Assembly: GCA_017467845.1 (NCBI GenBank)
Contig: JAFUKH010000018.1
Span: 1 to 63,323, forward strand
Reading direction: 5' to 3'
Length of the DNA: 63,323 nucleotides
DNA from: Lachnospiraceae bacterium
GTDB taxonomy: Bacteria > Bacillota > Clostridia > Lachnospirales > Lachnospiraceae
Under the pieces are notes generated by a model. The model saw only the letters and a list, made by a program, of their open reading frames with translations, ran no database searches and was not told where the DNA came from. Made by a program: the position numbers and the translations under genes. Below are positions 1-63,323 of this stretch, piece after piece. How positions within the stretch are numbered: position 1 is the stretch's first letter; each line of letters opens with the position of its first letter.

Positions 1-366
1 GGTGGTCAGTTTCTCTTCCCCCTTGATATATTCTTCCGCATCTCTTCCGTATGCAGCAATACTATGGGTAGGATGTAGTGAACGAACCACACCTTCTCTT
101 CCCATAAAAATATTCGGTAAAACTCCCACACAAGCCGGCTCCGTCCTTGGATTAAATACGTTTACGTTCTCACTCATCTGCTTCCATGTATGGGTAGGCA
201 GCATCAAAAGTCCCTCTTCAAAATACTCCATCCAAGCATCAATCACCGTATCTGCTCTTCCCTCCACGTCTCCCATTGCCTTCATGGAGGAATGAATAAA
301 TACGGTATCCGTCCCGGAAAGTCCCATTTCCATTAATTGCTGTTTTAAATCTTCTTTTGTATACAT
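1..366 (-). CDS. Aminoglycoside N3-acetyltransferase-like protein (AAC(3) family), 3' part outside window
   Basis: Reverse-strand reading frame of 122 codons from an ATG at 366 that runs off the left edge, so only the N-terminal part is visible. The AAC(3)/YokD family transfers acetyl from acetyl-CoA to the 3-amino group of aminoglycosides or related amines. Visible family features are an early FIHSSM segment (about residue 23), LPTHTW (about residue 55) and RSLHPTHSIAAYG (about residues 91-103), the last around the conserved catalytic histidine region. An AAGGG sequence lies about 11 bases before the start. It is divergent from the MATE gene at 737, with repeat element A1 between them. Many chromosomal members do not confer resistance, so the substrate is unknown. 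Confidence 0.85.
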   Translation of the reverse strand, partial: MYTKEDLKQQLMEMGLSGTDTVFIHSSMKAMGDVEGRADTVIDAWMEYFEEGLLMLPTHTWKQMSENVNVFNPRTEPACVGVLPNIFMGREGVVRSLHPTHSIAAYGRDAEEYIKGEEKLTT

Positions 367-442
367 GTTTTGACCCTTTTTCTCATCCTAAATATGCTTA
401 TTATAACATTTCCAATATAAAAAAACTATCTTCACAAAATGT

Positions 443-627
443 AATGTCATTTCGCCCGGAAATTACTCTGTGAGGGAAATGATGTGTTTTATGAAGACCG
501 TTGGAAAACGTCAGTACTTAGCGAGGTATTTTCGAGCTTAGTACTGCTACGTTTTACATCGAGCGAAAGCGTGTCAGAATAAAACACATCGTTCTCTCCC
601 GGAGTAATTTCCGGGTGAAATAACATT
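443..627 (+). ncRNA. Family A structured repeat, copy A1
   Basis: Nested inverted repeat between two divergent genes. Outer arms 443-468 and 602-627 pair almost perfectly (two mismatches), and pairing continues inward through GATGTGTTTTAT and its complement. The 86-nt core at 493-578 is shared with copies at 6760-6939 (opposite strand) and 56677-56900. Inside the core a stem pairs AAAACGT with ACGTTTT, continuing with CAGTACT paired to AGTACTG. A second hairpin, 557-573, has a GAAA tetraloop closed by GC/GC. The strand is assigned by the core orientation. An RNA role is inferred; a DNA-level palindromic repeat is the alternative. Confidence 0.7.
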
Positions 628-736
628 GTCACAAAATATCAGTTGTTTTTGGAAGGAAAACATAAATTCTTCCGTAGTTTTCTTAAGATAGAAAGAGTAT
701 ATTGCTTATAGATTATTTGTAGGAAGTGATTTGATT

Positions 737-2113
737 ATGAATACAAAGAAAAAAGTTGATATGACTCAAGGTCCCATCATGAGATTAGTGCTTTTATTTG
801 CGCTGCCAATCTGCGCAGGTAATGTCCTACAGCAGCTCTACAATACGGTAGATACCCTGGTTATCGGTAACTTCTGTAGCTCTATCTCCCTTGCTGCAAT
901 CGGAACCAGTGCCCAGCCGGTGGAAATGGTTCTATGTATCTTTCTTGGCATGGGTACCGGAGTCTCCATTCTAGTATCCCAGTGTGCCGGAAGCGGCAAT
1001 TTTGAGAAACTGCGAAAGCTGGTTTCCACCACTACCACATTTGTATATATGTGCTCCATTCCTCTATCCATTCTGGGTTTATTCTTAGGTCCCCTAATCC
1101 TGAAATTTATGAAGGTACCGGAGGACGCCTGGAATTATTCCGTTGCCTATATTCAGATATACTTTTTAGGCACCCTTGGAAATATGGGCTACAACTTCAA
1201 CGCCGGAATTCTTCGCGGCATGGGCGACAGCAAAGCATCTCTGTTTTTCCTTTTGATTTCTTGTATCGTAAATATCGTTCTGGACTTAGTATTTGTAGCT
1301 GTCTTTCATTGGAATGTATCCGGTGCAGCACTGGCAACCATTATCGCCATGTTTGCCTCTTGGGTTTTCAGTATTATATACATTCAAAAGAGATATCCCG
1401 AGCTGGAATACTCCCCCATTCCCGGAAAGCCTGACCGTAACCTTTTAGGCGAAATTGTTAAGGTTGGTCTGCCTCTTGGTCTGAACAACTCCATTTACTC
1501 CGTAGGTCATATTCTGATGCAGTCCTTAATCAACGCCCAAGGCTCCGCTTTTATGGCCGGATGTTCTGTAGCGTCCAAGTTAACAGGTATCGCCAATGTA
1601 GCTATTACCGCTCTTGCTTCCGCATCCTGCACCTTTTCCGGTCAGAACATCGGAGCAAGAAATTATGTACGACTTCGTCAGGGACATCTGCTTCTCCCGG
1701 TGTTCTCCGGTGTTATTACCTGCATCGGAGGGCTAATTGTAACTGCGCTGTGTGAACCGATTATCCGTTTATTCACCCCGGATCCGGAGGTCATTCCTCT
1801 GGCCGTTACCTACATCCGTATCGTACTTCCTTTCACTTGGCTCTACGCAGTATTTAATGGTATCATCAATTACGTTAACGGTGTGGGTGTTGTAAAATAC
1901 CCTACCATTGTAAACATCCTCATGCTCTGGGCTGTACGAATCCCTGTAGCACACCTGATAAACCGTTTCATCGATGGCAGATACATCATGGCCTGCCTTC
2001 CCATTAGCTTTGGCTTCGGAATGATTTGTATGCTCTGCTACTACCGCACAGGGCACTGGCGCAGCCTCATGAAACTGGCCAAAGAACAAGAAAGTAAGAC
2101 CGCCACAACATAA
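737..2113 (+). CDS. MATE family efflux transporter
   Basis: Integral membrane antiporter of the multidrug and toxic compound extrusion family, 458 aa, exporting cationic or amphipathic compounds using a Na+ or H+ gradient. About twelve hydrophobic segments are visible in two similar halves. Family sequence includes LQQLYNTVDTLVIG (about residues 33-46) and GILRGMGDSKAS in the middle of the first half. I chose the ATG at 737 (AGGAAG ten bases upstream) over an in-frame TTG at 731. A terminator stem at 2096-2123 overlaps the 3' end. The gene is convergent with the ABC exporter pair. The substrate cannot be told. Confidence 0.9.
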   Translation: MNTKKKVDMTQGPIMRLVLLFALPICAGNVLQQLYNTVDTLVIGNFCSSISLAAIGTSAQPVEMVLCIFLGMGTGVSILVSQCAGSGNFEKLRKLVSTTTTFVYMCSIPLSILGLFLGPLILKFMKVPEDAWNYSVAYIQIYFLGTLGNMGYNFNAGILRGMGDSKASLFFLLISCIVNIVLDLVFVAVFHWNVSGAALATIIAMFASWVFSIIYIQKRYPELEYSPIPGKPDRNLLGEIVKVGLPLGLNNSIYSVGHILMQSLINAQGSAFMAGCSVASKLTGIANVAITALASASCTFSGQNIGARNYVRLRQGHLLLPVFSGVITCIGGLIVTALCEPIIRLFTPDPEVIPLAVTYIRIVLPFTWLYAVFNGIINYVNGVGVVKYPTIVNILMLWAVRIPVAHLINRFIDGRYIMACLPISFGFGMICMLCYYRTGHWRSLMKLAKEQESKTATT

Positions 2114-2123
2114 TGGCGGTCTT
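2096..2123. terminator. Bidirectional rho-independent terminator
   Basis: A perfect 10-bp stem AAGACCGCCA/TGGCGGTCTT with an 8-nt loop is followed by GTTTTGTT on the plus strand. It sits between convergent genes (plus-strand MATE and minus-strand ABC exporter) and overlaps the last codons of the MATE gene. Confidence 0.85.
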
Positions 2124-2129
2124 GTTTTG

Positions 2130-3947
2130 TTATTTATTTAGGAAATCGTACTGGCTCATGTAGAGGTTGTAGTAGAGGCCTCCTTCGTTCTTCATCAGTT
2201 CATCATGACTTCCCATCTCCACGATTTGTCCATGGTCAATGTACATGATACAGGAAGAATTTTTAATTGTAGAAAGTCTGTGGGCAATGATAAAGGAGGT
2301 TCTTCCCTTTAACAGCTCGTTTAAGCCCTTCTGTAAGAGGATTTCGGTCTCTGTATCGATACTGGAGGTTGCCTCGTCCAGGATCAATATCTTGGGGTCT
2401 GCAAGAATCGCCCTGGCAAAGGAAATCAGCTGACGCTGCCCCTGAGATAAACGACTTCCCCGTTCATTAACTTCTGTTTCATATCCGTTCTCTAAGCCCA
2501 TGATAAAGTCGTGGGCACATACAGTCTTGGCAGCACGAATAACATCCTCATCCGTAGCTTCATTGTTGCCGTAACGGATATTGTCCATGATGGTTCCTGC
2601 AAAGATAAAGCTATCCTGCATCATTACACCCATCTGGCTACGGAGAGACTTGATAGTTACGGAATTAATGTCAATACCATCAATCAAAAGCTGCCCCTTG
2701 GTTACGTTATAGAAACGGCTGATTAAGTTCACAATAGTGGTCTTCCCTGCACCGGTGGGTCCTACAATAGCAAAGGACTGTCCCACATCTGCCTTGAAAC
2801 TCACATGATTCAGAATCTGTACACCATCCTCATAGGCAAAGCATACATCCTTAAACTCTACTTCACCCTTGATTTCAGCCATGGGTACCGCTCCCGGTAA
2901 ATCCTTTACCTCTACAGGCTCATCGATAGTCTCAAAGATTCTCTCAAGGTAAGAGATTGCAGTGAGGAGTGAGTTGTAGAAGTTGGCCAATGTGGTAATC
3001 GGTGCCCAGAATCTGGAGATATATCCGGTAAAGGCAATTAATGTACCTACCGTCATTGCACCGAAACCGTCCGTAATCCAGGCAACGCCCAACGCATATA
3101 TAATGGCGGTAGTTACTACCGTGATGGTCTGCACCGTAGGATTCATGATAAAGTTATATTTTACCGCAGTGTACCATGCAGCTTTAGAATCTGCACTGAG
3201 CCGATTGAAAATATCGGTATTGAAATCCTCTCTTACGAAGGACTGGGTTACGCGGATACCATTGATACTTTCTGCAATATACGCATTTAAATTGGACTGC
3301 TTGTTGGACTGAATCTGCCAAGCGCGACGTTGCTTTTTCTTAATCATGAATACCAAAGTGGCAAGCACCGGCAAACCGCACAAGCACACCAACGTAAACT
3401 TCACATTCAGGCTCAGCATGAAAAATAAAATAAACACTAAACTGCAAAGGTCCGTAATGGTATTTACGATACCATTGGAGAGCAGGTCACTTAGGTTATT
3501 TACATAGTTAACTACTCGTACCTGAATCTTTCCGTGGGGCTTATCATCATAGTAGGAAAATGGAAGCTCCTGCAGATGGATAAACAAATCCCTGCGAAGG
3601 GCATGGATAATTCCCTGTCCTACCTCTGCCATCATCTTTATCTTAAATCTGAGAATCACTACTACCATTAAGGTAACCACCAGCATCAGACAGCTGGCAA
3701 TGATAACTCTTCTGGTGGCATCATCTTTGGAGATAATGCCATGAATTGCACAATTCTCCACGGTGTCCATAACATCCTTTAAGAACATGGGAGTGAGCAT
3801 GGACAAAGCGCTGGATATCAACATAATCACGATAACAAAAATCATTCGCTTCTTGTATACGCCCACATAACTACCCAAACGTTTTAACTGATTTATGTCA
3901 AATCCTGAATCTAAGGTTTCATCAATATCATACTTATTTCTAGCCAT
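2130..3947 (-). CDS. ABC exporter half-transporter, subunit with complete catalytic glutamate
   Basis: 605-aa membrane-ATPase fusion: six transmembrane helices (about residues 30-330), then a nucleotide-binding domain with Walker A GPTGAGKTT, signature LSQGQRQ (non-canonical Q in LSGGQ), Walker B ILILDEATSSID and H-loop IIAHRLST. Its start overlaps the end of the upstream partner gene by 8 bases, which implies translational coupling. The partner has the reciprocal pattern (canonical LSGGQ, Asp for the catalytic Glu). Together they fit a heterodimeric exporter of the TM287/288 or BmrCD type with one degenerate ATP site. It probably exports drugs, lipids or peptides; the substrate is unknown. 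Confidence 0.93.
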   Translation of the reverse strand: MARNKYDIDETLDSGFDINQLKRLGSYVGVYKKRMIFVIVIMLISSALSMLTPMFLKDVMDTVENCAIHGIISKDDATRRVIIASCLMLVVTLMVVVILRFKIKMMAEVGQGIIHALRRDLFIHLQELPFSYYDDKPHGKIQVRVVNYVNNLSDLLSNGIVNTITDLCSLVFILFFMLSLNVKFTLVCLCGLPVLATLVFMIKKKQRRAWQIQSNKQSNLNAYIAESINGIRVTQSFVREDFNTDIFNRLSADSKAAWYTAVKYNFIMNPTVQTITVVTTAIIYALGVAWITDGFGAMTVGTLIAFTGYISRFWAPITTLANFYNSLLTAISYLERIFETIDEPVEVKDLPGAVPMAEIKGEVEFKDVCFAYEDGVQILNHVSFKADVGQSFAIVGPTGAGKTTIVNLISRFYNVTKGQLLIDGIDINSVTIKSLRSQMGVMMQDSFIFAGTIMDNIRYGNNEATDEDVIRAAKTVCAHDFIMGLENGYETEVNERGSRLSQGQRQLISFARAILADPKILILDEATSSIDTETEILLQKGLNELLKGRTSFIIAHRLSTIKNSSCIMYIDHGQIVEMGSHDELMKNEGGLYYNLYMSQYDFLNK

Positions 3948-5712
3948 TTACTGATTCCCCCTTTCGAATCTTCTCGTATTCACCGTATTGATGCATAAAT
4001 ACGGTGTAGTAATATCCCTGTTTCTCCATCAGCTCATCATGATTACCGGATTCTACAATTCTACCTTCATCCAGCACCAGAATAACGTCCGCATCCTTAA
4101 TAGATGAGATTCTGTGAGCAATGAAAAATACAGTTTCCTTCTTTTCCAGATTGTCAAGAGCCTGCTGAATCTGAGATTCCGTCTCCATATCCACCGCAGA
4201 GGTTGTATCATCAAGTACCAAGATGGAAGGCTCCTTAAGTAGCGCTCTTGCCAGAGAAATACGCTGTCTCTGACCACCTGATAAGCCCACGCCGCGTTCA
4301 CCGATAATAGTGTCATACCCCTCGGGCATCTCCCGGATAAAGCCATCTGCATTTGCCACCTTCGCAGCCCATTCTACCGTTTCAAAGGGACAATCCGGTT
4401 TTGCATAAGCAATATTTCCCTCGATAGTATCGGAGAAAAGAAATACGTCCTGCATGGCCATACCGATAGTGGTACGAAGCACACGAAGATCCATCTCCTT
4501 CACATTCTGTCCACCGATTAACACCTCGCCACTGTTTACGTCAAAGAAACGGCACATCAGATTAACCAAAGTACTCTTTCCTGCGCCGGTTGCACCAATG
4601 ATGCCAACCTTCTGCCCCGGCTCGATTTTGAAGCTGATGTCCTTCAGAATTTCTTCTCCATCGATACTGTAGCTTACATTTCGAAATTCTACGCTGCCTT
4701 CCGGCTTCGGCGCACTGATATCGAAAGGGCCGGATACCGGATTCTTAATTCCGGGCTCCTCCTGAATGGTGGCATAAATCTTCTCCACAGAGGTTACAAA
4801 ACGAAACCAGTCATTTACAATCCAGCCCGCCTGACGAAGGGGTTCATTTAACATCCACAAATATCCGTTAATCATTGCCATATTACCCAGGGTCATGTCT
4901 CCGTTAATAACCATGATACCGCCTACCAGCATCAGTACAAAGGTAAGTAAATTGGCAAGGAACTCAAAAATCGGTACATGCTGCATCCAGATTTTGGTGG
5001 CTGCCAGCTCAGAATCGCGATACGCTGCATTCTCTCTGTCAAACTTTGAAATCTCAAACTCTTCCTTGGCAAATGCCTTAACTACTCTGTTACCGCTGAT
5101 ATTTTCCTGTGCAAAGGCATTTAAGCTGGAGAATCTCTCACGAATCTTGGAAAATCCCGGTTTTACACGTTTTGACTGAACGATGGTATTGGTCAAAGTC
5201 AAGGGAAGTACCAAAAGCATGGCACAGGCAATACGCCAATCTACCGTAAACACCATTACCAGCGAAATGCAGAATAGTAATACACATTCGTAAGTGAAAT
5301 AAATAACATGTGCCACAAAATGTCTGATTGCCATCATATCACCGGTCTGGCGTGACATTAAATCTCCGGTCTTATTGTTGTTGTAGAAGGTAAAATCCTT
5401 TGCTACAAGATTCCGGTAAATTGCATCTCGCATATCAAATAACATATTCTGGGAATTGGTTTCAAATATAAATAGAAAGAATAGTCTGATTCCCGCACGA
5501 AGCAATGTTGCTCCAATCATTAACAGTAAAAACTTGGGCAGTAAATCCAGCTGAATATTCGAACCATCACCGATAATGTCATCTACGATATATCCTGTAA
5601 TCTTAGGATTTACTATCGCAAGCATGGATGTAGCCGTTACCAATATCAGACCGAATAAGGTTCGCCACTGGTATTTTTTGAAGTATGAATAGAACCATTT
5701 CATTGCTGACAT
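3940..5712 (-). CDS. ABC exporter half-transporter, degenerate Walker B subunit
   Basis: 590-aa half-transporter with six membrane segments (about residues 15-320) and a nucleotide-binding domain. Walker A is GATGAGKST and the signature LSGGQRQR. Walker B reads ILVLDDTTSAVD, with Asp replacing the catalytic glutamate, and the H-loop FIAHRISS keeps its His. This is the expected non-catalytic half of a heterodimer with the gene at 2130-3947, with which it overlaps by 8 bases. It is first in the operon, preceded by GGAGGAG and a promoter at 5747-5775, and is divergent from an AraC regulator. Confidence 0.93.
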   Translation of the reverse strand: MSAMKWFYSYFKKYQWRTLFGLILVTATSMLAIVNPKITGYIVDDIIGDGSNIQLDLLPKFLLLMIGATLLRAGIRLFFLFIFETNSQNMLFDMRDAIYRNLVAKDFTFYNNNKTGDLMSRQTGDMMAIRHFVAHVIYFTYECVLLFCISLVMVFTVDWRIACAMLLVLPLTLTNTIVQSKRVKPGFSKIRERFSSLNAFAQENISGNRVVKAFAKEEFEISKFDRENAAYRDSELAATKIWMQHVPIFEFLANLLTFVLMLVGGIMVINGDMTLGNMAMINGYLWMLNEPLRQAGWIVNDWFRFVTSVEKIYATIQEEPGIKNPVSGPFDISAPKPEGSVEFRNVSYSIDGEEILKDISFKIEPGQKVGIIGATGAGKSTLVNLMCRFFDVNSGEVLIGGQNVKEMDLRVLRTTIGMAMQDVFLFSDTIEGNIAYAKPDCPFETVEWAAKVANADGFIREMPEGYDTIIGERGVGLSGGQRQRISLARALLKEPSILVLDDTTSAVDMETESQIQQALDNLEKKETVFFIAHRISSIKDADVILVLDEGRIVESGNHDELMEKQGYYYTVFMHQYGEYEKIRKGESVNG

Positions 5713-5742
5713 AGCTTTCTCCTCCGTTTGTCTTAATGTTTA

Positions 5743-5775
5743 TCCCATTATGGGACTTGTGTCCTATTTTCACAA
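5743..5775 (-). promoter_or_regulatory. Sigma-A-type promoter with palindrome over the -10 box
   Basis: Reading the minus strand, TTGTGA (5775-5770) and CATAAT (5752-5747) are separated by 17 nt, upstream of the ABC exporter start at 5712. The perfect palindrome TCCCATTATGGGA (5743-5755) covers the -10 box and could be an operator. The divergent AraC gene is the obvious candidate regulator, but that link is inferred. Confidence 0.6.
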
Positions 5776-5866
5776 TGACATATACTGTTATTAAATTGAT
5801 ATTTTCTGCTTTTTATTTTTTTCAAATCATGTATACTTACTAATAGGAGGAGGGAGGATATTTCTT

Positions 5867-6751
5867 ATGATCGCAATACGAAATATGGGATATAATTCGG
5901 TCCACAAAGACGGAATCAACATTGAAAGACCGGAAGGTGGCATGCGTTATCTGCTGCTTTTGGTAAAAAGTCCGGCGTATTTTGAATTTACCAAGGAACA
6001 ATTTCATAAAAGCATTACTAATCTATCCACAAACGAACTACCCTTGGAGGAGGATTTTTTTACAGACGAAGAGGCCAGACACAAAGGACTTATTCGTCAA
6101 TATGTGGAAAAACCTGCATTCATCATCTATACTCCGGGTGTACCTCAGTATTACTATCACGATATAGAATATATTAATGACTGGATTGTTTTCGAAGGGG
6201 ATGAAACTGCAGAATTCTTAGAGGAGCTGGACATTCCGCTAAATACCCTGACGAATTTGTATCATCATACGGAGCTTACCGGCATGATTCGTGACCTGAT
6301 GCTGGAATATCACCAAACAGGCTCCCATCACGAGAGAATCATGGACGCCATGCTGAAAACCATTCTTTATAAATACAGCGATATCTATCACCTGGAGACC
6401 AGACTTTCCGATAAACTAAAGCAGCACCGTGCTGCCTTTTCCCAGATTCGTAACAGTATTTATAGCGGTGGCAGTTATCAGAAGACCGTCCCCGAGCTGG
6501 CAGAAGAGCTGAACTTAAGCGTCTCCTATTTCCAGCATATCTACAAAGAGCTTTTCGGAGTCCCGGTAAAGCACGATTTAATCGGAAGTCGCATTGAACG
6601 GGCCAGATATCTGCTTTCCATTGATGTGGATTCCGTGGCTTCCATCGCAGAGATGTGCGGCTATGAAAATGTAGAACACTTCATCCGGCAATTTAAGTCC
6701 CTGACAGGTATGACCCCCAGTCAATATAAAGACAAATACAATCGTCGATGA
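5867..6751 (+). CDS. AraC family transcriptional regulator
   Basis: 294-aa protein with a C-terminal double helix-turn-helix AraC domain (about residues 195-293): the first helix-turn-helix around ELAEELNLSVSYFQHIYKEL, then an SIAEMCGYENVEHFIRQFK segment and the usual ending GMTPSQYK. The N-terminal 190 residues are probably a sensory domain without a recognisable cupin motif. The start ATG follows a strong GGAGGAGGGAGGAT site. It is divergent from the heterodimeric ABC exporter, so it may control that operon. Family A element A2 begins nine bases after its stop codon. Confidence 0.88.
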   Translation: MIAIRNMGYNSVHKDGINIERPEGGMRYLLLLVKSPAYFEFTKEQFHKSITNLSTNELPLEEDFFTDEEARHKGLIRQYVEKPAFIIYTPGVPQYYYHDIEYINDWIVFEGDETAEFLEELDIPLNTLTNLYHHTELTGMIRDLMLEYHQTGSHHERIMDAMLKTILYKYSDIYHLETRLSDKLKQHRAAFSQIRNSIYSGGSYQKTVPELAEELNLSVSYFQHIYKELFGVPVKHDLIGSRIERARYLLSIDVDSVASIAEMCGYENVEHFIRQFKSLTGMTPSQYKDKYNRR

Positions 6752-6759
6752 TGTGAAGT

Positions 6760-6939
6760 GTCATTTCGTTAAATCAGTGGCACCTTTCCGAGATGATATG
6801 TTTTATTCAGACACGCTCTCGCTCCGTGAAAAACATAACGGTACTAAGCTCGAAAATACCTCGCTAAGTGCCGATGTTTTTCAAGGGTCTTCATAAAACA
6901 TATCATCTCTTCAAGGGGACACTGATTTAACGAAATGAC
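6760..6939 (-). ncRNA. Family A structured repeat, copy A2 (core on minus strand)
   Basis: A perfect 20-bp outer inverted repeat (6760-6779 with 6920-6939; arms begin GTCATTTCGTTAAATC) encloses further pairing through GATGATATGTTTTAT and its complement, then the 86-nt family A core at 6807-6892 in reverse orientation. Compared with copy A3, the core stem changes from AAAACGT/ACGTTTT to AAAACAT/ATGTTTT, a compensatory double substitution. The hairpin loop is GAGA closed by GC/GC. It lies between two plus-strand genes (araC-type and M42) and may also terminate the first. Confidence 0.7.
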
Positions 6940-7005
6940 GCGTTTGTATTTTCTTAACAATCGTTGTACAATAATCACAGATTTCAAATGAAGAAAGGGT
7001 ATATT

Positions 7006-8040
7006 ATGATTACAAAATACGGAGATTATATTTTAGAAAAAGCTGCTGAGCTCCTTGCCATTGACAGCCCCACCGGTTACACCGCCGAGGCTGCTGAGTG
7101 GGTTATGAAGGAATTTGCCGCCCTGGGCTGCCAGGTTAAACAGACCATAAAAGGCGGTGTACTCATCGACTTTGGTGGGGATGATACAGAAAACGGAATC
7201 GTTTTGGAAGCTCATGCAGACACCCTAGGTGCCATGGTTACAGAGATAAAAGGAAATGGTCGCCTGAAGGTTACCAGACTTGGGGGTATGAATGCCAACA
7301 ACGCAGAAGCAGAAAATGTAAGGATTATCACCAAATTCGACGGTACTTATGAAGGTACCCTTCAGCTGGTGAATGCTTCTGTCCATGTAAACGGTGAATA
7401 TGATAAAACTTCCAGAGACTGGGATACGGTAGAAGTTGTGCTGGACGAGCTTGTGGAAAAGAAGGAAGATGTGGAAAAACTGGGCATCAGTGCAGGCGAT
7501 ATCGTATGCTTCGATCCCAGAACCAAGATTACAGATAAGGGATTTATCAAGAGCAGATTCTTAGACGACAAGCTGAGTGTTGCCATCCTTCTAGGTTATG
7601 CAAAATATCTGAAGGACGAGGACCGAAAACCATCCCGCAGAGTATACGGTCATGTGACAGTCTATGAAGAAGTGGGTCACGGCGGCAGTGCCTCTCTCCC
7701 GGAGGGAATTACGGAAGCCATCTCTGTAGATATGGGCTGTGTAGGTGAAGGACTTTCCTGCACCGAACGCAAGGTATCTATCTGCGCCAAGGACAGCGGC
7801 GGTCCTTACAACTACGAGGTAGTAAAAGGTCTCATTGAAGCAGCCAAAAAGATGAACGCAGACTATGCGGTAGACATCTACCCCTTCTACGGTTCTGATG
7901 TAGAAGCCACCTTGCGTTCCGGCTACGATATCCGCCACGGACTTATTGGTGCCGGTGTCTACGCTTCCCACGGCTATGAGCGAAGCCACAGGGATGGTGC
8001 TGTGAATACCCTAAAGGTACTGATTGGATATTTGGAGTAG
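7006..8040 (+). CDS. M42 family metallopeptidase (glutamyl/deblocking aminopeptidase type)
   Basis: 344-aa cytoplasmic aminopeptidase, a member of the dinuclear-metal M42 family that removes N-terminal residues from peptides and forms large dodecamers. Metal and catalytic motifs are visible: EAHADTLG (His and Asp, about residue 68), FLDDKLS (bridging Asp), YEEVGHGGS (catalytic Glu then metal Glu) and the final ligand in ASHGYERSH. The ATG at 7006 follows GAAAGGG; an in-frame start 14 codons upstream lacks a good ribosome site. The gene stands alone, and the family B hairpin begins ten bases after its stop. Confidence 0.92.
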   Translation: MITKYGDYILEKAAELLAIDSPTGYTAEAAEWVMKEFAALGCQVKQTIKGGVLIDFGGDDTENGIVLEAHADTLGAMVTEIKGNGRLKVTRLGGMNANNAEAENVRIITKFDGTYEGTLQLVNASVHVNGEYDKTSRDWDTVEVVLDELVEKKEDVEKLGISAGDIVCFDPRTKITDKGFIKSRFLDDKLSVAILLGYAKYLKDEDRKPSRRVYGHVTVYEEVGHGGSASLPEGITEAISVDMGCVGEGLSCTERKVSICAKDSGGPYNYEVVKGLIEAAKKMNADYAVDIYPFYGSDVEATLRSGYDIRHGLIGAGVYASHGYERSHRDGAVNTLKVLIGYLE

Positions 8041-8050
8041 TTAACAAAAG

Positions 8051-8440
8051 CTTCGAGCAAAATAAATAGGACCGTTCGTCCATGGTTAGACACTCTTATA
8101 GGTGTCTTCCATGGTACGTACAGTCCTATTCATTTTGTCGAAGACATGCCCCGACATAAACGTGAACGTAATTCGCCACTTTGGAAATTTCTACGCACTT
8201 TCTCTAAGCTTACAAATGCAGAGACCTAAAACCCTAAAAGAAAGCCGGCTATAAAGTTCTTATAAGGAATCCGCCTAATATACGGACCGATAGCAGAGTG
8301 TCTAACCTTGGAAAAACACAACAAATCAAGGAACGCAATGGCCGCTTTGTGAAATTCCAGCATTTTTGAACAGTCTGCAAATGTAGGGGAGGTATTCCCC
8401 GCACAACATCCTCTCATAATCAACTCTTGTATTTTATATC
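8051..8440 (-). repeat. Family B structured repeat, copy B1 (hairpin plus one arm)
   Basis: A long hairpin, 8051-8143, opens with TTCGAGCAAAAT and closes with ATTTTGTCGAA. The same ends occur in the centre of the 777-bp palindrome at 39433-39519, with a different stem sequence between. The following stretch to about 8440 aligns with the right half of that palindrome. Shared blocks, read on the minus strand, include a CAAAATGCT-like segment, TCACAAAG, TTGTGTTTTTCCAAGG and ATTTCCAAA. It fills the 414-nt gap between the convergent M42 and chemoreceptor genes. The short reading frames inside (for example 8226-8423) lack ribosome sites and do not keep their frame between copies. Confidence 0.6.
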
Positions 8441-8454
8441 GTCCCTATTCTAAA

Positions 8455-10176
8455 TTATAATTTAAAGAACTTCGTCTCTTCCTCTAAAGCAACCGCTAAT
8501 TCCTTCAAATTAACTGCAGAGCTTGATACCAGGTTGATGGTAGCATACAGCTCCTCCATGGATGCAGTTGTTTCCTCTGTAGACGCTGCATTTTCTTCTG
8601 AGATAGCAGAAAGATTAGCAATAATACCTACCATATTCTGTCTTGCATCATCACATTCCTGCGCCTGAGAATTAATAATATTGGTATCGTGTCTGGATGT
8701 CTCAATATCTGATATAACATTCTCAAACTGTGCTTTTGTTGCTGCCAGCTTACTCTGCTGCTGCTTTAAGGTATCCATTACCTCTTCCATAAGCTCCATG
8801 GAATTCTTGGAATCACTAGACAGCTCTTGAATAATATCATAAATCTTCTTTGCAGAAGAATTGGATTCATCTGCAAGTTTCTGAATCTCCGATGCTACAA
8901 CCGCAAAGCCTCTTCCAGCCTCGCCTGCTCTGGCTGCTTCAATAGAGGCATTTAAGGATAACAGATTGGTTTGGCTTGCAATATTTGTAATCAGCTGCAC
9001 TGCTTCGGCAATTTCGTTTACAGAGTTATCCGTAGCCTTTACATTATCTGAAACCTTATATACCGCTTCAACGGTACGGTCATTAAATTCGCTAAGCTCC
9101 TTCATGGTAAACGCAGATGCCTCTCCGGTCTTCTGCATACCATCAGAAGTTTCATTCAGTCTCGTTACATTTTCTACGATGGTCTGAATAAGGTTACCCA
9201 TCTGTTCCACATGGGTAGTAGCGTCCTCCGTATCCTCCGCCTGTGACAATGCCCCTTTTGAAATATCCTCAATAGCAGCACTTACTTCACCCGCGGTGGT
9301 ACTACTATGAGTAGCAATATTCTCCAGTTCATTTCCTCCGGATAATACCTGCTCTGCGGAAGACTGGATATTACCGATAATCGTACGCAACTCTTCCACC
9401 AGCTTACCAAGTGCCTTAGCACTCTGGCCGAACTCATCCTTTCGCTTCAATAGCTTCGGATCCACAGAAATCGACAGATTACCCTTTGCAAGTTCTGTAA
9501 CAGCATCTCCCATCTGGCCTACAATCTTAGCCAGGTTCCTTGCGCATATTCCAACTGCTATGGCAATCACCGCCGCACACACCAGAGCTATCAAAGTAAA
9601 AGCTGTAACTTTCTCGGTTATGTATGCATCTACATCCGCACTGGGCTGTCCTGCGAAAACCATACCCACAATCGTTCCGTCCGGATTCTCCAGCGGCGTA
9701 TAATAGCAGTAATAATTCTGACCGTTAATGGTTGTATTATAAGAACTGTAATCCTGACCGCCCAGAACTACCTTTGCAATCTCCGGAGACGCCTGAGTTC
9801 CAACAATACGATTACCTGATGTGTCTAAAAGAGAGGTTGTCATACGGGTATCGCCATAAAACAGCGTAACATCCGTAACCAGTCCCTCCACATACTCATC
9901 AATCTCTGTCATATGGGCAGTAATATTATACTCACCCTTCAAAAACTCACCCTGATCATTAATAAAATAGTCTCCGTCATCAGTTTGATTATATCCCGCC
10001 TTCACTGCCTGTACTGTAGAATGCAGTGCAAACTCCGCCTGTTCCTGTAAGCCTTCCCTTAAGCTGTTCGATGCAGAAAAAATCAGAATACACACCAGCA
10101 AAAATACCGGTCCAAGGCAAATCAGCAATAACTGCACTAAAATACTGTGAATTCCGAGTCCTTTCTTTTTCTTCAT
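8455..10176 (-). CDS. Methyl-accepting chemotaxis protein with extracellular cache domain
   Basis: 573-aa chemoreceptor: membrane helix 1 (about residues 13-33), an extracellular single-cache-like ligand domain (about 36-190, with [18 protein letters not shown] near its end), membrane helix 2 (about 192-212), HAMP (about 213-265) and a long cytoplasmic coiled coil. The conserved hairpin tip [21 protein letters not shown] lies near residue 400 and contacts CheA and CheW. The ligand is unknown. No chemotaxis or flagellar genes are in the window. The start at 10176 follows an AGGAGG-type site. It is a single-gene unit convergent with the M42 peptidase. Confidence 0.93.
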
Positions 10177-10277
10177 ATCTGAACCTCCTAACCACTCAAA
10201 AACAATTCTTGAGTTGAATTTACAGTCATTTTAGCATATTTGCATACAATTCTCAATATAAAATTGTTACCTTAGTA

Positions 10278-10394
10278 CTATTTTTTATTATCTTTTTTAG
10301 AGTTTAACGCTCCTCCGTTATCTACCCACCAGCACCATACTCCTGCCACTGCTGCACAAAAAATCATCACTCCCACAAAAATATCAAGTGCCAT
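10278..10394 (-). CDS. Small single-span membrane protein, 38 aa
   Basis: Short frame with a clean GGAGGA ribosome site six bases before the ATG at 10394 and a TAG at 10278-10280. The product is mostly one hydrophobic helix (residues 3-25, rich in Val, Ala, Trp; it contains a CWWVD motif) followed by a charged Asn/Lys tail. It lies between the 124-aa membrane protein of the two-component operon and the chemoreceptor, on the same strand. I do not recognise a family. The ribosome site and the amphiphilic layout support a real gene. Confidence 0.55.
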   Translation of the reverse strand: MALDIFVGVMIFCAAVAGVWCWWVDNGGALNSKKDNKK

Positions 10395-10475
10395 ATAAAT
10401 TCCTCCATTCGTACAAATACATATCTATTCATACTATAAGGAATTTACCCTAAAGATTCAGCTAAGAATCCTTTC

Positions 10476-10850
10476 TTATCGCATATTCAGCTCCTCTGTA
10501 AGTGCCAATATCTGAGGTGCCAATCGCTCCTTCTCCTTTTCGGTAATTTTAATGTATGTAGGATAAGCCATTCCCAAAACAACCATTCCTAAAAGACCTA
10601 ATACGATTCCCGGTATCAGCAAAGAATCAGCCCAGAGCATGCACATACTCATACCACCGCCCATAATCAGACATCCCACAATACCCAGGCATAAAGAAAT
10701 CACTTCTCCCTTCCGGGTTACCTGTCTGTCCAGCTTACGGAGAATCTCCAGTTTATTTTCCTCCTTGGGCATGTACTTTCTCTTAATCTTCTCTATTTCC
10801 TCCTGCTCCTTAGCAGAATATGTATATTCAAATGCATTGTTGTTATCCAT
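10476..10850 (-). CDS. Uncharacterised protein with two membrane helices, co-transcribed with a two-component system
   Basis: 124-aa protein: a charged N-terminal region (about residues 1-48, Lys/Glu rich), two adjacent hydrophobic segments (about 50-70 and 77-100, Gly/Met rich) and a basic C-terminal helix ending in TEELNMR. It starts five bases after the histidine kinase stop codon, so it is very probably in the same operon. It could be an accessory or target protein of the kinase. No enzyme motif is visible and I do not recognise a named family. Confidence 0.75.
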   Translation of the reverse strand: MDNNNAFEYTYSAKEQEEIEKIKRKYMPKEENKLEILRKLDRQVTRKGEVISLCLGIVGCLIMGGGMSMCMLWADSLLIPGIVLGLLGMVVLGMAYPTYIKITEKEKERLAPQILALTEELNMR

Positions 10851-10855
10851 CTATC

Positions 10856-11905
10856 TTAATTCCTTTCTTTCCTAAGCTTAACAGTAAAGGTACTACCTGC
10901 TCCTTCCCTGCTACTAACGGATATTTCTCCACCGCAGATATCAATTACTCTTTTTACAAGTGCCAATCCTAATCCGTTGCCCTGAGTTGCATGAGAAGTA
11001 TCCCCCTGATAAAATTTCCGGAAAATGTTTCTTCCGGTTTCTTCATTCATCCCGCAACCAGTGTCCTTCACTGCCACATAAGCATATTCTTCGTCTGCGT
11101 ATACGGAAAGCTTCACCTTCCCGCCCTGCCCTGTAAATTTCAACGCATTAGAAATTAGATTGTGCCATACAAGGCTAAGCAACTCCTTGTCCTCCACCAC
11201 TCTTACTTCATCATCAATGTCCGTTTCAATATCAATTTCCATTTCTTCCCAGACCTTTTCAAAATCCAGCATACTCTCACATACCGATTCTCCCAGATAT
11301 ATACTCTCCTTGCTGGGATAAATCTGCTGATTTTCCAGTTTATTCAGCTTCAGAATATTCATCACAAGAGAAGATAATCTCTGGGTCTGCTCGGTAATAG
11401 CTTTTCCGTATTTAATGCGGTCTTCCTCTGCAAGTTCCGGATTTTGCAAAAGTACACCGTAGTTCTGCATCACCGCAAGTGGAGTCTTAAGTTCATGGGA
11501 AACATTGGATATAAAATCCGTTCTCAAAGTCTCCACACCGGAAAGCTCTCCAATCATGGTATTAATACCGCCTATAATTTCATCGAATTCGTTGCCGCTG
11601 TCTTCCCCGTATACATAATCAATTCTGGACTTAAAATCACCGGCAATCACCCTATTAAGTCCTTCTTTAATCTTTCCTACCGGCTTCTGCACCGTCAGAT
11701 ATCTTCGATATGTATCACAGGCCCAAAATATCACCGCAAGAAAAAGCACATTGATAAAAGTTGCAGGTGCCGCCTTATAAAGTCTTGCTGTGGATAAATC
11801 CACAAACTGCAAAAACAAAAGAAAATTACAGGTTACAACAAACCCCATTAACACAATAATTACTAAAAAGGTCTTTAATCCCGTGGGTTTAAATCTGTTT
11901 TTCAT
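10856..11905 (-). CDS. Sensor histidine kinase (OmpR-partner type)
   Basis: 349-aa membrane kinase: two N-terminal helices (about residues 14-35 and 45-65) with a very short extracytoplasmic loop, then a HAMP-like linker. The H-box is SHELKTPL (phospho-His about residue 137), followed by N-box HNLISNALKF, G1 DTGCGM and G2 GNGLGLAL. The short loop suggests sensing at the membrane, as in intramembrane kinases that respond to envelope stress. The start overlaps the response-regulator stop by 4 bases, so the two are translationally coupled. Confidence 0.93.
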   Translation of the reverse strand: MKNRFKPTGLKTFLVIIVLMGFVVTCNFLLFLQFVDLSTARLYKAAPATFINVLFLAVIFWACDTYRRYLTVQKPVGKIKEGLNRVIAGDFKSRIDYVYGEDSGNEFDEIIGGINTMIGELSGVETLRTDFISNVSHELKTPLAVMQNYGVLLQNPELAEEDRIKYGKAITEQTQRLSSLVMNILKLNKLENQQIYPSKESIYLGESVCESMLDFEKVWEEMEIDIETDIDDEVRVVEDKELLSLVWHNLISNALKFTGQGGKVKLSVYADEEYAYVAVKDTGCGMNEETGRNIFRKFYQGDTSHATQGNGLGLALVKRVIDICGGEISVSSREGAGSTFTVKLRKERN

Positions 11906-12573
11906 CGAATTACCGCCTTATATCCTAAACCATGAACCGTTACGATTTCGAAATCCTCGCATCCCTTAAACTTGTCTCTAAGCTTGGTCATATACACATC
12001 TACCACTCTTGGACCTGATGCGGAATCCATATCCCAAAACTCATCCATCAGCGCAGAGCGGGTGAAGGTCTTCTTGGGATAAGACAAAAGCTTGTACAAA
12101 ATGTTGAACTCTCTTACCGTAAGGTTAATTTCCTCATCCCCCACATACGCACTATGTTCTTCCACATCCAGAACAGTGCTGCCAATTTCCAGCTTACGGT
12201 TACTGGCAATCTTCGCCCTGCGTAGAAGCGCGTCAATCCGGAGTAACAGCTCATTCAAATCCACCGGCTTCACCATATAATCATCAATTCCCACACCAAA
12301 GCCTTTTCTCTTAGACTCAAAATCCTCTCTGGCAGTCATAAACAGAATGGGGATATTCTGATTCATCTCACGCACAGTTCTGGCAAACTCATAGCCATCA
12401 ATCTGAGGCATCATAATATCTGAAATAATCATATCAAACAAATTGCCGTACATCTCATTATAAGCATCATTGGCAGAAAGACATCCCACTGCCTCAAAAC
12501 CATTCCTATTTAAATGGGCACATACTGTCTGATTTAAATCCTTATCATCTTCCACAACCAATATCTTAAACAT
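11902..12573 (-). CDS. OmpR/PhoB family response regulator
   Basis: 223-aa regulator with an N-terminal receiver domain (acidic pair VEDD near the start, phospho-acceptor Asp in MIISDIMMPQIDG, Lys in DYMVKPVD) and a C-terminal winged helix (about residues 125-222) ending in the typical VHGLGYKAV. The ATG at 12573 lies seven bases after AGGAGG; an earlier in-frame ATG would sit directly on that site. It heads an operon with the kinase and the 124-aa membrane protein. An inverted repeat next to its promoter suggests autoregulation. Confidence 0.93.
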   Translation of the reverse strand: MFKILVVEDDKDLNQTVCAHLNRNGFEAVGCLSANDAYNEMYGNLFDMIISDIMMPQIDGYEFARTVREMNQNIPILFMTAREDFESKRKGFGVGIDDYMVKPVDLNELLLRIDALLRRAKIASNRKLEIGSTVLDVEEHSAYVGDEEINLTVREFNILYKLLSYPKKTFTRSALMDEFWDMDSASGPRVVDVYMTKLRDKFKGCEDFEIVTVHGLGYKAVIR

Positions 12574-12605
12574 GACCATACCTCCTTGCATTCTTCCATG
12601 CGTAT

Positions 12606-12625
12606 ATCATAACATGGATATGTTA
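12606..12625 (-). promoter_or_regulatory. Promoter -10 with adjacent inverted repeat, two-component operon
   Basis: On the minus strand TATGAT (12611-12606) is a good -10 box, but no good -35 lies 17 bases upstream. Instead there is an inverted repeat TAACAT-N4-ATGTTA at 12610-12625. A weak -35 with a bound repeat is typical of response-regulator-activated promoters, so this may be the regulator's own site. Confidence 0.4.
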
Positions 12626-12663
12626 AAGTTTTGTTTACTTTTTCTACTTTTTATAAAAATATA

Positions 12664-12735
12664 GGGCTGCCCACAAATATAACACTCTCGCTCGGGAGGC
12701 ATTCCTCATGGAAAGCGTTATGTTTGTAGCAGCCC
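12664..12735 (-). terminator. Large terminator-like hairpin after mobA-type gene
   Basis: A 72-nt hairpin with a GGGCTGC/GCAGCCC base and an AAATATAAC-type upper stem, followed on the minus strand by TATATTTTTATAAAAAG. It lies downstream of the MobA gene and upstream of the response regulator, so it separates the two units. Confidence 0.65.
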
Positions 12736-12798
12736 CTACACTAATTATTCGTACTCTTTTATCAATTTAAAAACCGTTCCGTAAAGAAGGAACACTAT

Positions 12799-13308
12799 TT
12801 AACTGTTCTCCTCCGGCAAGGTTACTACCGCATATCCGGCATGGACCAGAGCATCCATTAGCTTGTAATCTCCTGCCTGAATCTGCTTTTCCAGATGGGG
12901 AAGGGCTGACTTGGGATAAATGCCCAGAAGGGGATGCTCCATATCATCTGCCCAGGCAATAGTAATCTTATGGCGGTGGGAGTAAACATCCAAAAGTCTT
13001 CTTACTGCCTCTTTTGTTACAAAAGGCATATCGCAGGCCACTACAAAAAGCGCCTCCTCCTCACAAGCTTTCAGTCCGGAGTATATCTCTCCAATAGGTC
13101 CAATCTCCGGCATTTCATCCACTACCATCGGTAAATCCAAGTGCTCGTATGGAGCCGCCTCCTCTACCGACAGATAAATCTTATCAAAGCCCTGAAGAGC
13201 CTGTAAGATCCTCTCCGGAAAGCTTCTCCCTTCCATTTCTAAAAACAGCTTTTTCTTCCCATCAATGCGACGGTTTTTACCACCCGTCATAAGGTATCCT
13301 GCAATCAT
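12799..13308 (-). CDS. MobA-like nucleotidyltransferase
   Basis: 169-aa protein of the MobA NTP-transferase family, which adds GMP to molybdopterin to make the guanine dinucleotide cofactor. Visible features are the N-terminal nucleotide loop, here MTGGKNRRIDGKKK in place of the usual LAGGxSxRMGxxK, a central acidic VVACDMPF metal motif, and EIGPIGEIYSGL, equivalent to the family GPLxGI segment. The ATG at 13308 follows AAGG by six bases; a longer frame to 13383 has no ribosome site. No other molybdenum cofactor gene is in the window, so it is an orphan and might act on another cofactor. Confidence 0.82.
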   Translation of the reverse strand: MIAGYLMTGGKNRRIDGKKKLFLEMEGRSFPERILQALQGFDKIYLSVEEAAPYEHLDLPMVVDEMPEIGPIGEIYSGLKACEEEALFVVACDMPFVTKEAVRRLLDVYSHRHKITIAWADDMEHPLLGIYPKSALPHLEKQIQAGDYKLMDALVHAGYAVVTLPEENS

Positions 13309-13394
13309 GTTAAACCTTAATCCTCGTTTTTTAAATTTTAATAACACATACCTTATATTCGGGGATTCTTGCGTATTTGTCAAGTACTATATAC

Positions 13395-13886
13395 CTATAC
13401 AAGAAGCTCATAGGTTACGATATCCAGATATCGGCCATGCTTAAAACCTACCTGATGAACTCTTCCGCAATAAGTAAATCCATATTTTTCGTGAAGCTTC
13501 ACACTAGCTTCATTTTCCCCCGTAATCACAGAAACTACCAGATGCGTTCTCTCATCTTCCTTGGCCAGTTCCAGAATTTCACTCATCAACATTGTAGCAA
13601 GTCCCTGCCCTCTGTAGCCTTCTCCTACATAAATTGATAGCTCCGCTGTAGACGCATAGGCCTCCTTGATTCTGTAAGAAGAAAGAGATGCATATCCTAC
13701 CACCTTACCTTCTATCTCTGCTACAATCAGAGGATGATTATCCACATTATGCTCCTTAAACCAGCCCATACGCTCTTCTAAGGTCTTTGGCTGCATATCA
13801 AAGGTTGCCACACCATTTATTACTTCATAATTGTAAATTGCCAAAAGTTCCGGCAAATCTCTTTCTTCTGCCCGACGTATTATCAT
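13395..13886 (-). CDS. GNAT N-acetyltransferase, phosphinothricin acetyltransferase-like
   Basis: 163-aa acetyl-CoA-dependent N-acetyltransferase. It closely resembles the phosphinothricin/methionine sulfone acetyltransferase group: IRRAEERDLPELLAIYN at the start, GVATFDMQPKTLEER, the acetyl-CoA loop GYRGQGLATML (about residues 91-101) and EKYGFTYCGRVHQVGFK near the end. The family acetylates the amino group of glutamate analogues or methionine sulfoximine, and a detoxification role is inferred. It lies between the coiled-coil gene and mobA on the same strand. Confidence 0.88.
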   Translation of the reverse strand: MIIRRAEERDLPELLAIYNYEVINGVATFDMQPKTLEERMGWFKEHNVDNHPLIVAEIEGKVVGYASLSSYRIKEAYASTAELSIYVGEGYRGQGLATMLMSEILELAKEDERTHLVVSVITGENEASVKLHEKYGFTYCGRVHQVGFKHGRYLDIVTYELLV

Positions 13887-13956
13887 TTTAATTCTCCCTT
13901 ATATATTAAAGGGTATAAGGTATTAATAACTTAATAAGACCTTACACCCCTAAGTA

Positions 13957-14415
13957 TTACGAAATCTTTCTCTTTAACTCCTTTACATCTGTTTCTAACA
14001 TAGAAACTTTAACAGCAAGCATTTCCACCTCATTGTTTGGCTTCATTGCTTCATGCAAATTCCTGGACAAATCTAAATGTCCTTCTGCGATTCTAATAAT
14101 ATTAACTCTCACCTCATTTTCCAGAATGAAGTTAATATTGTTTACTTTCGTCTTCAGTTCCACGATATCAGCTTTCACTTCTACCATGTCAGCCTTCAGC
14201 TCTGCCACATCCGCCTTCAGTTCCACGATATCAGCTTTCACTTCTACCATGTCAGCCTTCAGCTCTGCCACATCCGCCTTCAGTTCCACGATATCGGCTT
14301 TTACCTCTACCATGTCAGCCTTCAGCTCTGCTAGTTGCGTATTAATCAGCTCAAACTTTGCATCATGTTCATCCAACTTCAAAAGAATCAAGTCCAATTT
14401 CTGGCTATCCGTCAT
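13957..14415 (-). CDS. Heptad-repeat coiled-coil protein with internal 63-bp tandem repeats
   Basis: 152-aa, highly charged protein predicted to be almost entirely coiled coil. Its centre consists of heptads of the form LKADxVE, and the DNA encoding it is a 63-bp (21-residue, three-heptad) unit at 14158-14331. It has no membrane span or signal. The ATG at 14415 lies ten bases after AGGAG and is preferred to a GTG at 14424. A promoter lies at 14442-14470. The partner and function are unknown. Similar short coiled coils occur in Clostridia as hypothetical proteins. Confidence 0.8.
   Translation of the reverse strand: MTDSQKLDLILLKLDEHDAKFELINTQLAELKADMVEVKADIVELKADVAELKADMVEVKADIVELKADVAELKADMVEVKADIVELKTKVNNINFILENEVRVNIIRIAEGHLDLSRNLHEAMKPNNEVEMLAVKVSMLETDVKELKRKIS
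14158..14331. repeat. 63-bp in-frame tandem repeat, about 2.7 copies
   Basis: Units start at 14158, 14221 and 14284. The first two are identical over 63 bp; the third has a few substitutions and is cut short. 63 is a multiple of 21, so gain or loss of a unit keeps both reading frame and heptad register. Confidence 0.95.
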
Positions 14416-14441
14416 GTAAATCACACTCCTTCATAAAGACA

Positions 14442-14470
14442 ATACTATCATAATCTACAAAGGGTGTAAA
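14442..14470 (-). promoter_or_regulatory. Promoter of the coiled-coil gene
   Basis: Minus strand: TTTACA (14470-14465), 17-nt spacer, TAGTAT (14447-14442), located 26 bases before the start codon. Confidence 0.55.
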
Positions 14471-14617
14471 GCCTTATTAAAATATTAATTTATACTCATT
14501 TGTTAAATCTCATGATGATATATAGAGAATAATGCCAGAATAGGCAAAGAACCTAAGAACACTCTTAGAACATATAATATATTAAACCTTGTTTCTAACT
14601 TTGTCAACATATTAATA

Positions 14618-14645
14618 GAGAATACCACCGGTTGGTGGCATTCTC
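14618..14645 (-). terminator. Terminator of the second ABC exporter operon
   Basis: Hairpin with CCACC/GGTGG above a mismatch and GAGAAT/ATTCTC below, loop GGTT, six bases beyond the stop codon of the exporter gene. The T-tract after the stem is short on the minus strand. Confidence 0.6.
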
Positions 14646-14651
14646 ATAATT

Positions 14652-16547
14652 TTATCCCGCAATGGAATTACCTGTATAAAGCTGATAATACTTCCCCTTT
14701 TCTTCCAAAAGCTCTTCATGGGTTCCACGCTCAATAATTCTACCCTGTTCCAAAACCATGATACAGTCTGAATTCCTTACTGTAGATAGTCTGTGGGCAA
14801 TTACGAAAGTGGTTCTGCCATGCATTAACTTATCCATACCTTCCTGCACGATTCGCTCTGTTCTGGTATCAATGGAAGAAGTTGCTTCATCCAGAATCAG
14901 TACCGGAGGATCTGCAATCGCTGCACGGGCAATTGCCAAAAGCTGGCGCTGTCCCTGACTTAAGTTTGCACCATCTCCCACCAGCATGGTGTTGTATCCA
15001 TCCGGAAGCTTCTTGATAAATCCATCCGCATTGGCAAGTCTTGCTGCTGCCATGACCTCTTCGTCCGTTGCATCCAGCTTACCAAAACGGATATTTTCCA
15101 TAATGGTTCCTGTAAACAGATGAGTATCCTGTAATACGATACCTAACGAACGACGAAGATCATCCTTCTTAATCTTATTGATATTGATTCCATCATAACG
15201 AATCTTACCATCCTGAATATCATAGAATCGGTTAATCAGATTCATAATGGTTGTTTTTCCTGCACCGGTAGATCCTACAAAGGCAATCTTCTGTCCCGGC
15301 GTAGCAAAGAGCTTGATATCGTGAAGTACCATTTTCTCGTCCGTATAACCGAAATCCACACCATCAAATACCACATCCCCTAAAAGCTCCACATAATCCA
15401 CAGTTCCGTCTGCTCTATGAGGGTGTTTCCATGCCCATCGACCGGTACGCTTCTCTGATTCCACCAGCTTACCATTTTCTTCTTTTACATTTACTAAGGT
15501 AACGTAGCCATCATCAACTTCCACTTCTTCATCCAGCAACTTAAATACACGCTCCGCACCGGCAAGAGCCATAACGATAGAATTAAACTGCTGGGAAATC
15601 TGATTCACCGGCATACTAAAGCTCTTGTTCAAACTTAAGAAGCTGGCAAGACCACCCAAGGTAAATCCACCAATACCGGAAAGTGCCAACGCGCCACCTA
15701 CAATAGCGCAGACTACATAACTGATATTACCAAGCTGCGCATTAATAGGGCCAAGCAGATTTACAAAAGCATTGGCGCGATAAGCATTTTCCCCTAAATC
15801 ATCATTAATTTTCTTGAAATGAACGATATTTTTATCCTCATGACAGAATACTTTCACAACCTTCTGTCCACCCATCATCTCTTCAATAAATCCGTTTACC
15901 TGTCCCAGCATCTTCTGCTGTACTATAAAATGCTTGCTGCTATTTCCTGCTGCATAGCCTGTAGCAAAGAACATAACCACTATCATCAAAAGGGTTACTC
16001 CGGTCAGGGGAAGGCTTAAAGAAACCATACTTAGAAATACGCTGACAATAGTAATAGCACTGTTAATTACCTGCGGAATACTCTGGCTGATCATCTGCCT
16101 CAAAGTATCAATATCATTGGTATAAACTGACATAATATCCCCATGGGCATGGGTATCAAAATATTTAATGGGAAGCTTCTCCATATGCTCAAAAAGCTCA
16201 TTTCGAAGATACATCTGACTTCCCTGAGTAACCGTAACCATCACTCTGGATTGTACATAGCCGGCAGTGATCCCGATAGCGTAAAACACTGCCACCTGAC
16301 AGATTGCTCCAAAAAGTGGTCCAAAATCCGGATTGTCTGAAACAAGCATGGGTGCAATATAATCATCAATCAAGGTCTGGGTAAATAACATACCTCTGAC
16401 GTTGGCAAACACACTGATAAAAATACATGCGATAACCACTACATAGTGCCACTTATAAAACCGGAAGACATACTGCATAAGTCGCATAAATAACTTCCCC
16501 GGATTTTCTACCTTAGGCTTTGGTCCGCGAGGTCCTGGTCCTGGCAT
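14652..16547 (-). CDS. ABC exporter half-transporter with intact catalytic site (second pair)
   Basis: 631-aa half-transporter starting MPGPGPRGPKPK, a Pro/Gly/Lys-rich tail before six membrane helices (about residues 45-335). Its nucleotide-binding domain has Walker A GSTGAGKTT, signature LSQGQRQ, Walker B VLILDEATSSID and H-loop VIAHRLST. About 45 extra residues (EKRTGRWAWKHPHRAD region) sit between the membrane and ATPase domains. The ATG at 16547 follows AGGAGGG and begins one base after the partner's stop; a longer frame to 16622 would overlap the partner. LSQGQ here pairs with the degenerate Walker B of the partner. Confidence 0.93.
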   Translation of the reverse strand: MPGPGPRGPKPKVENPGKLFMRLMQYVFRFYKWHYVVVIACIFISVFANVRGMLFTQTLIDDYIAPMLVSDNPDFGPLFGAICQVAVFYAIGITAGYVQSRVMVTVTQGSQMYLRNELFEHMEKLPIKYFDTHAHGDIMSVYTNDIDTLRQMISQSIPQVINSAITIVSVFLSMVSLSLPLTGVTLLMIVVMFFATGYAAGNSSKHFIVQQKMLGQVNGFIEEMMGGQKVVKVFCHEDKNIVHFKKINDDLGENAYRANAFVNLLGPINAQLGNISYVVCAIVGGALALSGIGGFTLGGLASFLSLNKSFSMPVNQISQQFNSIVMALAGAERVFKLLDEEVEVDDGYVTLVNVKEENGKLVESEKRTGRWAWKHPHRADGTVDYVELLGDVVFDGVDFGYTDEKMVLHDIKLFATPGQKIAFVGSTGAGKTTIMNLINRFYDIQDGKIRYDGININKIKKDDLRRSLGIVLQDTHLFTGTIMENIRFGKLDATDEEVMAAARLANADGFIKKLPDGYNTMLVGDGANLSQGQRQLLAIARAAIADPPVLILDEATSSIDTRTERIVQEGMDKLMHGRTTFVIAHRLSTVRNSDCIMVLEQGRIIERGTHEELLEEKGKYYQLYTGNSIAG

Positions 16548-16548
16548 A

Positions 16549-18303
16549 TTAGCATCCCTCCTTTTCATCAAAGTCACCGTCACCGCCGGTTTGTGATTCA
16601 AATACTTCACGATAGATTTCATTTGTCTCTAGAAGTCTCTCGTGGGTATCAAAGGCATCTATCTTACCATCATCCATTACAATGATACGGTCCGCATCCT
16701 GAATGCTGGAGATTCGCTGGGCAATGATAATCTTGGTAGTACCCGGAATTGCTTCCCTAAATGCCTTACGAATCTTGGCATCTGTAGCAGTATCTACCGC
16801 ACTGGTACTATCATCCAAAATCAGAATCTTAGGCTTTTTTAAAAGTGCTCTTGCAATACAAAGACGCTGCTTCTGTCCACCGGATACATTAGTACCGCCT
16901 TGCTCGATATGAGTCTCATAGCCATCCGGAAAACGACTGATAAATTCATCCGCACAGGCAAGCTGACATGCTCTTCTACACTCCTCTTCCGTGGCATTTT
17001 CATCTCCCCAGCGAAGATTCTCATAGATACTTCCTGCAAAGAGCACATTACTCTGCAGAACTACAGAAACCTGATTACGCAACGCTTCCATATCATACTC
17101 TTTTACATTTCTGCCACCTACAATTACCTCACCTTTCGTGGTATCGTATAAACGACTGATTAAGTTCACTAAACTGGTCTTACCACTACCGGTGCCTCCT
17201 AGGATACCAATGGTCTCACCGGATTTAATCTCTAAATCAATATCCTTTAAAATCGGCTCCTCCGCACCTTCCTTATATGCAAACTCCACATTCTTAAATA
17301 CGATGCTTCCGTCTGCCACTTCCATAACCGGCTTCTCAGGATTTACCAAATCACTTTCCTCGGTAAGTACCTCATAAATACGATTCACACTTGCAGTACT
17401 CATGGAGAGCATCACAAAAATCATGGAAAGCATCATCAGATTCATAAGTATGTTCATACAGTAAGCAAGAAGACTCATCAGCTCTCCTGTTGAAAGCTCT
17501 CCACCCACAATCATCTTAGCTCCCAGCCAGCTGATTAAGATAATACAGGTATAGACGGTGAGTTGCATCACAGGCTGATTGATAATCACATTCTTTTCTG
17601 CCTTGGTAAAAATGTCACGAATGGCCTTACTTGCTTTATGGAACTTCTTGGTTTCTTCCTCCTCGCGCACATAAGCTTTTACCACACGAATAGCGGAAAC
17701 ATTTTCCTGCACGGATGCATTGAGTGCATCATACTTTGGAAAGGCTTCCTTAAAGGTTGCTGTAGCTCTTCGGATAATAAAGAACAGTACTATGGCAAGA
17801 AGTATTACTGCCACAAGATATACCATGGAAATTTTCGCATTAATGGAAAATGCCATTACTAGTGCACAAACCAAACTGGCAGGTGCTCTCATCGCCATAC
17901 GAAGACACATCTGAAAGGAGTTCTGCACATTGGTTACATCCGTAGTCAGTCTGGTAACCAGACCGGCAGTACTGAATCTGTCAATGTTAGAGAAGGAAAA
18001 GGTCTGAATATGATTAAACATACTCTCTCGAAGATTCCGGGCAAGTCCGGTAGATGCCTTGGCACCAAATACACCTCCTGCAATACCTCCAAACAGTCCG
18101 ACGCCTGCTACTACAATCATTAGCAGACCAACTATAAAAATGTGCTGCATATTCCCAGCCTCTACACCGTCATCAATAATAGATGACATGAGATAAGGGA
18201 TCAAAGTTTCACAAAAAACTTCTAACAGCATAAATAACGGCGTTAACACTGCAGCCACTTTAAACTCTTTTACTTCATGTAAAATTCTCTTTATCTGCTC
18301 CAT
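16549..18303 (-). CDS. ABC exporter half-transporter, degenerate site (second pair)
   Basis: 584-aa half-transporter: six membrane helices (about residues 12-310) and a nucleotide-binding domain with Walker A GGTGSGKTS, signature VSGGQKQR, Walker B ILILDDSTSAVD (Asp in place of the catalytic Glu) and IIAQRISS (Gln replacing the H-loop His). Both substitutions mark the non-hydrolytic site of a heterodimeric exporter. The ATG at 18303 follows AAGGAGGTAGAC. The gene lies downstream of a MATE gene on the same strand with a 70-nt gap. Its two losses make it more degenerate than the equivalent subunit at 3940-5712. Confidence 0.93.
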   Translation of the reverse strand: MEQIKRILHEVKEFKVAAVLTPLFMLLEVFCETLIPYLMSSIIDDGVEAGNMQHIFIVGLLMIVVAGVGLFGGIAGGVFGAKASTGLARNLRESMFNHIQTFSFSNIDRFSTAGLVTRLTTDVTNVQNSFQMCLRMAMRAPASLVCALVMAFSINAKISMVYLVAVILLAIVLFFIIRRATATFKEAFPKYDALNASVQENVSAIRVVKAYVREEEETKKFHKASKAIRDIFTKAEKNVIINQPVMQLTVYTCIILISWLGAKMIVGGELSTGELMSLLAYCMNILMNLMMLSMIFVMLSMSTASVNRIYEVLTEESDLVNPEKPVMEVADGSIVFKNVEFAYKEGAEEPILKDIDLEIKSGETIGILGGTGSGKTSLVNLISRLYDTTKGEVIVGGRNVKEYDMEALRNQVSVVLQSNVLFAGSIYENLRWGDENATEEECRRACQLACADEFISRFPDGYETHIEQGGTNVSGGQKQRLCIARALLKKPKILILDDSTSAVDTATDAKIRKAFREAIPGTTKIIIAQRISSIQDADRIIVMDDGKIDAFDTHERLLETNEIYREVFESQTGGDGDFDEKEGC

Positions 18304-18373
18304 GTCTACCTCCTTTTTGTCTTTAATCACATTGTAACACGGTCAAATCAGATATCAATAAGTTCACAGAACT

Positions 18374-19747
18374 TTAACAATTTAACTCTTCCTTTTTCAT
18401 ATTCCTAAATTCGAAAGCCACCATAATAATCGCCGCAACACCTGCCATGCAGTCTGCAATGGGACCTGCCACAAGAATTCCATCGATGCCCCAAAGGGTG
18501 GGTAGAAATAGAATCAACGGCAGCAGGAAAATAATCTGTCTTGTCATGGACAGAAAGACTCCCTTAATCGCCTTACCAATGGAAGTAAAAAAGGTGGACG
18601 TAATGGGTTGCATAAAGTTCAGCCAGGTAAAGAACAACATCACACGAAAAGTCTTTACACCAAATTCAAAATATTCCGCCGTTCCCTCTCCAAAAAGAGA
18701 AAGGAGCTGTCTGGGCATCGTTTGGAACAGGATAAAGGAACATATGGAAATAGCACCTCCCGCCATAGCCGCAAGACGATACGCTTCTCTTACACGCTTA
18801 TAGTTCTTAGCTCCATAGTTAAAGCTCTCCACCGGCTGGCTTCCCTGTGCAATACCGATGATAACAGAAAAGAATATCTGGTTTACCTTCATGACAATGC
18901 CGGTGCAGGCAATGGGAATAGACTCTCCGTATGCAGAAAGTGCACCATAATGCTTTAAAGAATTATTCAACACAATCTGCACAAGCATCATCGCCAGCTG
19001 ATTAAAGAAGGAGCCCATACCGATTGCCATAATATCCTTCAAATATGTAAAACTCGGAAGAAAATGCTTCTTTTCCAGCTTCACTGTTTTGTAGTGGAAT
19101 AAGTAACGAATCACAATGCACGCAGATACAAACTGACCGATAATGGTAGCCAGTGCGGCTCCCTCCATGCCCCATTTAAATACCAGCACAAAAAGAGCAT
19201 CTAACACAACATTAATAACCGCACCTGTCAGATTGGAAATCATGGTCATCTTAGGGCTTCCGTCTGCACGCATCAAATGCCCGCCACAGGTTCCAAGAAG
19301 CAGGAACGGAAATCCTATGGCTGTGATTCTCACATACGGCTCTGCATATGGCATGACATCCGCCGGAGACCCAAACAAAATAAGTAAAGGCTCCAAAAAT
19401 ACCTGTGCCACAATCATCAACGCAGTACCACTGATTATCAGCATGGCAGCTGCATTTCCCACAAAATACGGTGCCGCCTCCCGATTTCCTCTTCCCAGAT
19501 TCAGGTTAAAGCAGGATGCTCCACCGATTCCGAATAACAAGGCTAACGCCAGGCATGAAGTGGTAAAAGGAAAGGCAATATTGGTTGCCGCATTTCCAAG
19601 GGTTCCCACCGCATGGCCGATAAACAACTGATCTACAATATTATATAGCGCACCTACCAACATTGCTACAATACTGGGAATAGCAAACTTCACCATCAGT
19701 TTCCCGACGGGTGCACTTCCTAAAGGATTATTTTTTTCTTCACTCAT
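18374..19747 (-). CDS. MATE family efflux transporter
   Basis: 457-aa MATE protein with about twelve membrane helices. The N-terminus (NPLGSAPVGKLMVKFAIPS) and YNIVDQLFIGHAVG (about residues 40-53) are typical of the Clostridial MepA/NorM-like subgroup. The start at 19747 follows GAGGAG; eight earlier in-frame codons from 19771 overlay the ribosome site. It is first in a likely operon with the heterodimeric ABC exporter and is transcribed from a promoter at 19787-19815 that shares its -35 position with the divergent MATE gene. Confidence 0.9.
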   Translation of the reverse strand: MSEEKNNPLGSAPVGKLMVKFAIPSIVAMLVGALYNIVDQLFIGHAVGTLGNAATNIAFPFTTSCLALALLFGIGGASCFNLNLGRGNREAAPYFVGNAAAMLIISGTALMIVAQVFLEPLLILFGSPADVMPYAEPYVRITAIGFPFLLLGTCGGHLMRADGSPKMTMISNLTGAVINVVLDALFVLVFKWGMEGAALATIIGQFVSACIVIRYLFHYKTVKLEKKHFLPSFTYLKDIMAIGMGSFFNQLAMMLVQIVLNNSLKHYGALSAYGESIPIACTGIVMKVNQIFFSVIIGIAQGSQPVESFNYGAKNYKRVREAYRLAAMAGGAISICSFILFQTMPRQLLSLFGEGTAEYFEFGVKTFRVMLFFTWLNFMQPITSTFFTSIGKAIKGVFLSMTRQIIFLLPLILFLPTLWGIDGILVAGPIADCMAGVAAIIMVAFEFRNMKKEELNC

Positions 19748-19786
19748 ATCCTCTCTCCTCTTCATCGTCATTTAAGCGTAACTTTT

Positions 19787-19838
19787 ATTATATCTTGCAG
19801 ATATCATTTTGACAAGCACTCCTGTTCTATGTTACGAT
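19787..19838. promoter_or_regulatory. Overlapping divergent promoters between two MATE genes
   Basis: Minus strand: TTGTCA (19815-19810), 17-nt spacer, perfect TATAAT (19792-19787). Plus strand: TTGACA (19809-19814), then TTACGA at 19832 or TACGAT at 19833 (spacer 17 or 18). The two -35 boxes occupy the same seven bases, TTGACAA, so polymerase cannot bind both at once. Confidence 0.65.
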
Positions 19839-19873
19839 GACAGATAGCACATTTTATGAAAGGATTTTTACAT

Positions 19874-21250
19874 ATGACATTAAAACAATTATTTGCTCCA
19901 TCGGATATGACAGAAGGTACACCATGGGAAAAGATTCTCATCTTTGCGATTCCCATGATTATCGGAAATATTGCCCAACAGCTCTACAGTACAGTAGACA
20001 GTGTTGTTGTAGGTAAATATGTTGGTGATAATGCTCTTGCGGCAGTAGGTTCCGCTGGTCCCATCTTCAACCTTTTGCTGGTTCTTTTTATCGGTATTTC
20101 CACCGGTGCCAGTGTAATGGTTGCACAGTATTTCGGTGCAAAAAAGCGCGAAGATTTATCCAGAACCATTGGTAACTGTATCACCTTAACCGGTATTGCA
20201 TCCATTATTATTATGATTCTGGGTGCATTGTTTTCCCGTCCTCTACTGGAGCTGTTGGATACCCCTGCCAGCATCATCGACTGGTGTACCTCCTACCTGT
20301 TCATCCTCAGTGTGGGAATTGCAGGTTGTGCATACTACAATATTTTATGTGGTGTGCTCCGCGGTCTGGGAGACTCCGTTTCTGCTTTGATATATCTCTT
20401 GGTGGCAACTGTTATCAACATTGTCTTAGACCTTTTGTTTGTAGCTAAGTTTAACATGGGAGTCAGCGGTGTTGCCATTGCAACAGTGATTGCCCAAGCG
20501 GTATCCGCAGTTCTATGCCTCATAAAGCTTCGAAAAATGGCTACCACCTTTGATTTAGAGCTTCATTACTTAAAGCCTACCGCAGAGCACAGCGGCAACA
20601 TTATCCGCCTTGGTCTTCCCTCCGGACTCACTCAGGCAATGCTTTCCTTAGCAATGATTGTTGTTCAGTCCCTGACCAACAGCTTCGGCGAAATGGTTAT
20701 TGCAGCCAACGTAATCATTATGCGTGTGGATGGTTTTGCCATGATGCCGAATCTCTCTTTCGGTACTGCAATGACTACCTTCGCCGGTCAGAATGTGGGT
20801 GCTAAGAAATTTGACCGTGTGGAAAAAGGAAGCAAGCAAGGAACCATACTGGCAGTAACCTTTGCTACCACCATCACTGCTATTATATTAATTTTCGGAA
20901 AATATTTGATGGGAATCTTTACAGATACTGCTGAGCTTGTAGATTTAAGTAGTAGAATGATGCGCATTCTTGCAGCAGGATATATCGCCATGGCAGTGAC
21001 ACAGTCACTCTCCGGCGTAATGCGCGGTGCCGGAGATACCATGACACCGATGTGGATTTCCCTTGCAACCACCATTGCAATCCGTGTTCCTTTAGCATAC
21101 ACCATTGCATACCTTACCAGAACACCTGAAAATCCTACAGGTTCTTACCTGTGCTTATTTATCTCTCTCCTGACCTCATGGGTAATGGGTGCGATCATCA
21201 CCTCTATCTGCTACCTGAAGGGTAATTGGAAAAAGAAAGCCCTTTCGTAA
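19874..21250 (+). CDS. MATE family efflux transporter
   Basis: 458-aa MATE protein. Two six-helix halves are visible, with IAQQLYSTVDSVVVGKYVG (about residues 35-53) and GVLRGLGDS in the first half and a matching GVMRGAGDT in the second. The ATG at 19874 lies nine bases after AAAGGA; an earlier in-frame ATG at 19856 precedes this ribosome site. It is divergent from the MATE gene at 18374-19747 and convergent with the one at 21328-22659. The substrate is unknown. Confidence 0.9.
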   Translation: MTLKQLFAPSDMTEGTPWEKILIFAIPMIIGNIAQQLYSTVDSVVVGKYVGDNALAAVGSAGPIFNLLLVLFIGISTGASVMVAQYFGAKKREDLSRTIGNCITLTGIASIIIMILGALFSRPLLELLDTPASIIDWCTSYLFILSVGIAGCAYYNILCGVLRGLGDSVSALIYLLVATVINIVLDLLFVAKFNMGVSGVAIATVIAQAVSAVLCLIKLRKMATTFDLELHYLKPTAEHSGNIIRLGLPSGLTQAMLSLAMIVVQSLTNSFGEMVIAANVIIMRVDGFAMMPNLSFGTAMTTFAGQNVGAKKFDRVEKGSKQGTILAVTFATTITAIILIFGKYLMGIFTDTAELVDLSSRMMRILAAGYIAMAVTQSLSGVMRGAGDTMTPMWISLATTIAIRVPLAYTIAYLTRTPENPTGSYLCLFISLLTSWVMGAIITSICYLKGNWKKKALS

Positions 21251-21275
21251 TTATTCAGTACCCTCATAATTACGA

Positions 21276-21319
21276 GGCAAAAATCCATTTAAAAATTGCT
21301 TCGCAATAGGATTTTTGCT
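21276..21319. terminator. Bidirectional terminator between convergent MATE genes
   Basis: 10-bp stem GCAAAAATCC/GGATTTTTGC enclosing a second small hairpin ATTGCTTCGCAAT. It lies between two convergent stop codons. Confidence 0.7.
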
Positions 21320-21327
21320 CACTCGAA

Positions 21328-22659
21328 TCATTTTCGTACGGTCTCAGCAGCAAGTGCTTCGACCTGTGCTGAGTGATTACGCGCTTTCCAGAGAAAAGGC
21401 AACATAACCAGAAGCGTAATGGCCTCCGCTGCCGGAAAGGCAAGCCACACGCCGGTCATTCCCAGTATGGTGGCTAACGCAACAGCGCAAAGCGCAATCG
21501 CCACAAAGCCTCTGGAAATAGAGGAAACAAGCGCTCCTACCGCAGCTTCCGTGGCACTTAAGTATCCGGTACCTACAATATTGATACCGGCAAAAAGAAA
21601 ACCAATAAAGTAAATTTGAAGTCCGTCTACTGCGTAGGCGGACATTTCTTTATTCCCTTCACTGTTAAACACCGCTACAATTTCCTCCGGTATCAGGTTA
21701 GAGATTCCATTCATCATAATTGCAAAAGCAAATGCAGTAATAAGCGACAATTTTAGGAGCTTCTTCATGGAAGCCCTATCACCTTTTCCGTAGCTTTCGC
21801 TTAAGAGTGGCTGTACTCCCTGGGTAATACCATTAAATATTGCAATACACACCAGCGCAATATTTGCCACAATTCCATAGGCCGCCACACCCACATTTCC
21901 TGCAATTTTCAGGAGAATAATGTTAAATACCAGCGTAGTTACTCCGGAGGCCATCTCTCCCACAAAAGCAGACACTCCCAATGCGCAGGATTTTATAAGC
22001 CGCACCACTGAAATGCTCCTTACCCGAAACTTCACCGTGCTTTTCTTAGAGAAAAAGTGCAAACTGCTGATCAGCATTCCTACCACCGGCGAAAAAGCCG
22101 TAGCAAGTGCTGCACCTGCCATGCCCATTCCCAGCGGGAACATAAACACATAGTCCATTATGATGTTAAATATGCTACTGGAAAAGGTAGCTACCATAGC
22201 CAGCGTAGGATTATCATCATTTCTCACAAAGGCACTGAACACATAATTTAACATAAAGAAAGGTGTGAAAAGCAGGAATATCCTGGTATAGGGAGTTCCA
22301 ACTCCGATAATTACCTCATCCCCGCCCAGGAATGCTAATATCTTATCCGGCATAAAAATTCCTGCCGCAACAAACAATACACTGATTAAAAGGCAAAAAT
22401 ATACTCCATTGGAAAAATACAGATCTGCCTCCCCATCCTTTCTGGCACGCAGCACCTTAAAACGGGTAGCACTACCCAAACCAATCATGGCACCGATAGC
22501 AAATATCAGACTATATATGGGCAATACCAGATTCAAGGCAGCGATGCCATTCGCACCTGCTGCCCTTGCAATGAAAAAGGTATCTGCCAGAATATATGCA
22601 CTGTTTCCCAGCATTCCTAAAATGTTCTGAGATACATATCTTACAAAACGTTTCTCCAT
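21328..22659 (-). CDS. MATE family efflux transporter
   Basis: 443-aa multi-span protein of the MATE fold with NSAYILADTFFIARAAGANG near the N-terminus. It begins five bases after the stop of the APH-Nudix fusion gene, with AAGGAG in that gene's last codons as the ribosome site, so it is the last gene of the clpP-like/esterase/APH-Nudix operon. It is more divergent in sequence from the other three MATE proteins here and may carry a product of this operon. That link is only positional. Confidence 0.88.
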   Translation of the reverse strand: MEKRFVRYVSQNILGMLGNSAYILADTFFIARAAGANGIAALNLVLPIYSLIFAIGAMIGLGSATRFKVLRARKDGEADLYFSNGVYFCLLISVLFVAAGIFMPDKILAFLGGDEVIIGVGTPYTRIFLLFTPFFMLNYVFSAFVRNDDNPTLAMVATFSSSIFNIIMDYVFMFPLGMGMAGAALATAFSPVVGMLISSLHFFSKKSTVKFRVRSISVVRLIKSCALGVSAFVGEMASGVTTLVFNIILLKIAGNVGVAAYGIVANIALVCIAIFNGITQGVQPLLSESYGKGDRASMKKLLKLSLITAFAFAIMMNGISNLIPEEIVAVFNSEGNKEMSAYAVDGLQIYFIGFLFAGINIVGTGYLSATEAAVGALVSSISRGFVAIALCAVALATILGMTGVWLAFPAAEAITLLVMLPFLWKARNHSAQVEALAAETVRK

Positions 22660-22664
22660 GAATC

Positions 22665-24077
22665 CTACTTACTCCTTACTTCTACCAGCTCCGCACCTTG
22701 ATATACCAGTGTCAGATCAATATCTTTCTTTCCTTCCAGAAGGTACTGTAGGAAAATCCGGTCCCCTTCCCAAAGGCTTAATTCCATAATATCCTTCTTG
22801 GGAATCCACTTCAGCATTCCCTCACTACAGTCAAAGTCTACCTCTCCCGTAAACCCTGTAGCCGTGTACAGATACATCTCCTCATCACACCATTTATCCG
22901 ACTGAAAATGTACTACACCATGGTATGTATAATCCGTAAGCACAAGACACGTCTCTTCCTGTACCTCCCGCACCACGCATCTATCTGGAGTCTCGCCATC
23001 CTCCAGCTTTCCGCCTACGCCAATCCACTTACCTTCGTTGGGGTCATTCTCCTTTTTGTTGCGGTACAGCATCAGATAGTTCTCATCCTTCTCAATGTAG
23101 CAAAGGGTGCAATATTTCACTTTATCCCCCATAAGAGCTTCTAAGGATTCCCTAAACAGCGGCGCCACCCAGCGGTACTGTCCATCATCCTCATACATGC
23201 GGTACTCTCCCTCCGCCATCATGATTAAATAAAGCAATATATCATACCAATAGATACGGCGCAACTGATTTTCCGAAAGCTCTTCGATACCAAAGCCACT
23301 TAAAAAGTCTTCATTACGGGTATGTCTGCGGAAACGGTCCTCCATCAAAGGATCACCCCACAGGGCACGTTCCCAATCAATAAAGCCAACCACATTTGAG
23401 CCCTTTACAAAGATATTCCCCTCCCAAAGGTCGTAATGCACCATAGACGGCACTTCCACTACCGAGAAAATCTCCTTATCTTTTTCCAGCATTTCTAACA
23501 GTTTTTCCCCTTTCAGGAAAAAGAATACATTCTTCCGCTCTGCATCAGAAATTGCATTACACAGCATATACCGCAAAAGATCATACTGACCGTCAAAACG
23601 ATGCTCCGTATCTCCCAGAAGACCGAACTTCTCACCCTTAGTATCTGCAATCTGCTTAACCAACTGTCCAATCTGCATGTTGATATCTCTGCGCTGCGCC
23701 TCGGTATACTCCTTCTGATTGAAGAAATAATTATCCCCTTCCAGCATCTCCATGAAAAAGTAGCTGCCACTGCAGACCTCCCGGGTGATATCATAATAAT
23801 CCACTGCCGGCACGCCGGTAGCAATCTTTCCCTTCAGCATCTTCATGGCACAGGTTTCCGCATCCATCATATTGATTTCATTGGACATATATCCACTCTT
23901 GTCCCCGGCACCAATCTTTAATATTTTCTTTTCTCCATCAGAAAGCGTGATGGCATAGGCTACATTACACAGCCCTTCCGTCAGCTCCTTACATTCCATC
24001 ATTGTAAGCCCCGGATAGGCACGCTCTGCCATCCGGCGGATAGTTTCTTCCGATTGTTTATTCTTGGTGATTCCCAT
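22665..24077 (-). CDS. Fusion of an APH/choline kinase-like phosphotransferase with a Nudix hydrolase
   Basis: 470-aa two-domain protein. Residues about 1-305 form a kinase-like phosphotransferase: HYDLWEGNI is the catalytic HxDxxxxN loop and FIDWERA the metal-binding Asp segment. Residues about 315-450 form a Nudix hydrolase with box GKLEDGETPDRCVVREVQEE, matching the GX5EX7REUXEE pattern, although the usual final Gly is Cys. The first family phosphorylates aminoglycosides, choline or sugars; the second splits nucleoside diphosphates linked to another group. AGGAGG lies six bases before the start. It overlaps the esterase by 20 bases. The real substrate is unknown. Confidence 0.87.
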   Translation of the reverse strand: MGITKNKQSEETIRRMAERAYPGLTMMECKELTEGLCNVAYAITLSDGEKKILKIGAGDKSGYMSNEINMMDAETCAMKMLKGKIATGVPAVDYYDITREVCSGSYFFMEMLEGDNYFFNQKEYTEAQRRDINMQIGQLVKQIADTKGEKFGLLGDTEHRFDGQYDLLRYMLCNAISDAERKNVFFFLKGEKLLEMLEKDKEIFSVVEVPSMVHYDLWEGNIFVKGSNVVGFIDWERALWGDPLMEDRFRRHTRNEDFLSGFGIEELSENQLRRIYWYDILLYLIMMAEGEYRMYEDDGQYRWVAPLFRESLEALMGDKVKYCTLCYIEKDENYLMLYRNKKENDPNEGKWIGVGGKLEDGETPDRCVVREVQEETCLVLTDYTYHGVVHFQSDKWCDEEMYLYTATGFTGEVDFDCSEGMLKWIPKKDIMELSLWEGDRIFLQYLLEGKKDIDLTLVYQGAELVEVRSK

Positions 24078-24912
24078 GACAGCCTCCTACAAAATGCTTC
24101 CGCCTCAACCAGTCCGCCAATAGCTCCGGCCACTGGCACACTCCCGGAATATCTTTAGCCTCACGGATACTTTTACCATGACCTCCCTCCGGGAACAGAT
24201 GGCACTCATAGTCCACACCATGAGCCTGCATGGCATTTACAAAGCTGAGGCAACAGCCAACATTCACTCTGGCATCATCTACGCAGTGCCAGATAAAGGT
24301 AGGTGGCATATCCTCCCGCACCTTTCGGTCCGGGCTATTGGCATTAATGTACTCTTCCCTTTCTTCCTCCGGAACAATATCCTCAAAGTTCTTCGTATCC
24401 ACTTCCGTGAAATACTTCGGATCCACACTCATGGCTCCATAGCAGAACACTGCAAAATCCGGCTTGGCTGCGAGCTTGTCCACCTCATCCTTGGGCTCAT
24501 GTTCCGGTTCATCATAGGTAAGCGTTGTCAGGCTGGCATTTCCCGCTCCCGCAGAAAAGCCCATGACTCCCAGACAACCATCCTTAATCTTAAACTCTGC
24601 CATCTTACTTCTCACCTGCTTCATGGCACGCTTACCATCCACTACCCCCAGGTGTGGGTCATAGGGTATCACTCGGTAATTCACAATAAAAGCATGCATT
24701 CCAAGGGAATTCACATACTCTGCAACCGGCCCTGCCTCCTTCTCCGCACGATGCACATAACCTCCACCGGGGAAAATCATGATGCAGCCATGCTCCTGTC
24801 CATCCTCAATTAAATACGGTGTTATCGTGCAGGAATCCTCGTTTACTCCCGTATGTAATTCTTCCTCGTAAAAGGGAATCTGTCCCTTTTCCCACAAGTC
24901 AATATTCTTCAT
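24058..24912 (-). CDS. Alpha/beta hydrolase, acetyl esterase-like
   Basis: 284-aa cytoplasmic hydrolase. The oxyanion-hole motif is IFPGGGYVHR (about residues 48-57) and the nucleophile elbow GFSAGAG (Ser about residue 118). An Asp in WHCVDDARVNV and His in FPEGGHGKS complete a catalytic triad. The family removes acyl groups from xylan, cephalosporins or small esters. The start at 24912 begins MKNIDLWEKG; the frame continues 18 codons upstream into the clpP-like gene without a better ribosome site. It is in an operon with neighbours on both sides. Confidence 0.87.
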   Translation of the reverse strand: MKNIDLWEKGQIPFYEEELHTGVNEDSCTITPYLIEDGQEHGCIMIFPGGGYVHRAEKEAGPVAEYVNSLGMHAFIVNYRVIPYDPHLGVVDGKRAMKQVRSKMAEFKIKDGCLGVMGFSAGAGNASLTTLTYDEPEHEPKDEVDKLAAKPDFAVFCYGAMSVDPKYFTEVDTKNFEDIVPEEEREEYINANSPDRKVREDMPPTFIWHCVDDARVNVGCCLSFVNAMQAHGVDYECHLFPEGGHGKSIREAKDIPGVCQWPELLADWLRRKHFVGGCHGNHQE

Positions 24913-24934
24913 GCCACCAAGCGTTCCTTCCGTT

Positions 24935-25522
24935 TTAATCCTCTGTCTCCTCATCCACAAAACCAAATGCTATAGCCTCACGAGGTTCTAAAATAGCCCC
25001 TAATGCAATCAGTTCCCTTATCTCCTCCACAGTTCTCCCGGTATGCTTTGCAAACAACTCAATTATTTTCTCCATTGTTGAAAGAACTTCCGGTCCCAAC
25101 TCTGCATAAGGTTTCGCATAGAAATGTCCAAGAGATAGTTGTGTGCCCCTATAAGCGCGACGCATATTTTTCTCTCCTGCTGCCAAAATCAATGCTGCAA
25201 TTCCCGATACCTTCTCTACAGCAATGGTACTCACTTGATTTGAAATAAAACAAAGGGTATCATAGATTGCCATACCGGCAGTAACACTGCCTCCGTCACA
25301 ATTTATGTACAGTTTCATAGGACGTTGCGGATCCTGCTCCTTAAAAGCAAGAACCTTAAATATCAACGCACTGGCCCCCTTGTCATCAATCTCACCGGAT
25401 AGCACAAAAACGCCATTCTGAAAATCCTCTTTGTCCTTTATGGAAATTCGCTCTTCATACAAATAGCTACTGCCCTCGTATCTGTTGTCGTACAGCCCGC
25501 CGACTCCGTCGCGATTCGACAT
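24935..25522 (-). CDS. ClpP-fold protein lacking the canonical catalytic triad
   Basis: 195-aa member of the ClpP family of serine protease ring proteins. The core GGSVTAGMAIYDT (about residues 77-89) and the AG(A/E)K strand are well conserved. In an ungapped alignment with standard ClpP, the catalytic Ser position is Gly107 (with Ser106 beside it), the His position is Gly132 (His133 beside it), and the Asp-bearing TxRD segment is replaced by LIALG. It is probably an inactive ClpR-like subunit or has changed chemistry. The ATG at 25522 lies eight bases after GGGAGG. It heads an operon with esterase, APH-Nudix and MATE genes. Confidence 0.85.
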   Translation of the reverse strand: MSNRDGVGGLYDNRYEGSSYLYEERISIKDKEDFQNGVFVLSGEIDDKGASALIFKVLAFKEQDPQRPMKLYINCDGGSVTAGMAIYDTLCFISNQVSTIAVEKVSGIAALILAAGEKNMRRAYRGTQLSLGHFYAKPYAELGPEVLSTMEKIIELFAKHTGRTVEEIRELIALGAILEPREAIAFGFVDEETED

Positions 25523-25559
25523 CTCCGTATCCTCCCTCTTTTCATTGCTGACATAATAA

Positions 25560-25703
25560 TTATTGCTCATTTTGGAGCGTCAGCTCTTCTTTTCCGACCA
25601 TTAAAAGTTTTTTGCAACTTCCGTCGGGGACAACAGCTCTATTTTTTCCGACTAACAGCATATTTTCATCGCTCCGGTCGGAAATACACTGAATTGCGTC
25701 CAT
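25560..25703 (-). CDS. Possible 47-residue protein upstream of the clpP-like gene
   Basis: Frame from ATG 25703 to TAA 25560, ending inside the clpP-like leader. It contains the repeated phrase LLVGK/LMVGK and is hydrophilic. The ribosome site is poor (TATTGAAG), and a ten-codon frame with a strong GGAGGTGGAA site lies just upstream. It may be only a leader sequence. The rest of the 25571-25862 gap holds no recognisable gene. Confidence 0.25.
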   Translation of the reverse strand: MDAIQCISDRSDENMLLVGKNRAVVPDGSCKKLLMVGKEELTLQNEQ

Positions 25704-25862
25704 CTTCAATACTTTAAAGCTCGCTCCTCAAATCAAGAAACCACATTTCCACCTCCAAAATCCAGCCGCCTTGCACTTTAGATTTTGTCAGTATCATGCT
25801 GGGAAAAGTAAATTCCTGCTTCGCTGTCGCTTCCTTTTCTCTTGAGCGCGATAGATTGGAAT

Positions 25863-26348
25863 TTATCTAATAATCATTTCTGCAATTTCAGGAATCGATA
25901 TGCCAGTGGTACTGATAACACTTTCCTGGTTCATAAATTGAGGTAATGATTTTAGGCTGACTTTCAGCCATTCATCGGTTCGCCATTCACACTTGTCATC
26001 CTTTTTCCATCGTCTGATTAGTTCTTCTTTATCGCACATCAGAGTAACGTATTTAATCTCCAGTTCCATAGAAGAAATCCCGTCAATAATGCTTTGACGT
26101 ACCCATTCATCATCCATCAGCCAAACGAGTACAATCATTTGACAGAAGGAACATTTTCGATAATTGCTAATCATGTGTAGGATATTATCAATCGCCATGG
26201 TTTTGGTTTCACGATTACCTACAAAAGGATGAAGGTCCAGACACCAATCGCCATCAATGAAAGCGGTTCCTGCGTTGGTATCTGCGATGTATTTTCCAAC
26301 TGAAGTTTTTCCTACCCCCATGGGGCCGTTAAGAATAATCACTTTCAT
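25863..26348 (-). CDS. Small P-loop kinase-like protein
   Basis: 161-aa cytoplasmic protein with Walker A GPMGVGKTS (residues 8-16) right at the N-terminus, a Walker-B-like hydrophobic strand MIVLVWLMDD, and a basic LIRRWKKDD segment that could be the lid. The overall layout is that of a nucleoside, shikimate or antibiotic kinase. The ribosome site GGAGGTCTGTAA is preceded by a CTAAATTTGAATTT leader that resembles the leaders of other genes in this stretch. The exact substrate cannot be named. Confidence 0.75.
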   Translation of the reverse strand: MKVIILNGPMGVGKTSVGKYIADTNAGTAFIDGDWCLDLHPFVGNRETKTMAIDNILHMISNYRKCSFCQMIVLVWLMDDEWVRQSIIDGISSMELEIKYVTLMCDKEELIRRWKKDDKCEWRTDEWLKVSLKSLPQFMNQESVISTTGISIPEIAEMIIR

Positions 26349-26377
26349 TTACAGACCTCCTATCGTCAAATTCAAAT

Positions 26378-26512
26378 TTAGTTTATTCTTATCTTTTTAT
26401 AGATTTCTTCTATTTCGCAATTTGCCCCTTCAAATTTAGGCCACGCATCCACATTATCATTGCTTCTTCTCGGAATTTCTCCGTTTACTATCTTACAAAA
26501 TATACAATCCAT
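26378..26512 (-). pseudogene. Remnant of a HIT-family protein gene
   Basis: 44-codon frame beginning MDCIFCKIVNGEIP, the diagnostic N-terminus of histidine-triad nucleotide hydrolases (zinc-site cysteines in CxxC), with a good GGAGGTGAATTGTAA ribosome site. After about 14 residues the similarity stops, the remaining 30 residues are unrelated, and the HxHxHxx active site is missing. A normal HIT protein has about 110-140 residues. It looks like a truncated gene joined to another sequence, between two small kinase genes. Confidence 0.7.
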
Positions 26513-26569
26513 TTACAATTCACCTCCACAACTTCAACTTTGCCAGTCTAACAAACTAAAACTCTCTAT

Positions 26570-27079
26570 CTAAAACAATTCTTTAATAATCATATCTGCA
26601 CATTCAACTGCACTATACAAACTGGTATCTACCCTCAACCTATACGCTATATCTTTTGCCATCAGTTCATGTTGTTCATCCGATTGACTTTCGTATCTAT
26701 CTCCACGAATAATATTTCTTTTCCTGCATATATCCAGCGGACAATACACTTCAACCAAATCAAGTGGATTACCCTTCAGTATTTCCAACAACTGCTGATA
26801 ATGGGGAGTTATCTCCTCCCTCTCAACTAATATTCCATCAATAAGCACATTTTTACCCATATCTGAATAAAGTTTTGCAGTATGGTACATCATAATAATT
26901 ACCTCGCTAAGATATTTCCAATAGTTTTCACGTAAATATTTTTCTCCAACCATTTCTTGAAACAAATCATTAGCAACAACATAAAAAAATATGTCATCAC
27001 GCTCCTGAATAGCTTCGACTATTGATGTTTTCCCTGCACTTGTTACTCCATTCAAGAAAAGAATTCGTCCTTTTTCCAC
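26570..27079 (-). CDS. Chloramphenicol phosphotransferase-like P-loop kinase
   Basis: 169-aa protein that resembles the chloramphenicol 3-O-phosphotransferase family: GRILFLNGVTSAGKTS (Walker A, residues 4-19), DIFFYVVANDLFQEM, a helix ending KNVLIDGILVEREE, then CPLDICRKRNIIRGDR, a typical LID-type arginine segment. The usual family length is about 170-180 residues. It starts at a GTG behind AGAGGAG. The antibiotic-kinase activity is not certain, since chromosomal relatives act on unknown small molecules. Confidence 0.78.
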   Translation of the reverse strand: MEKGRILFLNGVTSAGKTSIVEAIQERDDIFFYVVANDLFQEMVGEKYLRENYWKYLSEVIIMMYHTAKLYSDMGKNVLIDGILVEREEITPHYQQLLEILKGNPLDLVEVYCPLDICRKRNIIRGDRYESQSDEQHELMAKDIAYRLRVDTSLYSAVECADMIIKELF

Positions 27080-27146
27080 TTTTGTCTCCTCTTTGTCAAT
27101 TTAACTTCCCAAATCTCCACAAGTTGAAATTTGGTTTTCTACCACT

Positions 27147-27421
27147 TTATAAAACAATTTTATAAATATCGGCTTCTTCGCCTTGAAATTCAAAGCTACG
27201 TACATATTTACCACCATTTTTAACAATTGTTTTTACGGATGGTTCATTATCCCTCTCAACAGATAGTTGCACTTCCTGCATTCCCACCTGCTTTACGAAT
27301 CCGTCTTATCCAGCAATTCACTTCCATTAATAACCATCTCATTATTATCAAAATGTTCTTGCCTATAATCCAGTGCCTTTTCCTTTAATTCTAACGTCGG
27401 TCTGACTAATGTTAATTTCAT
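27147..27421 (-). pseudogene. Remnant of a GNAT acetyltransferase gene (internal deletion)
   Basis: The 5' part encodes MKLTLVRPTLELKEKALDYR followed by EHFDNNEMVINGSELLDKTDS and a stop. A second frame then continues with MQEVQLSVERDNEPSVKTI and ends RSFEFQGEEADIYKIVL, the usual C-terminus of the same acetyltransferase family. The central acetyl-CoA binding region is missing and the two ends are in different frames. The intact gene would be about 170-180 codons. The whole 27080-27500 stretch holds nothing else coding. Confidence 0.75.
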
Positions 27422-27501
27422 TTCTATTTTCCCCCATGCAATTCCTGCTTAGTCCCCTTAACTTAAAACATCTTCTGTAGAAATATTATTATCAGATTTT
27501 A

Positions 27502-27530
27502 TTTACTTTACAGTAATTTTAATATAAAAT
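27502..27530 (+). promoter_or_regulatory. Promoter of the small toxin-like gene
   Basis: TTTACT (27502-27507), 17-nt spacer, TAAAAT (27525-27530), 38 bases before the start codon of the 29-residue peptide. Confidence 0.5.
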
Positions 27531-27567
27531 GTACGTGCTGTGTCCCTCCAGTAGGAAGGAGGTGACA

Positions 27568-27657
27568 ATGATGGACTTCACAACTTTTTTACTCTCTGTA
27601 GTGGCAGGTGTAGTTGCCTACTACATATGCAAATGGTTAGATGGAGAGGATAATTAA
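27568..27657 (+). CDS. 29-residue hydrophobic peptide, type I toxin-like
   Basis: Self-contained tiny gene on the strand opposite to its neighbours: a promoter at 27502-27530, a near-perfect ribosome site GGAAGGAGGTG, tandem ATGs at 27568 and 27571, and a strong terminator at 27677. The peptide has one membrane helix (residues 4-20, with SVVAGVVAYYI) and a charged tail CKWLDGEDN. The layout resembles small membrane toxins of type I toxin-antitoxin loci (Fst/TxpA-like). An antisense RNA is not visible by eye. Confidence 0.65.
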   Translation: MMDFTTFLLSVVAGVVAYYICKWLDGEDN

Positions 27658-27676
27658 CACAGCCTAGCCAAAAAAG

Positions 27677-27706
27677 AAACCCCAGGACTCGCACTCCTGG
27701 GGTTTT
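27677..27706. terminator. Strong terminator after the 29-residue peptide gene
   Basis: 11-bp perfect stem AAACCCCAGGA/TCCTGGGGTTT with a 7-nt loop, A-rich on the left and T-rich on the right, so it can act in both directions. Confidence 0.9.
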
Positions 27707-27822
27707 ATATTTGGTGACAACGGACTTCACAACCTTTGCCTAAGCCCAATATAACACTTCGAATCGACTTTGTAAATAAAATTTTCCAATCTCTTCGAAT
27801 AGGAATTTCCCCCAAACGCTTA

Positions 27823-28245
27823 CTAAATCCCCTTAACCAAAAACATCTCCATCGGCTGCTCATATCCCGGAACATCAACAACAAATCCACCACAATCCTT
27901 ATATCCCAGCTTCCTATAGAAATGCTGTGCCTCTTCATCCACTTGTGTAGATGTTAAAAGCATGCCATATCCTTGGGATTTCATATCCTGTTCCCAATGT
28001 TCCATCATTTTCTTCCCATAGCCTTTTCCATGATAGTTCCAATCAATAAAAAGCATGGTACAAAACGGTGTGTTATCCCAAAACAAGTTATACCGTAATA
28101 CTCCGATTGGTCTACCATCCTCTAACAAAACATAGCCTCGATTGTCGCAAACTTTTTTACTAAATTCTTGCTCCGGTAAATGCTTATCAAGACTGTACCA
28201 AAATTCTTTATCTTCCTCTTGAACGTATCTGATTTCTACCATCAT
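27823..28245 (-). CDS. GNAT N-acetyltransferase
   Basis: 140-aa acetyltransferase. VEIRYVQEEDKEFWYSLD opens the fold, the acetyl-CoA loop is YHGKGYGKKMMEHW (about residues 71-84), and HFYRKLGYKDCGGF gives the typical C-terminal helix and strand. It begins with two ATGs (28245 and 28242) behind GGTGAGGT. The leader AAACTTTGAAGT is shared in form with other genes in this accessory stretch. The substrate is unknown. Confidence 0.85.
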   Translation of the reverse strand: MMVEIRYVQEEDKEFWYSLDKHLPEQEFSKKVCDNRGYVLLEDGRPIGVLRYNLFWDNTPFCTMLFIDWNYHGKGYGKKMMEHWEQDMKSQGYGMLLTSTQVDEEAQHFYRKLGYKDCGGFVVDVPGYEQPMEMFLVKGI

Positions 28246-28377
28246 CTGTACCTCACCGACTTCAAAGTTTTATAAATTCTTCTTATTTCTCTCACACCTG
28301 CAAATTTTACTGTTCTACAATCTTATACATTACAGACACACTATCCTTCTCCATTAAAGTGCATTCTTTTGCATGAT

Positions 28378-28992
28378 TCATCTTCTGTCTCCCAGTACAC
28401 GAGCCATAGCCATTTTTCTAAAATCGACAAAAGTAAGTCCTACTGTTTTTAGAAAGAATTGTTCCATAATTACAAATCCAAGTAAAGCAAGCACAAAACC
28501 AATAATCCATTGCCAAACCAGTAAACCACCCGCTTTGTTAATTTGTATTATAATAAAAATTGAATAACCAAACATTAAAACCCCCGTAATCATACCAGGA
28601 GTATAAGGTTTCTTTAGCTTATGTATTTTGATACCGGCAACATGAATAATACCTTCAAAAAGTCCAAGTCCCAAAGGTATAAGCACAAGGAAAGTTATAT
28701 CTTGCAAGATAAAAGGAATAAGCAACATAACTAAAATATATATTGCAACAGGCAGATGCATCCTTGATTCACTTACGTTTATTTCAATTCCAAAACCACC
28801 AAAAAACAAATCATAAAAGCCCCCAGGAAACTTTGATTCTTCCCATTCATGCAGAGTATACAATATCATAAATCCAAGTAATGCCTTGCCTGCAAGTGTT
28901 AAACTATTCCAAAAGAAAAGACTCACACCAGCTACAATCGCTAAAATGACCGTCATGATTTCAAGATTATAATTGTATATCCATTTTTTCAT
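28378..28992 (-). CDS. HXXEE domain membrane protein
   Basis: 204-aa membrane protein with about six hydrophobic segments. It carries the HEWEES sequence near residue 48, matching the HxxEE motif that defines the family, and a later HVAGIKIHK. The motif residues lie at the edge of a helix and look like metal ligands. No function is established for the family. Its ribosome site GGAGGT is 8 bases from the ATG. Confidence 0.82.
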   Translation of the reverse strand: MKKWIYNYNLEIMTVILAIVAGVSLFFWNSLTLAGKALLGFMILYTLHEWEESKFPGGFYDLFFGGFGIEINVSESRMHLPVAIYILVMLLIPFILQDITFLVLIPLGLGLFEGIIHVAGIKIHKLKKPYTPGMITGVLMFGYSIFIIIQINKAGGLLVWQWIIGFVLALLGFVIMEQFFLKTVGLTFVDFRKMAMARVLGDRR

Positions 28993-29042
28993 TTACAGTA
29001 CCTCCATAAATTCACAGTTTCCTATCCGTTCAAACGCATCAC

Positions 29043-29711
29043 TTACAATTCAAAGTGCTTCACCAGAGCCTCCATCATTTCTTCCCTTGTATCATTCTCA
29101 AAATCCGAACGGGTATAAGTGAAAAATCCTGTGTGTGCCCAATCCGTCTCCAGCGGTGGATGATACAATGCCCAAGAATTGAAATTTTCCAACGTTTTCT
29201 CCGGGTCTTTACACAATTTGATTTGGTCCATCATAAACTTCTTATCTGGATCCTCACGGTCGAAAAACTTGGTAAAACAAATATCCGGTGGGTCGCAAAG
29301 CATTATCGCCACATGGCTGTAATCAGAAATCTCTCTAAGTACGTCCGGTGGAATATTGGTATCAACAATTATCTTTTTTCCGCTTGCTGCTAATTTAAGC
29401 AGTTCCAGGATTTCGATTTCAATACACTCCTGCGATACATTATATGTCCAATTATAATGCTCCTCCGGTGTCATACTAAGCCACTCTTCCCAACCACTCA
29501 TGGTATCAAAATAACATAAGCCCGGCTGCTTCCAGCGAGATAACTTTTCACGAGGAAATACATCATGGTAATTCTCTCCGCATGCAACCATATCAAAACG
29601 CTCTGCCAACATCTTCACCATGGTCGATTTCCCCGCATAACTATGACCATTTATAAAATAAACATTTTGCAGATAATGTTTAATAAGATTGTCGCTAATC
29701 TGTATTTTCAT
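29043..29711 (-). CDS. P-loop kinase-like protein
   Basis: 222-aa protein with Walker A NGHSYAGKST (about residues 21-30), preceded by a short N-terminal extension. A KKIIVDTNIPPDVL strand may carry the metal-binding Asp, and a FDREDPDKKFMMDQIK segment resembles a lid. The start at 29711 overlaps the region of the upstream Zn-ribbon gene's stop (TGATATG), so the two are coupled. It resembles uncharacterised AAA-like small-molecule kinases. Confidence 0.72.
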   Translation of the reverse strand: MKIQISDNLIKHYLQNVYFINGHSYAGKSTMVKMLAERFDMVACGENYHDVFPREKLSRWKQPGLCYFDTMSGWEEWLSMTPEEHYNWTYNVSQECIEIEILELLKLAASGKKIIVDTNIPPDVLREISDYSHVAIMLCDPPDICFTKFFDREDPDKKFMMDQIKLCKDPEKTLENFNSWALYHPPLETDWAHTGFFTYTRSDFENDTREEMMEALVKHFEL

Positions 29712-29712
29712 A

Positions 29713-30003
29713 TCAATAATACCCCAATTCATTATACTTGATTTCTATACATCTTTTTCTGCCTTCCGAATCAAACATAGATGAAGGATGCTCCCCATAT
29801 CTTGCAACATATAGAGACGGTTTTTGATGGTCATCAATCGTTGCATAGTATTTTTCGGTGCAATCGGGACACTCAAACGGTCCCAAATTACCATAGCGTC
29901 CACTGCCTGTAATCAACTCATATTCATTACCGCACTTCATACATTTGAAAATGTAATGATATCCTTTTTCCTTTGTACAGATGTAAATTTTTTCAATATC
30001 CAT
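29713..30003 (-). CDS. Small zinc-ribbon protein
   Basis: 96-aa protein with a four-cysteine zinc ribbon: CMKC (about residue 22) and CPDC (about residue 45). The remainder is mixed alpha/beta and no known enzyme motif is visible. The ATG at 30003 is ten bases after GAGG; the frame could also start at GTG 30012. It is coupled to the following P-loop gene with a one-base gap, which suggests a shared function. Confidence 0.7.
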   Translation of the reverse strand: MDIEKIYICTKEKGYHYIFKCMKCGNEYELITGSGRYGNLGPFECPDCTEKYYATIDDHQKPSLYVARYGEHPSSMFDSEGRKRCIEIKYNELGYY

Positions 30004-30115
30004 CTTTCTCACACCTCAGCTTCACCGGATTCTAATCTATCTTTTGGGATTGAAACCATTCATAGGGAATAGATTGTTTTTAGCTATTCTTAACCTGAAA
30101 ATTTGTATTACTCTA

Positions 30116-31018
30116 CTATATTTGCTTAATAGTTGGATTCTTAATAACAACATCCAAATGCGTTCCGCATTTCCAGCCATCTCCAAAGCCAAAATGGCAA
30201 GAATCGATTATGCTTTCATCAACACCTATCAAACCTGTTGGTTCCATTTTAGATAACCCTTGACCGAGTTCTACCATTTTACGACACTCGATAGGCAAAC
30301 CAAATAATTTTTCTTTAAATTCAGCAGCCATATTATCGCCATAAATGTCTACAATAACTCCTGCTTTAACTATGAGCGTAATAGGTTCCGAAATAAGTCC
30401 AAAATATCCTATAAGCTCACCAAAATGATAAAGTTGTCCCACTGTCATATCTATAACAATTTTTCCATTTGCAGTATCTGTAATGACATCCGATGAGGTT
30501 TCTGATGGTGGCAGAAAAGCAATCCCGCCATCAGCAATTATTTCATGTGAACATGTAGTAAAAGAATTCACTCTAAATGATATATCCGTTCCACTTTCGC
30601 TCGTCACTGTAACTATCCTATCAGAATTTAGCAAATTCATTTTTTCAATCTTGTTATATACAAGTTCCTTATCTGTTGCAAGTCCTTGTATCAATGATTC
30701 CTTAGAAATGTCAAGTCTTACAAATATATATTTTGCCATAATCCAATCTGGTTTTTTAAATGCAGAAAAGTATTCATTGGCACCTGATTTCATATATGTA
30801 TCGATCGACAATAACACTATAACCAAATCACTACTTTTCATCGACTTGAGCAAGAAAAAAAAATCATCGCTTTTTGTAAAATATTCTATTTGAACTTCAT
30901 AGATTTTCTCGTCTTTTATTGAGTCCGCAATGTTTTTTTGAATATCATCTACAATAATCAATATTTTAGAAGTTTCAGTAATACCACTCCATTTTTGCAA
31001 AAGATTACTAATGCTCAC
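30116..31018 (-). CDS. Aminopeptidase T (M29)-like protein
   Basis: 300-aa cytoplasmic protein. The C-terminal half, with IIADGGIAFLPPSE, CHFGFGDGWKCGTHLDVV and a final NPTI, resembles the M29/NicX fold (metal-dependent aminopeptidases and a dihydroxypyridine dioxygenase relative). Some of the usual Glu/His/Asp ligands are recognisable (HFGFGD, THLDV), but not all can be matched by eye, so activity is open. The start is GTG at 31018 behind AAGAGGTG. It is AT-rich compared with the genes at 32-35 kb. Confidence 0.55.
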   Translation of the reverse strand: MSISNLLQKWSGITETSKILIIVDDIQKNIADSIKDEKIYEVQIEYFTKSDDFFFLLKSMKSSDLVIVLLSIDTYMKSGANEYFSAFKKPDWIMAKYIFVRLDISKESLIQGLATDKELVYNKIEKMNLLNSDRIVTVTSESGTDISFRVNSFTTCSHEIIADGGIAFLPPSETSSDVITDTANGKIVIDMTVGQLYHFGELIGYFGLISEPITLIVKAGVIVDIYGDNMAAEFKEKLFGLPIECRKMVELGQGLSKMEPTGLIGVDESIIDSCHFGFGDGWKCGTHLDVVIKNPTIKQI

Positions 31019-31102
31019 TGTGTTTCACCTCTTAAAATTCAAAGTTAATTGTCTATCCAAACCTCCAAGATTCAGCATTGTGCCCCTTCAACTTTAGATT
31101 CA

Positions 31103-31561
31103 TTATAGCGCCATCACATATATTTGACACGGATTCCATTCGTCCCATAAGGTTGGTAATATTTCAAACTCTTTGAACCCAAGGGAAATGTAAAACATAT
31201 TGGTTTTATCATAATCTGCATATTTACCCATTTGAACAGTCTTCACCTGAATAAATGAGTATCCTTCTTCGCATGCTTTCTTTTTTGCATTTTCAAATAA
31301 TGCTTTTCCAATTCCGCTTCGATGATATTCTTTCAATACTCCCATTACAGCAAGTTCAACGGTATCTTTTCCTGTTTGTTTCAGATATAAAAAGCCTACC
31401 GGTTTATCTCCCTTATATGCACAAAAGAAACTTTTCCCCACACTATCATGTATGTATTCTTCTCTCGCCTCTGGAATTCCAAACCAATCCGCAAGTGCTT
31501 CAAGTATATGTCTTGCAATATTCATTTTTTCTAAATCATCGGTTATCTCGATTACTCTCAT
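31103..31561 (-). CDS. GNAT N-acetyltransferase
   Basis: 152-aa acetyltransferase. The acetyl-CoA loop reads EYHRSGIGKALFENA (about residues 77-91); SFFCAYKGDKPVGFLYLK precedes it and DYDKTNMFYISLGFKEFE gives the last helix and strand. It overlaps the upstream kinase gene by 26 bases, so it belongs to the rsgA/DUF1292/GNAT/kinase operon and ends it. The substrate is unknown. Confidence 0.85.
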   Translation of the reverse strand: MRVIEITDDLEKMNIARHILEALADWFGIPEAREEYIHDSVGKSFFCAYKGDKPVGFLYLKQTGKDTVELAVMGVLKEYHRSGIGKALFENAKKKACEEGYSFIQVKTVQMGKYADYDKTNMFYISLGFKEFEILPTLWDEWNPCQIYVMAL

Positions 31562-32342
31562 ATCTTAATATCTCTTCCACATCATACTTCTTCGCAGGCA
31601 ATATCACCGCGCACGCTCCAAGTACCTCTGCAACAATCCGCTTCTCCACGGCTCTGCGGTGCTCGAAATGTGCCACCATGCCCTCAAAATCCGTCAAATC
31701 ATGCTCCTTGGCATATGGACAGGATTTCAGATACTCCAGCATCAGCTGGTACCAAAGCTGGTTGCCGGCCTGGTCGCAGCGTTCCTCGCAGATGATGCGG
31801 ACGTTCTCTGCAATATCCTCATTATCCAGATAAAGCATCAGAAACTTCTCCTTATCCACTACCTCAAACAACTCCCGATAAAACGCTACAATCTCATCAT
31901 CTGTCAGCAAATGGAACAATATCAAATCTTCCACGATATTCTGGAAAAAGGCGCACTCAAACAAATTGCCCTCGCCTTGAAAAGCGCCATGTCTGCGAAG
32001 AACAATCTCCTTCAGTTCTTCCAACGAACGTCTCCCATTGTAGATTTCATACTGCTCCAAATCCTTATGAAAGCCCGGATAATCCGTTATAATGCGGGTG
32101 TAAGCTACGATATAGTGCTCCCCTTCTACCGCTGTCCACTTCCGGATTTCCTCTTCGATATCCTGATACTTAGATAATACCTCCTGATACTGCGCCTCCG
32201 TCATATACGTGCACCATGCCAGCTCCACCGGGGAGATATCCCCTTCCGCGTACCTGCGGTAATCCGGCAAACGCTCCCCCAACCGCTGAATCAGCGTACT
32301 CTTACCGCTGCCCTGAATCCCTTCGATAAAAATATTTTTCAT
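31536..32342 (-). CDS. P-loop kinase-like protein (thymidylate kinase-type fold)
   Basis: 268-aa protein with Walker A EGIQGSGKST (residues 7-16), an acidic and aromatic middle part and FLMLYLDNEDIAENV as the strand carrying a possible Walker B. It resembles nucleotide kinase-fold proteins of unknown substrate. The ATG at 32342 overlaps the preceding gene's TGA by 4 bases. It is more GC-rich than the genes at 26-31 kb. Confidence 0.75.
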   Translation of the reverse strand: MKNIFIEGIQGSGKSTLIQRLGERLPDYRRYAEGDISPVELAWCTYMTEAQYQEVLSKYQDIEEEIRKWTAVEGEHYIVAYTRIITDYPGFHKDLEQYEIYNGRRSLEELKEIVLRRHGAFQGEGNLFECAFFQNIVEDLILFHLLTDDEIVAFYRELFEVVDKEKFLMLYLDNEDIAENVRIICEERCDQAGNQLWYQLMLEYLKSCPYAKEHDLTDFEGMVAHFEHRRAVEKRIVAEVLGACAVILPAKKYDVEEILRYESNRDNR

Positions 32343-33439
32343 TCTACACTCACCTTATAAAACCATAACGCCTCGTCCACACTGTCTTTCTCAAAAGCAT
32401 AACCGGCTTCGGACAGCACATGTTCCCAGATTGCCACTGCCTTTTCATTGGCTTTCAGCACATGGAAACTGAGCGTTCCATCCACCTGGCGAAGTTGACG
32501 CAACAGCACATCTCTACCGATGCCCCTGCCCCGATACTCAGGTCTTACGTACAATTCCTCAATCTCATAGCAATCGCCTTCAGAAGCCGGTGCAGAAAAT
32601 ACCGCCAATCCTGCCGGTTTGTTCTCCACATAAATCAAGCAAGGCTTCTTCTCCACTGCAGAAAAGAATTCATTTCGAACTTTCGGGATATAATCTCCCG
32701 CCTCATCTTTCTTATCTGCCAGCCAGGGATTATACAGTGCAAGTTCCGCAATATATTCATTAAAAAGTGTCTGAAACTCCCTCGGCTTATGCTCCGCGGG
32801 AATCATACAATATCCATCCTTCTCCCGGGTCGCATTGTCATAGCTCCACTGAGTGGGAAAATTCATCTTCGCAAGGTAAGGAAACTTCTTACTGTAAGCT
32901 TCCGCGTCCTCTGCGTTCAAAGTTTCAAAAACTGCTGCCTCCCGGATTTTCCCATGAATTTCATTAAAACTTTCATTTAGCGGATACGCCATCAGTGCAT
33001 CAGAATATTTTCCACCATGATTCGTGATTCCAAATCGCTCCGTAGTTACAAAACCATGCTTGGGATAATACCCAGGCTCCCCGAAAATCACAATGCCTGC
33101 ATATCCGGCCTCTTTCGCCAGCCGGATACCTTCCTTCAACAGTGCAGCACCCACTCCGGTATTCTGGGCAGAAGGAGCCACTGCCAAGGGACCAAATGTA
33201 ACGATATCATGTACTTTATCGGAATCATCTACCCACGCTTTGGAGAAATAGATTCCACCTACAATTTCCCCGTCAATCTCCGCAACCCTGCTGAGCTCCG
33301 GCAGATAGTTCTCATCCGACCTTAATTTATGCACTAATAAATGCTCGTCACAGCCCGGCCCGTGCAGATTCCAAAACGCTCTCTGAACCATTAATTCCAC
33401 AGCATAATAATCTTCTTTTCTTTCTTCTCTGATAATCAT
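32339..33439 (-). CDS. Tandem GNAT protein (two acetyltransferase domains)
   Basis: 366-aa protein with two GNAT modules. Domain 1 (about residues 1-165) has APSAQNTGVGAALLKEG as acetyl-CoA loop and PGYYPKHGFV, typical of YhbS-like enzymes. Domain 2 (about 225-366) has RPEYRGRGIGRDVLLRQ and HVLKANEKAVAIWEHV. Nine bases separate it from the DUF1292 gene. Tandem GNATs act on aminoglycosides, mycothiol or peptides in different bacteria; nothing here selects among them. Confidence 0.85.
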   Translation of the reverse strand: MIIREERKEDYYAVELMVQRAFWNLHGPGCDEHLLVHKLRSDENYLPELSRVAEIDGEIVGGIYFSKAWVDDSDKVHDIVTFGPLAVAPSAQNTGVGAALLKEGIRLAKEAGYAGIVIFGEPGYYPKHGFVTTERFGITNHGGKYSDALMAYPLNESFNEIHGKIREAAVFETLNAEDAEAYSKKFPYLAKMNFPTQWSYDNATREKDGYCMIPAEHKPREFQTLFNEYIAELALYNPWLADKKDEAGDYIPKVRNEFFSAVEKKPCLIYVENKPAGLAVFSAPASEGDCYEIEELYVRPEYRGRGIGRDVLLRQLRQVDGTLSFHVLKANEKAVAIWEHVLSEAGYAFEKDSVDEALWFYKVSVE

Positions 33440-33448
33440 AAAACTCTC

Positions 33449-33703
33449 CTATAGTGCCAGATATGCCTCCGACACCCTCTCATACTCATCCTTATCTGCA
33501 ATCTTCTCGATGCAGATTTCCTCATCAATCTTCTTACTTCTGAACAGGTAACAGCCTTCATCACTTACGGTATCCTCTACCACAAGTGCTGCTGCCACAT
33601 AAAACCTATTTTCTACCTGAAACTCATCAATGATGGCAAATTCTCGTTCCTCTCCGCCCATTTCCATTTCAAATGTTTCATACTCCATAAATTCGTTATC
33701 CAT
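33449..33703 (-). CDS. DUF1292 protein
   Basis: 84-aa acidic protein. Sequence such as REFAIIDEFQVENRFYVAA and GCYLFRSKK matches DUF1292 proteins of Firmicutes, which usually have 85-100 residues and no assigned activity. It lies 12 bases downstream of rsgA in the same operon. Confidence 0.82.
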   Translation of the reverse strand: MDNEFMEYETFEMEMGGEEREFAIIDEFQVENRFYVAAALVVEDTVSDEGCYLFRSKKIDEEICIEKIADKDEYERVSEAYLAL

Positions 33704-33715
33704 TTTTCTATCCTC

Positions 33716-34723
33716 CTAATATTTTTTTCGTTTTGACATTTTCTTTTCCAGCCTTTTTTCCATCAGCTTGCGCCTCTCAGTGGCAAACCGCTCTTCCCGT
33801 TGCATCTCCTGATAGGTGTGCCAACGCTTTCTATCTAAGGTACCGTCTTCCAGCGCTGCCAGAATCGCACAGCCGGGCTCTGTCTTATGACCACAGTCAG
33901 AGAATCTGCATTGCCTCGCCAGCTCCTCCACATCCTCAAAGGATACCTGCATGCCTTGCTCCGCTTCGCTGACAATAAGCTTACGTATTCCCGGGGTATC
34001 GATAATCCGACCGCCGCCTTTTATCACATTACCACCCGGTAACCGGATTACCTTTGGAATCAAAAAACACTGCTTGTATGTAGTGGTGTGTCTTCCCTGA
34101 GCATCCGCCTCCCGTATCCCCCCGGTAAGCATCTCCTCCCTGCCAAGAACTGCATTGGCAAAGGATGACTTTCCTACACCGGAGGAACCTAAGAGCACCA
34201 ACGTTTTTCCGGCTCCCAAATACTTCTCCAGCTTCTCAAAGCCCTCACCTGTCACAGAGCTGACGCAGGCAAAGTCCACTCCAGGAGCCACTCTCATAAC
34301 CTGCTCCACATAAGTCTCCCGATCTTCACATAGATCTACCTTGGTCAATACAATCACCGGAGTACCACCGCTCTGCCACGCTACAGTCAGGTAACGCTCC
34401 AGCTTTGATACATGAAAATCCTTGTTCAGTGACATGGTGATAAATACATAATCAAAATTCGCCGCTAGCGCAAGATCGGGTTGTCCCGGCGTAGCATTTA
34501 GTCTCTTAAATACTGACTTTCTGGGAAGTACTTTCAAAATCATACTGTCCCCGGTTGGATTCTCCGCAAGCTCTACTACGTCTCCCACCGTAGGGAATTC
34601 CACAATCTCCATCGTATTATAAAATGCTGATGTTTTTAATTTTCCATATAAGTTTTTTTCTTCCATAAGCAGCTCATAACGCTCTCTGTGAACTGCCACA
34701 ACTGTTGCTGTTTTACATTCCAT
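33716..34723 (-). CDS. rsgA: Ribosome small-subunit-dependent GTPase A (RsgA family)
   Basis: 335-aa circularly permuted GTPase: an N-terminal OB-fold, then G4 LTKVDL before G1 GSSGVGKSS and G3 DTPG, the order specific to the family. A C-terminal zinc-binding domain has CRFSDCGHKTEPGC. RsgA releases maturation factors from the 30S subunit. The start at 34723 (MECKTATV) is preceded by AGAGGAT; the in-frame ATG at 34750 is less well placed. It is associated with accessory genes rather than with the stk/prp cell-wall cluster usual in Firmicutes, so it may be a second copy. Confidence 0.9.
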   Translation of the reverse strand: MECKTATVVAVHRERYELLMEEKNLYGKLKTSAFYNTMEIVEFPTVGDVVELAENPTGDSMILKVLPRKSVFKRLNATPGQPDLALAANFDYVFITMSLNKDFHVSKLERYLTVAWQSGGTPVIVLTKVDLCEDRETYVEQVMRVAPGVDFACVSSVTGEGFEKLEKYLGAGKTLVLLGSSGVGKSSFANAVLGREEMLTGGIREADAQGRHTTTYKQCFLIPKVIRLPGGNVIKGGGRIIDTPGIRKLIVSEAEQGMQVSFEDVEELARQCRFSDCGHKTEPGCAILAALEDGTLDRKRWHTYQEMQREERFATERRKLMEKRLEKKMSKRKKY

Positions 34724-34750
34724 TTTCTTATCCTCTTTCATTTTCTTCAT

Positions 34751-35049
34751 ACATTTTGTTTGTGTGATTACTTAAGAGAGACTCGTAGCATTCAGAACCA
34801 TTCGCAAAATCAGACTCACAGCATGGCTGCTCGTTGATGCGATATTCGCCAAATACCGGTGCATTCGCACCGTACTGCCCTAAAGACTATGCCGCCGGAT
34901 ATGCAAGCATCTCCGCGCCATCTTCTTTGTGTCAGCACCGGCAAGCCGGTGTTTGGCTCATTATTTACGCACAAAGAAAGCGGTGGTACCACAAATGATA
35001 CCACCGCAAACAAGCACAAAGATATAAAGAATGTATATAACAACAGCTT
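34751..35049 (-). other. Long structured leader upstream of rsgA
   Basis: 299 bases between the 23-residue frame and rsgA. The structures seen are hairpin GCGGTGGTA/TACCACCGC (34980-35007); a long-range stem TTCTTTGTG/CACAAAGAA (34923-34931 with 34970-34978) enclosing CACCGGC/GCCGGTG; and hairpin CGGTGC/GCACCG (34857-34872). It is not a T-box as far as I can see. It may be the 3' part of a small toxin locus or a regulatory leader. Confidence 0.4.
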
Positions 35050-35121
35050 CTACTTATCGTTCTTAGAGGTAATCACACATATCGCTACATTTAATTGTCT
35101 GTTATTTCTCATCATTGCCAT
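35050..35121 (-). CDS. Possible 23-residue peptide
   Basis: Frame MAMMRNNRQLNVAICVITSKNDK, with AAGGAGGT nine bases before the ATG at 35121. It is followed directly by the GGTGGTA hairpin of the rsgA leader. Short Clostridial genes annotated as holin-like toxins have a similar order (strong ribosome site, tiny frame ending in Lys residues, then a hairpin), but the hydrophobic helix is short here. It could be a leader peptide or a decayed toxin. Confidence 0.4.
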   Translation of the reverse strand: MAMMRNNRQLNVAICVITSKNDK

Positions 35122-35182
35122 ATCACGTTACCTCCTTAAAAAACTTATTCTTTGTACAGAATATCCCTAACAAAGGATTTTG

Positions 35183-37066
35183 TCAACACTGAAAAATATC
35201 TGAAAATACCGCATTAATCTGCTCAATTGAAATAGGCTTTGAAATGTGACCATTCATACCTGCATCAAAGGCATCCCTTTTATCCTTCTGGAACGCATTG
35301 GCTGTCATAGCTACAATCGGGATATTCGCCTTTTCCTTATCCGGAAGCGATCTGATGACTCTGGTTGCCTGATATCCGTCCATCAACGGCATCTGGATAT
35401 CCATAAGAATCAAATCAATGTCTCCGGGCTTTGCATTCTTTACCCGCTCCACGGCGTTTTCTCCATCGCCGCTGACCTCTACCACAAAGCCATGCCCCTC
35501 CAGGATTACCTTGGCAATTTCCTGATTCATTTCATTATCCTCTACTACCAAGAGCTTTTTACCCTCAAAGCAATCACATGCATCCTTCTTCTCCTCTTCC
35601 ACAAAGGCTTCTGCCACCTGAAATGGAATCGAAACGGTAAAAGTAGTTCCTTCTCCCTCTTTGCTTTCTACGATTATCTTTCCCGCCATAACATCCACCA
35701 GCTTTTTGGTAATGGCAAGACCCAGACCGGTTCCCTGTACACCGGATTGAGTGGTACTGCGCTCCCTTTCAAACATACCAAACACATTCTTCTGAAAAGC
35801 TTCACTCATTCCGATACCGGTATCCTTCACCACTATGGTAAGAGTTACATACCCGTCAATCCCCATCTCAGACTCTTCCACGGTAAACCACACCTTACCA
35901 CCATCCTTGGTGTACTTCATAGCATTGGACAGAATATTAAAAATGATCTGTCTTGTTCGCAGAATATCAGCCTGCAGGAAATCATACTTCACATTATGCA
36001 TCTGAGTACTAAAGGTGATGTGCTTCTTATCCATCTCCGGCATAAACATAGCTCTGGTCTCACCAACCAGCTTGGAAATACTGCAGGGGGCAAGCTCCAA
36101 ATCGATCTTGCCGTTTTCAATTCTCGCCATATCCAGCACATCATTTATCAATCTGAGTAGATGCTTGCTTGCCACATCCATCTTTTCCAAACAATCCTCT
36201 ACCCGCTGTATATCCTGTATATTCTCCCTCGCAATCTCATTAAATCCGATAATGGCATTCATAGGCGTCCGGATGTCATGGGACATATTAAAAAGGAAAG
36301 CGCTCTTTGCCTCATTGGCATTGTTGGCCTCCTCTAAAGCCTGCTGCAGAAGCTGATTATGCTCCGCCTCTCTCTTTGCCTTCTCCTTCTCCATTTTCTC
36401 CTTGTCGCGGGAGGTAATAAAGATAAACATACCGATAACCGCAATGGTATAGGCCATGGAAAAATATGGTTTTGTGGGCACCACAGACTGTGCCACACCA
36501 AGCAAAAGAGGAGTTACCGTAAAGGATATTACCGACTTACACTTGCTATGGTCACTTTCTGTCTTGGAGCCCAAACACTTCTGTATGGTAAGAAGAATCG
36601 CCCACACGAAGTAAAAATAAGCCGCTATAAACTGATACCGGAAAAGCACGCCTCGCACATACTGTCCTTCTCCATCGAAGGAAAAAATCCAGCCATTCCA
36701 ATAATTTGCAATTAATAAGCACACCAAAATGCTAAGAGGCACGCGTGCAAGCCACAACCTAAGCTTTGTGTTCAAGACATTCATTTTGTGAATCTTCTGA
36801 ATATATAAAAATCCCAGATATGCAACACCACCGGATAAAAAGAAATATGCGTCCGTAACAAGAGAGAAAAACAACTCTCCCAAACCGATATATCCCAGAT
36901 AACACATTCCCCAAACAGCGTCCACCAGCGAATAAATCCCGGAAACCAGCGTCAATTTCAAAAACGTCTCATGTCCCTTGGCATAGGTATTCCTTACTCG
37001 ATGATATATGAATGTCAAAATAATAAAGCAAAATATTGCTACTTCTGAATACAGTATATTAATCAT
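35183..37066 (-). CDS. Hybrid sensor histidine kinase/response regulator
   Basis: 627-aa membrane protein: about seven hydrophobic helices (residues 5-220), a short coiled coil, then a kinase module with H-box MSHDIRTPMNAIIGF (phospho-His about residue 265), N-box FNILSNAMKYT, G1 KDTGIGM and G2 GTGLGLAI. A C-terminal receiver domain (about 505-625) has VEDNEMN and phospho-Asp in ILMDIQMPLMDG. No DNA-binding output domain is fused. The next step in the relay is not in the window. The membrane domain resembles 7TM sensor domains of unknown ligand. Confidence 0.92.
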   Translation of the reverse strand: MINILYSEVAIFCFIILTFIYHRVRNTYAKGHETFLKLTLVSGIYSLVDAVWGMCYLGYIGLGELFFSLVTDAYFFLSGGVAYLGFLYIQKIHKMNVLNTKLRLWLARVPLSILVCLLIANYWNGWIFSFDGEGQYVRGVLFRYQFIAAYFYFVWAILLTIQKCLGSKTESDHSKCKSVISFTVTPLLLGVAQSVVPTKPYFSMAYTIAVIGMFIFITSRDKEKMEKEKAKREAEHNQLLQQALEEANNANEAKSAFLFNMSHDIRTPMNAIIGFNEIARENIQDIQRVEDCLEKMDVASKHLLRLINDVLDMARIENGKIDLELAPCSISKLVGETRAMFMPEMDKKHITFSTQMHNVKYDFLQADILRTRQIIFNILSNAMKYTKDGGKVWFTVEESEMGIDGYVTLTIVVKDTGIGMSEAFQKNVFGMFERERSTTQSGVQGTGLGLAITKKLVDVMAGKIIVESKEGEGTTFTVSIPFQVAEAFVEEEKKDACDCFEGKKLLVVEDNEMNQEIAKVILEGHGFVVEVSGDGENAVERVKNAKPGDIDLILMDIQMPLMDGYQATRVIRSLPDKEKANIPIVAMTANAFQKDKRDAFDAGMNGHISKPISIEQINAVFSDIFQC

Positions 37067-37250
37067 TATCTTTTCTTCCTTGAAATGTCAGACGTCTTTC
37101 TGCTTTTTACCAAAACCCTATTCACAATTTTAATACATCACCCAATTTTTTTCCACAAATTTATTGTACTTTTCTTTACCATTTGTTCATTGCATCTTTC
37201 GCGAAAGAATGATAACCTATTTACAGTGTTATTTTTCTAGGAGGTACTAT

Positions 37251-39056
37251 ATGAGTGAAACAAAGAAAATTCCTCTTCGTGAAGAGGTTCCGGTAGAATA
37301 TACCTGGGCTTTGGAAGATTTATATGCAACTGACGAAGACTGGAAGAAAGAAATGGATAATTTAAAAGAACTTGTTGGTAAGATTGCTTCTTATAAAGGC
37401 AAACTCAACGAAAGTGCAGCTTCTCTTCTTTCTGCATTAAAACTACAGGATGACCTCTCTGTTATGGGCGAAAACTTTGTAAACTACGCTATGCGTAAGT
37501 CCGATCAGGATACCAAGAACACCACATATCAGGGCTACAAGGATCAGGCAATGGGGTTATATGCCCGTATTGACAGCACCCTTTCCTTTATGGGACCGGA
37601 AATTTTATCCATTCCGGAGGAAGCTTTAGAAGGCTTCTATAGCAGCGAACCACAGCTTTCTATATACAAGAGATATATTAACGACATCCGCCGTAAAAAG
37701 GCACATATTCTTTCCAATGAAGAAGAAAGAATCATGGCTGCTGCCAGCGAAATGATGCGTGCTCCCGGGGATATTAACGGTATCTTAAACAACGCAGATA
37801 TGACCTTCCCGGATATTGAGGACGGTAAGGGTGGTAAGTTACCTGTAACTCATGGAAGCTTTATTCCACACATGCACAATGCTGATGTGAATATTCGCAA
37901 GGCTGCTTTCGAATCTCTTTACAGCACCTATGATGCACACAAAAACACCTCGGCTGCGATTCTTTCTTCCCAGATGAAGCAACTCCAGTTTAATGCAGAC
38001 ATGCGCCACTACGGCAATGCTTTAGAGGCGGCTTTGGACGGAACCAACGTGGATACTAAGGTTTATTACAACTTAATCGAAGCGGTACACGAGAACATGG
38101 AATCCATGTACAAATATGTACGTCTTCGCAAGAAGCTTCTCGGTGTAGAAGAGCTTCATATGTATGATTTATACACTCCTATCGTTCCAAATGTAGATGC
38201 AAAGATTCCTTATGAAGAAGCAAAGGCAAATACCATTGAGGCATGCAAGGTTCTTGGTGATGACTATGTAGCTATCTTAAAGGAAGGCTTTGAAAGTCGC
38301 TGGATTGATGTATATGAGAATGTAGGAAAACGCAGCGGTGCTTACTCTGCAGGTGCCAGAAAGCATCCATATGTATTATTAAATCATCAGGATGACTTAA
38401 ATACAGAGTTTACCCTTGCTCATGAGATGGGTCACGCGCTCCATTCTTATTATTCTAATAAGACTCAGCCGGTTGTGGACTCTGACTATGTAATCTTTGT
38501 CGCAGAGGTAGCTTCTACCTGTAATGAAGCACTCCTCATGCAGCACTTACTTGGCAAGACCACGGACAAGATGCAGCGTGCATACCTGATTAACTACTTC
38601 CTTGAGCAGTTCAGAACCACCCTGTATCGTCAGACCATGTTTGCTGAGTTTGAGCTGAAGATGAGTGAAATGTGTGCAAGAGGTGAAAGTATCAACGCCC
38701 AGTCCGCAAGTAAGGTATATCACGACTTAATCGACCTTTACTTCGGTAAGGACATTGTACATGATGAATACATCGATTTAGAGTGGGCAAGAATCCCTCA
38801 CTTCTACTACAACTTCTATGTGTATCAGTATGCTACCGGATTCTCCGCAGCGATTGCATTATCACAGAAGATTTTAGAAGAAGGCGAATCCGCAGTGAAA
38901 GCTTATAAAGAGAACTTCTTAAGTGCTGGTTGCTCCAAGGACCCTGTATCCATCTTAAAGGATGCCGGCGTAGACATGTCTACCAAGGAGCCTATTAATC
39001 AGGCACTGAAGCTGTTTGCAAGCTTAATTGATGAGCTGGAAGAATTAATGGCATAA
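37251..39056 (+). CDS. pepF: Oligoendopeptidase F (M3B)
   Basis: 601-aa cytoplasmic zinc endopeptidase cleaving oligopeptides. The active site HEMGHALHS has His391, Glu392 and His395, with the third ligand Glu in VAEVASTCNEALL about 25 residues later. Length fits the family (about 600). The ATG at 37251 follows AGGAGGTACTAT; the frame extends 29 codons further upstream without a site. A terminator at 39069-39096 follows, and the 777-bp palindrome begins inside it. Confidence 0.95.
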   Translation: MSETKKIPLREEVPVEYTWALEDLYATDEDWKKEMDNLKELVGKIASYKGKLNESAASLLSALKLQDDLSVMGENFVNYAMRKSDQDTKNTTYQGYKDQAMGLYARIDSTLSFMGPEILSIPEEALEGFYSSEPQLSIYKRYINDIRRKKAHILSNEEERIMAAASEMMRAPGDINGILNNADMTFPDIEDGKGGKLPVTHGSFIPHMHNADVNIRKAAFESLYSTYDAHKNTSAAILSSQMKQLQFNADMRHYGNALEAALDGTNVDTKVYYNLIEAVHENMESMYKYVRLRKKLLGVEELHMYDLYTPIVPNVDAKIPYEEAKANTIEACKVLGDDYVAILKEGFESRWIDVYENVGKRSGAYSAGARKHPYVLLNHQDDLNTEFTLAHEMGHALHSYYSNKTQPVVDSDYVIFVAEVASTCNEALLMQHLLGKTTDKMQRAYLINYFLEQFRTTLYRQTMFAEFELKMSEMCARGESINAQSASKVYHDLIDLYFGKDIVHDEYIDLEWARIPHFYYNFYVYQYATGFSAAIALSQKILEEGESAVKAYKENFLSAGCSKDPVSILKDAGVDMSTKEPINQALKLFASLIDELEELMA

Positions 39057-39068
39057 TACCTATCAAAC

Positions 39069-39096
39069 AGGACTGCTACTTTTACGTAGCGGTCCT
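39069..39096 (+). terminator. pepF terminator
   Basis: Stem AGGACTGCTAC/GTAGCGGTCCT with one mismatch, loop TTTTAC, followed by TTTCT. Its right arm (GCGGTCC at 39089) is also the outer end of the 777-bp palindrome. Confidence 0.8.
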
Positions 39097-39865
39097 TTCT
39101 ATTTGTACTTCAAGAATCCGCTTGTATAACAAAGTTGGCAACTTATACTTCCTAAAACACCATGACCGAAGCATCGAGGGACACATCCCCCTGCTTGGAA
39201 TGGCTTACGAAAAATGCGTAGAAATCTCCAAAGTCACTTTTTTGTTTCCTTGTGTTCTTTCCACGGCCGAACAAGTGACCAATGTGTCCGCAGCCGGCGG
39301 ATTCTCTCTGTTGCATTCCACTACCCAACTGCCTATTTTGAGATATCTTACCGGTTTTTAGACTGTCTTAAACTGCTTAAATTTCACAAACTCCCTGAAT
39401 ATGTTGAACGATTATTTCGTGTCTGTCCAAGATTCGAGCAAAATTTCCGGTAATGTTACGCCTACTTTAGAGACACTTCGTATCTCCAATAGTCGAACAT
39501 TACCGGAAATTTTGTCGAAAGATGGACAGACATGAAAAGCAACATATTCAGGGAATTTGGAAATTTTAACGCAGTTTTGCGTAAGCCGTATAAAACCGGT
39601 AAGATATCTCAAAAAAACAGCAGTGGGTACTAGGACAAATATACGAGAATCCGTTCCGTCTGCGAACATATTGTGCCACTTGTACTGCCTTGGAAAAACA
39701 CAAACAATAAAGAAACAAAAAAGTGACTTTGTGAGATTTAAGCATTTTGAAAATAGTCTTCCAAGCAGGGGGATGTGTCCCTCGATGCTTCGGTCATGAT
39801 ATATAGACCATAAGTTGTCAACCTGATTATGCAAGCGGATTCTTGAAGTACAAAAAAAGGACCGC
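39089..39865. repeat. 777-bp imperfect palindrome: two family B copies facing each other (B2)
   Basis: GCGGTCC at 39089 and GGACCGC at 39865 are the ends, and the centre is near 39477. Reading both arms inward, shared blocks are TTGTACTTCAAGAATCCGCT; CATGACCGAAGCATCGAG and ACACATCCCCCTGCTTGGAA; AAAGTCACTTTTTTGTTTC; GAGATATCTTACCGGTTTT; CCCTGAATATGTTG; and GTGTCTGTCC or ATGTCTGTCC. The central hairpin 39433-39519 has the ends TTCGAGCAAAAT and ATTTTGTCGAA seen in B1. It fills the space between convergent pepF and an ABC-F gene. Frames of 160 and 79 codons inside are side effects of this structure. Confidence 0.85.
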
Positions 39866-39891
39866 AACGCCAAAGGTCGCAGCCCTTTTTT
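39852..39891 (-). terminator. Terminator of the ABC-F gene
   Basis: AAAAAAGG/CCTTTTTT stem with a GC pair extension beyond small mismatches, immediately after the ABC-F stop codon. Its outer half coincides with the right end of the 777-bp palindrome. Confidence 0.6.
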
Positions 39892-39893
39892 CA

Positions 39894-41855
39894 TTATTCA
39901 AATTCCTCCAGCTCCATCTCAATCTCCAGCATGCGCTCTAAGATGGTCTCCTGGTTGCGCTCTTCTTCTTCGATTTGTTGGGTAATTTCCATAAGTCTGG
40001 TATAGTTGGAGGCAAGAGCCGGGTCCATCTGCTCCATTTTCAGAGCTTCTAATTTAACCTCGCTGTCCTCTAACATTTTCTCGTATTTTGCCTGCTGCTG
40101 TTTTAAGCGAGACAGTACCTTACCCGGATTATAGTAGGTCTTCTTGTCGAAGACGTCATCCAAGGTAGGCGCAGCATCTGCTTTCTTTGCCGGCTGGGCA
40201 GCTGCTTCTCTGGCAGCCTTCTCTTCCTCTCTGGCAATCTTCTTATCACGTTCTTCCAGATACTCCTCATAGGTGTAAGGATAGAACTCCACACGCTCCT
40301 TCTCAAAATCCAGTACACCGGTGGCAATTTCCTTGATAAAGTAACGGTCATGAGATACAAAGAGAACTGTTCCCGGGAAGTTCTGCAGCATCTTCTCTAA
40401 AGCTTCCTTACCCACCAAATCCATATGGTTGGTAGGCTCATCCAGAATGAGAAGATTCGGACGCTTCATAAACATCTTACATAATGCCAGACGCACCTTT
40501 TCCCCACCGGAAAGCTGTCCTAATTCCTTAAATACTTCTTCTCCTGAGAAGAGGAAATTACCTAATGCATTACGAATCTCCACTTCCTTCCATGTAGGGT
40601 ACATATCCCATAGGTCGTCAATGACCTGCTTCTTGGGTTCCATACTTTCCGCAACAGCTGCCTGCTGGTCAAAGTAGCCCCACTCTACGCCCTGCCCGAA
40701 GGTATAGCTTCCGCCCAATGGATCTATCTCTCCTACGAGGGTTTTTAAAAGTGTGGATTTTCCCTTACCGTTTTCTCCGATAATGGCTACTCGCTCACCT
40801 TTTTTCAGGACAAAGGACACTCGGCTAAGCACATCCGTGTAACCAATCTGAAGTCCTCGAAGGTCTAGTACATCAGTATAGCTGGTGATTCGAGGTGTAA
40901 ACTGTCCCTGAAAAGCCTTGGTATCAAAGCGACGCGGCTTTTCAATCAACACCATATGTTCAATCTGCTTCTGCTTTGATCTGGCCGCAGCTACCTTCGT
41001 AGGCGTGTTCTTCCACTGCTCAATCCACTCAGTTAAGCGTTTAATCTCCTTCTGCTGCTCCTCGTAATCCTTTTCCTGCTTGATGGCAGCTTCTTCCTTC
41101 AGCGCCATGAACTTGGTGTAATTACCCGGATAACGCTTAATGCGCCCCCATTCAATTTCATAAGTCACATCAATGACACGATCCAAGAACATTCGGTCAT
41201 GGGATACGATAACCACCGCCTTGTCATAGGCCTTTAAGTAACCCTCCAGCCACTCAATGGTAGGCATATCAAGGTGGTTGGTAGGCTCATCAAGAAGCAT
41301 GATATCCGGCTTACTGAGAAGAAGCTTGATAAATGCAATCTTGGTCTGTTGTCCTCCGGAAAAAGAGCCCATAGGACGCTGCAAATCCTCCAGTGCAAAT
41401 CCGAATTTCTGGAACACGGTCTCCATATCCTTTCGGTAAGTATATCCGCCCAGAGCCTCCATCTTATCCTGCAGGTGAGCATACTCTCCCATGACACTCT
41501 TATCATGGTTCTCATTCATCAAATCCGTCAGCTCCTGCATACGCTTCTCGCAGGCAAATACAGGTTCAAACACTTTCAGAATCTCATTTTCCACCGTTAT
41601 CTCCGTATCCTCAAAGCTAATCTGCTTAAGGTAACCGATACGCTGGGTTCCGGCCATACTAATTCCACATTCCTCATCACTGTCCAGATTGTCCATCTTC
41701 ACCTCTCCCGCAATTAACTTCAGGAGGGTGGTCTTACCACAGCCGTTACGGCCTACTACAGCGATTTTCTCCGTATCCTTTATGTCAAAATTTACATCTT
41801 CTAATATTGTCTCTGCCCCGTAACGAACGATGGCATGTCTAATCTGATATCGCAT
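39894..41855 (-). CDS. ABC-F ribosome-associated ATPase
   Basis: 653-aa soluble protein with two ATPase domains and no membrane helices. Domain 1 has GRNGCGKTT, FSGGQQTKIAF and LDEPTNHLD; domain 2 has GENGKGKST, LSGGEKVRLAL and LDEPTNHMD. Between them is the P-site interaction linker (about residues 245-320, Lys/Glu rich), and a coiled-coil C-terminal extension runs from about residue 540. ABC-F proteins bind the ribosomal E site; some rescue stalling, others protect from antibiotics. Which role applies cannot be decided from sequence alone. Confidence 0.92.
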   Translation of the reverse strand: MRYQIRHAIVRYGAETILEDVNFDIKDTEKIAVVGRNGCGKTTLLKLIAGEVKMDNLDSDEECGISMAGTQRIGYLKQISFEDTEITVENEILKVFEPVFACEKRMQELTDLMNENHDKSVMGEYAHLQDKMEALGGYTYRKDMETVFQKFGFALEDLQRPMGSFSGGQQTKIAFIKLLLSKPDIMLLDEPTNHLDMPTIEWLEGYLKAYDKAVVIVSHDRMFLDRVIDVTYEIEWGRIKRYPGNYTKFMALKEEAAIKQEKDYEEQQKEIKRLTEWIEQWKNTPTKVAAARSKQKQIEHMVLIEKPRRFDTKAFQGQFTPRITSYTDVLDLRGLQIGYTDVLSRVSFVLKKGERVAIIGENGKGKSTLLKTLVGEIDPLGGSYTFGQGVEWGYFDQQAAVAESMEPKKQVIDDLWDMYPTWKEVEIRNALGNFLFSGEEVFKELGQLSGGEKVRLALCKMFMKRPNLLILDEPTNHMDLVGKEALEKMLQNFPGTVLFVSHDRYFIKEIATGVLDFEKERVEFYPYTYEEYLEERDKKIAREEEKAAREAAAQPAKKADAAPTLDDVFDKKTYYNPGKVLSRLKQQQAKYEKMLEDSEVKLEALKMEQMDPALASNYTRLMEITQQIEEEERNQETILERMLEIEMELEEFE

Positions 41856-41971
41856 CTTAATCCTCTTTCTCCGAGCTGAGATACGCTATGCGAATCTCGC
41901 TCTGATTAACGGTCGTCAAACGACATTCGTGCAAGCACGATGTCATTTTCCTCGTCGTCATAACAAAAAAC

Positions 41972-42022
41972 AAGGTCAAACTGTGACTTCAGAGTCCATT
42001 CTGAAAAACGCAGTTCGACCTT
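41972..42022 (-). terminator. Terminator of the LacI-GH53-GH35 unit
   Basis: Stem AAGGTCAAACTG/CAGTTCGACCTT with one mismatch and an inner TTCAGA/TCTGAA hairpin, followed on the minus strand by TTGTTTTTTG. It lies 36 bases beyond the GH35 stop codon. Confidence 0.75.
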
Positions 42023-42058
42023 ATTTTATAATACCTTATACCCCAAATGCAAGAACTA

Positions 42059-44119
42059 TTACCATTCTCTGTAAATATCGTCCTTCAGCTCTGACATTAC
42101 CAGATAACACTCTTTTCCGTAAAGAAGCTTTGCAGGCACTCTCCAATTTTCTCCATCATAGAATTTATCTGCAACCATCTCTCCGTCCGCATAAAGCTGC
42201 TCCACATCACACTCATCGGGAATCTCGATAAAGCCTTCCGGCGTGGATACGATAACCTTCTTCCAAGTACGCTTACGCTCTGATCCGAAGTTTAGCTCTT
42301 CTATATAAGTAGGTGTAAATACCTCTTCTACCTCCTCGAAAACTACCTGTGCAGGATGGAACTCCCTGCTGACACTTACCTTTTCGAAGTTTTCACCATT
42401 CCAGCTATAGTAAGAAAAATCACCATCCTGAATCGCCTTAATCTCTCCGTCTGCCTCATATAAATCACAAGTCTCACCAAGATACACTTTACCGGATAAT
42501 TTACGCAGGAATCTTGCCTCCTCTAACGACAAGGTTACCAGCTTTACACTGTCAACATCAACTGCAGAATCCTTACCTACCGTAGCGGTTACAACATCCT
42601 TTCCGGCAAACTTGTACTGTGGCAAGATACCTTCCGCGGCAACAAAGAAATAAGTATTACCAGTCTTGCAAAGAGGCTGCGCAGTTGCATACTCTAAATG
42701 CATACCGGATAAGTCCATATTAAACGGGAAGAAGAAGCATATCTCCCCCTTTACATCAAAGGCCGGGAACACTACCTTACCGGTATCAATCACTACGTCC
42801 TGATGATCGGCAAGCTTACCAAGTCTCTGATAATGATTCACAAAAACAAATCCGCTTTCCCCATTGGTTCTCATGCAATAACGCAGAGTCTCAAAATCCG
42901 ATGCTTCCGGCACTTCCACTGACATAACGTTCTCCATGGGTGCCAGTACATCCCCAAAATCAGCTACAAATAAATGCAACATATTCATCATTCCATACTG
43001 CGCTCTTGCCTCACCATACTGGGTCAGTGCGGTATGGAAATCATAATTCAGTACCGGTAAATCATTGGGATATCCGGTCGCTTTGCTCTCCTGCAAAGTA
43101 GACAGCTTACCGATTTTGTTTGTACCACCGTGATACATATAGTATCCCACCAGATTATTACCATCTCCCAGCTTCATAAGGGATAAAGCATATGCATCCA
43201 TTCCGGATACCACGATTCTGCGGTGGTGTGTGGACTGAAGTCCGCTTCCCAGCTCGCAGGTTGCAAAGGGATACTTCTCATAAGGAATTCTCCAGCCATC
43301 ATCAGAGGTGGTATCCTGAATAATATCAGTTCCTACCGTAGAATCATTTCTACGGGTATCAAACACATAATGTGCGCAAGGAGGAAGTTTCTTAGTATGC
43401 TCCGCCCAAGGCATATCTACATATGCCGCAAATACAGGCACCACATCATCTACCGGGATTCTTGCTCCCACTTCACTGTTCCATCCGGTCACGGTATAAA
43501 TAGGTGCTTCGTAGCCGATTTCCAGTGCCATCTCCTTCAGTGCAAGTAAGTGCTCTGCATTATCAACCAGCTCATTCTCAAACTGGATACCTACAATATT
43601 TCCACCATCTCTAAAGAACAGTCCCTGTACCTGCTCATAAATCTTTTCATACCAGATACGTGCTTTCTCCATATATCCGGGATTGTTGTCACGCAGTTTA
43701 AAGTCCTTCTCCATCAGCCAATCCGGGAAACCGCCGTTTCGACACTCTCCGTGAGCCCATGGACCGATACGGATAACCACATCCACACCCGCGCGCTGTG
43801 CTTCTAAAATGAATGCCCTGATATCCTTATCGCCGGAGAAATCAAACTCTCCCTCGATTTCCTCATGATATATCCAGAAAAGATAGGTTGCAGCCACCGT
43901 TACACCGCCGGCTTTCATCTTACAAAGCTCTTCATACCAGTCTTCCCTATTTAATCTGGAGAAATGAACCTCTCCCATTACACCAATCCAAGGCTTGCCG
44001 TTTCTCTCAAAATAAAGGCTGTTTACCTTGATTTCTTCTTTTCCGTTACTTGCTCTTCCCATCTTCAGATGGTCGCGTAAAATCTCACTTTTCTTGTATT
44101 CCTGAAACTGATATACCAT
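42059..44119 (-). CDS. GH35 beta-galactosidase
   Basis: 686-aa retaining glycosidase releasing terminal beta-galactose. The N-terminal barrel is clear: GEVHFSRLNREDWYEELCKMK, GPWAHGECRNGGFPDWL, acid/base Glu183 in QFENEL and nucleophile Glu289 in CELGSG. It has no signal peptide, so it is cytoplasmic. The ATG at 44119 is seven bases after GGGAG; the in-frame ATG at 44125 is too close to it. It is last gene of the LacI-GH53-GH35 unit, suited to finishing galacto-oligosaccharides made by GH53. Confidence 0.92.
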   Translation of the reverse strand: MVYQFQEYKKSEILRDHLKMGRASNGKEEIKVNSLYFERNGKPWIGVMGEVHFSRLNREDWYEELCKMKAGGVTVAATYLFWIYHEEIEGEFDFSGDKDIRAFILEAQRAGVDVVIRIGPWAHGECRNGGFPDWLMEKDFKLRDNNPGYMEKARIWYEKIYEQVQGLFFRDGGNIVGIQFENELVDNAEHLLALKEMALEIGYEAPIYTVTGWNSEVGARIPVDDVVPVFAAYVDMPWAEHTKKLPPCAHYVFDTRRNDSTVGTDIIQDTTSDDGWRIPYEKYPFATCELGSGLQSTHHRRIVVSGMDAYALSLMKLGDGNNLVGYYMYHGGTNKIGKLSTLQESKATGYPNDLPVLNYDFHTALTQYGEARAQYGMMNMLHLFVADFGDVLAPMENVMSVEVPEASDFETLRYCMRTNGESGFVFVNHYQRLGKLADHQDVVIDTGKVVFPAFDVKGEICFFFPFNMDLSGMHLEYATAQPLCKTGNTYFFVAAEGILPQYKFAGKDVVTATVGKDSAVDVDSVKLVTLSLEEARFLRKLSGKVYLGETCDLYEADGEIKAIQDGDFSYYSWNGENFEKVSVSREFHPAQVVFEEVEEVFTPTYIEELNFGSERKRTWKKVIVSTPEGFIEIPDECDVEQLYADGEMVADKFYDGENWRVPAKLLYGKECYLVMSELKDDIYREW

Positions 44120-44144
44120 TTCCATTCTCCCATCAGTGACATAC

Positions 44145-45689
44145 TTACTCGCCTACCAGCACAAAGTCCTTCATCAGAAGATACATTGGTGGCGCATCAA
44201 TACTGATACCCACTTTCAGATGCCCTGTTTCACATTTTATTCTTTCAATTGTATAAGGCTCCCACTCATGCTCCGTAGGATGAATTACTTCAAAGCACTC
44301 TTTTTCGCCGTCCAGCGCAAACAATTTAACATTCACATTGGTAGTGTCTACGCCCTTAATCTGCACCTGCAGACGATACTCTCCCGGTGCCAGCTCTACT
44401 TCCTGCTCCAGCAGATACGTAAACTGCTTATTGGCCTCCACACGGATAGCATTTACCGGTGGTGCCGGGAAGGGATCTACAAATTCCGGATAAATCTGAG
44501 CCATTACATTTTCTGTGTTCTCACTCATATGCCAGTATAAAAGACCATCCTCCCAATCTGCATTGTGAAGAAAATTCTTCTTACCGGAAACCTGTGCAAT
44601 AGCTTCCCCATTATCCTTTATCTTTCTGTTAGAAAGAAGCTTCTGCAGTACCTCTTCGCTGTACTGCTCCCTTTCAAAAAGAAAACTCTCAATACTCTGC
44701 ATTGCCCGGGCATCCTCATCCAACACACCCATATTGGTGTCCCAGCCCTGATGCTCACTCTGTGCCTTACAAATGGGCTCCCAGTAAAATACACCCTGAC
44801 CCATTTCATTTTCCACACTGGCAACCAGCTGCATCATTAAATCAAGTACAACCTTCTGCCCTGCTTCACTTGCCTCAAATCCCGCAATCTCTACCTGCTT
44901 CTTATCCACAAATCCATCCTGGCAAATACGCCATGGATGTGCGGTTTCCACAATCATAATAGGCTTCCCGTACAGCTTAATGAGACGCTCCATGGTTTCC
45001 TTCAAATCCTGATAGGTACCATGCCAGAAGGGATAGAAAGAAAGGCCGATAACATCGAACTCTTCCATGCCCTGCTCCAGAGCTTTATCAAACCACTCCT
45101 TAAGGAAGAAGAATCTTCCGCCCTGATCCAAATGAATCATGACCTGCATCTCCTCTTTCCCGGCCACAGCTCTGGCTCCCCGGATACCTGCATTAATCAG
45201 TTTTACCATTCCTGCATAGTCCGGCAGCTGTCCTTCCGGGAATAAAAGGCCGGAACGAATTTCATTTCCAATCTGTACTACCGACGGGAGAAGTCCCTGC
45301 TCCTTTAATGAAAGCAAAGTATCCTTCGTATAATCATAAACCGCCTGCTCCAATTCCGCAAAGCTGTAATCCTTCCATGCCGCCGGCTTTCTCTGCTGGG
45401 CCGGATCTGCCCACCAGTCTGAATAATGGAAATCCAGCATGAATTCCATATTATGTTCTTTAATTCTCTTTGCCATGGCGGTGGTATGTGCAAGACTGCA
45501 ATATCCGCCACTCTCTTCTATATTTGCAGGGGTATGCCAAAGGCGCAGACGAACTGCATTTACCCCGTATTTTTCTAATAAATCAAAGGTCTCCGTAGGA
45601 GTCCCGTCCATATCCTTCACTACCATTCCTTTGTCTTCATACTCCGGTAAAAAGGAAATATCAACACCTTTTAAAAATGCTCTACTCAT
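44145..45689 (-). CDS. GH53 endo-beta-1,4-galactanase without signal peptide, with C-terminal binding-type domain
   Basis: 514-aa enzyme. The GH53 barrel (about residues 5-345) begins FLKGVDISFLPEYEDKG, with acid/base Glu143 in QIGNEI and nucleophile Glu248 in IVETAHPW; VRLRLWHTP and FHYSDWWADP are family hallmarks. Residues about 372-514 form a beta-sandwich like a carbohydrate-binding module (possibly CBM61/CBM4-type; tentative). Unlike most galactanases it starts directly in the catalytic domain, so it should be cytoplasmic and act on imported galactan pieces. A GGAGGTGTCAT site precedes it. Confidence 0.92.
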   Translation of the reverse strand: MSRAFLKGVDISFLPEYEDKGMVVKDMDGTPTETFDLLEKYGVNAVRLRLWHTPANIEESGGYCSLAHTTAMAKRIKEHNMEFMLDFHYSDWWADPAQQRKPAAWKDYSFAELEQAVYDYTKDTLLSLKEQGLLPSVVQIGNEIRSGLLFPEGQLPDYAGMVKLINAGIRGARAVAGKEEMQVMIHLDQGGRFFFLKEWFDKALEQGMEEFDVIGLSFYPFWHGTYQDLKETMERLIKLYGKPIMIVETAHPWRICQDGFVDKKQVEIAGFEASEAGQKVVLDLMMQLVASVENEMGQGVFYWEPICKAQSEHQGWDTNMGVLDEDARAMQSIESFLFEREQYSEEVLQKLLSNRKIKDNGEAIAQVSGKKNFLHNADWEDGLLYWHMSENTENVMAQIYPEFVDPFPAPPVNAIRVEANKQFTYLLEQEVELAPGEYRLQVQIKGVDTTNVNVKLFALDGEKECFEVIHPTEHEWEPYTIERIKCETGHLKVGISIDAPPMYLLMKDFVLVGE

Positions 45690-45703
45690 ATGACACCTCC
45701 GTA

Positions 45704-46684
45704 TTAAACTCGGTTTGTGGATTTGCGGAATAAAATATCATATTCCATCATTGTCCTGCCGGGACAATCTATTCCCTGCAGTTTATTAATCATCAGCTTC
45801 CCAATCTCGTTCCCTACACGTATAGCATCAATATTCACCGTGGTGATGGAAGGAGTAAAGCTGTTTAAGCTAGAGCTGTTGTAAAGAGATGCCACCGCAA
45901 TGTCTTTTGGTATGCGATATCCCTTTTCCTGCAAAGATGACACAATATGAATGCAAATCGTATCGTCACCACAAATGATACACTCCACTTTTTTGGAAAT
46001 AATGTCCGTAATGATGGCATCCATCAGCTCCATTTTACCACCACCGGTATACACAACCTGATTATTCATGTCCAATCCATTCATCAGAATGGCATTGCTA
46101 AAGCCATCATAACGACTACGATTTACATGATAATTCATGTCCTCGATAATAAGTGCAAATTTTTTAAATCCTTTTTTGATCAACAGGTTGGTCATTGTCT
46201 CCGCTGCTTCCCCATTATCAATGTCCACCTGCAAAACTTCTTTTTTATTACATACTCCGGTCATAGCCACCGGAACATTCTGTTCTATCAAATAATCTAC
46301 GGCTATATCATGTTCCAAACTTCTGGTCAGTATTACACCATCCACCTTAGAACGCTCTACCAACTTCTTAATTCCCGAAATATCCGTAGTGGTTGCCGTA
46401 GCCAAAACGATATTGTAATCCATCAGATTGGCCACCTCACACATACCGATGAGGCAGCTGTGAAAATAAGGCTTACTGGTAATATATAGATCAGCAGGAA
46501 ATACCACGCCGATATTACCGGTCCGGGTACAGGTACTGACTGCTTTTTCTTTCTTTCCCGCATTCTCTATAAAAGCAAGGATTTTGGCACGGGTTTCTTC
46601 CCCGATTCTACCTTTGCCGGACAAAGCTCTGGACACCGTGCTTTTCGATACATTTAACTCTTTCGCAATCTCATCCAGCGTCAT
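45704..46684 (-). CDS. LacI family transcriptional regulator
   Basis: 326-aa regulator: a LacI helix-turn-helix and hinge (TLDEIAKELNVSKSTVSRAL, then residues to about 55) and a periplasmic-binding-protein-like sugar sensor (about 60-325). The ATG at 46684 follows AAGGGGG. It starts 14 bases upstream of GH53 and probably forms one transcript with GH53 and GH35. The GCGCAA-type boxes near the permease promoter (50268-50444) are good candidates for its operators; the inducer is presumably a galactoside. Confidence 0.9.
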   Translation of the reverse strand: MTLDEIAKELNVSKSTVSRALSGKGRIGEETRAKILAFIENAGKKEKAVSTCTRTGNIGVVFPADLYITSKPYFHSCLIGMCEVANLMDYNIVLATATTTDISGIKKLVERSKVDGVILTRSLEHDIAVDYLIEQNVPVAMTGVCNKKEVLQVDIDNGEAAETMTNLLIKKGFKKFALIIEDMNYHVNRSRYDGFSNAILMNGLDMNNQVVYTGGGKMELMDAIITDIISKKVECIICGDDTICIHIVSSLQEKGYRIPKDIAVASLYNSSSLNSFTPSITTVNIDAIRVGNEIGKLMINKLQGIDCPGRTMMEYDILFRKSTNRV

Positions 46685-46736
46685 ATTACATGTCCCCCTT
46701 TCCCACATTCATAATAAGTATATCACCTTATAAAAC

Positions 46737-46760
46737 GGGCTGCCACACAAATGGCAGCCC
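46737..46760 (-). terminator. Terminator of the sugar importer operon
   Basis: Perfect 9-bp stem GGGCTGCCA/TGGCAGCCC, loop CACAAA, followed on the minus strand by GTTTTATAAGG. It separates the importer genes from lacI. Confidence 0.85.
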
Positions 46761-46778
46761 ATGTTTAAAATATTTCTA

Positions 46779-48305
46779 TTAGTTCTTTACATGCTCTGCA
46801 GCCTGCTTCTCCATCTCTGCGAGAATATCACGGATGCCTGCACTTTCAAGTGCTGCTCTTAATTCCTCGATAGAAGCATCTACATCATCTACAAGACCGT
46901 TTACAAGCGGATCATAATATGTACCGATTGCTGCCTCTACAGCTGCAAACTGAGTACTTACAGAAGTAGAGTCAAAGTTGAAGCTATCGTATGGATGCTC
47001 AGCCTTAACGTTGTTGTTCCAAGCGTCAATCATTGCATCATGGGTATCATCAAGAGCAGTTCTGTCTTCAATATACTCGGTTCTCTTGATTTCCGCATTG
47101 CACCAACCCCAGTTACAGTTGCTGTCAACACCGAAGTTAGACTCATCGATTACCTTGTACTGATCATCGCCAACTGCTTCCCAATGCTTGCCTTCGATAC
47201 CGAGCATTGCAAGGTCGAATACTTCAGGATTGGTGTAGAACTCATTAAGTACCATCATAGCACGCTCTTTGTGCTCAGAGTTGATGTTGATAGCAACACC
47301 GTTGTTGATGTAAGAGTTAACCTTCTTAGGCTGAGAAGATACAGGGTCACAAATAGTTACGTTCCAATCAGGATTCTCAGCATTTGCCTGCTTAGCATAG
47401 TTCTTGCAAGAACCAAGGTTCCAGATCATACCTGCAGTCTTACCGGTTAAGAGACCGGTCTGTCTTTCATCGGTAGAGCTGAGCACATCAGGTGACCAGC
47501 AGCCTGCGTCAGCAAGCTCTTTCATCTGCTTGCAGTAATCGGTAAATCCAGGCCAATCAAGGAGATAGTAGAAATCAAGGTCGCTTGCATCCTGAGTATT
47601 AAATAATACTAACTCACCACCCTTAGGAGCACCACCGGTAGTAGTCATACCTTCGTTCTGGAAATACTGATACCAAGGACCACCCTGGCTTGCATAGATA
47701 CCGTTCTCAGCACATGCAAGATAGAATGCCTTTAATTCATCCCAGTTAGTAATCTGAGAGATACCAACCTGCTGCATAATATCGGAACGAACTGCAACAA
47801 CGTCCTGACCGAACTCATTCTGATAGTTAGGAACCATGTAAATCTGTCCGTCAATCTTAGCCTGATCCCAAGCCATAGAAGGAACTACATCCCAGATATC
47901 GGGAGCAAATGTCTGAATAAACTCTTCAGATAATGGCTGGAAACCGCCAAGTGCTACTGTCTGCTCATAATGACCCCAGCTGGAAGCGGTGAAGATTAAA
48001 TCAAACTGCTCTTCAGAAGAGAAAAGTAAGGAATACTTTGTATCATGCTCACCCCAAGATAAGAAATCTACGCTGATGGTACAGTTTAACTTTTCCTTTA
48101 AAATCTCATTAATCTTTCCGTATACTTCATCGAAGTCCGGTGTTCTGTCACCTAATAAGTACATTTTTAACTCTACGTACTCATCTGTAGTTGCTTTCAG
48201 GTCTACATCTGTATTGCTTGCGCTACCACCACAAGCGGTAAGTAAGCCTGTTGCCATTGCTGTCGCTAATGCTAACGACACTAACTTTTTCATTCTCTTT
48301 TTCAT
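46779..48305 (-). CDS. Sugar ABC transporter substrate-binding lipoprotein
   Basis: 508-aa extracellular binding protein. A lipoprotein signal peptide runs from MKKRMKKLVSLALATAMATG to the lipobox LTAC, with Cys25 as the lipid anchor. The mature part resembles LplA-like family 1 solute-binding proteins with a C-terminal DUF3502-type segment. The start follows GGAGGTCTCT. It is third in the operon after two permeases. The ligand is predicted to be an oligosaccharide such as beta-galactan pieces, from the context only. Confidence 0.9.
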   Translation of the reverse strand: MKKRMKKLVSLALATAMATGLLTACGGSASNTDVDLKATTDEYVELKMYLLGDRTPDFDEVYGKINEILKEKLNCTISVDFLSWGEHDTKYSLLFSSEEQFDLIFTASSWGHYEQTVALGGFQPLSEEFIQTFAPDIWDVVPSMAWDQAKIDGQIYMVPNYQNEFGQDVVAVRSDIMQQVGISQITNWDELKAFYLACAENGIYASQGGPWYQYFQNEGMTTTGGAPKGGELVLFNTQDASDLDFYYLLDWPGFTDYCKQMKELADAGCWSPDVLSSTDERQTGLLTGKTAGMIWNLGSCKNYAKQANAENPDWNVTICDPVSSQPKKVNSYINNGVAININSEHKERAMMVLNEFYTNPEVFDLAMLGIEGKHWEAVGDDQYKVIDESNFGVDSNCNWGWCNAEIKRTEYIEDRTALDDTHDAMIDAWNNNVKAEHPYDSFNFDSTSVSTQFAAVEAAIGTYYDPLVNGLVDDVDASIEELRAALESAGIRDILAEMEKQAAEHVKN

Positions 48306-48377
48306 AGAGACCTCCTTTTGAAATAGAAATAACTTCTTGTATGTTTAACTGCCTCTCGCAGTTTGACATCTGATTTA

Positions 48378-49301
48378 TTAACCCTTTACTGCACCGATGG
48401 TAATACCCTGTACAAAATATTTCTGTACGAATGGGAATGCAAGAATAATAGGGCCGGTTACTACGATGGTCAGTGCCATCTTAAGTGTCTGGGTAGGTAA
48501 GGACAACGCACTTACTACCGAGCTGCTTACGGTTGCATTTGCAATCAGTTTCTTATATGCTTCGATATTGTTTACCTGCTGATACAGGAAGTACTGAAGC
48601 GGGTACTTTTCTTCCGAATTAATATAAAGCATTGCGTTATACCAGTCATTCCAATATGCCAATGCGATGAAAAGGCCTACTGTTGCAAGTGCCGGCTTAA
48701 TCAGCGGCATTACTACCTTAAATAAGGTTCCTACCTCACCGCATCCGTCAATCTTTGCAGCATCAATAAGCGAATCCGGAATAGATGTGATATAACTCTT
48801 CATAACCAGCAGATTGTATACTGAGAAGGTTAATGGTAATAACAGTGCCAGATAACTATTCTTTAAGCCTAAGGTTCTGGTATACAGAATAAAAGTCGGT
48901 ACCAGACCACCGGAGAAAAGCGTTGTAAAGTAGAAGAAGAAGGAAAATCCGTTTCTCCACTCAAAATCCTTTCTTGCCAGTACATATGCGGTCATGGTCT
49001 GGATTAACAGACCCAACACCGTACCTACTGCAGTCAGTACAATGGTTGTTGCATAAGCACGAATAATGGTAATCGGCTCTTTAAATACTGTCTTATATGC
49101 CTCCAAGGAAAAATCCTGTGGCAATATGGAAAATCCATTTTCAATGATTGCCGATTCCGAAGAAAAAGAACCGGAAAGAATCATGATAAACGGAATCAAA
49201 CACAATAATGCAATAATCGAACAGAAGGCATATGCTACGATATTTAAGCAGATAACATCTTTACCAGCTTTTACTTTTCCCAAATGATTTTTTTCAGCCA
49301 T
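48378..49301 (-). CDS. Carbohydrate ABC transporter permease (LplC/UgpE type)
   Basis: 307-aa inner-membrane permease with six membrane helices. The EAA-like loop DAAKIDGCGEVGTLFKVVMPL contacts the ATPase, and the C-terminus ends FPFVQKYFVQGITIGAVKG, typical of CUT1 permeases. AGGAGGTGTAGAC precedes the ATG. It forms the translocation channel with the permease encoded just upstream (11-base gap). No ATPase gene is in the operon, so a shared MsmX-like ATPase elsewhere in the genome is likely. Confidence 0.92.
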   Translation of the reverse strand: MAEKNHLGKVKAGKDVICLNIVAYAFCSIIALLCLIPFIMILSGSFSSESAIIENGFSILPQDFSLEAYKTVFKEPITIIRAYATTIVLTAVGTVLGLLIQTMTAYVLARKDFEWRNGFSFFFYFTTLFSGGLVPTFILYTRTLGLKNSYLALLLPLTFSVYNLLVMKSYITSIPDSLIDAAKIDGCGEVGTLFKVVMPLIKPALATVGLFIALAYWNDWYNAMLYINSEEKYPLQYFLYQQVNNIEAYKKLIANATVSSSVVSALSLPTQTLKMALTIVVTGPIILAFPFVQKYFVQGITIGAVKG

Positions 49302-49312
49302 GTCTACACCTC

Positions 49313-50245
49313 CTAGAACAATGTGTAGTCTTTGTCATAAAGACTTACCAGCTTATTTGCAAGAAGCACGGTGATGAAGCACAGCACTGACTGGAACAGA
49401 CCGATTGCTGCAGACATACCGAAGTCATTGCTGGAAATCAGCGCTCTGAATGCCAACGTATCAATTACGTCCGTGGCATTATATAAAAGACCGTTGCTAC
49501 CTACCAGATTGTAGAACATATCAAAGTTGCCCTTGAAAATACCACCGATACTCATTAAGAAGAGAATGATTACGGTTGGCATAATGGAAGGAATGGTTAC
49601 CTTGAAAATTCTCTGGAACACATTTGCTCCGTCGATGGCTGCCGCCTCGTAAATAGAGGTATCCACACCCATAATCGCCGCCAGATACATAACCGATCCA
49701 TATCCCACACCCTTCCAGATGTTGAAGAAGAGTAAGATAAACGGCCATGCCGCAGGCTCCTTATAAAAAGCAAATTTCTCAAATCCTAAAGAAACAAGAA
49801 TTCTGTTGACGAATCCGTAGTCAGAACTGAAAATGTTGAATGCCATAACTCCTACGATAACCCATGAAATAAAGTATGGTAAAAACATCATGGACTGGCT
49901 CACCTTGCGGAAACGCTTGTTACGAATCTCTGTCAGGAATACCGCAACCGCAATCTGTGTGGCAGTTCCCACTACAATAAAAAGAATATTGTATAAAACC
50001 GTGTTGCGAATAACCAGTGCCGCCTGACCGGATTTAAAGAAGAACTTAAAATTCTCAAATCCGTTCCATGGACTTCCCCAGATACCGCCCTGGTAATTGT
50101 ATTTCTTAAATGCCATTACCACACCCGTCATAGGGTAATATGCAAAAACCAAGGTATAAATCACTGCCGGTGCCAGCATCAACAGATACACTCTATACTT
50201 GTACAGCTTCTTTAAAAAACGTTGAAACTTTGTTTGCTCCTTCAT
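49313..50245 (-). CDS. Carbohydrate ABC transporter permease (LplB/UgpA type)
   Basis: 310-aa membrane permease with six helices. The EAA loop reads EAAAIDGANVFQRIFKVTIPSI. The ATG at 50245 follows GGAGGAAGGAAA; the frame extends to 50287, which is less well placed. It is the first gene of the importer operon, with a promoter at 50324-50352 and operator-like boxes on either side. It works with the permease downstream and the binding lipoprotein. Confidence 0.92.
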   Translation of the reverse strand: MKEQTKFQRFLKKLYKYRVYLLMLAPAVIYTLVFAYYPMTGVVMAFKKYNYQGGIWGSPWNGFENFKFFFKSGQAALVIRNTVLYNILFIVVGTATQIAVAVFLTEIRNKRFRKVSQSMMFLPYFISWVIVGVMAFNIFSSDYGFVNRILVSLGFEKFAFYKEPAAWPFILLFFNIWKGVGYGSVMYLAAIMGVDTSIYEAAAIDGANVFQRIFKVTIPSIMPTVIILFLMSIGGIFKGNFDMFYNLVGSNGLLYNATDVIDTLAFRALISSNDFGMSAAIGLFQSVLCFITVLLANKLVSLYDKDYTLF

Positions 50246-50267
50246 TTTCCTTCCTCCCAATACCTTC

Positions 50268-50444
50268 GCGCAACTTTTTTTGCGCATATTCTTTGTTTGC
50301 GCTATGTTTCTCTCTATGATTTTATTATATTTTTATACAAAACAAAAATCAATCCGCAAGCCTAATAACATTTTTGCACAAAAAACTGTCATTTTTTACA
50401 AAATCCTTGCGCAATGCGCAACTTTTGTTCCGCTTTTGTTGCGC
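50268..50444 (-). promoter_or_regulatory. Importer promoter with five GCGCAA operator-like boxes
   Basis: Minus strand: TTGATT (50352-50347), 17-nt spacer, TATAAT (50329-50324). Around it are GCGCAA at 50268-50273, TTGCGCA at 50280-50286, TTGCGC at 50297-50302, the near-perfect palindrome TTGCGCAATGCGCAA at 50407-50421, and TTGCGC at 50439-50444. Palindromic CG-centred sites are typical of LacI-family repressors. Boxes on both sides could support DNA looping or a roadblock. Confidence 0.75.
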
Positions 50445-50479
50445 TTCATATCTAAAAACTTTATAAACTGCCAATAAAG

Positions 50480-50511
50480 AAAGGCTTAACTACTAACATA
50501 GCTAAGCCTTT
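50480..50511 (-). terminator. Terminator of the DUF5107-TPR gene
   Basis: 9-bp stem AAAGGCTTA/TAAGCCTTT, followed on the minus strand by CTTTATTGG, 15 bases beyond the stop codon. Confidence 0.75.
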
Positions 50512-50525
50512 GTCTCTGATACAAA

Positions 50526-53500
50526 TTATAATGAATAAATTCTGCTCATCTGATGGGATGCTTCTAATTCAATTGCCTTATTAAAGAAACTCTTGGCAGC
50601 CTCTTTATTGCCTTTTCCTAAGTTTCCAAGTCCTATCAGATAATTACAATGTGCTTTGTTTCTGAGGGTATAATCATCCTCAAACACTGTTAAATCCGGC
50701 AACGATACCGCAAAATACTCAATCTTCACCTCATCACTTAAATGCTCCTCACCGTACTTTGTAAGTCTGTCAAATCTCTGCTGCGCCTTCTCCTGCTGTC
50801 CCAGCTTTTTATGTGCCAGTCCCTGATACATGATCATATCCGCAGGCTGGTCATTGTAGTACATTACCCCGGCAGGTTCATCGGTTCCCAACGTTGCTTT
50901 TTCAAAGCAATCCCTTGCGCATTTCTTTTTTCCCAGCGCTTCTTCCACAAGCCCCAAATAATAATAAAGGTGATTGTCCTTGCAACCTTCCAGCTTTCCT
51001 TCCCCCAAATTGTGTGGATATACAAAGGCCTCTGTAAGCTTCTCTTTTGCCTCCTCATAGGCTCCGGATGCCATAGCTTGCTTTGCCATTTGAAGCAGCG
51101 AAAGCACATACTGTCCGGTCACTTTACCTTCGCCACCTTCCCATGGATGGAAGTGATGCTTCATCATATGCCCGTATGCTTCCTTATACTGTCCTGTCAT
51201 GTTCAGAAGGGTAATATACTCAATATACAGATCATCACGCTTATCTACCAGCGCAATATGTTTTTCAAACTCTGCAAGTCTCTCTTCGAAGGAATATCCC
51301 ATCTTTTTTCGGAGCTGATCCAGCTCTAAGAACATTCTCACATCCTCTTCATCCAATGCAAATGCCTTCTCCATAGCCGCAAGTGCCTTCTTTGCATCTT
51401 TTTCTTTGTTGTAGTATGCAATGGAAAGATTCCGATAGGTCAACGGATATAAGCCGTCCTGTTCCACAGAACGCTCCCATAGCCGGGTCGCTTGCTTATA
51501 TTGTCTCTTATCATAATACAGGCACGCAAGATAATAACATGCCTTTGCACTGCTTTCTCCGGTTTCTATTGCAAACTTTAACACTGCAATATCTTCTAAT
51601 TTATTAGGGAAGCAGTATGCCGGCTCTGCACCTTCGGCTTTCTTAAGAATATCCCTGTAATCAGCCTCCATCTGCGCCTTATAATATGCCATATAGTAAT
51701 GTAACATGGGATAATCTTCTGAACATTCTCCCAGCACCCAAATAGCCTCTCCGTATGCACCGAATTCTGCATAATCTCTGGCAGTCATCAGATGGTTTTC
51801 TTTAAAATCTCGCATTCTTGCTTTCCATATAGTAAGTGCCTCTTCGCCACAGTTCTGTAATATTACCTGCTCATATCCGGACACAAAATCAAAAGGATCC
51901 AACTGCAGATTCTCTGCAATCCATGCTTTTGCATCTTCCTCTTTACCCAGCTTGCGGAGGAGGTATGCCTTCAAGCCTCTTGCCTTGATATTGTGTGCAT
52001 TCTTTACCAACGCCTTCTGTATCAACTCATACGCATGGGCATACTTACCCTGCTTTGTTAAAATCGCTGCCAAATAGTAAAAACTCATTTCCTGCTGCTC
52101 ACAGCTCCAGGTTGCCTTATAGAAAGCATCATAGCTCTCTTCCATTTTACCTTGATAAAAGAGGCATAAACCAAGCAAGTAATAGCCCTCGCTGGTAAAC
52201 GGATTGGGATTACGATATGTCTGTCGCTCAAGTGCCTTTTCGAAGTACTTCTGTGCCTCTGTGAAACATCCTCTGCGCATTAGCAGCTCACCATATGCAT
52301 TATTAATACGGATATCTCCCGGGTCACGTTTTAAGCCTTCCAGATAGTATGGATCCGGCAGGTAGGTTGCGTGACGATACTGTTCAATATGAAGACCGGT
52401 AAGATATAATTCTTCATTAGTAGCAATCTCTTCCGGCTCCTTTGCTGCCTTGGCAGGTTCCGGAATCACCGGCTCTTCCCATTTCTCCGGCTGGTAAGAC
52501 ACCAGACATTTGCCGTCTGCCCATACAGAAAGAATGAGCTTATCCTCCTGCAAGTCTCCTTTTTCAATATTCTTTACATAAGTATTGGTAGGTGACAGCT
52601 TTTGACTCTCCCTTAGAAGGGTGGTTCCTTCATAAGTCAATGTCACTTCCGCATCCTCATACATACCGGTTGTATATACTTTAACTGTAATGACTTTTCC
52701 ATCGTATTCCAGCCCTACAGCAGCCTCTTTGGTTGCATTTTTCACCTGCCCCACTGTTTTATAAGGCATGAAATATTGGGTAAAGGTTTTCTCCTCAAAG
52801 GGTTTCAGCCATGTAAAGTCCGGCTGATTATCGGTAAACATTCCGGTCATCAGCTCAATGTAAGGTCCATCCTCATCGGTAAGATTGCGGTCCCATGCCT
52901 GACCGAAGTCCCCATTTCCCCAAGTCCACTGCTTCTTACCGGGTGATACATGATGGTCCGCTACATGTAAGAGTCCGGCTTTTTTACTATAATCATAACC
53001 ACCTACAAAATCATACTTGGACTTTTCTGCCATATAAGAGGTAGGCACCGGAATATTCTTATATCTGGAAATATCCACACCAGCACTGTAATCATGCTTA
53101 TAATATACACCATCCGCAATAGGGAACTTACTTACATCTCTCTTCCCATGATCCATCACTGCATGCACATCCGGTGGGAAGATAGACTGGGTATAATCAT
53201 TTACTGCTACTGCCGGATTCGCCCACCAAAGGAAGGTCTGGGGCAGACTGGTTCTGTTGTAAAGCTGTCCCATAATCTCAATATAAGCCTTATCCGGATA
53301 AAGGGTAAACTTCATGATTCCCTTGGTTCCATACATCTGATCCACATCATGAATCATCACATAACAGCTACCGTCTTCATTTTCTCCTGTGACGAAATCA
53401 GTGGGGAAAAATGTAGTCGGTCTATGATGCTGTGGCCAGTTAAACTCAATACCACCGGAAATCCAAGGTCCCGTAAGTCCCACAAGAGCAGGCTTGATCA

Positions 53501-53792
53501 CCTGGTTATAATATACAAAATCGTAATCATTGGTTTTATCATAGGCTCTCTGGATACGGCCTCCCAGTTCGGGAAGTACCATCACTTTGATATAGTCGTT
53601 CTCCAAATACACTGCGGTATATTCTTTATCTTTTTTCTCATCACTCATGGATTCTACTGTGGGATAAGGGTACACCTTACCGCAGCTTCCCTGATACACT
53701 CTCTTCTCCAAAAACATAGGTGCCTTCTCCGGTGTACCAATCCCATATGTAGGAATCATTACCTTTTCCACCCATACTGCTGCTTTACTCAT
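50526..53792 (-). CDS. DUF5107 and tetratricopeptide repeat protein
   Basis: 1088-aa cytoplasmic protein. Residues about 10-340 match DUF5107, a beta-rich domain with PELGGRIQRAYDKTNDYDFVYYN and WISGGIEFNWPQHHRPT (aldose-epimerase/galactose-mutarotase-like fold). A linker follows, and the rest is TPR helices with repeat motifs such as NAYGELLMRRG and YFEKALE. The ATG at 53792 is preceded by AAGGAGGAGCAT. It lies at the start of the galactan locus, divergent from an AraC regulator. Members often sit beside sugar ABC importers and glycosidases. A role in sugar handling is inferred; enzyme activity is not shown. Confidence 0.85.
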   Translation of the reverse strand: MSKAAVWVEKVMIPTYGIGTPEKAPMFLEKRVYQGSCGKVYPYPTVESMSDEKKDKEYTAVYLENDYIKVMVLPELGGRIQRAYDKTNDYDFVYYNQVIKPALVGLTGPWISGGIEFNWPQHHRPTTFFPTDFVTGENEDGSCYVMIHDVDQMYGTKGIMKFTLYPDKAYIEIMGQLYNRTSLPQTFLWWANPAVAVNDYTQSIFPPDVHAVMDHGKRDVSKFPIADGVYYKHDYSAGVDISRYKNIPVPTSYMAEKSKYDFVGGYDYSKKAGLLHVADHHVSPGKKQWTWGNGDFGQAWDRNLTDEDGPYIELMTGMFTDNQPDFTWLKPFEEKTFTQYFMPYKTVGQVKNATKEAAVGLEYDGKVITVKVYTTGMYEDAEVTLTYEGTTLLRESQKLSPTNTYVKNIEKGDLQEDKLILSVWADGKCLVSYQPEKWEEPVIPEPAKAAKEPEEIATNEELYLTGLHIEQYRHATYLPDPYYLEGLKRDPGDIRINNAYGELLMRRGCFTEAQKYFEKALERQTYRNPNPFTSEGYYLLGLCLFYQGKMEESYDAFYKATWSCEQQEMSFYYLAAILTKQGKYAHAYELIQKALVKNAHNIKARGLKAYLLRKLGKEEDAKAWIAENLQLDPFDFVSGYEQVILQNCGEEALTIWKARMRDFKENHLMTARDYAEFGAYGEAIWVLGECSEDYPMLHYYMAYYKAQMEADYRDILKKAEGAEPAYCFPNKLEDIAVLKFAIETGESSAKACYYLACLYYDKRQYKQATRLWERSVEQDGLYPLTYRNLSIAYYNKEKDAKKALAAMEKAFALDEEDVRMFLELDQLRKKMGYSFEERLAEFEKHIALVDKRDDLYIEYITLLNMTGQYKEAYGHMMKHHFHPWEGGEGKVTGQYVLSLLQMAKQAMASGAYEEAKEKLTEAFVYPHNLGEGKLEGCKDNHLYYYLGLVEEALGKKKCARDCFEKATLGTDEPAGVMYYNDQPADMIMYQGLAHKKLGQQEKAQQRFDRLTKYGEEHLSDEVKIEYFAVSLPDLTVFEDDYTLRNKAHCNYLIGLGNLGKGNKEAAKSFFNKAIELEASHQMSRIYSL

Positions 53793-54010
53793 ATGCTCCT
53801 CCTTAATCTTTACCACGCCAATACTGCATTTATCATTCGATACAAATACAGTTTTTCCTTTGTATTGGACAACTCATATATAAAATATCACTCCTTTTCC
53901 TCAAATACATTAGCTGAGATTGCTAAGATATTTATAAAAATTGCTCTTGCATATTCCTGCAGATTGACGTATTTTATGGGTAACAATGCCTTAACAAGGA
54001 GAATTTGATT

Positions 54011-54859
54011 ATGAAATCTTGCGAGGAATTGGTTGCTTCCAGTTCAGAATACTATATATACAGCCCCAGCATGACAGCCCATGATATGTTTTTATATCCC
54101 CTCCAGTGCGGGCACTTTGTGTATTTACCGGGATATCACCTGACAAGGGAATCCTTTGATAGCATCCTGCTTGTCTATGTGGAAAAGGGTAATCTAACAT
54201 TAAATTATAATGAGCAAGTATCCGAAGCCCATGCCGGGGATTTTGTTTTTATTGATTGCTATAAATTGCATGAGTATTATACAGAAGAAGGTTGCCAATG
54301 TCTCTGGTGTCACTTTGACGGCATCACCGCCGGAAGCTTTTATCAGAATATTGTTGCCAGACTGGGAAATGTATTTTCCCTTTCGGATTCCTATAAAGTA
54401 GTTACAAAAATACAGCTGATTATCGATATCTTTGAAAAAGGACGCACGGTGCGGGAGCCCCTACTTTCTAAATACTTAAACGATATTCTGACTGCATTTT
54501 TGCTTTACACACCTGCCACGGATAAGGCGAAGGACTACACGGGCATTGCAGAGAATACCATCACTTATATCAACGAACACTTTGCAGAGGATATCTCCAT
54601 TGATATGCTGGCGGAGCGTGTCGGGATCAGTCCCTTTCACTTTATTCGTTCTTTCAAAAAGGAGACTGGCTTTACGCCCCACGAATATATCATAAATACC
54701 CGTATGAACTCTGCAAGATATCTCTTGAAAAATACAAAACTCCCGATAAAGGACATCTGCTTTCGGACCGGTTTTTCCGGCGAGAGTGTTTTTTGCAGCG
54801 CATTTAAGAAAAAACATAATATAACTCCCTCCGAATATCGATGCACAGATACTGAATAG
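54011..54859 (+). CDS. AraC family transcriptional regulator with cupin sensor
   Basis: 282-aa regulator. The N-terminal cupin (about residues 15-150; ILLVYVEKGNLTLNYN, GDFVFIDCYKLHEYY) probably binds a sugar, and the C-terminal AraC double helix-turn-helix runs from about residue 180 (SIDMLAERVGISPFHFIRSFK, then IKDICFRTGFSGESVF). The ATG at 54011 follows AAGGAG by nine bases, and a TTG at 54005 is less likely. It is divergent from the DUF5107 gene and likely controls it. With the LacI protein it gives the locus two different sugar-sensing regulators. Confidence 0.88.
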   Translation: MKSCEELVASSSEYYIYSPSMTAHDMFLYPLQCGHFVYLPGYHLTRESFDSILLVYVEKGNLTLNYNEQVSEAHAGDFVFIDCYKLHEYYTEEGCQCLWCHFDGITAGSFYQNIVARLGNVFSLSDSYKVVTKIQLIIDIFEKGRTVREPLLSKYLNDILTAFLLYTPATDKAKDYTGIAENTITYINEHFAEDISIDMLAERVGISPFHFIRSFKKETGFTPHEYIINTRMNSARYLLKNTKLPIKDICFRTGFSGESVFCSAFKKKHNITPSEYRCTDTE

Positions 54860-54946
54860 TATCTTCCGACCACTTTTTCTTCATAGGATACCCAACTTGG
54901 CTTTTCCCCTATGTTTTGTCCCTTATTATTCTCCCCACATATAAAA

Positions 54947-54996
54947 AAATCCTCATAGATACCAACTTAATCAATTTCTGGTATCTATAAGGATTT
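54947..54996. terminator. Bidirectional terminator between AraC and M32 genes
   Basis: 18-bp stem with two mismatches (AAATCCTCATAGATACCA paired to TGGTATCTATAAGGATTT) and a 14-nt loop, A-rich before and T-containing after. The rest of the 252-nt gap holds only a second, weaker repeat of the same TATCTATAGAG type. Confidence 0.75.
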
Positions 54997-55111
54997 CTCA
55001 ATGTGCCGGATACTTTTTCACATGCTTCTCCAACATATTCGAGCTTTAGAGTATCTATAGAGAATACTTTCCTCTACAGATACATTCCACTCCACGTAAA
55101 TAATGATAGTC

Positions 55112-56617
55112 TTACAAATTATAGATTTCTGTATATTTTTTTGTAAAGTAACGGATTAGCGGCTCAGCGGTGACTTCCTTTCCGCATACTGCAGACAGGG
55201 TCTCTAACGGTGTACGTGTACTTCCGAAGCGGTGAATCTTCTCGTTCAGCCACTTAGTGATCTCAAGGATTCTTCCCTGTGCCAAAATCTCATCCACATT
55301 ACCCAGCTCTGCCTCTACGGTGTCTAGTAGCATACCATCGTAAATGCTTCCCAAAAGATATGAAGGAAAATAACCGAAGGAGCCACCGGACCAATGCATA
55401 TCCTGCAAAATTCCTTCTGCATCATTTCTTGGAGTAATGTGCAGATACTCTTCCATCTTGGCATTCCAAAGCCCCGGTAATTCCTCCACAGTCACGCCTT
55501 CCCGGAAGATGGCTTTTTCAATCTCATAGCGAAGAATTACATGGAAAGCATAGGTCACCTCGTCGGCCTCCGTGCGGATATAGCTGTTTCTTACATGATT
55601 GATCTCCCGATAAAACTCCTCCAAGGAAATCTCTTTAAACTGAGGAAGCAGTTCACCCAGCTTATCATAAATAGGAAGCCAGAAATTCTTATTCCTTCCC
55701 AGTACATTCTCATAAAAACGTGACTGACTTTCGTGAATGCACATATAATCGCAGCTGCCTGCCACAGTTCCGTCATAGTCCGGGTTCACATTCTGCTCAA
55801 AGATGGCATGTCCTCCCTCATGAATTGCCGAAAACATAGCACTGATTGGCGCATCCTCATAGTAATGGTTGGTTACACGCACATCTTTCGATGAGAAATT
55901 CAAGGTGAATGGATGTGTGGTGGTTCCTACAGCACCTTTATCCCATGAAAAGCCGATATAATCCAGAAGCATTTTCTGCACCTTCACCTGGGCATCCACG
56001 TCAAACTTTCCCTGAAACTTGCTGTCATCGGGCTGCTCACTGGCCAAAATCTTGTCCACCAGCGGTATCAAATCCTTCTTAAGCTCATCAAAAACACGAT
56101 CAATTACCGAAGAATTCATGCCCTCCTCAAAGGGATCAAGAAGAGCGTCATACAGCTCTCTGCCCGGGTCTGTGTAGCCGGCAATCTCCTTTGTTACCTC
56201 AATCAATTTCTCCAAATGTGGAGCGAAAATAGAATAATCCGATGCTTCCTTAGCTTCTTCCCATGCACTTTCTGCTGCAGTTTGAATCTTTACACTCTTT
56301 TCAAACACTTCCTTAGGAATACGTTCATTCTTATCAAAATAACGCTTCATTCTTTTTACAACAAACTTCCATTTATCGTCCAGCGCCTCATACTCCTGTG
56401 GCGTAGACAGAGTCTCCAAAATATTTTTAAGCTCCTCCGATACGGACATCTGAAAATGCTCCGTGGAAAAATATGCCAGTGCATCTCCAATCTGCTCGTA
56501 GCCCTGCTTCGGTGCACAGGTACGCATATCCCAGTACAAAAGCGTGGTCACATGATTAAAACGATTCATTTTCTCTAAATACTGTTGTAACTCTTCCAAT
56601 GCTTTACTCAATTTCAT
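55112..56617 (-). CDS. M32 family carboxypeptidase (Taq type)
   Basis: 501-aa cytoplasmic metallo-carboxypeptidase, usual family length about 500. The HEGGHAIFEQN active site has His266, Glu267 and His270, and the M32 hallmark DVRVTNHYYED (about residues 245-255) precedes it. IRTEADEVTYAFHVILRYE provides the third metal ligand. The family removes C-terminal residues with broad specificity. AGGAGG precedes the start at 56617. It is a single-gene unit downstream of element A3. Confidence 0.93.
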   Translation of the reverse strand: MKLSKALEELQQYLEKMNRFNHVTTLLYWDMRTCAPKQGYEQIGDALAYFSTEHFQMSVSEELKNILETLSTPQEYEALDDKWKFVVKRMKRYFDKNERIPKEVFEKSVKIQTAAESAWEEAKEASDYSIFAPHLEKLIEVTKEIAGYTDPGRELYDALLDPFEEGMNSSVIDRVFDELKKDLIPLVDKILASEQPDDSKFQGKFDVDAQVKVQKMLLDYIGFSWDKGAVGTTTHPFTLNFSSKDVRVTNHYYEDAPISAMFSAIHEGGHAIFEQNVNPDYDGTVAGSCDYMCIHESQSRFYENVLGRNKNFWLPIYDKLGELLPQFKEISLEEFYREINHVRNSYIRTEADEVTYAFHVILRYEIEKAIFREGVTVEELPGLWNAKMEEYLHITPRNDAEGILQDMHWSGGSFGYFPSYLLGSIYDGMLLDTVEAELGNVDEILAQGRILEITKWLNEKIHRFGSTRTPLETLSAVCGKEVTAEPLIRYFTKKYTEIYNL

Positions 56618-56676
56618 ATCCTCCTGATATCGTGGTCATAATCAGATTATACCTCAGAAACTCATATAATAAAATG

Positions 56677-56900
56677 AAAATCGGTCACACCGGTGCAATA
56701 TGGTTTCGTTTCGAAATGGTTCTGTGAAAGAATGATATGTCTTATGAAGACCCTTGAAAAACGTCGGCACTTAGCGAGGTATTTTCGAGCTTAGTACCGC
56801 TACGTTTTTCACGGAGTGAGAACGTGTCTGAATAAGACATATCGTTATTGAACAGAACCATTTCGAAACGAAACCACACTGCACCGGTGTGACCGATTTT
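56677..56900 (+). ncRNA. Family A structured repeat, copy A3
   Basis: The longest of the three copies. The outer arm AAAATCGGTCACACCGGTGCA pairs with its complement ending at 56900, and a second outer stem contains GGTTTCGTTTCGAAATGG. Pairing then reaches the family A core at 56746-56831. Core stem GAAAAACGT/ACGTTTTTC is perfect, and the hairpin has loop GAGA closed by GU/AC. It begins two bases past the niaR stop codon (56903), so in this copy it also ends the nad operon. Confidence 0.72.
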
Positions 56901-56902
56901 CT

Positions 56903-57454
56903 CTAAATTTCGATTAATTCTCGCTCGTAGGGTAAAATCTCCGCCAACATGCCGATTTCCTTCAATGCATCTTCAATTTCATCCAGAATCTCTACACTCT
57001 CAGCAGATATTCTGTGGAAGTGATAGCCGGAAGTAACATTCAAAAGCGACGTGGATTTACCTGTTTTTATCTTGTTCATAAAGCCCTGTACCTCCCTGCG
57101 GTTTCGCACATTTAAGGGGGCGGTTATTTTGCCGTAGGCACGGTGATTCACCATTACATCCTCCACACAGCCGCCCAAATCCACGATAGCAGTTAGTTCC
57201 TCTTCAATCTGCTCATCCGTATGACAGACCTTGATAATCCGGGTAGCATGATTGGGCACACTTAAGACATAACCACGAGGCGTTGCAGCAATGTCGTACC
57301 CTTCCGTACGAAGAAGTGCCATATCCTGCACAACCACCTGACGGCTTACTCCTGTCTCTTTACCGATTGCAGTACCGGAAAGCGGCACAGAAGATTGTTT
57401 TAACATATTCACTATTTTCTTTCTTCGCTGGGAGCCGCTCATTATCTGTTCCAT
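56903..57454 (-). CDS. niaR: NiaR-type NAD biosynthesis repressor
   Basis: 183-aa repressor of niacin and NAD genes in Firmicutes: an N-terminal winged HTH (about residues 1-65; SGTAIGKETGVSRQVVVQDMALLR) and a C-terminal 3H domain named for three conserved histidines, visible in VCHTDEQ, VNHRAYGKI and SGYHFHRI. It binds DNA when nicotinate is plentiful. The ATG at 57454 follows AAAGGA. It is last in the nadA-nadB-nadC-niaR unit (106-nt gap after nadC), so it probably represses its own operon. Confidence 0.9.
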   Translation of the reverse strand: MEQIMSGSQRRKKIVNMLKQSSVPLSGTAIGKETGVSRQVVVQDMALLRTEGYDIAATPRGYVLSVPNHATRIIKVCHTDEQIEEELTAIVDLGGCVEDVMVNHRAYGKITAPLNVRNRREVQGFMNKIKTGKSTSLLNVTSGYHFHRISAESVEILDEIEDALKEIGMLAEILPYERELIEI

Positions 57455-57560
57455 CCGGAGTTCCTTTCTTTCATACAATTGATTGAACCGAAGCAAAATG
57501 CCCCCGACAAGGGCAACTAGGCTTTGCTCCTAAGTCCTTTTTAGGTCATTTTGATACGTG

Positions 57561-58415
57561 TTACTCTACAACCTTCAAATGCTTTAAGCTGATATCCAAA
57601 ATCGGTGCAGAATGAGTCAGCGCACCGCTGGATACATAATCCACGCCAAGCTCGGTAATCTTCTGAATATTCTCCTTCGTGATATTGCCGGAGCACTCCG
57701 TCTTGGCACGTCCGTCAATAATACGAATAGCTTCTGCCATTACCTCGGTTGTCATATTATCCAGCATGATAATATCTGCACCGGCTTCCACTGCTTCTCT
57801 AACCATATCCAGATTCTCAGTCTCTACCTCAATCTTGCGAACAAAGGGCGAATATGCCTTGGCAGCAGCAATTGCTTCCTTTACGCCGCCCGCTGCATCA
57901 ATATGATTGTCCTTCAAAAGCACCCCATCCGAAAGGTTATAACGATGGTTGGAGCCGCCGCCTACCTTCACTGCATACTTCTCAAAAATACGCATACATG
58001 GAGTGGTCTTTCTGGTATCTAAGAGGGTGGTCTTAGTACCTTCTAAAAGCTTGGCAACCTTGCCGGTATAAGTGGCGATACCACTCATTCTCTGCAAATA
58101 GTTAAGAGCCGTTCTTTCACCGGAAAGAAGCACGCGGACATCTCCCTCTACAGTTGCAAGATGCTGCCCCTTCTTTACCTCATCGCCATCCTTTACATCA
58201 AAAATCACCTTGGTATCAGGGTCTAACATGGTAAATACACGCTCAAAAACCCCAAGTCCCGCAATGATGCCATCCTCCTTACAGATGAGCTGCACCTCAC
58301 CCTTCTTGTACTCCGGCATCACAGAATTGGTTGTTACATCCTCGCTGTTAATGTCTTCCTCTAAAGCAAGACGAATAAATTTATCTGCTGCAAGCAGCAT
58401 GGTAATCTGATTCAT
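57561..58415 (-). CDS. nadC: Quinolinate phosphoribosyltransferase
   Basis: 284-aa enzyme making nicotinate mononucleotide from quinolinate and PRPP. Family sequence includes LALEEDINSEDVTT near the start, SGERTALNYLQRMSGIAT (about residues 97-114), LDTRKTTPCMR and HRYNLSDGVLLKDNHI, and the barrel end VDYVSSGALTHSAPILDISL. Length is normal. It begins 24 bases after nadB. Confidence 0.96.
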   Translation of the reverse strand: MNQITMLLAADKFIRLALEEDINSEDVTTNSVMPEYKKGEVQLICKEDGIIAGLGVFERVFTMLDPDTKVIFDVKDGDEVKKGQHLATVEGDVRVLLSGERTALNYLQRMSGIATYTGKVAKLLEGTKTTLLDTRKTTPCMRIFEKYAVKVGGGSNHRYNLSDGVLLKDNHIDAAGGVKEAIAAAKAYSPFVRKIEVETENLDMVREAVEAGADIIMLDNMTTEVMAEAIRIIDGRAKTECSGNITKENIQKITELGVDYVSSGALTHSAPILDISLKHLKVVE

Positions 58416-58439
58416 AATTTTATTCTCTCCATATCTGAT

Positions 58440-59609
58440 TTAATTCGCAATTTTTTCAGCAGCTCTCTTTGCAAATACAAGACTTTCCAGCAAGCTGTTA
58501 CTTGCCAGACGATTCTTCCCATGTACCCCATTGCAGCTGGTCTCTCCCACTGCATACAGATGCTCCATGGTAGTCTTTGAGTCACTGTCCACATGAATTC
58601 CGCCCATAAAATAGTGCTGGGCAGGAACTACGGGAATCGCTTCCTTCAAAATATCATATCCTGCTTTCAGACAGGTATCGTATATATTGGGAAAATGTTT
58701 CTTAATCGTTTCCTTGGGAACCTTCTCAAAGGAAAGCCACACATGACTGCTTCCCTCTTTCTCCATCTCCTTGTGAATGGCCTCCGTCACCACATCTCTG
58801 GGCAGCAGTTCATCCACAAAACGCTCCCCCTTACCATTTAAAAGGATGGCCCCTTCTCCTCTGGTGGATTCCGAAATCAAAAACCTGCGGCCTTCTTCCT
58901 CACTATAGAGACTGGTGGGGTGAATCTGCACATAATCCAGATGTTCTAGTTCAACGCCATGCTTTTTCGCTACCTCCAAGGCATCTCCGGTAAGACTGGC
59001 AAAATTAGTGGAATGCTTGTACAGTCCACCGATTCCTCCGGTAGCAAGTACGGTATCCTGAGCATGGATGCAATAGGTAATGGCTTCCCTTTCACTCTCC
59101 GCTATGATACCGGCACATTCCCCATTCTCCACAAGGATGTCCGTCATTTTAGTATATTCCATTATTGTCACATTTGACAAGGCTTTTACCTGACGTTGCA
59201 GGTTCTCTGTAATCTCTTTGCCCGTAATATCCTTATGAAAACAAATCCTGGGCTTACTATGGGCTCCCTCTTTGGTATATTTTAAACTTCCGTCCTCTTC
59301 CTTGGCAAAGCGGACACCATATGCCAGCAAATCATCTATGACCGCACGGCTTGAGCGAATCATAATATCTACACTTTCCCTGCGGTTCTCATAGTGTCCG
59401 GCTCTCAAGGTATCTTCAAAAAAGTCATCATAGTCTTCTTCGTCCCGAAGTACACAGATTCCACCCTGGGCCAGCATGGAATCGCATTTACTCATATCCT
59501 CTTTGCATATCATCAGGATTTTCTGATTTCTCGGCAAATTCAGTGCTGTGTAAAGACCCGCAACACCCACACCTACAATCACCACATCATAATCAAGATT
59601 TTCTATCAT
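58440..59609 (-). CDS. nadB: L-aspartate oxidase, short form
   Basis: 389-aa flavoprotein oxidising aspartate to iminoaspartate. It has the FAD-binding GVGVAGLYTAL (residues 12-22), the MLAQGGICV segment, the dehydrogenase-fold active site region HPTSLYSEEEGRRFLISESTRGEGAILLN and the C-terminal GETSCNGVHGKNRLASNSLLESLVFAKRAA. A standard NadB of about 510-540 residues has an extra helical C-terminal domain that is absent here, with no remnant before nadC. It lies between nadA and nadC. Confidence 0.92.
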   Translation of the reverse strand: MIENLDYDVVIVGVGVAGLYTALNLPRNQKILMICKEDMSKCDSMLAQGGICVLRDEEDYDDFFEDTLRAGHYENRRESVDIMIRSSRAVIDDLLAYGVRFAKEEDGSLKYTKEGAHSKPRICFHKDITGKEITENLQRQVKALSNVTIMEYTKMTDILVENGECAGIIAESEREAITYCIHAQDTVLATGGIGGLYKHSTNFASLTGDALEVAKKHGVELEHLDYVQIHPTSLYSEEEGRRFLISESTRGEGAILLNGKGERFVDELLPRDVVTEAIHKEMEKEGSSHVWLSFEKVPKETIKKHFPNIYDTCLKAGYDILKEAIPVVPAQHYFMGGIHVDSDSKTTMEHLYAVGETSCNGVHGKNRLASNSLLESLVFAKRAAEKIAN

Positions 59610-59627
59610 ATCTATCCTCTCCGGCTA

Positions 59628-60533
59628 TTATTTAGCAAGCTCCAGCATTCTATCCAGAGTTTTTCTCGCCGCAGCAGAATTCTCCGCAACAACGGATGCC
59701 TGATTTTCCTCTGTTTTCAGTACATGCAGGATCTTTTCCAGAGTAATCTGCTTCATATCTCCGCACACCGGCTCTGTCTTAGGGAAATAAAAATGCTTAT
59801 CCGGATTTCTTTTCTCCAGCTCGTAGCGGACACCCATCTCCGTTCCGATAATCCATTCCTTCTTTTCACTTGCAGTGGCATAATCAATAATTCCGGAAGT
59901 GGAACCCAAATAATCAGCCATGGCCGTTACTTCCTCACAACATTCGGGATGAACCAAAACCTCTGCTTCCGGGTGTAAAGCCTTTAACTCCCTGATTTCC
60001 TCTGCAAGAATATTCTCATGGATGGGACAATATCCCTTCACCAGTATTACATTCTTCTCCGGCACCTGTGCTGCCACGAAACGCCCCAGATTCTTATCCG
60101 GAATAAACAGAATGTTTTTATTTGGAAGGTTCTTTACAATCTTCACTGCGTTTGCCGACGTCACACATACATCAGACCAGGACTTAATCTCCGCTGTGGA
60201 ATTGATATAGCATACCACCGCCAGATCATCATAGGTGCTTCTCGCTGCGTCCACTTCTTCCTTCAGCACCATATGTGCCATAGGACAGTCCGCCTTCAAA
60301 TCCGGCATCAGCACCTTCTTATTGGGATTTAAGAGACATCCACTCTCTCCCATAAAGGACACGCCGCAATACACGATGATAGGGTTCTCCAGTTTCTCCG
60401 CAATCTTACTTAGATAAAAGGAGTCCCCTATGTAATCTGCAATCTCCTGCACCTCCGGCCTCACATAATAATGCGCCAGAATCACAGCCTGCTTGTCCTC
60501 TTTTAACTTCTTAATCTCTTCCTGTATTGTCAT
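59628..60533 (-). CDS. nadA: Quinolinate synthase A
   Basis: 301-aa iron-sulfur enzyme condensing iminoaspartate and dihydroxyacetone phosphate to quinolinate. The three [4Fe-4S] ligand cysteines are visible in YCGVSFMGES (about residue 78), HPECCEEV (about residue 200) and PVCGDMKQITL (about 255). AGAGGATATT precedes the ATG at 60533, and the gene starts the nad operon. Confidence 0.96.
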   Translation of the reverse strand: MTIQEEIKKLKEDKQAVILAHYYVRPEVQEIADYIGDSFYLSKIAEKLENPIIVYCGVSFMGESGCLLNPNKKVLMPDLKADCPMAHMVLKEEVDAARSTYDDLAVVCYINSTAEIKSWSDVCVTSANAVKIVKNLPNKNILFIPDKNLGRFVAAQVPEKNVILVKGYCPIHENILAEEIRELKALHPEAEVLVHPECCEEVTAMADYLGSTSGIIDYATASEKKEWIIGTEMGVRYELEKRNPDKHFYFPKTEPVCGDMKQITLEKILHVLKTEENQASVVAENSAAARKTLDRMLELAK

Positions 60534-60578
60534 AATATCCTCTTCTACCTTACATTACGGTTTCTTAACATCTCAAGG

Positions 60579-60618
60579 AGTATAACACATCTTCTTACAC
60601 CTGACAAGACACCTGTAC
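60579..60618 (-). promoter_or_regulatory. nadA promoter with candidate NiaR operator
   Basis: Minus strand: TTGTCA (60607-60602), 17-nt spacer, TATACT (60584-60579). The direct repeat ACACCTG at 60597-60603 and 60609-60615, joined by ACAAG, covers the -35 box. NiaR sites in Firmicutes contain ACACCTG-type half-sites, so binding here would block polymerase. Confidence 0.7.
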
Positions 60619-60632
60619 AAATTGTTTGTAAA

Positions 60633-60781
60633 CCGAAAAATAACTACCCACATATAGGAATGTACCCGCCGGGGACGAGCTCCCCTACGGTGTTAGACGC
60701 TACACATCAGCGTTGGCGTTTAACACCGTAGAGGAGCCCATCCCCGGCGGGTACATTCCCATAGTGGGTAGTCATTTTCGG
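60633..60781. repeat. 149-bp near-perfect hairpin (element C)
   Basis: Arms of about 60 bases pair with a few mismatches: CCGAAAAATAACTACCCAC at the base, then AGGAATGTACCCGCCGGGGA, GCTCC and CTACGGTGTTA. The loop contains GACGCTACACATCAGCG. It lies between the HD hydrolase stop and the nadA promoter and can terminate the upstream transcript. Its core is unrelated to families A and B. Confidence 0.8.
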
Positions 60782-60794
60782 ATGTTATGTTTCC

Positions 60795-61388
60795 TCATTC
60801 GTTTTTGATATTGCCCTCTCGGACATTATTTTCGATAAGTGTCCGGGAGTATTCTCCAATGATTTCAGATCCCAAAGCGGTATTACTGTGCCGTTTTAGC
60901 ACTTGACTCTTTTTCACGCCATGCTCCCGCCAGTCACTGCCACCATTGGAGTTATTTAGAAGTAGCGGCTGAAAATTGTCCATGGCCTTGGCAAAACGCG
61001 CCTCTGGGGATTTTCCTTCCTCAAACTCTTCAAAAAATCCCCGAAGCTCCTGCATCTGATCCGCAGGAAGCATTCCGAAGATACGCTCTGCTGCTTTCTC
61101 CTCCCTCTCTTTCTGGGATTCCTGGGCTTTCGGGTCATAGGCATAGGTATCCCCCGCATCAATCTCCACCACATCATGAATCAGTGCCATCATCATGGCC
61201 TTTGCCACATCAAATTCTTCATTGGCATATTCCTTAAGAAGGTAAATCATCATGGCCATGTGCCAAGCATGCTCCGCATCATTCTCCCTTCTGCCGTGAC
61301 CACTGAGGTGGGTCTGGCGCAAAATATTTTTCTCCTTATCTGCCTCTATAATAAATGCCAGCTGCTTTTCAAAACGTTCCCTGTCCAT
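60795..61388 (-). CDS. HD-domain hydrolase, YfbR/HDDC2-like
   Basis: 197-aa phosphohydrolase: HGRRENDAEHAWHMA gives the first His and ALIHDVVEIDAGD the HD pair with the extra Glu typical of 5'-deoxynucleotidases. The family dephosphorylates deoxyribonucleoside monophosphates, metal-dependent. The ATG at 61388 follows GGAGGAACTTGT; an upstream extension to 61472 overlaps the neighbour. It lies 74 bases downstream of the inositol monophosphatase gene on the same strand. Confidence 0.88.
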   Translation of the reverse strand: MDRERFEKQLAFIIEADKEKNILRQTHLSGHGRRENDAEHAWHMAMMIYLLKEYANEEFDVAKAMMMALIHDVVEIDAGDTYAYDPKAQESQKEREEKAAERIFGMLPADQMQELRGFFEEFEEGKSPEARFAKAMDNFQPLLLNNSNGGSDWREHGVKKSQVLKRHSNTALGSEIIGEYSRTLIENNVREGNIKNE

Positions 61389-61462
61389 ACAAGTTCCTCC
61401 GTCTCCACATGCTTCTGATACAAGGATACACGGATTTCTCCGCATTTCACGCTCTCGAAATC

Positions 61463-62248
61463 CTACAAACATTCGAGATACTCCTTCAGAAGTTTTTCTA
61501 AAATCACTTTGTTTCCTGCTACCACATCTGCTATCGGTTCGCCTGCTGCCATACGTCCGTCAAAATAGCACACTTCACCGCCTGCCTCGCGGACAATCAG
61601 CATTCCGGCAGCATAGTCCCAGATTTTTAAACATTTTTCAAAATATCCTTCGATTCGCCCACAGGCGACATCCACCAAATCAAGTGCTGCGGAGCCTGTT
61701 CTGCGGATATCCACACATTCTGCATAGAGCCTTTCCATGATGGCAAAGTTCTCCTTTGCCAATTCCTTATAATAAGGGGCTGTTCCCACCGTAATCAGAC
61801 TGTTTGCCATATCCTCTTCTTCACTGACATGAATGGGCTCGTCATTTAAAAAGCTACCCTGTCCTTTCATAGCGTGAAACATTTCCTTGCTATATGGGTT
61901 GTAAATAAAACCAAGGTAAGATTCTCCTCCTTTCATAAGAGCAAGAGAAACTGCACTCCGCTTATAATCATGAATCAAATTGGTAGTGCCATCCACCGGA
62001 TCTAACACCCATACATAATCCTCCGGATTCACTGCGGAATTGTCCAATTCTTCACTCATAAACTGAATCTGAGGATACTCTGCCGTAAGTCTTTCCTGCA
62101 TAAACTGCTGCACCTGTATATCCACCGCAGTCACAAAATCCGCTCTTCCCTTTGTGATAATCTTGGCCACGGATTCTTTATTTGCAAAAATCTCCGCAGC
62201 CTCCACAATAATCTCTTTAACCAGCTCTATATCAATCTGATGATGCAT
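61463..62248 (-). CDS. Inositol monophosphatase family protein
   Basis: 261-aa Mg-dependent phosphatase: SEELDN (first metal Glu), VLDPVDGTTN (two metal Asp residues and the DGTxN motif), and IWDYAAGMLIVREAGGEV (final metal Asp) are present in order. Relatives act on inositol phosphate, on PAP, or as sugar bisphosphatases; nothing here selects one. Its ATG overlaps the upstream gene's TAA by one base (TAATG). Confidence 0.92.
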   Translation of the reverse strand: MHHQIDIELVKEIIVEAAEIFANKESVAKIITKGRADFVTAVDIQVQQFMQERLTAEYPQIQFMSEELDNSAVNPEDYVWVLDPVDGTTNLIHDYKRSAVSLALMKGGESYLGFIYNPYSKEMFHAMKGQGSFLNDEPIHVSEEEDMANSLITVGTAPYYKELAKENFAIMERLYAECVDIRRTGSAALDLVDVACGRIEGYFEKCLKIWDYAAGMLIVREAGGEVCYFDGRMAAGEPIADVVAGNKVILEKLLKEYLECL

Positions 62249-63323
62249 TATCTTACCAGCTCCTTTAACTGTTCTAGGGACATCTCCTGTGTAGGCACAA
62301 ATTCCTCTGATGCCATGTAGCTATAAATAGCATCAAGGAGTGCTCTTGCCTCCGGGTACTGCTGCAGATTCTGAAGTCCCATAGATGAGAATAACACTTT
62401 TCCGCCACCTGCGCTACACTCAAAAAGCTGCGCCAAAGGACGAAGGAAAGCATAACTGTCCATTTCCGTGATGATTGCCTCCATCTGCCGTGGCAAAATC
62501 ACCGCTCTGGTATTTGCCATAGGCCACCACTGCCAGTTGGTGTGGAATTCCGTAGGGAAATTCTTAAATATCGGATGCGACATATCAATCAGCTGCCCCA
62601 TACTTCCCCCCTGCATTGCAAAGGTTCCCACCGACCAGAAGTCCGTGGTGAACTGGGTTTTGATGGACTTTGGCAATGCCTCTTTGGTGGCATCCGGTGC
62701 TAAAAATACTTTTCCGCCTTCTGAAAGAATGCGGATTGCTTCCTCATCTAAAGTCTTGGTCTCATACACATCCGCCGGACACTTTGGCTCCACCTTCGGA
62801 TATACCCAGATAGGGTAACTATTCTCCACTCCTGCAAAGGTAACCTGCAAATCCAGTCTGGTGGGCTTCTTTATGACAGATAAATCAAAGGTCACATCAC
62901 AAACTACGGTCAACTCACCCACCGGACAACTGTACGCCTCCTCGGAAGTAAAGCTCTGACTCGTATTCATCAGCTTAGCCTCCACCTTACCTTGCAAAGT
63001 CTGCTTTCCATAGTTTGCCACTACCACAGAAGCCTTCAAAAGCTCAGAGGATTCCCAGGTGTACTTAGGCAGATATACCAGAGGAAGCCGGCCTCTGAAA
63101 AAGGCTGCAAAACGCTCCGGCCTTGCAAAATCAAATGGCTTTGGCTCTAAATGAGAATTCATCATCCCCACAAGGGCCGTTCCCTGTCCCGGAAAATCCT
63201 GCAGCCCAAGTAGCGAAATGCCGGATAACTGGGGAGTACGAAGTACAGCCTCCACCTCTGCACGATATCCCATAAAGGAAAGCTCTCCCGTAGCCTCCAC
63301 ATAACGCTTCCACACAGGAAGAA
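62248..63323 (-). CDS. C-terminal part of a glycoside hydrolase-like protein (GH2-type), 5' end outside window
   Basis: Frame open to the right edge (358 codons visible; a GTG at 63315 is not a start, since the frame continues through Leu-Pro upstream). The visible segment has GLQDFPGQGTALVGMMNSH, beta-sandwich sequence (LPLVYLPKYTW, PIWVYPK), and HPIFKNFPTEFHTNWQWW near the end. These resemble the C-terminal regions of GH2 beta-galactosidase/glucuronidase-like enzymes. The catalytic residues, if any, are upstream. It is translationally coupled to the phosphatase gene. Confidence 0.7.
   Translation of the reverse strand, partial: LPVWKRYVEATGELSFMGYRAEVEAVLRTPQLSGISLLGLQDFPGQGTALVGMMNSHLEPKPFDFARPERFAAFFRGRLPLVYLPKYTWESSELLKASVVVANYGKQTLQGKVEAKLMNTSQSFTSEEAYSCPVGELTVVCDVTFDLSVIKKPTRLDLQVTFAGVENSYPIWVYPKVEPKCPADVYETKTLDEEAIRILSEGGKVFLAPDATKEALPKSIKTQFTTDFWSVGTFAMQGGSMGQLIDMSHPIFKNFPTEFHTNWQWWPMANTRAVILPRQMEAIITEMDSYAFLRPLAQLFECSAGGGKVLFSSMGLQNLQQYPEARALLDAIYSYMASEEFVPTQEMSLEQLKELVR

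Follow-up and report, generated by a model that had tools for sequence, protein, structure and literature searches.

The structured repeat in this DNA most probably represents a family of non-autonomous palindromic MITEs, which carry a conserved cruciform-like core and whose arms are kept matched by template switching; we give this reading a probability of roughly 0.75. Three copies (A1–A3) lie in the window, that is, the whole stretch of 63,323 nucleotides analysed here. The window's own genome (G000) is 2.995 Mb in size, in 105 contigs, and 85.8% complete. Its elements, which have IS4-type ends, would be moved in trans by an IS4-type transposase; they duplicate 10 bp of the target and seem to favour the loops of intrinsic terminator hairpins. 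In another species, the MITEs that carry this core have IS66-like ends and duplicate 8 bp. After insertion the arms would drift, and their pairing may be upheld mainly by template switching during replication, with one arm copied onto the other. The core most likely folds as a DNA hairpin or cruciform that aids the spread of the element; this is the weakest step of the scheme.

Copies of the element in the window

The positions that the earlier note had given for the three cores were borne out (Table 1). The change of one stem from AAAACGT/ACGTTTT to AAAACAT/ATGTTTT between copies was reproduced from the sequence, and the GNRA-type loops and the pairing of the arms within each copy are present as described there. 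However, this is not a three-copy element: searching G000 with the 96-base core gave 38 matches at E <= 0.001. Within the window, a 25-base tip pattern (up to 2 mismatches) matched 3 times, against 0.00 expected in shuffles. The arms had been called fully divergent but self-complementary; they do pair, but they are not fully divergent, as many G000 arms can be aligned with each other and the ends CAATGTCATTWAGTTTAG are common. The extent proposed for A1 (443–627) was too short: the whole copy spans 442–628 and is flanked by a 10-bp direct repeat on each side.

Table 1. Coordinates of the three copies and their parts in the window
Feature	Position	Strand	Basis
Left 10-bp target-site duplication of A1 (TCACAAAATG)	432–441	+	9/10 identical to 629–638
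Copy A1, whole IS4-type MITE, 187 bp (TAATGTC...AACATTG)	442–628	+	ends aligned by eye, flanking repeats
A1 core, three-way junction (closing stem, P2, P3)	490–585	+	38 genome matches, covariation
A1 P2 hairpin, T.T mismatch and tandem GA (CTTAGCGAGG..CGAGCTTAG)	505–556	+	cores found by BLAST
A1 P3 mini-hairpin GCGAAAGC, GNRA-type loop	563–570	+	(nearly) invariant alignment columns
Right 10-bp target-site duplication of A1 (TCACAAAATA)	629–638	+	9/10 against 432–441
Copy A2, MITE of ~188 bp, decayed ends	6756–6943	-	arms align with the family
A2 core	6800–6895	-	86% identity
Left half of host terminator GAAAATCGGTCA-CACCGGTG holding A3	56676–56695	+	joined flanks fold
Copy A3, MITE of 186 bp (CAATATGG...CCACACTG)	56696–56881	+	
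A3 core	56743–56838	+	86% identity
Right half of A3's host terminator (CACCGGTG-TGACCGATTTTC)	56882–56901	+	joined-flank folding

The ends of A1 were placed by eye against the CAATGTC/GACATTG ends of other copies, and those of A2, also by eye, against A1. A2 is located directly after an AraC-type gene (Pfam), the stop codon of which is at 6751; no target duplication was seen at its flanks. The 10-bp flanks of A3 match at 6/10 positions only and are palindromic, so that a duplication is not clear; when joined, the flanks of A3 form a terminator stem (z=-5.8). The window also contains a second repeat of ~350 bp (8048–8400). At least six more copies of it, 87–92% identical, are present elsewhere in the genome, and one of them is part of an inverted, overlapping pair.

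Ends and target duplications

The G000 elements are ~186 bp in size (182–187 bp for the core copies), with ends CAATGTCATTWAGTTTAG. The core copies have no coding capacity and, below the ~300 bp that delimit MITEs, are too short for a transposase. Twelve elements with CAATG ends (11 with the core and one coreless; 11 of the 38 core copies passed) are flanked by flush direct repeats of exactly 10 bp, the mean identity being 0.51 compared to 0.26 for swapped flanks and 0.25–0.32 for other lengths. Identity of at least 8/10 was found in 3/12 of these elements and in none of the controls. The remaining G000 core copies have ends that are decayed or of another kind.

Genome G012 carries elements with ends GTAACAGTTCAGCC (GTAAC). 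Thirty end pairs, in which one right end was used twice, gave a duplication of exactly 8 bp (identity 0.68 against 0.28; at least 6/8 in 17/30, compared to 0.9% of controls). At other loci examined, 3/9 end pairs reached at least 6/8 of an 8-bp duplication (L087, L137 and L138); L087 and L137 seem to be part of G012 itself, hence only L138, from a Robinsoniella MAG, is independent. Ends similar to GTAACAGTTCAG, joined to other arms, enclose the cores of L072 and L092 (both of one MAG), L100, L128 and L138. The terminal inverted repeats, together with target duplications of exactly 10 or 8 bp, mark the copies as miniature transposable elements (MITEs). The earlier note had itself set membership of a MITE or REP class against its proposal, and MITEs are what these ends and duplications identify.

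Coreless elements with the same ends are rare. They include L268 (81 bp, G000), which by eye looks like an internal deletion, and L302 (76 bp, G012), and make up at least 1/12 (G000) and at least 1/30 (G012) of the end-test sets. Locus L263 (G000:C73:976-1698), 723 bp in length, has the same IS4-type ends and, between them, a long inverted repeat; no core was seen by eye. L298 and L300 (G012) represent a 215-bp IS66-type form, in which the small hairpin AGGCATATCTTATATGCCT takes the place of part of the P2 tip.

Partner insertion sequences

Searches for related transposases covered 41 genomes of the genus for DDE_Tnp_1 (30 loci fetched); 21 loci were fetched for IS66. Ends nearly identical to those of the G000 MITEs bound 1.72-kb IS4-type elements in two genomes: the inverted ends CAATGTCATTAAGTTA of L373 (G019) and L380 (G054) are perfect and lie 1.72 kb from each other. 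NCBIfam identifies the L373 protein as a transposase of the IS4 family (NF033592, 144.7 bits against a cut-off of 115). The 10-bp duplication around L380 is perfect, and the longest frame of this element is only 275 aa. The CAATG ends conform to the IS4-subgroup signature -AATR--------WTW, which comes with duplications of 10–13 bp, as given in PMC2266710.

IS66-type transposases were found in L357, L361 and L365, between ends of the form GT(A/T)AC..TTCAG that are flanked by perfect 8-bp duplications. The ends are GTAACTATTCAG in L361 and L365 (G006) and GTTACAGTTCAG/GTTACTGTTCAG in L357 (G017); the L357 protein falls narrowly below the NCBIfam IS66 cut-off (165.9 against 180). L356 has similar IS66-like ends and no duplication. 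A target duplication of 8 bp is the rule for IS66 elements. The ends of the IS66 elements are similar, not identical, to GTAACAGTTCAGCC; with 8-bp duplications and GTAA-type ends like those of the IS66 elements of G017 and G006, the G012 elements are classed as IS66-type MITEs.

G000 itself yielded no mobilising IS4 element bounded by such ends, although at 85.8% completeness one may have been missed; DDE_Tnp_1 gave one weak match there (E 1.4e-5) and none of the 32 end hits formed an inverted pair 1–3 kb apart. G012 itself (73% complete) gave no IS66 match, and none of the six IS loci examined contains the tip pattern of the core.

The G012 core and the window copy are 80% identical (E 5e-15). 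As these cores are homologous whereas the ends and duplications differ, one core is, judging by the sequences, carried by MITEs of two IS families. This allows a more far-reaching, tentative and rather doubtful suggestion, that the core is a module of its own, a parasite of MITEs, which is passed between unrelated backbones (IS4-type, IS66-type and probably others). Transfer might proceed by nested insertion into hairpin loops; alternatively, template switching might copy an adjoining transposon end and so create new palindromic MITEs repeatedly. Such a module would be retained by selection on its DNA fold.

Fold of the core

Fifty-six cores were aligned: 54 of the 55 rows in which no pair exceeds 78% ungapped identity (L130 was dropped by eye), plus A2 and A3 of the window. 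RNAalifold predicted a closing stem, the long hairpin P2 and the short hairpin P3 with a GNRA-type loop. Both sides change in 22 of the 27 core pairs; 268 cells show a two-sided change, compared to 71.6 in shuffles and 24–56 in slid controls. The conserved fold with compensatory changes that the earlier note had claimed therefore stands.

The alignment rows were chosen by a pattern that fixes CTT, CGA, TAG and the P3 motif, so the invariant columns are partly built in. We therefore used a test free of this selection, the full-length distinct cores found by BLAST alone, with 13 partial matches left out. The T.T mismatch is present in 53/53 of them; the 5′ GA and the A of the 3′ GA are each kept in 51/53. 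Since the two-sided changes exceed those of shuffles and the odd pairs are kept in the BLAST-only cores, the core fold and its odd pairs are real. Neither the T.T nor the tandem GA would survive template switching between the two sides, yet both are kept; the core is therefore probably under selection.

Mismatch classes and arms

Changes in a functional RNA helix usually pass through G-U, whereas A-C is excluded. The 21 covarying core pairs (pair 43-49 was left out of the tally) comprise 1063 Watson-Crick, 31 G-U, 24 A-C and 54 other cells. The share of G-U is 2.6%, compared to 20% in SRP RNA, for which 11 covarying pairs gave 259 Watson-Crick, 66 G-U, 0 A-C and 5 other cells; this control is from 30 genomes of the same genus and its sequences are more alike than the cores (87% against 60% identity). 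Twelve tRNAs in the loci examined gave 248 Watson-Crick, 22 G-U (22/270, 8%) and 0 A-C cells, a soft control because ARAGORN favours paired stems.

The arms of 133 composite copies contain 257 G-U and 232 A-C. With near-identical arms removed, the inner arm (10–30 nt from the core end) has 72 G-U against 32 A-C, and the outer arm (30–70 nt) 75 against 114; the inner-arm ratio is 23:4 in G000. The mismatch count of the lower P2 stem was left out of the results, as the bulge was misaligned. Because G-U exceeds A-C in the inner arm, this part is likely under some single-strand selection, and the outer arm is without such a signal. Arm-to-arm copying changes Watson-Crick pairs into other Watson-Crick pairs, which would account for both the few G-U steps and the strand-symmetric mismatches.

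Many G000 arms align and share an asymmetric tandem-GA site (left [TG]GA, right TGA). Arm types were classified by eye; 23 of the loci L001-L027 were readable, while L007, L010, L021 and L024 gave no reading. The asymmetry is kept in 17/23 copies and L023 is unclear. Five of the 23 have one arm type on both sides, the left type in L001 (=A1), L003, L026 and L027 and the right type in L018. Copying between arms should leave just such a footprint, and in these five copies, A1 included, one arm seems to have been overwritten by the other. The largest difference between the arms of different loci is in the outermost part, with additional drift in the middle; some old copies (e.g. L021, L028, L030, L180) have arms that could not be aligned. 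Other arms are long and perfect (50/50 in L075, 54/54 in L138). Within one subfamily of G017, the arms align gap-free at a fixed length, with many paired differences.

According to PMC8794818 (Monttinen and Loytynoja 2022), template switching both makes and mends stems and causes instantaneous double changes. The hairpins described there and the present elements have in common the arm-to-arm correction of stems and double changes without intermediates; those hairpins, however, belong to RNA genes, which are under selection at the RNA level as well, whereas here the like footprint is found in transposable elements. It is on the mismatch classes and the copies with one arm overwritten that we infer template switching.

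The closest competitor, which we consider less than an even bet, is that the core forms a cruciform or hairpin of DNA on both strands, and that selection on this structure rather than template switching keeps the stems, for instance as a putative binding site for a structure-specific protein. A transition then leaves one hairpin with G.T and its counterpart with A.C, both equally disfavoured, and the observed G-U:A-C ratio is near 1:1 (31:24). The compensatory changes far above shuffles and the conservation of the T.T, the tandem GA and the GCGNRAGC mini-hairpins, which are unusually stable as DNA too, also fit this explanation. However, the arms of L075, L138, L092 and L089 are 98–100% perfect over 50–73 bp, with outer parts little shared between loci, which is beyond what a binding site needs. 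The 5/23 copies with one arm type on both sides argue against it as well, and no binding protein has been identified.

The idea that arms arise anew by inverted copying of the ends of host coding sequences was also considered and, after inspection of gene ends extending into arms, dropped. The best candidate, L025 (core at G000:C51:20022-20107), follows the SRP RNA gene, with its core ~130 nt downstream, and does not coincide with a clear coding end; other overlaps were small or weak. An inverted duplication of host DNA at L089 was rejected too, as its outer arms resemble IS66-type MITE ends (L100, L138) and nesting is as likely.

Comparison with a structured RNA

The earlier note had taken the element to act probably as RNA, and a structured non-coding or cis-regulatory RNA in many dispersed copies would agree with the strong covariation (22/27 pairs) and with the excess of G-U over A-C in the inner arm (72:32). 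We regard this as unlikely. G-U is nearly absent from the core compared to SRP RNA and tRNAs, and its ratio to A-C is 31:24, against 66:0 in SRP RNA. Orientation was scored for the 73 copies in L001-L173 that have an ORF no more than 500 nt away on each side. Relative to co-directional genes it is unbiased (26 coding, 28 template; 10 copies are convergent and 9 divergent), and GC skew indicated no replication-strand bias (33/73 positive). Neighbouring genes do not recur: across 117 loci, the 273 ORFs located up to 800 nt away gave six homology groups of at least three members, the largest being seven ABC ATPases, all generic as far as named (one is unnamed). Orientation and core mismatch classes thus argue against a cis-acting RNA, the inner arm excepted. 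The transposon ends and target duplications point the same way.

Rfam had 0 matches in the window at the gathering score. In relaxed searches, the elements of A1 and of four other loci did not exceed sub-gathering scores, mostly with miRNA-precursor and snoRNA models; a T-box match in L183 falls next to the elements, at the edge of the locus. The lack of a credible Rfam match agrees with the earlier note, which knew of no named class with this core. Taken together, the mismatch spectrum is not RNA-like, and the element is probably not an RNA.

Several copies (L174 at G000:C101:14525, L024, L029 and L180) are located just upstream of or between housekeeping genes, namely tpiA, thyA-dfrA, fabF and rsmI, which were named by eye from protein starts or ends.

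Abundance and distribution

Of 41 genomes surveyed, 25 of them of the same genus and with up to 22 matches scored per genome, 10 (including G000) contain core matches, and all 10 belong to that genus. Copy number is high in G000, G005, G012 and G017; G002 and G006 have 3 and 1 core matches, respectively. The degenerate 25-base tip pattern occurs in at least 117 stretches of genome contigs. With one exception, their titles name Lachnospiraceae, kin genera, or bacterium, Clostridium, Clostridiaceae, Clostridiales or Eubacteriales; several of the titled genera we take to belong to the Lachnospiraceae. One composite copy (L147) is on a MAG contig titled Bacteroides sp., the sole such title among the 117 listed matches, and this is likely a wrong label or a chimeric bin. 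The composite element is not universal, as 149 of 243 tip matches in the loci examined passed a simple P3 test. Viral contigs gave 0 matches to the tip pattern, and no paper on this repeat family was found among the literature matches listed.

Movement of REP/REPIN-like repeats by a Y1 (RAYT) transposase, via single-stranded DNA hairpins, is a very improbable source of these copies. REP/REPIN repeats resemble the present elements in having mismatched, bulged hairpins in high copy number; P2 also occurs singly and in tandem elsewhere in Lachnospiraceae, and the few-copy genomes G002 and G006 have a Y1_Tnp match. However, Y1_Tnp was found in 9/26 genomes of the genus and in none of the high-copy G000, G005, G012 and G017. 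The 8- and 10-bp target duplications, moreover, do not fit HUH transposition.

Insertion sites

With one repeat removed, the joined flanks of A3 read GAAAATCGGTCACACCGGTGACCGATTTTC, a terminator stem with a T run. Joined flanks of 13 G000 copies include several such stems; terminator-like stability is absent at A1, L004 and L020 (z -0.9, -0.7 and -0.2, respectively). The mean z of empty-site folding is -2.76 for 12 IS4-type junctions, compared to -0.42 for 24 IS66-type junctions. A permissive terminator motif is present in 8/12 IS4-type junctions (47/132 swapped-flank controls) and in 6/24 IS66-type junctions (119/552 swapped). A preference of the IS4-type elements for intrinsic terminator loops is thus moderately supported, its size being modest when judged by motif, and in several IS4-type copies (A3, not A1) the outermost arm is the host terminator stem. 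No empty site could be aligned in relatives of the genus, where gene matches to window 5000–8400 are mostly 65–69% identical.

Although the terminator stems at several IS4-type copies would suit outermost arms that act as bidirectional intrinsic terminators around a core of neutral filler, this is refuted as a full explanation, and we rate its chances as negligible: the IS66-type copies are not enriched in terminators, and the core is conserved across species and backbones. The earlier note was right that termination alone does not explain all copies.

Relation to known elements and significance

Mobile insertion cassettes of the IS4 family, e.g. MIC231, are the nearest relatives in form: like the IS4-family MITEs and MICs, the present elements are short and non-coding, with IS4-type terminal inverted repeats and a target duplication of ~10 bp, and presumably spread in trans. 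Different from the IS4-family MITEs, they add a three-way-junction core that is shared with MITEs of an unrelated IS family. The G012 elements have the GTAA-type ends and the 8-bp duplications (8 bp was observed here) of IS66-family MITEs, but their core is that of the IS4-type elements and their ends are similar, not identical, to the IS66 ends found. ERIC, Correia/NEMIS and BOX are likewise dispersed, palindromic, intergenic repeats that fold into long hairpins, BOX being modular with possible tandem hairpin modules. However, those repeats have one conserved set of ends, whereas the present elements share their centre and vary in their ends from one transposon family to another. REP/REPIN repeats differ in the two points given above, the Y1 transposase of their RAYT partner being absent from the high-copy genomes here and target duplications being present.

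A functional RNA is, as a standard, proved by its compensatory base changes. Very strong covariation together with a DNA-like mismatch spectrum, judged against RNA of the same genus as control, suggests that this proof may fail here. If this is true, screens for bacterial RNAs need a check of G-U against A-C, and the elements would offer a natural system to measure the upkeep of palindromes by template switching. With one centre conserved across two unrelated backbones, the questions of how MITEs originate and what their middles do are raised anew.

Other arrangements of the hairpins

Outside the composite element, the P2 hairpin occurs alone and in tandem, mostly at a spacing of ~44–48 nt, in several Lachnospiraceae (L063, L070, L088, L091, L105, L120, L133, L143 and L161), sometimes beside TATAAT-like sequence. 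L093 (3241–3552) has three 101-bp direct repeats with one P2-type hairpin each, and L168 (2380–2703) contains three tandem cores with a period of 107 nt. In L037 and L046 (G007), an extra hairpin of ~70 nt is located at the P2 tip.
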